Source: a virus. Taken from it: a stretch of DNA of 32,477 bases. Below the pieces are notes generated by a model. The model did no database searches and was not told the origin of the DNA. It saw only the letters and a program-made list of their open reading frames with translations. The stretch is from the IMG/VR virus record IMGVR_UViG_3300025543_000116, positions 1 to 32,477 of that record. One strand, given 5' to 3'. The position numbers and the translations under genes were made by a program. Below are positions 1 through 32,477 of this stretch, piece by piece (position 1 is the first letter of the stretch; every line of letters begins with the position of its first letter).

Positions 1-135
1 TAGCCTGCATCTGCTGCTGACCCTGCTCCATCTGCTGCTGGCCCTGCTGCTCCATCTGGGCGATCATCTGGCGAGCTTCGGGCGGCATGTCGTCGCCCTC
101 CTCTTCAGATTCGCGCATCTCAGGGGGCAGAAGCA
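1..135. repeat. Terminal overlap, left copy (matches 32343-32477)
   Basis: Bases 1-135 align without gaps to 32343-32477 with seven mismatches, at 28, 36, 38, 41, 47, 50 and 83. Both copies lie in the portal gene and keep its frame. Five differences are silent; the other two change Glu to Gln and Gln to Leu in a Gln-rich stretch. The simplest reading is a circular assembly whose ends overlap, with sequence variants in the low-complexity part. Confidence 0.9.
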
Positions 136-1819
136 TCTTCAGGCGGTTCGCGATCTTATCCGCACCAACGAAGTCCATGTGCTCCATCAGAACGTCACCG
201 ATGTATGGCGCTGAGTCAGGAATGGCTCGCATGATTTCTGTCAGCGTCTGGCGGGTTTCTTCGCGCTGGCTTGAGAACGACGGGCCGGATCTCACGTCCA
301 CGTCATAGATGCCCATGCTGAGGTCGTACATTCTTTCGCCGTCTGGCGATTGATTCGGACCCTGGCTAGAGCCCATCAAAAGAGCAACGCTCTCGGCGCG
401 GTCCTCGCCCAAGATGCGGACGGTCTGGCGGTCCTTGTAAACTGCGGGAATGATTTCGACCAGGCACTGCCCAGCGTAACGGATCGCGCGATTGAGATTG
501 TCGATGAAGTGGAAGGTGGACACGTCGCTTTCGCGCTGCCGAGCGTTGATGGCAACGCCTGACGTTTCGTTACTCCGGGCGCCGAGGCTGCTGTCATAGA
601 TGCCGATGATTGACTTCATATCGTCGGCGGAGTTCATCGCCTCTTGCAAAGCTCCAGCCGGCACACCTGCGAAGGGTTGGCGCTGGGGCATCGGCGTGCC
701 TTGCGTGTGCATCAAATAGGGATGGCTGCGCGTGTTGGCGGTCTGCCAGGCTGCCTCCATGCCTTTGGGGATTGCGCCCTCTTGCATGATCCACGGCGCG
801 CGTGGTGCCAGGGCGACCAACTCAGTTGACGCTGTGCGCCAGAAGTTGAACATGCTCTGGCTGTCTTTGGCCGATCTGATCAACGACCGGAAATGACGCC
901 TGCCGTCAAGCATCACTTCCTCACCCCACACGGGGCAGATCGGGATGGTTGAGCCAGGCCAGGTTTCTTCTTCGAGAACTTCTGCGCCGTTGATCTTGCG
1001 GTGGATTACGGTGAAGGCATCGACCTCGCGCTCCCTGGTGATCTCAATGCCTTGCAGTTCAAGGCCGAATTTCACCTCGTCAGTGAGTTCGTCTTCTCGC
1101 AGGGTCATGCCGGTCGAGAGTTGGAGTAGCTTGCGCTTGGTGCTTTCCCGCAGCCAGTAGTCAGCCACCCGGACGCGGGTGTCGTCCAGCCATGCGTTCG
1201 AGCTGTAATCGTTGCCCTCAAAGCTGATCGGATCAGCGTCTGGGTAGAGGTTCTTGAACTCTTCCTGCGATAAGAAATCGGAAACGAACGCATAGCCCCA
1301 GTCGGATGCGTCAAAGGCCGTGCTGGCCGGATCCCAGTGAACCATCAGCGGGTTGGGGATGCGATGGATTTTCGCCTCAAGGTCGAACGAGTCCTTGTGA
1401 GTGAAATCAATCCCGATCTGGAAGAAACCGAAGCCCCCAGACGCGCTATGGTCAATCGCCGTATCATATGCAATGTCAGCGTTGCTCCGGCGCTCAATCG
1501 ACCGAACCAGGCCGTTGATGACCTCCGCCGTCTCGACGTCCGCGCCGTTATCCACCGGGTGGACGGTGATCGCTGGCTTGTTTAGCCGGGAATCGTTCAC
1601 GACCTGTCGGATAAATGACGGCAAGCGGTTGATTGTCAGGCAGGGACGGCCCTCTTCACGGCGCGTGTTTTTGATTTCTTCCGGCCACTGATCGTCAAGC
1701 CGTGAGAACTCGATGTCGTCGCGGGCGGCGACTCGGGCATCAGAGGTGCCGTCGTCGGACTCCTGGAAACGCTCAAGTGCGCCGCGCATCACATCATCGG
1801 TCGTGTCTGTCTTTTTCAT
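1..1819 (-). CDS. Portal protein, P22-like (N-terminal part; continues at 32011-32477)
   Basis: This is the dodecameric portal, the DNA channel at the packaging vertex. I translated the minus strand by hand from ATG at 1817-1819, preceded by GGAG five bases upstream, and it stays open to base 1. The start is Lys/Asp-rich (MKKTDTTDDVM), followed by stretches typical of P22-type portals such as DDQWPEEIKNTRREEGRPCL and RLPSFIRQVVNDSR near residues 30-70. The frame continues at the other end of the window across the 135-bp overlap, giving about 716 residues in all, close to P22 gp1 (725). TerS and TerL lie upstream and scaffold and coat downstream, the P22 order. The frame is certain; the family is assigned from recognised sequence and gene order. 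Confidence 0.9.
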   Translation of the reverse strand, partial: MKKTDTTDDVMRGALERFQESDDGTSDARVAARDDIEFSRLDDQWPEEIKNTRREEGRPCLTINRLPSFIRQVVNDSRLNKPAITVHPVDNGADVETAEVINGLVRSIERRSNADIAYDTAIDHSASGGFGFFQIGIDFTHKDSFDLEAKIHRIPNPLMVHWDPASTAFDASDWGYAFVSDFLSQEEFKNLYPDADPISFEGNDYSSNAWLDDTRVRVADYWLRESTKRKLLQLSTGMTLREDELTDEVKFGLELQGIEITREREVDAFTVIHRKINGAEVLEEETWPGSTIPICPVWGEEVMLDGRRHFRSLIRSAKDSQSMFNFWRTASTELVALAPRAPWIMQEGAIPKGMEAAWQTANTRSHPYLMHTQGTPMPQRQPFAGVPAGALQEAMNSADDMKSIIGIYDSSLGARSNETSGVAINARQRESDVSTFHFIDNLNRAIRYAGQCLVEIIPAVYKDRQTVRILGEDRAESVALLMGSSQGPNQSPDGERMYDLSMGIYDVDVRSGPSFSSQREETRQTLTEIMRAIPDSAPYIGDVLMEHMDFVGADKIANRLKMLLPPEMRESEEEGDDMPPEARQMIAQMEQQGQQQMEQGQQQMQA

Positions 1820-1841
1820 TCCAACTCCAGGGGGCCGGCCA

Positions 1842-1898
1842 TTATGCAGCGCGGCCTGGTGCCGACCCGCCAATTCCCAAGCTGATACCTATGAACAT
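1842..1898 (-). CDS. Possible 18-residue peptide between spike base and portal genes
   Basis: An ATG overlaps the stop of the spike-base gene (TAATG) and opens an 18-codon frame, MFIGISLGIGGSAPGRAA, ending 22 bases before the portal start. The coupling and the hydrophobic, Gly-rich composition are the only evidence. It could equally be an untranslated spacer. Confidence 0.3.
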   Translation of the reverse strand: MFIGISLGIGGSAPGRAA

Positions 1899-2146
1899 TA
1901 GTAAAGCGCCACGATGCCGGTTGCGGTCGTCCCGGTGCTCATAACCAGGGTGGGGCGCACCGGGAGCACGCTCCCAGCCTGAACCGTGGTGAACAGGACC
2001 GCTGTGGCGTCTCCGAACTTGAGATTCAGATTACCTGCCCCTGCGACATAAATGGCCCGTGGGGGCTGTCCATTAAGCAGGAGGCTGGTGGTGTCACTCT
2101 TGGTGACTGCGACGGCCTTCTGGGACGGATCGCTTCGTTCACTCAT
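1898..2146 (-). CDS. Head spike base-like protein (RcGTA Rcc01079 type)
   Basis: This 82-residue protein has a short charged start and then a beta-rich pattern: SDTTSLLLNGQPPRAIYVAG, NLNLKF, VQAGSVLPVRPTLVMSTGTT and ATGIVALY. That pattern recalls the phage spike-base family, which includes Rcc01079 at the base of the head spikes of the Rhodobacter capsulatus gene transfer agent. From this I infer a small capsid-surface protein. GGAG seven bases before the ATG supports the start, which overlaps the preceding 32-codon gene by 8 bases. Its place between TerL and portal fits a head protein. The family call rests on remembered sequence pattern, not a search. Confidence 0.65.
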   Translation of the reverse strand: MSERSDPSQKAVAVTKSDTTSLLLNGQPPRAIYVAGAGNLNLKFGDATAVLFTTVQAGSVLPVRPTLVMSTGTTATGIVALY

Positions 2147-2237
2147 TCGCTTTCTCCGGTGGGCACTGGCAATCTTTGCATCTGCCGGTGGTGGGTGTGA
2201 TTGGGTTGCCGTTGGGACAGCGTTCTAGCTCATCCAT
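2139..2237 (-). CDS. Small Cys-rich protein overlapping TerL and spike-base genes
   Basis: This is a 32-residue frame starting at ATG 2235-2237 inside the end of the TerL gene, with AGGAG seven bases upstream. It ends 8 bases into the next gene. Four cysteines (positions 7, 20, 23 and 25) in CPNG...GRCKDCQC resemble a minimal zinc-binding knuckle. Small Cys-rich frames after TerL occur in other phages, but I know no function. The ribosome site and fit between two coupled genes make it more likely real than chance. Confidence 0.55.
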   Translation of the reverse strand: MDELERCPNGNPITPTTGRCKDCQCPPEKANE

Positions 2238-3466
2238 CCGCCGGCTCCTAAGTTGGGGATATGCGCGGTGCGCGTCTTGGTCTGTACCATCTGCGGAAAC
2301 AACTCAGTCAAACCCCATACCGCAGCATCAACGCGGTCAGGGCTTCCGTTGCCTTCGTAGCCGTGCGCCGTCATCTGGCACATCTCATCTTCAAGCTCGG
2401 GGAATGTCCCGACGTGGTGAACGCGGCCCAGGGTGTATAATGCGCTGATCGGCTCCGCCCGCACATGCTTCGCACGGGTTGCGTTGACTGCAATGTACCG
2501 CACAGTGGGGCGAACGGCCTTGATGACCGCCTCCACGAGATCTCCGCCGTAGTTTCGTTCCGCGACCACGGCGTCAGCTTCCCACCTGTCGTGCAGGGCC
2601 ACAACGCGCTCTGCCCACTGCTTCGGCGTTCCCTTCATGCTCGCGTCTTCCAGGACGTACCCGTGGTTGTCTTCATCGCCCCTGGCAACAACGACAATGC
2701 CCGTCAGATCGCTGTTAGGCCCAGTTGATCCTGCCGGGTCCACCGCGACGACGATGCGCCCCATCTCAGGGGCAACGTCCCTGCGGTTGTTGTGGATGGT
2801 CACACGATCCCAAATGGCGTCCACTGCCTGCGGCTCGTAAGCCCCCTCCCAGATGTGCGAGTATCGTTGCCGGTTGCTCTTTTCGTCGTGCTGGCGCTCT
2901 AGCTCAAGCTCCTCGGGAAACATCAGGTTCTGGTCGTAATTGACTTTGCGAATAATCGCGTTTTCAGGCGGCTCAAGACCACGGAAGAACTTGTCCACCG
3001 GGTCTTCTGGCGAGCGGGGGTTCCAGGAGAACCATATTTCAGAACCAGGCGCTCGAATCGTCGGGCGAAGCATTTCTAGGCTGCGCGCCGATAGCGACTG
3101 GGCTTCCTCCACCCATGCGACGTGGAATCCCTCCAAAGATTTGATCGAATCAGCCGTATGATCCTGCATCCCGGCGAAAATAATGACCCCACCGCCTGGA
3201 GTGCGAATACTGTCGTTCAAGACCTCAAAGCCCTTGACACCCATAGCGTAAACAGTGTCCTCACACAGGCGCTTGGCGGATTCCTTCAGGCTCTTTTGAA
3301 CCTCGCGCACGCAGACGGCGCGGAAGCCCTTGCTCTGCGATGCGTTGGCAACCATAGCCTCTGCGAAGAAATGCGACTTACCCGAGCCACGGCCCCCATA
3401 CAGCGCCTTGTAGCGGCTTGGCCGCTTCATGTCAGCGAATACGGGCGATGCGGATCCTACTCCCAC
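2225..3466 (-). CDS. Terminase large subunit (packaging ATPase and nuclease)
   Basis: TerL drives DNA into the procapsid and cuts it at headful. In 413 residues I see Walker A GGRGSGKS (24-31), Walker B with catalytic Glu in HVAWVEEA (115-122), coupling motif WFSWNP (145-150), and an RNase H-like nuclease with acidic residues in AVDPAGS (D243), VAERN (E303) and SPDRVDAAVW (D377/D380). The arrangement is that of Sf6/P22-type terminases. The protein is somewhat shorter than Sf6 gp2, mainly before Walker A. The start is GTG at 3464-3466, overlapping the TerS end by 10 bases. Headful packaging by this family agrees with the circular assembly. Confidence 0.96.
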   Translation of the reverse strand: MGVGSASPVFADMKRPSRYKALYGGRGSGKSHFFAEAMVANASQSKGFRAVCVREVQKSLKESAKRLCEDTVYAMGVKGFEVLNDSIRTPGGGVIIFAGMQDHTADSIKSLEGFHVAWVEEAQSLSARSLEMLRPTIRAPGSEIWFSWNPRSPEDPVDKFFRGLEPPENAIIRKVNYDQNLMFPEELELERQHDEKSNRQRYSHIWEGAYEPQAVDAIWDRVTIHNNRRDVAPEMGRIVVAVDPAGSTGPNSDLTGIVVVARGDEDNHGYVLEDASMKGTPKQWAERVVALHDRWEADAVVAERNYGGDLVEAVIKAVRPTVRYIAVNATRAKHVRAEPISALYTLGRVHHVGTFPELEDEMCQMTAHGYEGNGSPDRVDAAVWGLTELFPQMVQTKTRTAHIPNLGAGGWMS

Positions 3467-3828
3467 AGCTTCACTTCAACATTGCCGCTGTGCTCGACCT
3501 CCACCTTATCGCCATAGCGTTTGGGAGCTTCCTTGCCGGCCAGCCACTTGATGGAGTCAATCATCACTCGGGCGCGGTCAGGCGCAAGTTCGTCCTGCCC
3601 CACCTTGTCGATGATGTCGTCAATGCGATCAGCACGGGCGTCGGCGCGGGTGTCCCTCGCGCGCGTGTAGTTGTTACCGAACGCTTCATTCTCCCGCTTC
3701 CACTTGTAGATCGTCTTGCGTGATGGCATGTCATCCATCTGGCCGATCTTCGTTAAATTGCTTCCGCCTGCTACCAGGTCGCAGATCTTATCTGCCATCT
3801 CTTCTGTGTATTCGCTAAGTCGTGGCAT
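3457..3828 (-). CDS. Terminase small subunit, Sf6 gp1-like
   Basis: TerS recognises the packaging site and loads TerL. The 123-residue protein starts with an HTH-type region (EEMADKICDLVAGGSNLTKI, then MPSRKTIYKWKRENEAFGNN). A charged helical segment follows (YTRARDTRADARADRIDDI), and the end has the WLAGKEAPKRYGDKVEVEH motif. The same order is found in Sf6 gp1 (HTH, ARADxxxxEI helix, RKYGDKV). It lies directly upstream of TerL and overlaps it by 10 bases. If packaging starts as in P22 and Sf6, the pac site is probably in or near this gene, but I cannot point to it. Confidence 0.9.
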   Translation of the reverse strand: MPRLSEYTEEMADKICDLVAGGSNLTKIGQMDDMPSRKTIYKWKRENEAFGNNYTRARDTRADARADRIDDIIDKVGQDELAPDRARVMIDSIKWLAGKEAPKRYGDKVEVEHSGNVEVKLWE

Positions 3829-3846
3829 TCGGAGTATCTCGTCCAG

Positions 3847-3918
3847 TTATCGCATTCTGGAAGGCTTGGGCTTGGGTTTCGGCTTGGGCTTGGGCTTGCC
3901 ATACATCGATTTGGGCAT
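3847..3918 (-). CDS. Lys-Pro repeat micropeptide, 23 residues
   Basis: The ATG overlaps the stop of the upstream gene (TGATG), so translation is probably coupled. The peptide begins MPKSMYG, then has a run of Lys-Pro dipeptides and ends PSRMR. The repeat is encoded by tandem GGCTTG-like hexamers on the plus strand (about 3863-3899). The composition suggests a rigid polycationic peptide that could bind nucleic acid; that is inference. It is too short for normal gene finding, but the start coupling and position before TerS favour it being real. Confidence 0.55.
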   Translation of the reverse strand: MPKSMYGKPKPKPKPKPKPSRMR

Positions 3919-4109
3919 CAGGCTTCACCTTTAGGTTCTGCGGAAAGGAAGTCTCGAATTTTCTCGCTGTATTCTGCAAAGTCAGGGTCGGCCTTACAGT
4001 CGTAGCCGACGTATTCCAAGATCGTGTCTGCCACCTCAAGCACATCATAGCCGCAGGCACCCGATTCGACGGCTGTGTTGATAGCCCAGTAGCGATATGG
4101 ATCGACCAT
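3918..4109 (-). CDS. Conserved-looking small acidic protein, first gene of the late unit
   Basis: The protein has 63 residues and begins MVDPYRYWAINTAVESGACG, with two cysteines and an acidic helical second half (ADTILEYVGYDCKADPDF). GGAGG seven bases before ATG 4107-4109 is one of the best ribosome sites in the window. It is the first gene after the terminator and promoter-like region at 4189-4276, and it couples to the Lys-Pro peptide and then TerS. I do not recognise the family. Expression together with packaging genes is likely; function is unknown. Confidence 0.75.
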   Translation of the reverse strand: MVDPYRYWAINTAVESGACGYDVLEVADTILEYVGYDCKADPDFAEYSEKIRDFLSAEPKGEA

Positions 4110-4131
4110 TTGTATCCCTCCATAGGATTAC

Positions 4132-4161
4132 CCAGCACCAAGCCTCATCGCCTCGTGCTGG
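4132..4161 (-). promoter_or_regulatory. Inverted repeat in the late leader
   Basis: CCAGCAC (4132-4138) and GTGCTGG (4155-4161) form a perfect 7-bp inverted repeat around a 16-base centre. It lies between the terminator at 4189-4224 and the first late gene. It could be an operator or an RNA hairpin in the leader. The stretch 4110-4380 otherwise holds only the terminator, promoter-like motif and doubtful 26-codon frame listed separately. Confidence 0.4.
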
Positions 4162-4188
4162 CGTGTGGACGGTTCGCTTGGGCTGGGT

Positions 4189-4224
4189 AAAAAGGAACGC
4201 CCCACCGGCTTCCCAGTGAGGCGC
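4189..4224 (-). terminator. Intrinsic terminator between replication and late genes
   Basis: On the minus strand a 12-bp stem (4213-4224 with 4197-4208, three G-U pairs) closes a 4-base loop and is followed by TCCTTTTT (T run at 4189-4193). It lies downstream of the GNAT gene and upstream of the first late gene, so it would end leftward replication transcripts. It also lies just downstream of a promoter-like sequence. Confidence 0.75.
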
Positions 4225-4240
4225 TCATAGAAATATACAG

Positions 4241-4276
4241 ATTACACCTTTTATTCGATCTGACGGAACAAGTCAA
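4241..4276 (-). promoter_or_regulatory. Candidate late promoter directly before the terminator
   Basis: The minus strand reads TTGACT (4271-4276), 17 bases, then TAAAAG (4248-4253); TGTAAT at 4241-4246 is an alternative -10. The -35 is close to the sigma-70 consensus and the spacing is ideal, but the -10 is weak. A transcript from here would enter the terminator hairpin after about 15-20 bases. This is a sequence match only. Confidence 0.35.
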
Positions 4277-4353
4277 GCATCGGGTGATAATTTTTTTCTA
4301 TCACGCAGCGCCTTGGCGACTTTCCGAAAGTATGGTGCCTTTTCCTTCGGCAC
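4273..4353 (-). CDS. Doubtful 26-residue basic peptide after the GNAT gene
   Basis: After the GNAT stop the same frame is open again for 35 codons and reads like protein: SEWVPKEKAPYFRKVAKAL, then a basic tail. The only usable start is GTG at 4351-4353, with a poor ribosome site. It may be a very small gene or the remnant of a longer C-terminus of the upstream protein cut by the TGA at 4381-4383. Confidence 0.22.
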   Translation of the reverse strand: MPKEKAPYFRKVAKALRDRKKLSPDA

Positions 4354-4380
4354 CCACTCACTGACGGGGCTGGTGGGCGG

Positions 4381-5175
4381 TCATTCCTCCCAGAGGATGT
4401 TGCCCTTTGTATCTGTAACCCAGCGGCGCACGATGGTGATTTTGGAGGTGGGGTTCTTGTGGGCGCGGGCCTTAACAATTCCGTCTTCAAGAGAAGAGGC
4501 CTTTTTGAAGGTGGTGCCGCCGAAATTGGTAATCATGTGGGCCTGGTGGGTGTAGGTCATCTGTCTGTCTCCCTGGGCTTGAGAGCTCTTGCCCGCATCA
4601 ATCACGGCGTCCCGGTACGCATTCATACCGGCCCCGCGCATAAACCGACTGCCTGCAAGTGCCCCGCGCCGACGCCAAACAGATGCGTCAGCCTTTTTTG
4701 CGGACGGGTCCATAGAATGGGCGGCAAATAAGGTGGGCTGCAAATCCAGACGCCAGCAATTTATGTCGCGCATTCTTCGGACACCGCCTTGGGCGATGTG
4801 CTCACAAACGAACCCCATGGCACTCCAAAAGCTGTTGGCCGAAATATCGCTTCCGCACCTCAGAGTAATAGACTCCGACCCCGCCTCGTCACAAATCGCA
4901 CGGAGGAATCGAACCAACGCAGACCCGTAAAGTTGCCCCCGCAAGTCGTACTCAATACATGCTTGATGCACCTTGCATCGCGGTAGAAGTGCGCCATGAT
5001 AAAGGTAGCCCGCTGGCTCACCGTTGACACGAGCCAAGAGGATTCGTTGATTTTGCACTTCCCTCTCAAAACACGAATTTGGATAAAACGCCAACTCTTC
5101 CGCGTTCCTGCGCTGCAAATGGTCAATGAAAGTCAAATCAGAACCGACTGCTGGAGCAATTATCATGTCCATCAT
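4381..5175 (-). CDS. GNAT-type acetyltransferase with a C-terminal extension
   Basis: GNAT enzymes move an acetyl group from acetyl-CoA to an amine; the target here is unknown. The ATG overlaps the upstream stop (ATGA), giving 264 residues. Residues 1 to about 150 form the GNAT fold: ERQ/EREVQNQRILLARVNGE strands, the acetyl-CoA loop QLYGSAL, then ANSFWSAMGF typical of motif B. A linker rich in Ala, Arg and Gly follows, and then a final 59-residue segment beginning MTYTHQAHMITNFGG. That Met (codon at 4558-4560) has AGGGAG eight bases upstream, so a separate short product is possible. Another GNAT gene lies at 24221-24664. Confidence 0.8.
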   Translation of the reverse strand: MMDMIIAPAVGSDLTFIDHLQRRNAEELAFYPNSCFEREVQNQRILLARVNGEPAGYLYHGALLPRCKVHQACIEYDLRGQLYGSALVRFLRAICDEAGSESITLRCGSDISANSFWSAMGFVCEHIAQGGVRRMRDINCWRLDLQPTLFAAHSMDPSAKKADASVWRRRGALAGSRFMRGAGMNAYRDAVIDAGKSSQAQGDRQMTYTHQAHMITNFGGTTFKKASSLEDGIVKARAHKNPTSKITIVRRWVTDTKGNILWEE

Positions 5176-5546
5176 ACCACACCTCCACCACTCAATTCCT
5201 CGGCCAGTTCGTACAGCCCCGCCATCATCCTGCGTTGCGCCGTGCGTGGGTCCATGCCAAGCATCCTGCCGATGAAATGCCACGGTGAGTTGTTCGCCTT
5301 GGCCCACACGATCCGGGCCACCTCCTGGTCCATCATCTGCAACCACGTCAGGGTTTCGTCCATCCTGTCGATCTGCTCGCCTGTTGGTCTGATGACAAGT
5401 TTCACCTCGTTGTAGCCGTAGGCTTCTTTTGCATCGGTAACGAACTGGTGCGACGGCTGGCACAGGCGGGGGCTTTCGATGGGCGGAAGGCGCTTGCATG
5501 TCTTCGCAGCTTCACGGAAGCGGTCGAATAGCTCTGTGGTGTTCAT
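5172..5546 (-). CDS. HTH DNA-binding protein, DUF6362-like
   Basis: In this 124-residue protein the C-terminal half reads EVARIVWAKANNSPWHFIGR, then MLGMDPRTAQRRMMAGLYEL. This is the helix-turn-helix arrangement of DUF6362-like phage proteins (VWARA...W..IGR.LG.S..TARR). It probably binds DNA, perhaps as a regulator late in the replication unit; that is inference. It overlaps both neighbours by ATGA (start 5546 with the upstream stop, end 5172 with the GNAT start). Confidence 0.65.
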   Translation of the reverse strand: MNTTELFDRFREAAKTCKRLPPIESPRLCQPSHQFVTDAKEAYGYNEVKLVIRPTGEQIDRMDETLTWLQMMDQEVARIVWAKANNSPWHFIGRMLGMDPRTAQRRMMAGLYELAEELSGGGVV

Positions 5547-5761
5547 TCTTCCTCCAGTGCTTGCAGCCTATTCGCCGCCTGGTGCAATTCCACACACGCC
5601 AACCGCATGGCGCGTTCTAACCGTCCCGTCTGCGTGGTGAACCTGTCTTCGGCCCCATAAGCGTCGGCAAGGATTAGAACAGCCTCACGGGCGGTGTTTG
5701 CGCGTTCCATGGCGTGTTCTGTGTCGGTCTTGGGACGGGTGATGCCGGGTATTTCAGTCAT
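5543..5761 (-). CDS. Small helical protein downstream of the helicase
   Basis: The protein has 72 residues and is mostly predicted helix with alternating charge (TDTEHAMERANTAREAVLIL, then LERAMRLACVELHQAANRLQ). I do not recognise it. ATG overlaps the helicase stop (ATGA) and its own stop overlaps the next start, so it belongs to the replication unit. A short coiled coil or helicase partner would fit but is not shown. Confidence 0.7.
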   Translation of the reverse strand: MTEIPGITRPKTDTEHAMERANTAREAVLILADAYGAEDRFTTQTGRLERAMRLACVELHQAANRLQALEEE

Positions 5762-7371
5762 GCCATATCCCTTTCAAATTGCGTTTCGTAGTCAATGGAC
5801 TCGTACCGCCCGCGTTCCAAGTTCAAACGAAGGTCAAGCGAACACGGATAGCCCAACTCCTCAAACCTTGCCTTGCGCTGGATCAACACCGCTTCGGTTG
5901 CTCTTGTGCCGTCATCGTTGGTCATGTTTGGCCTATGCACGACAAAGCCTTGATCCACGCGATTATCCCAGTTCTTCGACCCTGAAATGTCCTCAAGCGC
6001 AGGGGCATTTCCCCTGAACTTCCCGTCCATCTTAGCAGGATGCGCGAGGATTTGCACATGGCAATCCATCTGCTGTGCAAATTTGTAAATTGCAGACAAG
6101 CATCGACCGATGTAATCGGTTTCTGATTCCCCACGCGCCCGCTGGCCCTCAAGCCGGTTCCAGGGGTCAATCTGAACAACCCGGCAACCGTGCCTCACCA
6201 CTGCCACTTCCGCCCGGTCCAGCAACCATTCAAGCGTGGCGGGTTTGTCGAGCGGCTCTTGAATCCACAAATAAGCGTCGTTGATCCAATCGTCTGCCCA
6301 ACGCCTTTCGGCATCGCTCATGTCTTTCTCAAGTTTACCCGACATCAAGGTGCGGATAACCCGCTGATGGTGAGGTTTCGCCCGCGTCTCAAAGGATGCA
6401 ATGGCGACCTTGACCTGGTACGCCCGCGCCACCTGATACCAAATCTGGCTAAACAGGTGGGTTTTGCCGTGGCCGGGGTGGCCGGTGCAAACGGAAAGCA
6501 TCCCCGGCGAGAGGCGAATTTTGTTTTCCCATTCGGGAAACCCCGGCTCCCACGTCTGGATAGGCGGGGGTTCGGGTAATTCGTTCATCCGATACAGGCC
6601 GTCAACCGGCCAAGGTAGAAAACCGTTCGTCACCAGATCAAACACCGCTTCCGGTCCATCCGCCAGAAGCATATCGTTCGCGTCTTTGCAGCCTTCCGGC
6701 CAATCGACAAAGTGGAAACGCGCCGCGCCGAAGATTTTCGCCATGACGTGACGCAAGCCCAAACCCGGCCCGTCCATGTCGCCACACCACACAATGCGTT
6801 TTAAGGTACCCTGTGTGCGTTCTAGCAGTTCTTCGGCGTATAGGTACCCGGAAGGTGTTTCATCGCCCTCAGCGGTGCTTATTTGCGCACCGTTGGGTAT
6901 TGTGGTGACTGATGAAAGGGGAACACCCGCTTCAACCAGTGAAGCCATGTCCCATTCGCCTTCCACGATGTAGAGCGTTTCCGATGTCAGTTCGTCCAGG
7001 TGGTGAACGCACATTCTGCCACCGGGCATCCCAGTGAAACCCTTTTCCCCGATCCTGGTTGCCTTCCAGTTGACAACTTCACCGTCAACGACATACGGCC
7101 AAAACAACGCTTCCGCCTTTCCCTCACGAAAACCCGCCGTACCGCTTTTGACGCCGAGACTGTCCAAAGTCTCCGGGCTGATGCCTCGGCTCCTGGCGTG
7201 ATCCAAACCCGCTGCTGATACCGCCTGACCACCCGCAGTGGTGGCAGAGCCACGTTGCGCCGTCTGCGTTGACTGAGACAGAGAGGCACTTGTCGTGCTT
7301 CTTGCGCCGCTGCTCACTGCATTGCGGGCAGGTCGTTCTGCTGTTTCCGTTGCGTCTGACATTGATTCCAT
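5758..7371 (-). CDS. Toprim-DnaB-type primase/helicase (T7 gp4-like), N-terminal zinc domain out of frame
   Basis: This is the replicative helicase with a primase core. The 537-residue frame has Toprim motifs LYIVEGEWDM (E137) and CGDMDGPGLG (D198/D200), then a RecA-type helicase with Walker A GHPGHGKT (297-304), Walker B VVQIDPW (D402) and a motif around ILAHPAK (441-447). Similarity begins only near residue 55 (LDHARSRGISPETLDSLG). Residues 1-50 are Ser/Thr/Ala-rich and are the shadow of a zinc-binding domain in another frame. ATG 7371 has AGGGGA three bases upstream, so this product can be made alone, like T7 4B helicase. The full-length primase would need a +1 shift near 7220, a real frame change, or an indel error in the sequence. 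Confidence 0.9.
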   Translation of the reverse strand: MESMSDATETAERPARNAVSSGARSTTSASLSQSTQTAQRGSATTAGGQAVSAAGLDHARSRGISPETLDSLGVKSGTAGFREGKAEALFWPYVVDGEVVNWKATRIGEKGFTGMPGGRMCVHHLDELTSETLYIVEGEWDMASLVEAGVPLSSVTTIPNGAQISTAEGDETPSGYLYAEELLERTQGTLKRIVWCGDMDGPGLGLRHVMAKIFGAARFHFVDWPEGCKDANDMLLADGPEAVFDLVTNGFLPWPVDGLYRMNELPEPPPIQTWEPGFPEWENKIRLSPGMLSVCTGHPGHGKTHLFSQIWYQVARAYQVKVAIASFETRAKPHHQRVIRTLMSGKLEKDMSDAERRWADDWINDAYLWIQEPLDKPATLEWLLDRAEVAVVRHGCRVVQIDPWNRLEGQRARGESETDYIGRCLSAIYKFAQQMDCHVQILAHPAKMDGKFRGNAPALEDISGSKNWDNRVDQGFVVHRPNMTNDDGTRATEAVLIQRKARFEELGYPCSLDLRLNLERGRYESIDYETQFERDMA

Positions 7372-7456
7372 AATCCCCTAATTGAAGCTCACGAGTTTCC
7401 CGGTTTTCGGATTGTAGCCGTTCCGGCCCTCCCAGATTAGTCCGCCATGTCCGCAT
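7124..7456 (-). CDS. Primase zinc-binding domain in a different frame from its helicase
   Basis: This frame overlaps the first 248 bases of the helicase gene. It reads GDYGINVRRNGN, then TTCPQCSEQRRKKHDKCLSV and GATWLCHHCGWSGG. That is the CPxC...CxxCGW zinc-binding domain that begins T7 gp4-like primases. The conserved part covers 7220-7378. No ATG, GTG or TTG lies close before it. The nearest is ATG at 7454-7456, inside the upstream gene with GGGAGG ten bases before it, giving a 110-residue product with an unrelated tail after the domain. It may be a separate zinc-domain protein, the first part of a frameshift product, or a gene broken by a base error. Confidence 0.5.
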   Translation of the reverse strand: MRTWRTNLGGPERLQSENRETRELQLGDYGINVRRNGNSRTTCPQCSEQRRKKHDKCLSVSVNADGATWLCHHCGWSGGISSGFGSRQEPRHQPGDFGQSRRQKRYGGFS

Positions 7457-8034
7457 TTGCTTGCCGCCTCCCGATCTTTGTGCGCCAGCGATGATGCACA
7501 CCGCTGAAACCATTTCGCCTGTTTCGCCTTTGGTTCGCCGGAATAGAACGCATCCAGTTCTGTGAGCGCAGGAACCAACTGGATGTGTTTGAAGTTTTTA
7601 TCCCACTGGTCGTAGTCCGATTGGGTCAGGCGAATCACCTTACCCAAAAAAGCGAACGACACCCCTGTTGTTTTCTTCTCTGTCTCTGCTTCTGTCTCTG
7701 CCTCTGTCTCTGTCTCTGGCACGTCATGTTGGCGTCGGTCTGGCGTCACGTTGGCGTCAGGCTCGATAAATCCGTGATACATAAGGAGTTTTAGGTCTGG
7801 CGCATCGTCGAGATAGCAGAGTTTCCTGATTATCGCGGGTGACGCCGGGATGACGCCATCGTGGTCCGCAGCCAGCAACCAGATGGCGACAAGATGACCG
7901 CGCTGCGCATCCGTAAGCGCAACCCATTCCGGATTTCGCATGACGCAGCGGTGGATTTTTATCCATGGCGGCTGACCCCGATCTGCGCGATAGGATTGCC
8001 ACTTTTCCCAGTTTCGGATTTTCAGCGTACTCAT
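7378..8034 (-). CDS. O-like replication initiator
   Basis: The 218-residue protein begins MSTLKIRNWEKWQSY and continues PPWIKIHRCVMRNPEWVALT, with IWLLAADHDGVIPAS near residue 55. This pattern is common in phage O-like initiator or helicase-loader proteins with a winged-helix N-terminus. A Glu-Thr repeat (residues about 106-119) separates it from a C-terminal half containing AKQAKWFQRCASSLAHKDRE. It sits directly before the helicase, as lambda O and P precede replication functions. Its central DNA carries hexamer repeats, three 11-bp-spaced iterons and an AT-rich stretch, as in lambda O where the origin lies in the gene. Confidence 0.65.
   Translation of the reverse strand: MSTLKIRNWEKWQSYRADRGQPPWIKIHRCVMRNPEWVALTDAQRGHLVAIWLLAADHDGVIPASPAIIRKLCYLDDAPDLKLLMYHGFIEPDANVTPDRRQHDVPETETEAETEAETEKKTTGVSFAFLGKVIRLTQSDYDQWDKNFKHIQLVPALTELDAFYSGEPKAKQAKWFQRCASSLAHKDREAASKCGHGGLIWEGRNGYNPKTGKLVSFN
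7679..7720. repeat. Seven tandem hexamers (TCTGYC-type)
   Basis: The plus strand has seven consecutive 6-base units: TCTGTC, TCTGCT, TCTGTC, TCTGCC, TCTGTC, TCTGTC and TCTGGC. On the coding strand they encode the Glu-Thr/Ala repeat linker of the O-like protein. The copy number can change in steps of two codons without breaking the frame. Confidence 0.85.
7728..7793. other. Candidate replication origin: iterons plus AT-rich tract
   Basis: Three copies of a 9-base core start exactly 11 bases apart: GTTGGCGTC (7728-7736), TCTGGCGTC (7739-7747) and GTTGGCGTC (7750-7758). A looser relative, TCTGGCACGTC, is at 7715-7725. An AT-rich run (7765-7793, 20 of 29 A/T) follows at once. Iterons inside the initiator gene next to an AT-rich tract is the lambda ori layout. 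The repeats are seen; the origin role is inference. Confidence 0.5.
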
Positions 8035-8375
8035 TACATCAACTCCGGTAGCTTCAGGAACTGTTCGCGAGCATCTCCCAGACCCTCTCGGGTGTCAATC
8101 TTTGGGTTCCGGCACCGATGGCACATGCGATTTCCCCGGTTTGCGCTCTGGAACATGCCGCCGCAACTCAGGCATTTACGCTCGGCGGGGTCGTCCAGCG
8201 TTTCGTCTGATTCCCACCGCTCATATTTCTGGTTTGACACAACGCCGCAGCGTCGGGCCTTGAGTTTACAGGCCGTCACAGACCTGTCAAAACGCTCGGC
8301 AATGTCGGCCCATGCGGTCCTCTCGGAAACCATAAGCATAAGCGTTTCGGCTTCTTCCTCTGTCCAGTCGCGCAT
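8034..8375 (-). CDS. HTH plus zinc-ribbon regulatory protein (GcrA-like)
   Basis: The first 45 of 113 residues read like a SANT/GcrA-type HTH (WTEEEAETLMLMVSE, then WADIAERFDRSVTACKLKAR). A zinc ribbon follows with Cys 68, 71, 85 and 88 (KCLSCGGMFQSANRGNRMCH). The combination is common in small alphaproteobacterial and phage DNA-binding proteins. It is likely a transcription or replication regulator acting on phage or host promoters. It sits between the DnaA-like protein and the O-like initiator. Confidence 0.7.
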   Translation of the reverse strand: MRDWTEEEAETLMLMVSERTAWADIAERFDRSVTACKLKARRCGVVSNQKYERWESDETLDDPAERKCLSCGGMFQSANRGNRMCHRCRNPKIDTREGLGDAREQFLKLPELM

Positions 8376-8764
8376 TACACATACTCGCGCGGTGTAATAG
8401 CGCGGAACAGCGGCGGGATACCTGGTCTATCACCGAAGGTCGGGACGATGCGGAAATCCGGGCCAACAAGCCGCTCTGGAATGGGCATGAAGGAATCTTC
8501 TAAGCGATCAGCCAGCCGCATAAAGTGCGGGTCTCGGGCTGCGATACGCTCCTGCGCCTTGTCCCGTGCGTTCATGACAGTTGTGTGGTGCCGTCCCATG
8601 ATCCTGCCGATTCGCGGCAGGCTCGCATGTTTCATCTTTGTCATTCGCCACATGAGAACAAGTCTGGGATGGGCAAACACAACCCGCTTGCAGTCCCCCA
8701 TCAGTTCAGCGCGTGACAGGCCAAAGGCTTGGCAGGCGCATTTAATCAGTCGTTCTGGGTCCAT
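8375..8764 (-). CDS. Stand-alone DnaA domain IV-like DNA-binding protein
   Basis: The 129-residue protein carries the signature of DnaA domain IV: RLVLMWRMTKMKHASLPRIG then RIMGRHHTTVMNA (about residues 34-66). In DnaA this part reads the DnaA box through a basic loop and the DHTTV helix; here RHHTTV keeps the motif. There is no AAA+ ATPase domain, so it cannot act as full DnaA. It may bind DnaA-box-like sites, recruit replication proteins, or compete with host DnaA. The C-terminal 60 residues (SFMPIPERLVGPDFRIV...) are not recognised. Confidence 0.8.
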   Translation of the reverse strand: MDPERLIKCACQAFGLSRAELMGDCKRVVFAHPRLVLMWRMTKMKHASLPRIGRIMGRHHTTVMNARDKAQERIAARDPHFMRLADRLEDSFMPIPERLVGPDFRIVPTFGDRPGIPPLFRAITPREYV

Positions 8765-8777
8765 CGGTTATCTCCTG

Positions 8778-9176
8778 TTAACCTCTCCATCCAATAAATT
8801 CACCGTAGTTCCCCTTATTCATTTCGTCAAGCTGCCATTTCAGCGTGTCTCTAATATCTTTGTGGTCGTGCTTTTTTAGCTGACACGTTCGATTCGCTGC
8901 AGCGCGAAGTTCAAGATAGGTGTCTTTACCGATTGCAGCTTCGATCCATTCTCCATGCGCGTAAGGGTCGTCGGTGAACCGCCGGTGACAGGCTGCGCAA
9001 TGTGCAGATGCGTTGCGGCTGTCCCACCGGGTCGCGTTGAAGCGTCGGCTGATATGGTGCGAGCAGTGGAGCCTGCCTTTGTCATCACCAAACCACGCAC
9101 CGCAGTGTTCACACGTCCATTTGGCGCGGGCGCGAACCAACTTGGAAAACAGATTGTCGGATGGGCTGCGTTTCAT
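8778..9176 (-). CDS. HNH endonuclease-like protein (NinG-like arrangement)
   Basis: The 132-residue protein has paired cysteines CEHC (22-25) and CAAC (60-63) around HCSHHISRRFNATRWDSRNA. This is a zinc-stabilised HNH/beta-beta-alpha-metal layout with candidate catalytic His 40/41. Phage proteins of this type near replication genes resemble NinG and other recombination nucleases. A role in recombination intermediates or nicking is inference. ATG overlaps the methyltransferase stop (ATGA). Confidence 0.75.
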   Translation of the reverse strand: MKRSPSDNLFSKLVRARAKWTCEHCGAWFGDDKGRLHCSHHISRRFNATRWDSRNASAHCAACHRRFTDDPYAHGEWIEAAIGKDTYLELRAAANRTCQLKKHDHKDIRDTLKWQLDEMNKGNYGEFIGWRG

Positions 9177-10009
9177 AACATTGGGTCCAGCTTTTCAGGT
9201 TTCTTCGGCGGTTCGACGAACAAATCTGGTTGGTTGTAAGCCTTCTGGATGCGTTCACAGGCGATGTCGAAATACTTGGGGTCCAGTTCGATGCCGATGA
9301 ACTTGCGGCCAGTCTTCGCGCAAGCAACGCCGGTTGTCCCAGAGCCCATGAAGGGGTCTAGGATCGTGTCGCCCTCATTGGTCCAGCTTGTGATGTGATC
9401 AAAGGCCATTTGATATGGCATAGGCGCAGGGTGTCCGGTGTCTGGTTGATTATTAGTCAGAAACCACCAGTTGAATCTCTTTCCTACGCGGTTCACCAAT
9501 CTACCTAAACCATTAATCGGTTTCAAAGACCCGTCAACCTGCCTGTCGGTTCCATGCATCGCTAGTCCGGCGTATTTATTGGGTCGGTCCTTGATCGGGT
9601 TGAACGTCTTTGGTGCGCCGTTGCTGAAAACAAACATATATTCAAACCCGTTTTCATACCTGACGGCGTCGGGGAAATTTACGTTGGTCTTGAGGTAAAG
9701 CATTGTGTCGTGGAGGCGCAGGCCAGCGTCCATAAACTCAAGTGCTTGCCGGAACGACGTTCCTGTTTCTGATCCATCGCGCACACTGTCAGCGACATTC
9801 CAAACAATCACGCCGCCACCAACTAATGAAAAAGCCATCGGGCGGATATAATCCATCCAAACAAAAGAAGGTTGCCCGACGCCGTACTGCCGAAGGTCGT
9901 CGTATGGCGGCGATGTCACCACAGCATCGACCTTGCCCAGCGTCGGCAGGATGTCGAGGCAGTCACCCAGATACAGCGTGCAATCGCCTATGATGACGGG
10001 TTCGGTCAT
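9173..10009 (-). CDS. Site-specific DNA methyltransferase (amino-MTase, beta order)
   Basis: The enzyme would transfer methyl from S-adenosylmethionine to an exocyclic amino group of A or C. The 278 residues show catalytic motif IV TSPPYDDL (32-39) before the cofactor motif DPFMGSGTTG (218-227), the beta-group order. FIGIELDPKYFDIACERI follows in the place usual for the next motif. No partner nuclease is adjacent, so it is probably an orphan protecting phage DNA or changing expression. It is the first gene leftward of the control region, behind a 105-base leader with a long hairpin. Target sequence and base (N6-A or N4-C) cannot be read from sequence. Confidence 0.92.
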   Translation of the reverse strand: MTEPVIIGDCTLYLGDCLDILPTLGKVDAVVTSPPYDDLRQYGVGQPSFVWMDYIRPMAFSLVGGGVIVWNVADSVRDGSETGTSFRQALEFMDAGLRLHDTMLYLKTNVNFPDAVRYENGFEYMFVFSNGAPKTFNPIKDRPNKYAGLAMHGTDRQVDGSLKPINGLGRLVNRVGKRFNWWFLTNNQPDTGHPAPMPYQMAFDHITSWTNEGDTILDPFMGSGTTGVACAKTGRKFIGIELDPKYFDIACERIQKAYNQPDLFVEPPKKPEKLDPML

Positions 10010-10027
10010 TATACCTCACAAAAGGGC

Positions 10028-10060
10028 GGCGGCGCTGGCCGGGAGAGAACCAGCGCCGCC
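10028..10060. promoter_or_regulatory. Perfect 11-bp inverted repeat in the methyltransferase leader
   Basis: GGCGGCGCTGG (10028-10038) pairs with CCAGCGCCGCC (10050-10060) around an 11-base loop. In leftward RNA it sits 19 bases before the methyltransferase ATG and is followed by GCCCTTTTG, a short T run, so it could be a leaky terminator, attenuator or RNA end. The loop contains GGGAGAGAA on the plus strand. Confidence 0.6.
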
Positions 10061-10113
10061 TATGCCGCGCTCAACGCTGGGGATAGCGGAGCGCGTCATA
10101 TTCCGCATGACCT

Positions 10114-10143
10114 ATGATACCCCATTCCGCGCGATGAGATCAA
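10114..10143 (-). promoter_or_regulatory. Candidate leftward promoter of the replication unit
   Basis: The minus strand reads TTGATC (10138-10143), 18 bases, then TATCAT (10114-10119), a good sigma-70 match at -10. It would give a leader of about 100 bases carrying the hairpin at 10028-10060 before the methyltransferase gene. Confidence 0.5.
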
Positions 10144-10177
10144 CGGGCGCGGATCAAACCAGGTCGAAACTTTTTTG

Positions 10178-10206
10178 TTGACGGGCTAAAATCAGGCGCG
10201 TAGAAG
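10178..10206 (+). promoter_or_regulatory. Candidate rightward promoter
   Basis: TTGACG (10178-10183), 17 bases, TAGAAG (10201-10206), after a T run at 10171-10176. The -35 and spacing are good and the -10 is moderate. It faces the first plus-strand gene at 10268. Confidence 0.45.
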
Positions 10207-10213
10207 GGTTGCA

Positions 10214-10226
10214 TCGTCATTGACGA
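10214..10226. promoter_or_regulatory. Candidate operator (TCGTCA-T-TGACGA)
   Basis: This is a 13-base perfect palindrome with a single central base, placed where rightward transcription would start. TTGACG also forms the -35 of the rightward promoter, so the motif occurs twice 42 bases apart. It could be a site for a dimeric HTH regulator; no protein is assigned. Confidence 0.4.
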
Positions 10227-10267
10227 AGGGAATGCCCGACCAAACAGGGGCTTAACAGGAGAGTGAG

Positions 10268-10693
10268 ATGTTTGAAGTTTTGACGAACACGAAGAAAAAC
10301 AGCATCCAGCGCCCGGTCAGGGGTCTTCGGATTGCCAAACACAAGGGCGGCAACATCGCCATCGCAATCGGTCCCGACCTTGCCGACCAACTCGGGCTGA
10401 CCAAGGGCGACCGGGTGAACATCCTCTGGGGATCGGGCGAGGATTTCGGGCTGCTACGCATCCAGCGGGAACCTGATGGCGACTTGAGGCTGTTCACGCA
10501 GCGTCGGGGCGGGGCAAAAACGCTGCGCTGCTCCACAAGCGCGAAGCCGTCATGGGTTCCTAACGCGCCCGTCTTCGCTTCGGATTGCGAGGTTATCGAG
10601 CGCAACAGTCGATCCGTTACCGTGCGCCTGCCTGCTGATATGGTTGCGCGGAAAGTGGCTGCACCACAGGCACGGCTTTCCGCCATCGCTTGA
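10268..10693 (+). CDS. First gene of rightward unit, possible AbrB/MazE-like fold
   Basis: The 141-residue protein starts at ATG 10268 behind CAGGAGAG. The stretch IAIAIGPDLADQLGLTKGDR, then VNILW, resembles the AbrB/MazE swapped-hairpin pattern of strand, helix and G-D-V strand. A second beta-rich part (SRSVTVRLPADMVARKV) ends the protein. Similar proteins appear at the head of early units in alphaproteobacterial phages, but I cannot name one. A DNA-binding or regulatory role is inference from fold pattern and position. Confidence 0.75.
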   Translation: MFEVLTNTKKNSIQRPVRGLRIAKHKGGNIAIAIGPDLADQLGLTKGDRVNILWGSGEDFGLLRIQREPDGDLRLFTQRRGGAKTLRCSTSAKPSWVPNAPVFASDCEVIERNSRSVTVRLPADMVARKVAAPQARLSAIA

Positions 10694-10757
10694 CCCCTTC
10701 GCGGTCTGGGGTTTGTACAGGCCGCACACTAACAGGAGAAAGTTCAGGGTTGATTCA

Positions 10758-10786
10758 GGGGCGCGGTATTACAAGGGCCGCGCCCC
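10758..10786 (+). promoter_or_regulatory. Hairpin in the leader of the 10807 gene
   Basis: GGGGCGCGG (10758-10766) and CCGCGCCCC (10778-10786) pair perfectly around an 11-base loop, 20 bases before the ATG at 10807 and just before its ribosome site. The loop length equals that of the hairpin at 10028-10060. There is no T run, so it is more likely an RNA structure than a terminator. The 113-base gap 10694-10806 has no other convincing feature. Confidence 0.5.
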
Positions 10787-10806
10787 ACTCTGAAACGGGA
10801 GAGAAT

Positions 10807-11208
10807 ATGGACAGTTTCTTCTACGACTTCGCATTCACATCCGAGGCGCATGGCGTTCGCGATCTGGAAGGCCGCATCCTGGTCGAGGTGAGCAGCTACG
10901 GCGAACCGGCCCGCGTGAATTGCTTGCCGGAACACGCAGACCCAGGGTCACCGCCCGAGATTGAATTGGGCGCTCTTGAGGTCATCACCGGAATGGACCG
11001 CGATGCGCGGGGAAATTTCATCTACACTTACGGCCCCATGCCCACCGACGCGCTGGGCAGGGTCTTGGAGGGGTTGATCCGCGACGGCATCGACGTGGCC
11101 GACGTTGAAACCGCCGCAATGGAACGCGCGGCAGGGGATCGTGAGGATCACGGAGACTGGCTGCGTGACCAGCGCCGCGACATGATGGCCGAAGGGGGTA
11201 CGCCGTGA
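10807..11208 (+). CDS. Acidic hypothetical protein
   Basis: I start at ATG 10807 because GGGAGAG lies six bases upstream; an in-frame extension to 10690 would cross the hairpin. The 133 residues are acidic (MDSFFYDFAFTSEAHGVRDL... ending DWLRDQRRDMMAEGGTP) with an Asp/Glu-rich middle. No known motif is visible. Its end overlaps the next GTG start (GTGA). Confidence 0.75.
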   Translation: MDSFFYDFAFTSEAHGVRDLEGRILVEVSSYGEPARVNCLPEHADPGSPPEIELGALEVITGMDRDARGNFIYTYGPMPTDALGRVLEGLIRDGIDVADVETAAMERAAGDREDHGDWLRDQRRDMMAEGGTP

Positions 11209-11408
11209 AATTACCGACAGTAGATCACGGATTGCCTTGGGCCAAGATGTACGGCTTCAAGTGGCACATCATCCACGCAGCCGCAGCGCGGGAAAACATT
11301 TCCAAAGCCCGACGAGTGGGCGGGGATGTGAAGTGGGTGTACCTATCAGCAGCCCGCCGAGACGCAGACCGGGCGCGGCATTCTCTCAACTTTGCGATGG
11401 AGAATTGA
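11205..11408 (+). CDS. Small basic hypothetical protein
   Basis: The protein has 67 residues and starts at GTG 11205 overlapping the previous stop (GTGA). It is rich in Arg, Lys and Ala (KMYGFKWHIIHAAAARENIS, then SAARRDADRARHSLNFAMEN). No domain is recognised. It belongs to the rightward set of small genes that often change host metabolism in phages; that role is a guess from position. Confidence 0.6.
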   Translation: MKLPTVDHGLPWAKMYGFKWHIIHAAAARENISKARRVGGDVKWVYLSAARRDADRARHSLNFAMEN

Positions 11409-11409
11409 C

Positions 11410-11580
11410 ATGAACCGCTACTGGATCAACACCGCCTGTCGCAATGTCCGCGAAACAACGGACCACGGGGCAAAGCGGTTCCATCCTGGACGCCCGCGCA
11501 AGTCGTGGGTGAATAGAAACAGCGATTGCATCTTCGCGGTGGTTATCATTGCGCTGGTAATCGTGTATAATGTGACTTGA
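11410..11580 (+). CDS. Small C-tail membrane protein
   Basis: The 56-residue protein has a basic, soluble start (MNRYWINTACRNVRETTDHG) and a single hydrophobic segment at the end (IFAVVIIALVIVYNV, about residues 41-55). This suggests a C-terminal membrane anchor with the rest in the cytoplasm. I start at ATG 11410, one base after the preceding stop, instead of ATG 11392. The family is unknown; an inner-membrane effector or superinfection-exclusion protein is one option. Confidence 0.6.
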   Translation: MNRYWINTACRNVRETTDHGAKRFHPGRPRKSWVNRNSDCIFAVVIIALVIVYNVT

Positions 11581-11592
11581 GGGAGAGTGATA

Positions 11593-11775
11593 ATGGATGA
11601 CGAATGGGCGCGATGGGACGCCGACCAGGTGAAGGTTCATGCCAACCGACTTGCGCGAACCTACTTCACTGAAGGCAGGTTGCCCTACCCATGTGTCGGG
11701 CGCATAAGGGACGCATACGAATGCCTTGGCAGGATTGTCACCGAGATGGACAAGAAACTGGAGGAATTGGAATGA
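11593..11775 (+). CDS. Small hypothetical protein before the annealing protein
   Basis: The protein has 60 residues, starting at ATG 11593 with GGGAGAG six bases upstream; an in-frame GTG at 11587 is less likely. It begins MDDEWARWDADQVKVHANRL and ends in a charged helix (TEMDKKLEELE). Its stop overlaps the start of the Rad52-like gene (ATGA). No family is recognised. Confidence 0.7.
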   Translation: MDDEWARWDADQVKVHANRLARTYFTEGRLPYPCVGRIRDAYECLGRIVTEMDKKLEELE

Positions 11776-12455
11776 CTTTCACACCAGAACAGAACGCCGA
11801 ACTTGATGCGCCCCTGTCATCGAACAAGGTGAAGAAGCGCAAGCAGGCGGGGTTTGAACTGTCCTACATCGAGGGCTGGCAGGCCATCTCGGAAGCCAAT
11901 CGGATCTTCGGCTTTGACGGCTGGAACCGTGAAACCGTGTTGCTGGAACAGTGCGGGGAACCGCGTGAGGTCAACGACAAGGCGCGGGTTGCGTATCTGG
12001 CAAAGGTCCGCGTTACCGTTGGTGAGGTTGTTCGCGAGGGTATTGGCTACGGCTCTGGTATCGCAAAAGACCTTGGTGATGCGTTTGAGTCCGCCATCAA
12101 GGAAGCCGAGACGGACGCCATGAAACGTGCGCTGATGACGTTCGGCAATCCCTTCGGCCTTGCTCTGTATGACAAGGAACAGGCCAACGTCACTGTATGG
12201 CACGGGCCGCTTAACAGGACTGCGCTGGGCAAAGAATTTCACGAACTTCAGACTGAAGTCGAGGCAGTGGAAGACGAGGCCAGCCTTAACGACATCATCA
12301 AACACGCCAAGCCGCTGATTGCGCAGGCAATGAAGGACAGACCCGTTCTGGTGGAAGGCGACGGTGGTGATGTTCTCGGGCTGAAAGGCACAGTCGAACG
12401 CCGCCGCGACTATATCAAGGCCCGCGAGGCCGATAACATTTCATTCCAGGCATAG
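11772..12455 (+). CDS. Rad52-family single-strand annealing protein
   Basis: Proteins of this family coat single strands and anneal complementary ends in phage recombination. The 227 residues show the Rad52/Rad22 core: YIEGWQAISEANRIFGFDGW (about 34-53), the basic strand region KARVAYLAKVRVTV, then GYGSGIAKDLGDAFESAIKE and AETDAMKRALMTFGNPFGLA. ATG 11772 overlaps the preceding stop. It is followed by SSB two genes later, its usual partner. Repair, recombination and concatemer formation for headful packaging are likely roles. No exonuclease partner is visible. Confidence 0.9.
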   Translation: MTFTPEQNAELDAPLSSNKVKKRKQAGFELSYIEGWQAISEANRIFGFDGWNRETVLLEQCGEPREVNDKARVAYLAKVRVTVGEVVREGIGYGSGIAKDLGDAFESAIKEAETDAMKRALMTFGNPFGLALYDKEQANVTVWHGPLNRTALGKEFHELQTEVEAVEDEASLNDIIKHAKPLIAQAMKDRPVLVEGDGGDVLGLKGTVERRRDYIKAREADNISFQA

Positions 12456-12464
12456 GAGGCAATC

Positions 12465-12617
12465 ATGGGACGTGTTAAAGATTGGATGATGGATATGCAG
12501 GACAACGAGATCGAAGCCCTGCTGGCTGCCAACCCCGCAATGACGGTCGAGGAAGCACACGAACTGGTGTGCGGCGGCGTGTACACCAACGAACCACAAA
12601 TGGAGAATGAGACATGA
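12465..12617 (+). CDS. Small hypothetical between annealing protein and SSB
   Basis: The protein has 50 residues, read by hand from ATG 12465 with GGAGG five bases upstream. It begins MGRVKDWMMDMQDNEIEALL and is acidic throughout. Its stop overlaps the SSB start (ATGA), so the three genes are coupled. Function unknown. Confidence 0.7.
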   Translation: MGRVKDWMMDMQDNEIEALLAANPAMTVEEAHELVCGGVYTNEPQMENET

Positions 12618-13075
12618 GCGGATCAATCAACAAGGTAACCCTGATCGGCAATCTCGCCCGCGACCCCGAAACCAAAAAGATGCAAAGCGGTGATGCCCTC
12701 TGCAACATGACCGTAGCCACGTCTGAATCGTGGACTGATAAAAGTTCGGGCCAGAAGAAAGAGAAGGCCGAGTTTCACCGCGTGGTGATTTTCGGCAAGC
12801 TGGCCGACATCGCAGGCCGGTTCCTGAAGAAAGGTTCCAAGGTCTATCTTGAGGGCCAGCTCCAGACGCGCAAATGGGAGGACAAGAGCGGCGTTGAGAA
12901 ATACAGCACGGAGGTTGTCTTGCGCGGGTTTGGCGGGACGCTGGTCATGCTGGACGGCAAGCAGGCCGGTTCCGCCGACGATGACCGGGGCGGGTTCGCG
13001 ACCAACCAGGGCGGCTATAACGGCGGCGGGCCTGACCTGGATGATTCGATTCCCTTCGCCCCGGAGGTGCGCTGA
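12614..13075 (+). CDS. ssb: Single-stranded DNA-binding protein
   Basis: The 153-residue protein is an OB-fold SSB: INKVTLIGNLARDPETKKMQ at the start, AEFHRVVIFGKLADIAGRFL (about 55-75), and KGSKVYLEGQLQTRKWEDKS. A Gly/Asn-rich linker leads to DLDDSIPFAPEVR. The DDSIPF tip that docks partner proteins is followed by five more residues, unlike the usual exact C-terminal DDDIPF. It lies in the same unit as the Rad52-like protein and should protect and hand over single strands during replication and recombination. Confidence 0.95.
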   Translation: MSGSINKVTLIGNLARDPETKKMQSGDALCNMTVATSESWTDKSSGQKKEKAEFHRVVIFGKLADIAGRFLKKGSKVYLEGQLQTRKWEDKSGVEKYSTEVVLRGFGGTLVMLDGKQAGSADDDRGGFATNQGGYNGGGPDLDDSIPFAPEVR

Positions 13076-13278
13076 TGGACAACGACAACGTGCTGGGCAT
13101 CATCGACAATATGGCGACGGCAATGGAGGAGATCATTGCGGGCCTTGAAAAGATTGATGCCGTCGTGAAGACGGGCGACGAAGTGTTCAACCTGCAATGG
13201 AGCATTCAAGAGTCCAGATTGTATCTGGGTGACGCTCAGATGGCGCTGGCGGCGGAGGCTGATGATGGATTGGGTTGA
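13075..13278 (+). CDS. Small acidic helical protein
   Basis: The protein has 67 residues. The ATG overlaps the SSB stop (TGATG). Sequence is acidic and helical (NVLGIIDNMATAMEEIIAGL...). Its location directly after SSB makes a role in DNA metabolism possible, but no motif supports it. Confidence 0.65.
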   Translation: MDNDNVLGIIDNMATAMEEIIAGLEKIDAVVKTGDEVFNLQWSIQESRLYLGDAQMALAAEADDGLG

Positions 13279-13549
13279 TATTGAAGACGAGTTGCCGTCT
13301 GTTGAGCCGTGGCCGAGTTACACCGTTCGGCGTAGCTTTTTGATTAGGTGTGAAGGTCAATGTCCGGGCGAACGCAAATCTATGCGCGCCTACTTTGTTG
13401 CTGTTTATGATTTTCTCGGTCTTGAAGATGACCACCATCAGTGGTGGGTGCCGATGCGAGATGCTGTTAGCAATAAAGTCCTAGATGAAGACGAATATGT
13501 GGTTACGCATTGGGCGCGGGACTTGATCGGGATAAACGGAGAGGTGTGA
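13265..13549 (+). CDS. Hypothetical Trp-rich protein
   Basis: The protein has 94 residues. I chose ATG 13265 because GGAGG lies six bases upstream; ATG 13262 is the alternative. The sequence begins MDWVDIEDELPSVEPW and has a Trp/His-rich middle (LEDDHHQWWVPM) and VVTHWARDLI near the end. This resembles small phage proteins with a domain often written WISV...LP..., of unknown function. It overlaps the previous gene by 14 bases. Confidence 0.7.
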   Translation: MDWVDIEDELPSVEPWPSYTVRRSFLIRCEGQCPGERKSMRAYFVAVYDFLGLEDDHHQWWVPMRDAVSNKVLDEDEYVVTHWARDLIGINGEV

Positions 13550-13550
13550 G

Positions 13551-13874
13551 ATGATTGAAGATGACGCCGTGGAAAAGGCAGCTGACTGGTTGATTTCCAA
13601 CAGCCCAGAAGCCGGACGATTGCGCGGTGAGCGGGTTCACGCGGAAGAATACCGGAAGAGCTTGAAGGCAATTCTGGCATCGCAATCGCCAGAAACGTCG
13701 GAGGGCGGCAGGGAGCGGTGGGCCTATGCCAGCTCTGCTTACCAGGAGCATCTTGAAACGATGAGGGATGCCGTCACGGCTGACGAAGTGAACCGCGCGC
13801 GGCGTGTGGCAGCGCAGATGCGGATCGAGATATGGAGAACGCAGAATGCGAATAATCGGAGTGTGAAGCTATGA
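13551..13874 (+). CDS. Conserved phage protein with YRKSLKA and IEIWRTQ motifs
   Basis: The protein has 107 residues. Motifs EEYRKSLKAILAS, GGRERWAYASSAYQEHLETM, and RRVAAQMRIEIWRTQNANNR recall a family of unknown function common in phage early regions and near recombination genes. It is predicted helical. GGAGAGG six bases before ATG 13551 supports the start, and the end overlaps the next ATG. I cannot assign a role. Confidence 0.75.
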   Translation: MIEDDAVEKAADWLISNSPEAGRLRGERVHAEEYRKSLKAILASQSPETSEGGRERWAYASSAYQEHLETMRDAVTADEVNRARRVAAQMRIEIWRTQNANNRSVKL

Positions 13875-14089
13875 ACGATGAATTGAAATCAGCCATCCAG
13901 ACAGCCCGTGATGAGGCGCTGTGCGCGTTGGCACGACAGATCGCGATACTCCGCGACAACCGCATGGATGATGCCAAGCGAGGCCGGGACGACGAACACA
14001 AGGCCATCAGCCGGGCGAAGGCCGAGTCTTATGACGATTGTATGGCCCTCATTGGCGAGACGCTCACCACCAAGGAGAGCGCGTTATGA
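13871..14089 (+). CDS. Small helical hypothetical protein
   Basis: The protein has 72 residues of alternating charged and small residues (LKSAIQTARDEALCALARQI, then RDDEHKAISRAKAESYDDCM), probably two helices. It is coupled to both neighbours by ATGA overlaps. No recognised family. Confidence 0.65.
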   Translation: MNDELKSAIQTARDEALCALARQIAILRDNRMDDAKRGRDDEHKAISRAKAESYDDCMALIGETLTTKESAL

Positions 14090-14619
14090 GTGACCTGATA
14101 GAGCGGTTGCGTGGTCGTGCCAACGGTTTCCAGCGCAGACACGGCGGCACGGATGGTCTTGATTACTACAGCGCACAAGATGCCCAACGTGAAATTGAAG
14201 CCGCAGACGCCCTTGCCGAGCGTGACGCCGAGATAGAGGCGATGCGGGAGGCCTTGGGCAATCTGTGTAAAATCGCCAAACCAGATTCATTGTTGCATTT
14301 TGATTGGGTGAAAGAGGCTAACGCCCTTATTGAGGTCCAACCCACAGGGGAGAACGATTCCACCACCAACACCGGAGCCAGGCACATGACCCAGAGTAAA
14401 GCGATGGAAGCGGCAGCGCGGGCGGCGTCGGAATGGAGGCACCATGTAGCCCAGAGCGACGGGACAGCCGTGACGGCATCCGACCGCACCACGGCTCGCC
14501 AGTGCATCCGAGCGTTCATCGCCAAACTTCACGAGAACACAGACCCCGACGAAACGGCGCGATATTGCCTGCTTGGGCAATTGCGGAAAGAGATCAGCGA
14601 AGAACCTTCCGCCGTTTGA
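14086..14619 (+). CDS. Last gene of the rightward unit, possible two-part protein
   Basis: The 177-residue protein starts at ATG 14086 overlapping the previous stop. The first part (LIERLRGRANGFQRRHGGTD, then AQREIEAADALAERDAEIEA) is a pattern common in small phage proteins of unknown function. A Thr/Asn-rich linker leads to a second part beginning MTQSKAMEAAARAASEW. That Met (14386-14388) has GGAG eight bases upstream, so the second part may also be made alone or the gene may be a fusion. The last 26 bases overlap a gene on the other strand. Confidence 0.7.
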   Translation: MSDLIERLRGRANGFQRRHGGTDGLDYYSAQDAQREIEAADALAERDAEIEAMREALGNLCKIAKPDSLLHFDWVKEANALIEVQPTGENDSTTNTGARHMTQSKAMEAAARAASEWRHHVAQSDGTAVTASDRTTARQCIRAFIAKLHENTDPDETARYCLLGQLRKEISEEPSAV

Positions 14620-14740
14620 CGCACACCAGAAACCCAACCGATTGGGTAATAGGCAACGGGCCTTCCAGTGCGTCACGGGACACCCATTCCCCAGCGGGGT
14701 GCTGGGCGTCTATCCAGTCAACGCGAACGACTTTCAACAC
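14594..14740 (-). CDS. Small late protein overlapping the convergent gene
   Basis: This 48-codon frame follows the o-spanin, starting at GTG 14738-14740 (or TTG 14735-14737) and overlapping the o-spanin stop. It reads VVRVDWIDAQHPAGEWVSRD, then GPLPITQSVGFLVCVK. This recalls a small phage family with W.DA...GEW and VGFL motifs, often near lysis genes and longer than here, so it may be cut short. It overlaps 26 bases of the plus-strand gene end. Function unknown. Confidence 0.5.
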   Translation of the reverse strand: MLKVVRVDWIDAQHPAGEWVSRDALEGPLPITQSVGFLVCVKRRKVLR

Positions 14741-14949
14741 GTCACCGAGTGAACGGCGATGAAGTCGTCAATCCATGTGTGCGGGCTTCCCGCCTCGGGG
14801 ATCAATTCAGCCGGGGGTGCGCCGATCACACAGAACGGATCAGGTTCCCCGGTATTTGTTGCGCAACTGCTCGCGCTTGTCAGCATCAGCCCTGCTATCA
14901 TCGCGAGCCTTAATGGCATTGTCGATTGCGTCCAGAGCGTCTTGTGCAT
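14734..14949 (-). CDS. Outer spanin (Rz1-like lipoprotein), nested in the inner spanin gene
   Basis: The frame starts inside the inner-spanin gene and runs past its end. From ATG 14947-14949 (GGAG ten bases upstream) it has 71 residues; ATG 14917-14919 gives 61. A signal peptide (PLRLAMIAGLMLTSASSC) ends at a lipobox-like Cys followed by TNTGEPDPF and a Pro-containing periplasmic part. The position and nested frame match Rz/Rz1 pairs that join inner and outer membrane at lysis. The residue at -3 is Ala rather than Leu, so the lipobox is not ideal. Confidence 0.7.
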   Translation of the reverse strand: MHKTLWTQSTMPLRLAMIAGLMLTSASSCATNTGEPDPFCVIGAPPAELIPEAGSPHTWIDDFIAVHSVTC

Positions 14950-15055
14950 TGTCGGCTTTCTCCGCATTACGTCCTGCACGTTCCCCGCGCCACAAAAAGA
15001 AAACGAGGCCACCCAAAAGAGCGGCCCCGAATCCCATGAAAAGCCAAAGGGTCAT
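14840..15055 (-). CDS. Inner spanin (Rz-like)
   Basis: The 71 residues start with a transmembrane segment (MTLWLFMGFGAALLGGLVFF) and continue as a charged helix (AEKADNAQDALDAIDNAIKA...) that would lie in the periplasm as a coiled coil. It is shorter than lambda Rz. ATG overlaps the holin stop (ATGA), and the outer spanin begins inside it. Together they should fuse the membranes at the last step of lysis of a Gram-negative host. Confidence 0.75.
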   Translation of the reverse strand: MTLWLFMGFGAALLGGLVFFLWRGERAGRNAEKADNAQDALDAIDNAIKARDDSRADADKREQLRNKYRGT

Positions 15056-15237
15056 TTGCCGATAGGCTCAGACGTAACAAGCCGCAGCACCACGTTGACG
15101 ACAACCATCACACCAGCGACAATTTGCGCCTGCCCTTCAGGGTCGAGGCCAAGGTCAAGACCAAATGCGCCCGCGACGGTGACACCGCCAGCGAGGATGT
15201 TGGCCCATAATGTTTTCGAGGTGTACCAGGGTTTCAT
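15052..15237 (-). CDS. Holin-like protein
   Basis: The 61 residues include two hydrophobic segments (LWANILAGGVTVAGAFGLDL, about 9-28, and AQIVAGVMVVVNVVLRL, about 37-53) with a short acidic turn between them and a basic end. This resembles small two-segment phage holins beginning MKPWY.SKT. AAAGGAGA five bases before the ATG gives a strong ribosome site. It lies one base after the endolysin gene, so a role in endolysin release is likely. Confidence 0.75.
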   Translation of the reverse strand: MKPWYTSKTLWANILAGGVTVAGAFGLDLGLDPEGQAQIVAGVMVVVNVVLRLVTSEPIGK

Positions 15238-15238
15238 G

Positions 15239-15712
15239 TCAGTCTCCTTTGATTGTGCGGCTCGCTTGTTCGTAAAATGCGGGCCACGTTTCGGGGTGAG
15301 GTTTACCGGGACGCCACGCATCCAGATACTGCGCCCAACCATCTTCCGCTGTCGTAGGAAGCCGCTGGGGCAGCGTCCAGAGCAATAAACGCGCAAACAC
15401 ACACGCAAGCGTGTCGTTGTGCTCTATGGCGCTGTAAATGGCGTTATCGGCCATGTCGTAATATCGGAGGCCCCGGCAGGCAACGATGGCGTGTTGCTTG
15501 GATGCGTGGTGATTGAGAACGCCCCGGACGCCGCCGCCACGCTCGAATTGAAAAAATCCACGGGCCGGTCCGCCGATCTGGTGGCGATGGTCAAAGCGGC
15601 TTTCCTGCAAGCCGATGGCCAACAGCATCGTGCGCGCTTCCGGGCTATCCATGCGTTCAGGCAGGAGCGAGAACGCGGCGGGGAATACGTGGTCACGGAT
15701 GTGCTCAATCAT
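15239..15712 (-). CDS. Endolysin, lysozyme/transglycosylase-like
   Basis: The 157 residues from ATG 15710-15712 (GGAGG eight bases upstream) contain TMLLAIGLQESRFDHRHQIG with a candidate catalytic Glu 37. GGPARGFFQFERGGGVRGVL follows, and WRPGKPHPETWPAFY lies near the end. This is a recognisable phage family of SLT/lysozyme-like folds. A 19-residue longer start (15766) would overlap the upstream gene and is not needed. It cleaves peptidoglycan once the holin opens the membrane; no signal peptide is seen. Confidence 0.75.
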   Translation of the reverse strand: MIEHIRDHVFPAAFSLLPERMDSPEARTMLLAIGLQESRFDHRHQIGGPARGFFQFERGGGVRGVLNHHASKQHAIVACRGLRYYDMADNAIYSAIEHNDTLACVFARLLLWTLPQRLPTTAEDGWAQYLDAWRPGKPHPETWPAFYEQASRTIKGD

Positions 15713-15965
15713 CACTCTCGCCTCCAAGTGCGGCATAACCGCAAATATCCACAAAGCTGTCTTCATGGTGAGGCCCGCGCTTGAGCCTGACCATCTTCAG
15801 GGCTATCATGCACAATCCGACCTGACGGGCTGAAACGTTGCTGCCCAGAATAACGGTCCACATGGACGCAATGTCTTCGGCGTTGTCGGACCAGTCGCCG
15901 TAGTCCTCTTGCCGGTCGCCACTTATAATGTCAGCGGCGGCGGCGAGTATCTCTTCACGCTTCAT
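15705..15965 (-). CDS. DUF6378-like protein
   Basis: The 86 residues from ATG 15963-15965 begin MKREEILAAAADIISGDRQE and continue DYGDWSDNAEDIASMWTVIL. They end with FVDICGYAALGGE. These motifs are those of DUF6378, found in many phages of proteobacteria. Family members sometimes stand beside nucleotide-metabolism domains; I do not know the reaction. ATGA overlaps couple it to the neighbours. Confidence 0.75.
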   Translation of the reverse strand: MKREEILAAAADIISGDRQEDYGDWSDNAEDIASMWTVILGSNVSARQVGLCMIALKMVRLKRGPHHEDSFVDICGYAALGGESDD

Positions 15966-16156
15966 ACGTCCCTCATCATCAGGATTGAATATTTGCCGTG
16001 GTGTGTCCCGACGAAGGCAGGTTCCTTGTTCGGGCCAGGGGCAATGTGCCACCCTTGCGCCATGGAAACAAGAAACCCGTGCAAAGGTGCGTATATGAAG
16101 TCCCATTCCTTTACCGATGGCCGTTTATGCGCAGTGTGACTTGACATTTCGGTCAT
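15962..16156 (-). CDS. Hypothetical 64-residue late protein
   Basis: The start is ATG at 16154-16156, overlapping the phosphoesterase stop. It contains WDFIYAPLHGFLVSMAQGW then HIAPGPNKEPAFVGTHHGKY, aromatic and His-rich, without a signal or clear membrane span. I do not recognise it. Confidence 0.6.
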   Translation of the reverse strand: MTEMSSHTAHKRPSVKEWDFIYAPLHGFLVSMAQGWHIAPGPNKEPAFVGTHHGKYSILMMRDV

Positions 16157-17337
16157 ACTGTATGGACTTTCCTGCGCTCAGGCGGGCAATAGCCGTCAAC
16201 GTGGGCGCGTTTCAATGCGTCACGCACCTCGCGAATGGGAAGGATGCGGCGACCGACCTCGCCATAATACATGCTTCTGTCCACCCGCGTCATGGACTGA
16301 TGCGAACGCCAGCCGCCGTCGTTGCCGTACTTGTCACGAGGGGCAAGGGTATTCCACATTTCAATCGTCGCGCCGCCGTCTTCCTTGCTGCGCTGCTTGT
16401 GGTGCAAATGGCCGACGTCGATGTAGTGAAATTCAGTTTCGCCCCAGTCCTGGCGGTAATCATTTGACATCACCTGAATGAGCCGTTCGCCCCTGGCCTT
16501 GTCTGAATGGTGCGTCATCACGAACGTATTTCCCATCCGATAGGGAATGAACGCACCGGAGTTGTCCAGCACATGCACACGGTCCCGATCTGCATAGGCA
16601 CACCGCAGAAGCTCGGCCATCCAAATGTCGTTGGTTCGGGAGTGGTTGCCCTGATTGATAATCACATCAACGTGCATGAACTTGGTCAAACAGCGGTCCA
16701 CTACGAAACGCATGACCCTGCTATAGACGCCGATCATCTTGGGAAACCTGCCGTCTGCGTCCATCCTGTGGCCTGAAGCCTCAGTCTCGGCTTTCATGTT
16801 CTCGTAATGGGTGAAGTCGCCAAGGTCGTTTATGACACACCGTTCATACGACGGGCTTTCGTCAATCAGCATGGCGAAGGCTTGGCATAGTTCGCGTTCT
16901 GCGATCTTGAGGTCAAAATTCTGGCCTGTCTCAGACTCATGCGCCAGCATACCCAGATGCGCGTCACCGATCTGAAACCACGGGATTACATCGCTGCCGT
17001 ATTTAAGCGGAGCCTTGGGAATTTTAATAACGGGCTTGGCAAACTCGCGCACCACATCCTTGATGGCCGCGACCTGTTCTTCAAGGCCGGGGTTGGTACG
17101 GGTCCACTCAAGAACCGTGTCGCCGCTTTCTTCGTACTGGTATTTGCGGAGTGTGGTGGCACCGCTGAAACGTTTCCCGCCATCGCCGTAACGAGTGCGT
17201 CCCCGTTCCAGCCTGTTGTGGAATGTGGCGGCGGGCATCCCAAGCGACTTTGCCGCCGTCGTCTTGTTTTCGTCGTTGGCAGCGTAGGCTTGTTCAGCCT
17301 CTTGCCATTGCTCGTAGGTAACGCCGGGATTAGCCAC
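16153..17337 (-). CDS. HTH plus calcineurin-like metallophosphoesterase
   Basis: In 394 residues, an N-terminal HTH (ENKTTAAKSLGMPAATFHNR, about 23-42) precedes a metallophosphoesterase. Metal-binding motifs in order are GDAHLG (124-129), NDLGDF (170-175), NQGNHS (228-233), THH (275-277) and GHLHH (309-313). The full set predicts an active two-metal phosphatase or nuclease. The HTH suggests that it works on DNA. The start is GTG at 17335-17337. It sits between a membrane protein and lysis genes, which is unusual for a DNA-processing enzyme. Confidence 0.85.
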   Translation of the reverse strand: MANPGVTYEQWQEAEQAYAANDENKTTAAKSLGMPAATFHNRLERGRTRYGDGGKRFSGATTLRKYQYEESGDTVLEWTRTNPGLEEQVAAIKDVVREFAKPVIKIPKAPLKYGSDVIPWFQIGDAHLGMLAHESETGQNFDLKIAERELCQAFAMLIDESPSYERCVINDLGDFTHYENMKAETEASGHRMDADGRFPKMIGVYSRVMRFVVDRCLTKFMHVDVIINQGNHSRTNDIWMAELLRCAYADRDRVHVLDNSGAFIPYRMGNTFVMTHHSDKARGERLIQVMSNDYRQDWGETEFHYIDVGHLHHKQRSKEDGGATIEMWNTLAPRDKYGNDGGWRSHQSMTRVDRSMYYGEVGRRILPIREVRDALKRAHVDGYCPPERRKVHTV

Positions 17338-17530
17338 TGGGTGGCCTTTCTACAATTTCAAGATGGGCCTTCCTGATTTTGTACCCGATCAGGGCCAAGC
17401 CCGCAAGTGCCAGGGCAATGTTCAGAACCACCACAACGAGACTTCCAAAGTCGGTTATGTACTGAATGGTCAGGCCGGTGCCGCCCGCAGCGGACCATGT
17501 TGCGCCGGTTAGAATGTCTGGGTCACGCAT
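17330..17530 (-). CDS. Small single-span membrane protein
   Basis: The 66 residues start at ATG 17528-17530, overlapping the protease stop (TAATG). One strong hydrophobic segment, VVVVLNIALALAGLALIGY (about 32-50), is followed by a basic stretch (KIRKAHLE), so the N-terminus is probably outside. It could be a second holin-like or antiholin-like protein, or a membrane partner of the lipoprotein protease to which it is coupled. Confidence 0.65.
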   Translation of the reverse strand: MRDPDILTGATWSAAGGTGLTIQYITDFGSLVVVVLNIALALAGLALIGYKIRKAHLEIVERPPSG

Positions 17531-18180
17531 TAAATAAATCCGCATATTGTCTGGGGTGATTGGATGATTGCCAGCGAGGTCGGTACGGCGATGGTCGCGA
17601 AGCCCATGGGCATCGGCGCGTTCAAGAGCGCCGTGGCGATGCCGACGAGGTTGCCATCGGAATCAAAGACTGGGCCGCCGGATGAACCGGGCGCAACGGG
17701 CAATTGTGCGATGAAGTAGCTGCCCTCTTCCCCGATCAATTCGCGGCTCCCGTCTTCCAAAAGGTCAGTGCTGGCGACCTTTCCCCACATCATCACCCAG
17801 CGGGCCACTACGGGGTGTCCGGCAACGAAAAGGGGCTCACCCACCACAACGGGCGTGCAACGCACTGAGACGGCCTCTCTGTCGCCTGTAGGGGCATAAA
17901 CAAGGGCAAGGTCAGGGGCCGGACCTTCCAGGGCAATCTTTACCTCTTTGCCGGCCACAACCTCGCCGTCACGAAATGCGATGAACATCTCTCGGCCACG
18001 GCTCACATGGCCTGCAGTCAAGATCAAGCCCTGGCCGATCACCACACCAGAGCCGTGGGCCGAGCCCTGCGCGGTTGTGTAGACGATGACAACGGCGTCA
18101 AGGGCGGCTTGTTCGCGGTTTGAGTCTGAGCTGCAAGCTGCGAGAATGAAAAGGCAGGCATATACCAGTGCGCGCATCAT
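17530..18180 (-). CDS. Trypsin-like serine protease lipoprotein
   Basis: The first 16 of 216 residues are a lipoprotein signal ending in LAAC (Cys 16), so the mature protein should be lipid-anchored facing the periplasm or outside. The chymotrypsin-fold triad is complete: LTAGHV (His 58), APDLALV (Asp 90) and GSSGGP (Ser 167). There is no PDZ domain, unlike DegP/HtrA. It is in the late unit between a small tail-region gene and a membrane protein gene. Possible targets are host envelope proteins, competing phage receptors or peptidoglycan-linked proteins; none is shown by sequence. Confidence 0.88.
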   Translation of the reverse strand: MMRALVYACLFILAACSSDSNREQAALDAVVIVYTTAQGSAHGSGVVIGQGLILTAGHVSRGREMFIAFRDGEVVAGKEVKIALEGPAPDLALVYAPTGDREAVSVRCTPVVVGEPLFVAGHPVVARWVMMWGKVASTDLLEDGSRELIGEEGSYFIAQLPVAPGSSGGPVFDSDGNLVGIATALLNAPMPMGFATIAVPTSLAIIQSPQTICGFI

Positions 18181-18218
18181 CGGGATCCCATATGAGATTC
18201 AGTCCGCATGGAAAACTC

Positions 18219-18497
18219 CTACGCTGGTTTACTGCCGCGCAAAGCCTTCTTTTCGGTCCGGGCCTCAGACAGGTTGGTCGGCAACTGGGCTTCTGCGAGA
18301 ACTTCAGTCACCAGCAGGGTGTCAATGAGGTCTTCAACATCCCTCGTCATAAGGGAATCGCTCTCCACCATGACAGCCTCCCACTCTCGCATTGGGGCGG
18401 CAGCGGCATCTGCTGCTTCGATTGCGTCAGCCGCAGCTTCTTCTTCAGGCGTGAAAGGAACAATCTCTCCTCGGCCCGTCATATTATATCGAGTCAT
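18219..18497 (-). CDS. Small acidic protein after the tail fibre, possible chaperone
   Basis: The 92 residues contain EIVPFTPEEEAAADAIEAAD near the start. This acidic pattern (FTPEEE..AD) is common in short proteins directly after fibre genes, some of them assembly chaperones or tail accessory proteins. ATG overlaps the fibre stop (TGATG). The role is inferred from position. The 38 bases after it hold no feature that I can see. Confidence 0.6.
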   Translation of the reverse strand: MTRYNMTGRGEIVPFTPEEEAAADAIEAADAAAAPMREWEAVMVESDSLMTRDVEDLIDTLLVTEVLAEAQLPTNLSEARTEKKALRGSKPA

Positions 18498-19792
18498 CAG
18501 ACGATCCCCCAGACCTTGAACGATCCATTAGGCATGTTGCCGGTGTTCTGCGCAAACTTGATGCCGTCGATCAATGTGGCATCTAGGTTTCGCAGTGATC
18601 CCGAACCATTTGCATGAGCCCTGTTTCCTGTTCCAGTCGTACTAGATACGAAGCTCCAGTTAATGTAAGGGCCACCGATGTTTGTTCCATCAGACAAGCC
18701 CGGATGGAGACTGGCCTTCAAAAGGAACATCTCATTGTACTGCGAGCCGCCTTTGTAGATTTGATTGCTGGCATTTGGGAGAGGGATACTGACCGTGCCG
18801 TTGTGAAACGATGCAGTAAACTGCTGCCCCGTGTTGGCAAAGAAGTAATCTGTCGATCCGGTTTGATAAACCCCGCCTTGGCTGAACGTGCAATTGAGAC
18901 GGCAACTCGCCGTGATGTAGGCTTGCAGCTCGATCTCGAAATAGCTGTAGGTGCTCCAGTCCATGCCGTCAGCATCCTCGAAAGTCACTGAGCTTGGGGT
19001 GCCGGATGACCAGTCGTTGTCAACGAGCTTGACCCGACCTTTTGGAGATGCCGCCACGGAAGATGTGACGTAGGCTTTGACTGACTGTTGGGAAGGCACC
19101 TTAACGTCGCTGTCGCTTGACAGTGTGTCCTCGTCGAGGAACCACGCAGCCCCAGCCAGGCTGGTCATGTCATGTAGACCTTCTGGGGTCACCGCGCGGG
19201 TTGCGTCAGACCCAGTGGCCGTCTCTGCGGTGGTCGCAAGCTCGACAATGCCCGCTACCGTGGTGGACGCTGCGTTAACCGCCGTGGGTGAAATCATCTG
19301 GAACTGGGTTCCATCGTAAACAACGGTGACAACATTGTTGGCCGTAATATCGCCGGCCACAAGCGCAGCTCCGCGTTTTTGTACCGCCTTGGCCCCCAGG
19401 CTGTTCAGGTTTAATGTGACTGCGCCGGTGTTGGTGCCACCCGCCTTGAATTTGAACGACTGCCCAGCGGCGTACGCTGCTATTGCCGGCGTGGAGCTGG
19501 CCGTGACCGTGTTGGTGCCTGAGCTGTTCCCAAGCCATTGTGGGGTGCTATCCTGGAGCTGGCCCATCGCAGCGTAGTCCGTCCTGGCAGAGCCATTTCC
19601 CACACCCGTGTGCCGGTACGTCCCCATCGGGAGGTTGGCCGTTGGAACGGTCTGCCCATCTTTGGCCAGGCTGTCAGTCAAACCGACAGAGATTCCGTCG
19701 AACTCAGAATTGACTGCAGTCTCGCTGATCACAGTGCCATTTTGGTAATCAGACACGGGCCGACTAAAAGTCCCGCTGCCGTTTCTAGCCAT
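18497..19792 (-). CDS. Tail fibre/tailspike-like protein
   Basis: The 431-residue protein has AGGAG nine bases before its ATG. The first part (FSRPVSDYQNGTVISETAVN) resembles fibre attachment regions. The middle has repeated small-residue strands and TVAGIVELATTAETATGSDA then TRAVTPEGLHDM, a repeat typical of phage fibres. The last 180 residues are beta-rich, aromatic and Gly-rich, probably the receptor-binding tip. It likely binds the host surface. No depolymerase or autocleavage motif is obvious. Confidence 0.8.
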   Translation of the reverse strand: MARNGSGTFSRPVSDYQNGTVISETAVNSEFDGISVGLTDSLAKDGQTVPTANLPMGTYRHTGVGNGSARTDYAAMGQLQDSTPQWLGNSSGTNTVTASSTPAIAAYAAGQSFKFKAGGTNTGAVTLNLNSLGAKAVQKRGAALVAGDITANNVVTVVYDGTQFQMISPTAVNAASTTVAGIVELATTAETATGSDATRAVTPEGLHDMTSLAGAAWFLDEDTLSSDSDVKVPSQQSVKAYVTSSVAASPKGRVKLVDNDWSSGTPSSVTFEDADGMDWSTYSYFEIELQAYITASCRLNCTFSQGGVYQTGSTDYFFANTGQQFTASFHNGTVSIPLPNASNQIYKGGSQYNEMFLLKASLHPGLSDGTNIGGPYINWSFVSSTTGTGNRAHANGSGSLRNLDATLIDGIKFAQNTGNMPNGSFKVWGIV

Positions 19793-19804
19793 GGTTGTGT
19801 ACTC

Positions 19805-22120
19805 CTATTGTGGTCGGCGAAGCATCTGGGTCAGGCGACCGCCGGCTTCATATTGGGGGGGCATTCCGCCTGTAAGATTTTGCGTGAGGCTGCGGGGGGA
19901 GACCGCTGTTTGATCCCCCATCACTTCGCCCCGATCTTCGCTGGACTGGTCAGCAACGTGGATCGAAATAAGTTCCTCAATGAGTGTCTCAATCAAAGGA
20001 GATCCGCTCTTGAGGGTGCCCATCTCACTCAGGATTCTGATGCCGTCAGGGTGAGTTAGAATTTGGGCAAGTTCCCCATAATTGCTCATGCGGATACGCC
20101 TACTCCAACCGAACAGTTGATCCAACATCTCGCCAGGACGGGCAATGTTTACGTTACTGAGTGTCTGCGCCGCAGTGCCAGCAAGCGTTGATGCTTCGTC
20201 CATATCTTCGGCGCGGAAAATACGGCCAGCAGTCGGGGAACCTTCTGCCGGGTTGGGTGCCATCCTACGGAACAGAGAAAACATTTCCTCAACGCCGTTG
20301 ACGTAATCATCCACCTGGCCGGGGGTCATGCCCTGCGCTTCGCCTGACGCTCGCAGTAATTCCACCATTCGACCGCGCTTGTTCTCGTCTGAAAAAGCGT
20401 TCCACATCTCTCTCATGGAATTGGGTTCTGGTGCGCCCGCCCTTGCCTTGCCCGCCCTTGCTAGTTCCTGGCGCATAAGTTCGCTGGCGACTTGAGGCAT
20501 AACGGGCTGGTGAGACGGATTGCGCGCAAGCAGTGCTGCGTCCTCTTTGTTAACGCGGCCCAGAACAGTTCTCAGGTCTGATGGAGAATAGCTTTCACCC
20601 ATAAGAAGCGGCCTGATCTGATCCCACGTTTTAAGTTCGGCCATCCTGTTGACGGCCTCCAAAGACGCCAAATCCGGCGTGGCGGCATCGCCGAAAATCG
20701 CCTTCACCTCCGGCGACATTGCCTGATATAGATCATCAGCGGCCTTGAACTGGGGATCGTCTCGCAGCAGTTCCTTAATTTCCTTGAGGTAGGGCGTCAC
20801 CACGGCAGAAACGCCGCTATCCACACCAGAAACGGACTGCTGCATTCCCGGCGGGACTTTCAGCGCATCCCTTAAGCCCTGATAAGCGTTGTGGACTTGT
20901 TCAATCGTGGTAAACGGGTCGCCGTTTGCATCCTTGAACCCCTCTGCGATGGCAGATAGGGCAGCGCCCTTCGCTGTTGAATCACCAACGCGGATTGCCT
21001 CATTACCAGCATTTGTGAGGATGTCGAACATACCTTGCAGGTCAACCGGCTGCATTCCCGCTGCTGTATATCCGGGCGCGGTGGCATCGGTTCGGTCGCC
21101 CCTCACCCGCGTCTGAGCATCTTCTGCCCTTGAACTGAGTTGCTGCGTTACCGCAGCGCGGCCCGGTGCGGGTGCATCTGGGATAATACCTTGAACCACG
21201 GCGGCGCTGTCGTTAGCCCTGCCCTGATAGGCTTCGCGAAGCGTTGCGGCTCCTTCACCGCCCATCGCGGCAGTGTCGCCTTCAAGCTGACGCAGTTGCG
21301 GTGCGACTTCGGCGGGAAATAGCGTTGTCCCGCGCTGTGTTGCAAGTTGCTGATTCCGCATAGCTGCGGCAAGGTCTGCATCAGGAAGACCCTTGACAGT
21401 ATCAGACGCCACATTCGTGGCAGGCGTCCTAAATTTCTTGGCGAGAGTAGCGGCACCTACCGGCGTCAGAATTGCTCCTAATAGTTCGCCGTAGGATCGG
21501 TCGTAGCCCAATTCCTCTGCAACATCTCCAGCGCCTTCTGCTGTGAGGCCCGTCAAAAGGCCCATCACGCCTGCGGCCACTTTGGGTCCGCCACCGGGGG
21601 AGAGCATAGCCGTGCCGAACTCTGTGGCGCTTTCTACGTAACGACCGGCAGTTGTTTCCGGCTCGCGTGTGATGCCCACATCGTCAAACCACTGGGAGAC
21701 AGAGCCTTCCATGTCGGAATACTGGTCTGCCATTCCGGCGAGGTTGCGCGCAAGCCACGGCGCTTCCTCCAGCGTTTGGGCATCGCCCGTAAACAGCCGC
21801 GCCCGGTTTCCGCTGAAGTCTGTGTCGTTTTCGCGCAGCAGGTTGACGCCCTGCTCGGCAAGGCTTGTCATCCCGCTCAATGCTTGAGGCAGGCGGGTTG
21901 TCATATCCTGGACACCTTGCCCAACGCCGGAGATTGCGGATCGCAGAACGTCCACGTTTCCTTCAACGAGGTTGTCAAATTGCGATTGCTGGGGTGGCAA
22001 TGCCTCTGGGAAATCGCCAGTGCTGCGGAGTTGCGCCACAGCCGCAGATTCCTCTGGAGAAAGCTCGTTGAGGAGCTCACGATCCAGCAAGTCAGCGGTT
22101 TTTTCTTCTCTGTTCATCAT
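19805..22120 (-). CDS. Large internal virion/ejection protein
   Basis: The 771-residue protein has an acidic start and a Gln/Asn/Ala-rich helical character. A Gly/Ala hydrophobic region (VAAGVMGLLTGLTAEGAG and ELLGAILTPVGAATL, about residues 180-230) could enter a membrane. Size, composition and place just before the fibre gene fit an ejection protein like P22 gp16 or gp20, which leave with DNA and help it cross the envelope. No peptidoglycan hydrolase motif is visible. ATGA overlap couples it to the gene before it. Confidence 0.6.
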   Translation of the reverse strand: MMNREEKTADLLDRELLNELSPEESAAVAQLRSTGDFPEALPPQQSQFDNLVEGNVDVLRSAISGVGQGVQDMTTRLPQALSGMTSLAEQGVNLLRENDTDFSGNRARLFTGDAQTLEEAPWLARNLAGMADQYSDMEGSVSQWFDDVGITREPETTAGRYVESATEFGTAMLSPGGGPKVAAGVMGLLTGLTAEGAGDVAEELGYDRSYGELLGAILTPVGAATLAKKFRTPATNVASDTVKGLPDADLAAAMRNQQLATQRGTTLFPAEVAPQLRQLEGDTAAMGGEGAATLREAYQGRANDSAAVVQGIIPDAPAPGRAAVTQQLSSRAEDAQTRVRGDRTDATAPGYTAAGMQPVDLQGMFDILTNAGNEAIRVGDSTAKGAALSAIAEGFKDANGDPFTTIEQVHNAYQGLRDALKVPPGMQQSVSGVDSGVSAVVTPYLKEIKELLRDDPQFKAADDLYQAMSPEVKAIFGDAATPDLASLEAVNRMAELKTWDQIRPLLMGESYSPSDLRTVLGRVNKEDAALLARNPSHQPVMPQVASELMRQELARAGKARAGAPEPNSMREMWNAFSDENKRGRMVELLRASGEAQGMTPGQVDDYVNGVEEMFSLFRRMAPNPAEGSPTAGRIFRAEDMDEASTLAGTAAQTLSNVNIARPGEMLDQLFGWSRRIRMSNYGELAQILTHPDGIRILSEMGTLKSGSPLIETLIEELISIHVADQSSEDRGEVMGDQTAVSPRSLTQNLTGGMPPQYEAGGRLTQMLRRPQ

Positions 22121-23364
22121 TCACCACCAAACAGAAATGCGTCGGCTGCTGCGCTGGCCGGATCGGTTACGGACGGAGGACCATCACTTGGGACAGCCCC
22201 ACCGCTGTCAAGCGCAGCCTCCAGCATGGCCAGCGTGCCCGCGTTCGACATAAACAGCGCGTTGGTTTCGTATCCGGCGAGCGTTCCGTTGTTCTGGAAG
22301 TATTGCGCAGCGCCCACCTTGGCAGCATACGCATCCTGCATTGACTTGAGCAGCCTGCGGAGGCGTTCTGCGTTCTGGGCTTCTTCGAGTGCGGGATTGT
22401 AGGCGCGGGCAATCAAGGCAGCGCCTTCATTTTGCGTAAACTGTGCGCCAAGAATCAAACGCAAGTTACGCTGCACGACCTCTTCAACAAGCTGCTTTGT
22501 GTCAACGGCTTCTGGGTTTATCGCAGCAGTAGCGTCTTCACCAAACATCGACAACGCCGCAAACATGGTGCCGCTCAAATCAGCGTCAGATTCGCCTGAC
22601 ACAACGGCGTCAAGTCTGCCAACAACTTCCTCCAACTGACCCATGCCCTTTTCTGCATCGGCAAAGCCACCAGCCATCACAAACGGCACGTAAATATCAG
22701 CGGCGAATTTCTTATCTGCCTCTACAAATCCAGGCGTTTCCGCAAGGGGTGGCAAATTGTTGACCTCAACCGTAGTGCCGCTGTTGACAGGCGAACCAAT
22801 TCGATCCCCCAGCGTGCCATCAGGATTGAGCACAAACACGCCCTCGGCGGTGTTGACGGTCTTTGGTGCCGTCTGTTTCGGCATTTCCGTCCAGCCGTTC
22901 GCCAGTGCTTCGTCATAGGTGCCAAACACCGTATTGCCCTGTGCATCCACAAAGCTGCCGGTCTGGTTTGCTGTCGTGGGTTTGGTGGGCGCGTTCTGGA
23001 GTGCGTAGTCCTGATTCGCCATATCAAACGCCATCGGCGCAAGGTTGGGATCATCGGCCATCAACTGTATGGCAAGGGGGCGGTTTGGTGCTTCGCCGGG
23101 AATAAGCGTGGTCGGATCGCCGGTGCCGTCTGGACGTGTCGGCTGGTTCCAAGTGATGGTGTTGTCCGGCGTGCCGGTCATGGCCTTCAGCGCCTCTGTA
23201 AGACGGCCCTGCGTGGCCTCCTCTGCCCTTTGAGCCTGCCCCGCTGAATAGCCCAGCAACGCCTGCTGCAAGACGTGCGATAGACCGCCGGCGTGCGTGC
23301 CCGTGTTGGGGTTGGGCATGTTTTGAAGCATCTGGCTGTACTTGCCGAGATTTCCCAGTGCCAT
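22117..23364 (-). CDS. Probable ejection/internal virion protein
   Basis: The 415-residue protein begins LGNLGKYSQMLQNMPNPN and GLSHVLQQALLGYSAGQAQR, a Gln/Ala-rich helical start often seen in podovirus internal proteins. The middle contains AEGVFVLNPDGTLGDRIGSP and a C-terminal helical part (RNLRLILGAQFTQNEGAALI). It follows directly after the 289-residue protein, with GGGGAG in that gene's end as ribosome site. The role is inferred from position among ejection genes. Confidence 0.6.
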   Translation of the reverse strand: MALGNLGKYSQMLQNMPNPNTGTHAGGLSHVLQQALLGYSAGQAQRAEEATQGRLTEALKAMTGTPDNTITWNQPTRPDGTGDPTTLIPGEAPNRPLAIQLMADDPNLAPMAFDMANQDYALQNAPTKPTTANQTGSFVDAQGNTVFGTYDEALANGWTEMPKQTAPKTVNTAEGVFVLNPDGTLGDRIGSPVNSGTTVEVNNLPPLAETPGFVEADKKFAADIYVPFVMAGGFADAEKGMGQLEEVVGRLDAVVSGESDADLSGTMFAALSMFGEDATAAINPEAVDTKQLVEEVVQRNLRLILGAQFTQNEGAALIARAYNPALEEAQNAERLRRLLKSMQDAYAAKVGAAQYFQNNGTLAGYETNALFMSNAGTLAMLEAALDSGGAVPSDGPPSVTDPASAAADAFLFGGE

Positions 23365-24234
23365 TTAATTTACTCCCCAGCCAGGTCCGCCGTATGTCAT
23401 GCCGCCAGCCATCGCCGCAGTGCCGAGGAGATCATAGAGACCCTGCCTGTTGGCGGCGTTGTTGGCTTGGTTCTGATTGAATGCGTTCATCTGGCCCTGA
23501 TAGTTGCCGTAAATTGCATCGGCAATCGGCGCAGCACCCACGCTATAATTTGACTGGCCCTGGAATGCTGGGTTCTGAATCTGCTGGCCTGACGCCAGCG
23601 CCGCTAGTTCGTTCAGTGGCTGATTGCGCTGTGCCATCAGATCATTCCTGGCCTGATTATAGGCCGCCGATTCAAGGCTATACTGCTGCGCCTGTTGGGC
23701 CATAGCAGCCTGTTGGGCGGCAAGGCCGAAGTCGGTTTGACCGCGATTAAACTCGTCGGTTGCGGCAGCATACGCCGCCGAACCAGCATCAAGCCCCTGG
23801 TTTGACAGGCGCGTCATCATGGCGTCACGCTCTCGATCTGCGCGGGGCTGATTGCGGGCAACTAAGGCGTCGTAGCTGTTCTGCCACGCCCCTTGACCTG
23901 CCTGTGGTGCCGGGCCAACGCTTGAGAAGTCAACGGGGCTGGAGAACTGATCCGCAACCACCCCAAGCTGGTTATTTGCAATCTGCCCGTACTGCAACGA
24001 TGCCGCGTTCTGCTGATCGAGCATGGCCTGCTGCGCTGGCGCAAGCGTCGTGTTGACGGCCCTGTCTGGGCTTCCAATCTCGCCGGTATAGAACAGGGAG
24101 CCATAGGGCGTGTTCTGCCCAATCTGGTTCATCAACGCGCTTTCGCGCACGGCTGCGGAGTTCGCCGCAGCCTGCGCATTCGCCGTTGCGACGGGATCCG
24201 GTGGTGCGGGTGCGCTGTCGTTACTCTTGCCCAT
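23365..24234 (-). CDS. Podovirus internal virion protein, gp7-like position
   Basis: The 289-residue protein is rich in Gln, Asn and Ala. NQIGQNTPYGSLFYTGEIG and TTLAPAQQAMLDQQNAASLQ form a motif that I recognise from many podoviruses (PYGSL...T.L.P.QQ.L.DQQ), where the gene sits among DNA-ejection proteins. The C-terminus is Gly/Met-rich and could contact membranes (GTAAMAGGMTYGGPGWG). A role in DNA delivery is inferred. It overlaps the end of the GNAT gene by 14 bases. Confidence 0.7.
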   Translation of the reverse strand: MGKSNDSAPAPPDPVATANAQAAANSAAVRESALMNQIGQNTPYGSLFYTGEIGSPDRAVNTTLAPAQQAMLDQQNAASLQYGQIANNQLGVVADQFSSPVDFSSVGPAPQAGQGAWQNSYDALVARNQPRADRERDAMMTRLSNQGLDAGSAAYAAATDEFNRGQTDFGLAAQQAAMAQQAQQYSLESAAYNQARNDLMAQRNQPLNELAALASGQQIQNPAFQGQSNYSVGAAPIADAIYGNYQGQMNAFNQNQANNAANRQGLYDLLGTAAMAGGMTYGGPGWGVN

Positions 24235-24664
24235 GATCTGCTCCGTAGTTTTTGATGAAATCAGGCTTTAGCATCCGCATGATTACGGCGTGCCTTTTGA
24301 ACCCAAACTGATGCGCAAGCACGGCCTCTTGCGTAAACCCGACGTGCCTGTTGACCTTCAGCGCCTTCTCGTTATCGAACGCCGTGGCCGTCCAGACCTT
24401 AAAGCAGTTCAATTGATAAAAGGGATACGCCAAAAGACCGAAAATGATTGAACGACGCGCCCACATCGGGCTGACCGCCGCCATGCTTAACTGAATTGTT
24501 CCGAATTGCTCTTGATAGTCGTGATAAACCATTCCGGCAATTAGCCGGTCATTGCCAACGCCAATCGCCGCCACAGGCCCGCCAAATCCACGGTCCCCAA
24601 CGTCAGGGATATGCGCCGCCACCCAGTTAGCAACATCCGCGTCATGGCCGTAGATAAGGTTCAC
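24221..24664 (-). CDS. GNAT-like acetyltransferase in the structural region
   Basis: The 147 residues start at GTG 24662-24664, which overlaps the upstream stop (GTGA). ATG 24841 would run 60 codons into that gene. Features are RLIAGMVYHDYQEQFGTIQL, the helix RSIIFGLLAYPFYQLNC, and KALKVNRHVGFTQEAVLAHQ, the usual end of GNAT domains. The acetyl-CoA loop is less clear than in the GNAT at 4381-5175. Such genes occur between tail genes in many podoviruses with unknown target. Confidence 0.75.
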   Translation of the reverse strand: MNLIYGHDADVANWVAAHIPDVGDRGFGGPVAAIGVGNDRLIAGMVYHDYQEQFGTIQLSMAAVSPMWARRSIIFGLLAYPFYQLNCFKVWTATAFDNEKALKVNRHVGFTQEAVLAHQFGFKRHAVIMRMLKPDFIKNYGADHGQE

Positions 24665-26178
24665 AGAGGCCCGCCGGGGACATACAGCCAGTTGGTCGCA
24701 AGCCATGAAGGCTGGTTGACTCCCGTTGAAATTCGGATGCGAATGGATGCTGCGCGACCGACGCCACGGATGCCACGCCAGCCACGGTAAGTCTGTGAAG
24801 CCGAACCCCACAGGCCGACGCCCCACTTTGCAACGCCCCACAAACCCGCCGGCTCTGGGTACGACGCAGCGGTGGCGGACGGGGTGGGAATGCTATAGTC
24901 CAGGTTCACGTCAATGCTGACTGATGGCGATCCCTCGCTTTGGAATATCGGCTCAACAAGCGTGAAGCGTTTATTCGTGCCAGGCGAGCGGAAATGGTTG
25001 AACGCCTGGAGGGCGTCAGCATTGATGTCTGAGCCGGCATCGCTGGACCCGGAATCAAACTTATAAACAACGCCGTCGTCCATGCCCCCGAAATACGCCT
25101 CGTCGTTCATCAGCCCCCAGCAGGCAGCATTGATGCCGGTAAACCGGCACGGCGCGCGCGTTATTGTGTTGAACACATATTGATAGGCTTCGGTTGCTGT
25201 GCTGGGGACGTTGAAGATCAGCATCGTGCCCTTGGGATAGATGAATGGTTGCCATCCGAACAGCGACCCACCATCCCGCACGGCGTCGTTCACCGCTTTG
25301 TTGATTTGCTGCGAAATGGATACCGCTTCTGCTTGTGATCGGTCTGCAAGCAGGATCTGTGACGCGGCAACGAAACCGTCCTGGGTCACCATAATCAGGT
25401 CCGCTCCGCTCTTGATCATGCAACGCCGTCCGACCGGCTTGCCGATGCGAAACACCCCGACTAGACTCCACGTAGTAGCTGAGTTTGGATCAGTGCCCTG
25501 ATAAACAATGGCCTCGCCTTCACTCGTGAGGAATACCGCAACGTCGTCCTGTCCGTCACCGGCATCGACACTCCAGGTGCCCATCGCCATCAGGTAGCCG
25601 CCCAGCTTACTCACAGCACCCAGCGGAAATTCCACTGCTGTCCCAGATATAGAATTGACGGCAAGATACCACGCCGACAGGCTGTTTTTCTCACCAAACC
25701 AGAGGCGGCGCTGGTGGTTGTTCACCCACTCAAGGTTAGCCATTGTCGGGCCTGACGCGCCCGAGGTGGCCCACGACGACCCATCAAAGGTCAGTGGCGT
25801 GTCCTGGCCGTTGACTGCAAACAGAAAATGCCCGCCCGATGTGCTGATTTGGGTGGACTGAAATTTGGTGTTGGACAGACCTGACACAACGGCAGCGCCG
25901 ACAGCGCCTCCGCCTGACACGTCAAAGATCGAAGAGCCATTGCCCGCGAACAGTTTGCCGACGCCAGTGGTAGGCACATACTCAATCAGGCTGTTTACTT
26001 CCCCGGACATTCCCGTGGCGTAGCTCGTGTATCCCTTCCGAACGGTCACTTTGTCCGTTGACGGGAAGAAATTGTCCAGAATGACGGCATTTTCGGCAGG
26101 CATGTCAGCAAGCGCGTTTCTGGTGTCCCAGCCGCCCACTGGGGGCGGGAACGACGCTGTGCGGGCGGGTGCTCTCAT
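24661..26178 (-). CDS. Tail hub/head-closure protein, P22 gp10-like
   Basis: The 505-residue protein begins RAPARTASFPPPVGGWDTRN, then AVILDNFFPSTDKVTVRKGY, and has many repeated beta-strand segments with Trp/Gly turns (DGVVYKFDSGSS, GLWGVAKWGVGLWGSASQ). This suits the propeller-like DNA-stabilisation or tail-hub proteins of P22 type (gp10, 472 residues). These sit below the portal adaptor and close the filled head. It is in the tail-gene block. The match is by pattern and position, so a different beta-propeller tail protein is possible. Confidence 0.65.
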   Translation of the reverse strand: MRAPARTASFPPPVGGWDTRNALADMPAENAVILDNFFPSTDKVTVRKGYTSYATGMSGEVNSLIEYVPTTGVGKLFAGNGSSIFDVSGGGAVGAAVVSGLSNTKFQSTQISTSGGHFLFAVNGQDTPLTFDGSSWATSGASGPTMANLEWVNNHQRRLWFGEKNSLSAWYLAVNSISGTAVEFPLGAVSKLGGYLMAMGTWSVDAGDGQDDVAVFLTSEGEAIVYQGTDPNSATTWSLVGVFRIGKPVGRRCMIKSGADLIMVTQDGFVAASQILLADRSQAEAVSISQQINKAVNDAVRDGGSLFGWQPFIYPKGTMLIFNVPSTATEAYQYVFNTITRAPCRFTGINAACWGLMNDEAYFGGMDDGVVYKFDSGSSDAGSDINADALQAFNHFRSPGTNKRFTLVEPIFQSEGSPSVSIDVNLDYSIPTPSATAASYPEPAGLWGVAKWGVGLWGSASQTYRGWRGIRGVGRAASIRIRISTGVNQPSWLATNWLYVPGGPL

Positions 26179-28274
26179 TGGCTTGCCTCTGCTTCGCTGT
26201 TGCCCAAAAGGCCGTAACCCAGAGTGAGGCCGCCAAGGCCGGACGCTAGAAGGTCGCGGCTGTTGATGTTGCGGGGGTCGAATTTGGCGAAACGGGAGCG
26301 GATTTGGTTCGCGTTGTCGTCAAATATGACGTAGTGGCGAGCGTCTTGCGTCCCTGTCATCCCCGGCAGCTTGACGCCACCAAACCCTTGCCTATTGCTG
26401 AACACAGAAGCGTCCATATCAATGCTGTCAAACCCAGCCTTCTTGAAAATGTCGGCAATCACCGCACCGGGAGATGCCATTTTTCCTGAAAAATCGTCAT
26501 AAACATCGTTAATGTTGGATCGTAAAATGTTGTCAAAATCTGACGCCGAAATGCCGCCGTCAATGGCATCATCCATCAACTTGCCTAAAACATCATCGCG
26601 AGTGAATTGGTCCACTTGCCATTCATCAAACGCCTCTTGTGTCGCGCGTAGCAAGTCCACAAATGGCCCATCTTCGCCAACAATATCTTCGCCATCGGCG
26701 CTGTATTTTATGTTGTAATCAAAAAACGTCTCACCATCGCCGCCAACCTTTACAGGATTATTCATTGCAAGCCGAACGGGGTAAACTGTGCCGTCGTTTT
26801 CAATCCCAAGGCGCTCGCGGGCTACCGCGTCCAGGGCTTCATCAATCTGGCCTTGGGAAAGGTCCGCAATATCGTCAACGTCAACATCCCGGTATTGCCA
26901 ATAATCCAGAATTGTATCGTCATCAAAGCTATCTGCCGCCAACTCTATCTCACGCTGGATGCGTTGCGTAATGTCTGGGCCTCCATGATCTGCATAGTTT
27001 GCGTTCACGTCGTCAATACTGTTGGTGAAGTAATGGTTCGCGCCGTAATGGCCTTCGGGTGTGCTGTAGGTATTCCGAAATTCAGTGATGTTGCGAGGCG
27101 AGCCGTGCCATGCGTCAACGGGAAACGTCTGGTTTGCCCGCGCCATGCGGCCCACCTCATCCATGGGCACGTCATCAGCTACCCGTGCGGCGTCGTCTGC
27201 GCGGGCGGGGTCGAAGCCAAATTCGTGAATGCTGTCGCCGTTTGTGTAAATATCTCTTGCGGGGACTTTTCGTTCTATAATTGAATAATCTCCACGGAGG
27301 GTGCCTTCTCCATGATCTATTGCATAGTTCCGATTCACCGTGACCCAATCACCCGCAGATATTTCTGCCCCACTTGCGTCGGAAGGCACCGCCCGATAAA
27401 TGGAAACCATCTCATCAGGGTTGCCCTTGAGGCTGTTTAGAATTTCAACGGTTTCTTGGTCCATAGCCGGATTGCCTGTTCCATAATACTGAACAGCATT
27501 CGGGGAATAAACATCATCTGGATAAACCGCTCCGCCACCCGTCAAGTCGTGCGCTGGCGCACCGCTGTCCCGCATAGGAGGACGGTGCATCCCCGCGTAA
27601 TCATCAACTGATTCCCCCGCCCTGTTTGCGTTTGCTTCGGCTCTCAGCGCAGCTATTCGGTCCCGCTTTGCCATCCGGCTCACCTCGTCCATGGGCAGAT
27701 CATCAGCTACTCGTGCGGCGTCGTCGGCTGCGCCTGAAAGTGCGTCAGCCACGCCTCCCGCTCTGCCCAACGACCCGCGCTCGTCGGCAAGAAACCTTGC
27801 AACACTCGGATTATTTATAACGTCTTCAGCGACGTTTACGCCTGCCCGGACGAACGGCTTGGCTAATGCCCCGACCCCAAGGACATCTGCCACACCCAAG
27901 GCAGTGTTAAAAACATCCATTCCGCCGCTGTTGCCGTATTGAATCTCATCAAGCGACATTCCAGGGGCCATTGCGACCAGATTGCTAACAATCTCCGCAG
28001 TTGGTTTGGGGTCCGGTGTAGTGCCCCTTTGTTCATTTGCAAGCGCATCCCACGGGAGCTGCGGGACAAGTGTGTTTTCGGGCAGATACTGCGCCAGAAA
28101 TGCTCCTATCCGGTCGGCTAATGGATCATCAGTCGCAGGGACGAGGGTGGGCTGCTGCAAGACGCCTGGACGCGTGTCATCAGCAGCCATGCGGCGCATA
28201 GGACCACTAGGCGGACGGTTCAACGCCTGCGCCCATACGCTGCTGGGTGATAACCGATCAGATAAATAACCCAT
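26175..28274 (-). CDS. Structural-region protein with two ADP-ribosyltransferase-like domains
   Basis: The protein has 699 residues. Domain 1 (about 226-356) has AVQYYGTGNPAMDQ, VSIYRAVPSDASGAEISAGD, WVTVNRNYAIDHGEG and NGDSIHEFGFD, a pattern seen in phage and polyvalent ART-like domains. Domain 2 (about 386-662) has AWHGSPRNITEF, GHYGANHYFTNS, VYPVRLAMNNPVKV and ARHYVIFDDNANQIRS, typical of the ART-PolyVal family. Each is preceded by a near-identical 20-residue linker. The gene lies among head and tail genes, so the protein is probably in the virion and may be injected like T4 Alt. Activity and target are inferred. Confidence 0.7.
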   Translation of the reverse strand: MGYLSDRLSPSSVWAQALNRPPSGPMRRMAADDTRPGVLQQPTLVPATDDPLADRIGAFLAQYLPENTLVPQLPWDALANEQRGTTPDPKPTAEIVSNLVAMAPGMSLDEIQYGNSGGMDVFNTALGVADVLGVGALAKPFVRAGVNVAEDVINNPSVARFLADERGSLGRAGGVADALSGAADDAARVADDLPMDEVSRMAKRDRIAALRAEANANRAGESVDDYAGMHRPPMRDSGAPAHDLTGGGAVYPDDVYSPNAVQYYGTGNPAMDQETVEILNSLKGNPDEMVSIYRAVPSDASGAEISAGDWVTVNRNYAIDHGEGTLRGDYSIIERKVPARDIYTNGDSIHEFGFDPARADDAARVADDVPMDEVGRMARANQTFPVDAWHGSPRNITEFRNTYSTPEGHYGANHYFTNSIDDVNANYADHGGPDITQRIQREIELAADSFDDDTILDYWQYRDVDVDDIADLSQGQIDEALDAVARERLGIENDGTVYPVRLAMNNPVKVGGDGETFFDYNIKYSADGEDIVGEDGPFVDLLRATQEAFDEWQVDQFTRDDVLGKLMDDAIDGGISASDFDNILRSNINDVYDDFSGKMASPGAVIADIFKKAGFDSIDMDASVFSNRQGFGGVKLPGMTGTQDARHYVIFDDNANQIRSRFAKFDPRNINSRDLLASGLGGLTLGYGLLGNSEAEASQ
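27141..27200 (-). repeat. Linker repeat, copy 2
   Basis: This encodes residues 359-378 of the double-ART protein (ADDAARVADDVPMDEVGRMA), directly before the second ART-like domain. It matches the copy at 27669-27728 in 18 of 20 residues, and the DNA is also nearly the same, so the duplication is fairly recent. Confidence 0.9.
27669..27728 (-). repeat. Linker repeat, copy 1
   Basis: This encodes residues 183-202 (ADDAARVADDLPMDEVSRMA), ahead of the first ART-like domain and 528 bases from copy 2. The unit may be a short docking or sorting segment or the trace of a domain insertion. Confidence 0.9.
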
Positions 28275-29011
28275 TAAAGGCGTCCTGCTGGGCCGGGTCG
28301 ATCTGGCCCGCCTAAGTTTGATCCACTGCGTCCAGGCCGTCCACCGAAGCCGCCGCCAGTTGCGCCACTGCCGCCACCGACACCGGATCCGCTGCGCCCG
28401 CTGTAACCGCCGCCCTTGCCTTGACGGGAGAGACCTACGGGCGCACCGCCAAAGTTGAAAGATGCGGACGACAGGGCTTCTGGCCTTCCCATAAAGCCCT
28501 GCAACGACTGGGGCGACCTGGTGGGGCTAGGCTGTGCTTGAGCTGCCATATCAGACCGCCCACTAGCGCCTGCGTCGTCGGCGGCGTTGAAGGCTGCGCT
28601 GGCCTGCCGTGCAGCCATCTGTTTGTCGAACGCTTCTTTCGTCACGCTAACGTCGTGAAACGGAGAAAGTGTTCTCGCAACGGCTTCGAAAAAACCCATT
28701 GGCTCTAAGTCCAAATCCTTTCCAAACTTAGTGCCCATGAGTTCGCGTTGAGCGTTTTCCCTCGAAAGGCTCTGGGCAGCGTCGATGGCTGTGGCTCCTA
28801 TGCTCAGGCCCGGAACAGCAGCGCCACCGAGGGCTGCGCCAAACTGCGCCAAGCCACTGTCGAGAAGTGCGCCGCTATTCGCAATCTTGCCAGTGCTCGT
28901 CTGCGCGCTGGGTCGATTGAGGCCGGCTGGTGAAAACCCGTCAAAGCCGCGCTCGGCGCGCGTGGTGGCAGGACCGGCGCTCCAAAGCAGCTTGTCTGAT
29001 AGTGTGCCCAT
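28274..29011 (-). CDS. Gly/Ser-rich virion-region protein
   Basis: The protein has 245 residues. The first 110 are soluble and helical, with GALLDSGLAQFGAALGGAAV and LEPMGFFEAVARTLSPFHDV. The last 60 are almost only Gly, Ser, Arg and Pro, a flexible basic tail. It lies between the gp4-like adaptor and the double-ART protein, with TAATG coupling to the latter, so it may be a virion protein or help pack the ART protein. No family is recognised. Confidence 0.6.
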   Translation of the reverse strand: MGTLSDKLLWSAGPATTRAERGFDGFSPAGLNRPSAQTSTGKIANSGALLDSGLAQFGAALGGAAVPGLSIGATAIDAAQSLSRENAQRELMGTKFGKDLDLEPMGFFEAVARTLSPFHDVSVTKEAFDKQMAARQASAAFNAADDAGASGRSDMAAQAQPSPTRSPQSLQGFMGRPEALSSASFNFGGAPVGLSRQGKGGGYSGRSGSGVGGGSGATGGGFGGRPGRSGSNLGGPDRPGPAGRL

Positions 29012-29721
29012 TAGAGCACTGTGATGTTGGAGCCGGACGTCACCGGGGTTCCGGTGAAGTGTCGCCCGCCGCCGAAGATGTCAGCCGCCACCAGGATGCC
29101 CGGCGAGGCTTGATCGTTCCGCGTCAGGTCGTCAGCGTAGTCAGTCATCTCCTTATAGGCCACGTCGTTCGGCAAGCCCTCATCCGATAGGAATGTGAAC
29201 TTCGTTGCCTTGACCAGAAGCTCTTCGTCAATAACACCAACATCAGTGTCAGCAGCCATTGCGGTCTGGCCCGTCCCTCCAGAGCTTTTGCACCAGTGAG
29301 TGCTGATGTACTCAAATGCCAGTGCCTTCCCTGCGCCTGGCTCCGGGAGAATTAGAATGTCATCACCGCGATAGGTAAACTTGTTATCGCCGGTGTAGTT
29401 GAATGCCTTCAAGCCCTGCCACTCGACAGCGCCCACCGGACCAGAGACCAGATCATAGTCGCTGCGGTTCCAGAAGGTTTCAGGAATAAACCTGTCGAAA
29501 TCTGCCGGCAGGATTGATGTCTGGGTAGATCCCCCAACCGACGTGAATGTTCGCTCTTTGCGGAGAACTTGCCACGCAACGCCCTTCATCAAAGCCCAGC
29601 CAGACTTGTTCACATATCGAAGCAGCTTCTGGGCATCTGTGGCTGAATTGCCGGCGACTGTAGACGGACGACTAATGCCAACCTCGTCGGCAACGGCTGT
29701 GCAAATTGTCAAAAGGGTCAT
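29011..29721 (-). CDS. Head-tail adaptor, P22 gp4-like
   Basis: The 236 residues from ATG 29719-29721 start TLLTICTAVADEVGISRPST and continue ATDAQKLLRYVNKSGWALMK. They then have ILPADFDRFIPETFWNRSD, WQGLKAFNYTGDNKFTYRGD and LAFEYISTHWC. This helical start followed by a beta part is the layout of podovirus adaptor proteins that attach beneath the portal, like P22 gp4. GGAGG four bases before this ATG decides the start; the longer form would begin in the terminator. It is the first gene after coat, as in P22. Confidence 0.7.
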   Translation of the reverse strand: MTLLTICTAVADEVGISRPSTVAGNSATDAQKLLRYVNKSGWALMKGVAWQVLRKERTFTSVGGSTQTSILPADFDRFIPETFWNRSDYDLVSGPVGAVEWQGLKAFNYTGDNKFTYRGDDILILPEPGAGKALAFEYISTHWCKSSGGTGQTAMAADTDVGVIDEELLVKATKFTFLSDEGLPNDVAYKEMTDYADDLTRNDQASPGILVAADIFGGGRHFTGTPVTSGSNITVL

Positions 29722-29730
29722 GCAGCCTCC

Positions 29731-29763
29731 AAAAAAAGAGGGGTGGAGCCGAAGCCCCACCCC
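29731..29763 (-). terminator. Strong intrinsic terminator after the coat gene
   Basis: The minus strand has a 10-bp stem (29754-29763 with 29740-29749, one G-U pair) closed by a TTCG tetraloop and followed by TCTTTTTTT (T run 29731-29737). The T run touches the GGAGG of the next gene. It should end many transcripts after coat while letting some continue to tail genes. Confidence 0.92.
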
Positions 29764-29771
29764 GGTAGTGA

Positions 29772-30992
29772 TTAGTGAAGGCCGAGGCGACACGCAAGCT
29801 GCGGGCGCACGGTCTTGTAGCCGTAGAGGATGTCAAGCCTGCAAGGCATGGCATCGCTTGAGATGTCGTAATCTCGGACAAGGCGAACCGAAATTCCGTC
29901 AACGACTTCACGAGCCTTGAAGTCAACGCCCTGGGGCATAACCAGATCGGCAGTTGCGAATGCAAATGCGTCCTTGTGGTAACCCATGCCAACCGAATAG
30001 TCCGCACCGGAACCGATGGCGGTTGAGCCGTCCGATTCCAGTTTGAAGATTGCGGCGTTGTTGGCAGGCATAGCAGCCACGTTCTGGCGACCAGTCGTGG
30101 TGTACAGCGCGGGAGAGAAGGACAGAGTCGTTGCGCTGGTGCCGGTCGTTTCAGTCACAACAAAACGCTGCAATTCACCCGTGTCGGACTTGGTTTCCGG
30201 GTGGACGCGGTTGACACCAACAATCGTGAAGATGTCGCCCTTGTTCCATGTGCCGGCACCGGTATCAACGGTCAGGCTTGTGGAGCCCTGCGCAATGGTA
30301 CCGGCGTCATTCACCAGATAGTCGCCAGTGCCATCATCCGTGCCGGTCGTGTGGATCGGCCAGAGGGTGTTCTGGTAAACATGCTGAAAGCCCAAGAAGT
30401 TCGGGGCGACCATGCCTTCGCGGTAGTTCTTGCCAATCTTGCTCTGGTCGTTGAACTGGCCCTTGACCGCTTCAAGCAAGTCCACGTTGTACTGCGTGGG
30501 CATGTTGAGGCAACGCGGCGAAATGGGTGCCAGGCTGTCGGTCAGCTTCTTCTGTACCTGAAGGGCAAGGCTCGTGGTTGCGGTGGCACCTACGTCCGAA
30601 ATCTCGTTGTAGATGTCTTTGTACATTGACAGCGCATCGGCTTCGATGGCCGCAGCAAGAACCGAAGTGGCAGGTTCAATGATGCGCTTGCTGAAGTCGT
30701 CGAGGCTCAGGGTCAGGTCAACGGACGTGAAGGACAAATCAACGCCCTTCTGCGTCGAAACCTGGAGCGTCTCGCTGGTTTCAACGGTGTCCTGGGCACT
30801 CATGGTTGCGCCGCTGCGGACGACATACTCATTAGGCAGCCGGATCTTCAGGCTGTCACCAATCCGAGCGCCGGACTTTGCAAAGCTGTCGTCATACTGA
30901 CGGTCAATCGTGCCGATGAAGTTAAGTTTCTGATGCAGCACACGCGCGACTTCACGCGTAACTGCGGTCGGGGTGAGGATAGTATTAGCCAT
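29772..30992 (-). CDS. Major capsid protein, P22 coat (gp5)-like
   Basis: The protein has 406 residues (P22 gp5 has 430). It begins MANTILTPTAVTREVARVLH, followed by IDRQYDDSFAKSGARIGDSL, IRLPNEYVVRSG and VDLTLSLDDFSKRIIEPATS. This start is typical of the P22 coat family of HK97-fold shell proteins. It is placed after scaffold as in P22. A weak ribosome site precedes ATG 30990-30992, and a strong terminator follows, as expected for the most abundant product. Confidence 0.95.
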   Translation of the reverse strand: MANTILTPTAVTREVARVLHQKLNFIGTIDRQYDDSFAKSGARIGDSLKIRLPNEYVVRSGATMSAQDTVETSETLQVSTQKGVDLSFTSVDLTLSLDDFSKRIIEPATSVLAAAIEADALSMYKDIYNEISDVGATATTSLALQVQKKLTDSLAPISPRCLNMPTQYNVDLLEAVKGQFNDQSKIGKNYREGMVAPNFLGFQHVYQNTLWPIHTTGTDDGTGDYLVNDAGTIAQGSTSLTVDTGAGTWNKGDIFTIVGVNRVHPETKSDTGELQRFVVTETTGTSATTLSFSPALYTTTGRQNVAAMPANNAAIFKLESDGSTAIGSGADYSVGMGYHKDAFAFATADLVMPQGVDFKAREVVDGISVRLVRDYDISSDAMPCRLDILYGYKTVRPQLACRLGLH

Positions 30993-31017
30993 GGTAGAAG
31001 TTCCATCTAAGGGATTG

Positions 31018-31041
31018 AGGGCGCATCACTGCGCTCAATTA
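31018..31041 (-). repeat. 24-bp hairpin repeat between scaffold and coat, copy 1
   Basis: These 24 bases are identical to 31979-32002. In leftward RNA they form GCGCA-GUGA-UGCGC, a 5-bp stem with a GNRA-type tetraloop. The copy lies four bases after the scaffold stop and 25 bases before the coat ATG. There is no T run, so it is not a normal terminator. Confidence 0.9.
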
Positions 31042-31045
31042 GGGG

Positions 31046-31963
31046 TTATCCTTGTCGGTTAACCTGCTCATTCCGCCTGCGCATCCATTCTTCCGTTGAC
31101 ATCGAATCAGCGTCAGAAACCAGATTCTTTCCGGTCCTGCCACCCCTCGACCTTGACGGCTTAATGGGTTGTGCTTCTGCGGTTGTTGGCTTAGACGCTT
31201 TAGACGCCTTTGCCTTTGCGGCATCGAATTGCATCGCCTTCCACGCCATTTCCGTGACGACCGGATTACGCTGCCACAGCTCGGCTTCCCGTTTCGGGAT
31301 GCCACTGCTGATAGCGTACTTCACAAGGTCGTTGGCGTGTTTCTCGGCAAAGCCGGGAATCCGTCTCTCGACTTCTTTGTGGCCCTCTTCCTCGCTGCGG
31401 GCAAGTGCTGCCTGCTGCAAATGGGAAGACTCGCTTTCCAGTCTTGAAACATCGTTGACGATGGCGTTGAACTGTCCTGTGAGTTGCGAGATACGATCAG
31501 AAACCTTCCTGGCTTGGTCTGGTTTAGACTGCCAAAGGCGGTTAATGTCGATCTGCTGCAACTGGGCAAGCTCTTGCTTCATCACGTTGCCGCGTGAATA
31601 CTTCTCCAGTGCCTCGCCGTCCAAAGATTGGAGCTTTTGAACCAACTGCTCGCGGGCTTCAAGGCTCGTTCTCTGTTCGGATAGGGTCTGGAATTTCTTG
31701 GTATAGCCGGACTCAAGGTTTTTCGACATCTCCGCAACCTTGGCTGCAATCTCGTCAGGGATCGCCCCTTTGGGCACCCTGAGCTTGTCGCCGCCGAAGT
31801 TGATTTCGATTTCTTCTTCCTCGTCGCCCTCAGTATCGTCACCGTCTTCGTCGTCGGTGACTTCAACCGGATCGTCATCGGCCTCCGGGGCATCTGCCTC
31901 ATCAGCTTCGATTTCTTCCGGTTCGACTCCCTCTTCAGGGCTGGTCGCTTCTTCTTCGCTCAT
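31046..31963 (-). CDS. Scaffolding protein
   Basis: Scaffolds guide coat assembly and then leave. The 305 residues (P22 gp8 has 303) have a very acidic start with long Glu/Asp runs, a helical middle (KNLESGYTKKFQTLSEQRTS, and VSRLESESSHLQQAALARSE) and a basic end (PIKPSRSRGGRTGKN). The basic C-terminus would bind coat. I start at ATG 31961-31963 because AGGAGAG is just upstream; the 12-codon longer form lies over the hairpin repeat. Portal comes before it and coat after it. Confidence 0.88.
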   Translation of the reverse strand: MSEEEATSPEEGVEPEEIEADEADAPEADDDPVEVTDDEDGDDTEGDEEEEIEINFGGDKLRVPKGAIPDEIAAKVAEMSKNLESGYTKKFQTLSEQRTSLEAREQLVQKLQSLDGEALEKYSRGNVMKQELAQLQQIDINRLWQSKPDQARKVSDRISQLTGQFNAIVNDVSRLESESSHLQQAALARSEEEGHKEVERRIPGFAEKHANDLVKYAISSGIPKREAELWQRNPVVTEMAWKAMQFDAAKAKASKASKPTTAEAQPIKPSRSRGGRTGKNLVSDADSMSTEEWMRRRNEQVNRQG

Positions 31964-31978
31964 AATCTCTCCTGGGGT

Positions 31979-32002
31979 AGGGCGCATCACTGCGCTCAAT
32001 TA
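31979..32002 (-). repeat. 24-bp hairpin repeat between portal and scaffold, copy 2
   Basis: Identical to 31018-31041. It lies eight bases after the portal stop and before the scaffold ribosome site. With the other copy it brackets the scaffold gene exactly, each copy between a stop codon and the next ribosome site. Confidence 0.9.
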
Positions 32003-32010
32003 AAACAGTA

Positions 32011-32477
32011 CTATTCTCGGGCCAGCATCACCCCCGCTCTTGCAATGGCGTCAGACTCGCCCTGGTCTTGCGCGGCAATCATCATTTTTGCCAACTCAAG
32101 TTCACGATTACGCTCGGCCTCAAACGCCTTCTGCGCTCGGTCTTTTTCAGCCTGCGCGGCAGCGTTCAACAACGTGGCCTCTTTCAACTCGATCTCTTTG
32201 GCCTTCAAGGCTGCGTCCGTCTGGTCGCCCTGCATCGCCATCTTGGCCTGCATGGCTCCCTGGTTTGCCTTTTGGGCGGCTTCAGTGGCCTGCTGGAGCT
32301 GCGCCTGGAGACTTGCGATAGCCTGCTGGGCCTCCTGCTGCATAGCCTGCATCTGCTGCTGACCCTGCTGCATCTGCAGTTGACCCTGTTGTTCCATCTG
32401 GGCGATCATCTGGCGAGCTTCGGGGGGCATGTCGTCGCCCTCCTCTTCAGATTCGCGCATCTCAGGGGGCAGAAGCA
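32011..32477 (-). CDS. Portal protein, C-terminal part (continues from 1-1819)
   Basis: This is the end of the portal frame, about 155 codons. It overlaps the left-edge part by 135 bases. The sequence MIAQMEQQGQ, a Gln/Met repeat and a long Ala/Glu/Lys/Gln helix (EIELKEATLLNAAAQAEKDR) form a predicted coiled coil that may make the portal's C-terminal barrel. The gene ends at TAG 32011-32013, just before the hairpin repeat and scaffold gene. Taken alone it could be read as a small coiled-coil protein; the overlap shows that it is portal. Confidence 0.9.
   Translation of the reverse strand, partial: LLPPEMRESEEEGDDMPPEARQMIAQMEQQGQLQMQQGQQQMQAMQQEAQQAIASLQAQLQQATEAAQKANQGAMQAKMAMQGDQTDAALKAKEIELKEATLLNAAAQAEKDRAQKAFEAERNRELELAKMMIAAQDQGESDAIARAGVMLARE
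32343..32477. repeat. Terminal overlap, right copy (matches 1-135)
   Basis: The second copy of the end overlap. Differences from the left copy are mainly in the Gln-codon repeat, and one (base 83 of the left copy) is a silent change in a Pro codon outside it. Confidence 0.9.

Follow-up and report, generated by a model that had tools for sequence, protein, structure and literature searches.

Two putative ADP-ribosyltransferase cassettes joined at a shared leader in one protein of a P22-necked podophage

Why a phage protein encoded among head and tail genes should carry two different ADP-ribosyltransferase (ART)-like domains, each associated with a copy of the same 20-residue segment, is the question raised by the gene at positions 26175-28274. 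The window, by which we mean the whole stretch of DNA analysed, is a virus record of 32,477 bases, and comparison by DNA with named phages and isolates revealed no close relative of it. The gene and its neighbours are as follows:

26175..28274, minus strand: whole ORF of the two-cassette ART protein, 699 aa, ATG to TGA
28274..29011, minus strand: upstream gene, 245 aa, of unknown function, overlapping the start of the ART ORF
29011..29793, minus strand: SU10-type adaptor
29772..30992, minus strand: P22-type coat protein
24661..26178, minus strand: next gene, tubular tail B (tubeB)/P22 gp10-like, homologue of phiGT1 gp15
24221..24841, minus strand: GNAT-like protein at the place taken in phiGT1 by gp16, which is annotated as a head assembly protein

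The region 26175-28274 is one minus-strand ORF, whose start overlaps the upstream stop (TAATG) and whose stop overlaps the start of the downstream gene (ATGA). The PHROG label of the tubeB gene is 'amidase'; its homologue in Sulfitobacter phage phiGT1 is annotated tubular tail B. An initial sequence-only reading had placed the protein in a structural region, and indeed the gene lies inside a P22-type neck/tail operon, translationally coupled to its neighbours, among scaffold, coat, adaptor and tubeB genes. The virus that carries it is an uncultured P22-necked (short-tailed) podophage. Polyvalent phage proteins carry ARTs, up to twelve in one chain (PMC5512222); here, too, two unrelated ART-type domains share one chain encoded in a neck/tail operon. 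Among related proteins, that of phage L109 matches LPD23 in full and that of L103 matches it weakly.

Within the protein, we distinguished the following parts:

27729..28274, minus strand: N-terminal region (residues 1-182), which differs among relatives and includes an Ala/Gly-rich hydrophobic stretch (TALGVADVLGVGALAKPFV)
27669..27728, minus strand: leader copy 1, residues 183-202; the same motif precedes domain 1 in phage L113
27204..27602, minus strand: domain 1, residues 225-357, of an unnamed ART-like family, the C-terminal part of PHROG 2579; H230, R294, T312, E351
27141..27200, minus strand: leader copy 2, residues 359-378; a helix is predicted at 373-383, immediately ahead of beta-1 (VDAWHGS)
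26286..27122, minus strand: domain 2, residues 385-663, of ART-PolyVal type; H390, Y415, D616
26178..26285, minus strand: C-terminal tail, residues 664-699, after IRSRFA: KFDPRNINSRDLLASGLGGLTLGYGLLG, Gly-rich and hydrophobic

The repeat is exactly as first claimed: residues 183-202 (ADDAARVADDLPMDEVSRMA) and 359-378 (ADDAARVADDVPMDEVGRMA) are identical at 18 of 20 positions, and their DNA copies (27142-27200 and 27670-27728) share 88% identity over 59 nt. Chance was ruled out as its origin, as the BLOSUM62 window score of 91 is nowhere near that of shuffled versions (maximum 26-40 in 30 shuffles). The segment had been described as standing ahead of each domain, which holds in full for copy 2, which abuts beta-1 of its ART, while copy 1 ends about 22 residues short of domain 1. 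Between domains 1 and 2 themselves no sequence similarity was detectable, and a profile-profile comparison of both families aligned the leader only, which rules out that one domain is a diverged copy of the other.

Judged by the profile matches of its relatives, its motif and its predicted fold, domain 2 appears to be a divergent ART-PolyVal domain. This family (PF18760) comprises the Tox-ART-HYD2-like ARTs of polyvalent proteins, as set out in Iyer et al. 2017 (PMC5512222). The domain of the window matches PF18760 with an E-value of 2.4e-5 and 25.6 bits, under the Pfam cut-off of 31.2 bits, and 33 of 40 aligned relatives match it, the best at 1.9e-23. The motif consists of H in strand 1, Y in strand 2 and D in strand 5, represented by H390 (37/40), Y415 (Y in 23/40, F or W in 14) and D616, which is conserved in just 24/40 and is assigned as the third residue by position only. 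H390 and Y415 fit the H-Y pattern given in the same paper (PMC5512222). Compared with the sequences of solved structures, domain 2 gave marginal matches only (diphtheria toxin, E 0.024). A search of anti-phage defence families gave no match. A Sipho_Gp37 match at 415-513 was set aside as weak, below cut-off and overlapping the ART.

The AF2 model of domain 2 (pLDDT 84.5) matched an ART fold, in line with the second ART-like domain of the sequence-only reading. Among solved structures it comes closest to a chain of the cyanophage A4 pre-ejectosome (9k3a), with Z 11.0 over 179 residues, and further matches are NatT (Z 7.1), tankyrase (6.8), the anti-CRISPR protein 6kyf (AcrIF11, an ART; 6.1) and diphtheria toxin (6.0). 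The second-best position of NatT, part of a toxin-antitoxin pair, would favour one or both domains hydrolysing or depleting NAD+ instead of modifying a macromolecular target. However, transferases (tankyrase, diphtheria toxin, 6kyf) stand in the same list, so that the fold does not discriminate, and we consider such an activity improbable.

Domain 1 (residues 225-357) belongs to no Pfam or NCBIfam family, and no ART family there matched it convincingly; nor did the sequences of solved structures include a credible relative. The only match of its aligned relatives (35/35) is PHROG 2579, of which the window domain covers the last 150 positions. Although this family is labelled 'ParB C-terminal domain', the predicted fold of the matched part appears to be that of an ART and not of ParB, and the label presumably stems from fusions to ParB-like proteins. 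Ten positions are invariant in the 35 rows (H230, D254, Y256, R294, P297, G308, A318, V337, E351 and G353), and T312 is kept in 33, with one S and one A elsewhere; R294, T312 and E351 would form a catalytic-type R/S-T/E pattern. In the model, the core reaches a pLDDT of about 97. Foldseek against solved structures gave no significant match (best E 0.2), with ART toxins ranking first. VIA gave a best Z of 5.1, which is weak, and of the 49 matches listed only one or two are neither ART-superfamily nor ART-like structures; the others include CNFy, Vis, Rhs toxins, Arr, cholera toxin, PARPs, ParT and tRNA 2'-phosphotransferases, which are ART-superfamily enzymes; the fold call rests on this agreement across ART subfamilies, the individual matches to solved structures being weak. 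Viral structure models that matched are members of the same uncharacterised family. For the first ART-like domain, too, the almost exclusive, if weak, ART-superfamily matches of the predicted fold and the conserved R-T-E residues agree with the earlier reading, and we take domain 1 to be likely an ART.

One of the two domains might still be a dead remnant, with only the other active. At position 647 of domain 2, some other members have an acidic residue (E) and the window protein has H, which would agree with such a loss. On the other hand, domain 1 retains its key positions and domain 2 retains H390/Y415, and both cassettes persist, diverged, in separate phages, which suggests selection; loss of one activity thus appears about as improbable to us as NAD+ depletion.

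The sequence-only reading had also proposed that the repeat is a special docking or delivery segment. Its consensus, 'LPMDEASRMARAxEMGFD..YHGT', occurs in ~80 viral ORFs and 4 bacterial contigs. Using a DNA pattern for MDxASRMxRAxExGF, we found 88 stretches in viral contigs; in almost all of the 78 viral ORFs read the motif stands directly ahead of a YHGT-type strand, the first catalytic motif of ART-PolyVal domains. In 257 billion bases of bacterial and archaeal genome sequence, the same pattern occurred only four times; every one of these stretches came from a metagenome bin, and in most of them an ART of this kind follows the leader. A scan baited with the C-terminal motif IRSRFAxFDP returned 69 distinct ORFs, most of which have, ahead of the HGT strand, either this leader or a variant helix (RAxxMGF); together, the two scans rule out a repeat peculiar to the window protein. 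Related lineages have different leaders in the same place (GLGLPxNNTAMDRAKAMGFD and MLQQGYEPDWYHGT). Because the motif is widespread before YHGT strands and is modelled as a helix (373-383) immediately before beta-1 of domain 2, we regard it as an ordinary element, the predicted leader helix at the N-terminus of ARTs of one large lineage, and not as a device special to the window protein. We found no description of the motif in the literature searched.

A docking role, in which the repeat brings any effector that follows it into virion or host, would account for a conserved leader that precedes many different ART domains, that in both the window and L113 also precedes the unrelated domain 1, and that turns up far more often in viral contigs (88 stretches) than in bacterial genomes (4 stretches). 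This role is hard to reconcile with the modelled helix before beta-1 of the ART, with the other leader sequences that occupy its place in related lineages, and with nearly all domain 1 relatives lacking it, including that of L103 at the same genomic site. We therefore consider a docking function very doubtful. As a suggestion only, the conserved C-terminal tail and the variable Ala/Gly-rich N-terminus are better candidates for common delivery: a Gly-rich hydrophobic tail is common to most proteins of the leader-ART lineage, and NLLA followed by a Gly-rich hydrophobic stretch occurs in 81% of 111 C-terminal tails.

That the leader is a lineage element leaves its duplication in one chain to be explained. 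In L113, leader and domain 1 stand by themselves and close a protein whose N-terminus is different, and in L175 and L178, leader and domain 2 occur alone, with different N-termini again. The corresponding DNA homology delimits two units:

27201..27701, minus strand: cassette 1, residues 192-358, homologous to L113 at 77% identity
26178..27182, minus strand: cassette 2, residue 365 to the end, homologous to L175 (73%) and L178 (63%)

The tubeB genes of the window and L113 share only 57% identity, compared with the 77% of cassette 1. Within leader copy 1, the 3' part is closest to L113, and the stretch just upstream (DAARVADD) is common to both window copies. Among leader-ORF pairs that share the leader and downstream DNA, homology begins within -30 to +15 nt of the leader in 75 of 126, bearing in mind that any domain shuffling leaves borders between domains, so that the leader need not promote recombination, and that conserved leader codons can by themselves end a DNA alignment there; other pairs share mainly the upstream side. 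At the level of sequence, the homology borders of both cassettes are the starts of the two leaders, and they identify the window protein as two mobile cassettes joined there. The modular organisation proposed earlier is thus upheld, each leader-domain unit standing alone in other phages with DNA homology that starts at the leader. The segment would be duplicated because cassettes are exchanged at it: leader copy 2 would be the N-terminal helix of its ART fold and leader copy 1 a trace of the joining event. We tentatively extend this to a broader proposal, to which we give less than even odds, namely that the leader and the paired IRSRFAxFDP...NLLA Gly-rich tail form a conserved exchange joint of lytic podophages. 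Recombination at this joint would swap effector cassettes that differ in catalytic class, the unnamed family of domain 1 among them, and link them in series into proteins ejected into the host.

We then considered the site of the gene in other phages, where ART cassettes lie at or near the same position in the neck region, or the site is empty. In the isolates examined (phiGT1 and others), the adaptor or tubular tail A directly precedes tubular tail B with no ART between, and in MW202483 a single endonuclease gene separates adaptor/tubular tail A from tubular tail B. An ART protein occupies the neck site in the window, in L178 (leader and domain 2, between adaptor and tubeB) and in L103, where three ART-type domains (domain 1 and two ART-PolyVal) lie between the tail adaptor and the stabilization protein. 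In L113, the cassette follows just after tubeB, as does a leader-ART in L028, in which the neck site itself is empty. The cultured P22-necked podovirus OANV2 (Octadecabacter Antarctic DB virus 2) encodes gp6 (URC15508.1), which shares leader, ART and C-terminal tail with the window protein and overlaps the start of the tail tubular gene. It differs in having one ART only, with a ParB-like stretch ahead of it (by eye), and is annotated as hypothetical; the name gp6 does not occur in the OANV2 paper.

Our preferred reading, to which we assign a probability of roughly 0.6, is that this P22-necked podophage makes the protein as a two-warhead effector. As the homology borders show, the protein was assembled from two exchangeable cassettes, each consisting of a leader ('LPMDEASRMARA...') and an ART domain, joined at the leaders. 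The operon position and the start and stop overlaps suggest that it is made late, alongside the neck and tail proteins. It would then most likely be taken up into the capsid and ejected along with the phage DNA, as the polyvalent-protein theme and the cyanophage ejectosome precedent suggest by analogy. In the host, the conserved residues and predicted folds point to NAD+-dependent ADP-ribosylation of two kinds of target, by domain 1 through a putative R-T-E type site and by domain 2 through a putative H-Y-D type site.

The protein might instead be made late, stay out of the virion and act in the host cell during infection, for instance on host proteins or against superinfecting phages. Packaging is backed by operon position only, and the family of domain 1 is widespread, both within large multidomain proteins and free-standing in Vibrio T4-like phages and mycobacteriophages; because the free relatives in Vibrio T4-like phages lie among replication genes, hence non-structural ones, packaging is not a general property of domain 1. 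Against a purely intracellular role stand the tight coupling between neck genes, the repeated presence of an ART at this site in P22-type phages, the ART-like domain in the solved pre-ejectosome and the precedent of polyvalent proteins (PMC5512222), and we judge such a role unlikely.

For the two-warhead effector, the nearest evidence that an ART-like domain of the domain 2 kind can reside inside a podophage virion is, by analogy, the cyanophage A4 pre-ejectosome protein (9k3a), a virion-internal protein with a YHGT-type ART-like domain. Its sequence similarity to domain 2 is marginal, and its ART-like domain sits in a chain of 1,717 aa, in contrast to the 699 aa of the window protein, which is encoded before tubeB. 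ORF27 of Anabaena phage A-4L (NC_024358) is most likely the chain in 9k3a, as its YHGT at residue 1425 falls inside the range matched in the fold search. The idea that phage ARTs are packaged is already known (PMC9503650). T4 Alt is packaged and injected, as we propose by analogy here, and the R-(S/T)-E type pattern of domain 1 resembles that of the R-S-E ARTs Alt, ModA and ModB of T4; unlike Alt, the window protein belongs to a podophage and joins two ART types in one chain. ART-PolyVal proteins contain one to many ART copies next to virion genes, whereas the window protein pairs domain 2 with a second, unrelated ART type, and the leader does not appear in the passages of Iyer et al. 2017 (PMC5512222) available to us. 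What is new here is that the leader forms a cassette border, that ARTs of two classes are paired behind it, and that domain 1 belongs to an unnamed family.

Taken as a pair, leader and tail provide a sequence handle for phage ART effectors missed by profile searches, and domain 1 offers a candidate new ART family currently labelled 'ParB C-terminal'. The protein itself is an example of cassette-wise effector recombination between phages, and the cultured OANV2 puts the question of packaging within experimental reach. If delivered at entry, such ART effectors could target the host RNA polymerase or defence systems.

The gene downstream of the ADP-ribosyltransferase (ART) protein (window 24661-26178, PHROG 5107) encodes a tubular tail B/P22 gp10-like protein, and the PHROG label "amidase" looks wrong for it. 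No portal gene was found among the window's listed ORFs (region 1-2200), a list without open-ended ORFs, so that the portal gene may extend past the record end. In five of the compared phage sequences (L027, L056, L058, L064 and L083), P22-type coat genes that are 55-66% identical to the window's coat gene adjoin relatives of ART domain 2 (27-30%).

The leader that precedes each ART domain of the window protein also occurs with an ART in gp6 of OANV2, a cultured podophage from sea ice (L312 2752-4233, annotated as hypothetical), where a ParB-like stretch lies N-terminal to the leader. A second ART leader type, YELAHEVAQRNAALPVEQGG, is likewise duplicated in the phage proteins L109 2352-4847 and L110 3061-5553, with no domain between the two copies. 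Each of these proteins also has a HELQH motif resembling that of zincins, together with domain 1 and a single ART. In Tunturiibacter phage Tunturi_5 (L102), a third type, FKAWFGNSKVVDxxGxPLxVYHGT, stands ahead of two ARTs within a single protein annotated as a NUDIX hydrolase.

Upstream of the leader in L113 1554-2432, which carries leader and domain 1 alone, we observed GMFAGSGAKTAD, similar to the start of LPD23 as detected in L109. The leader and LPD23 may be related.
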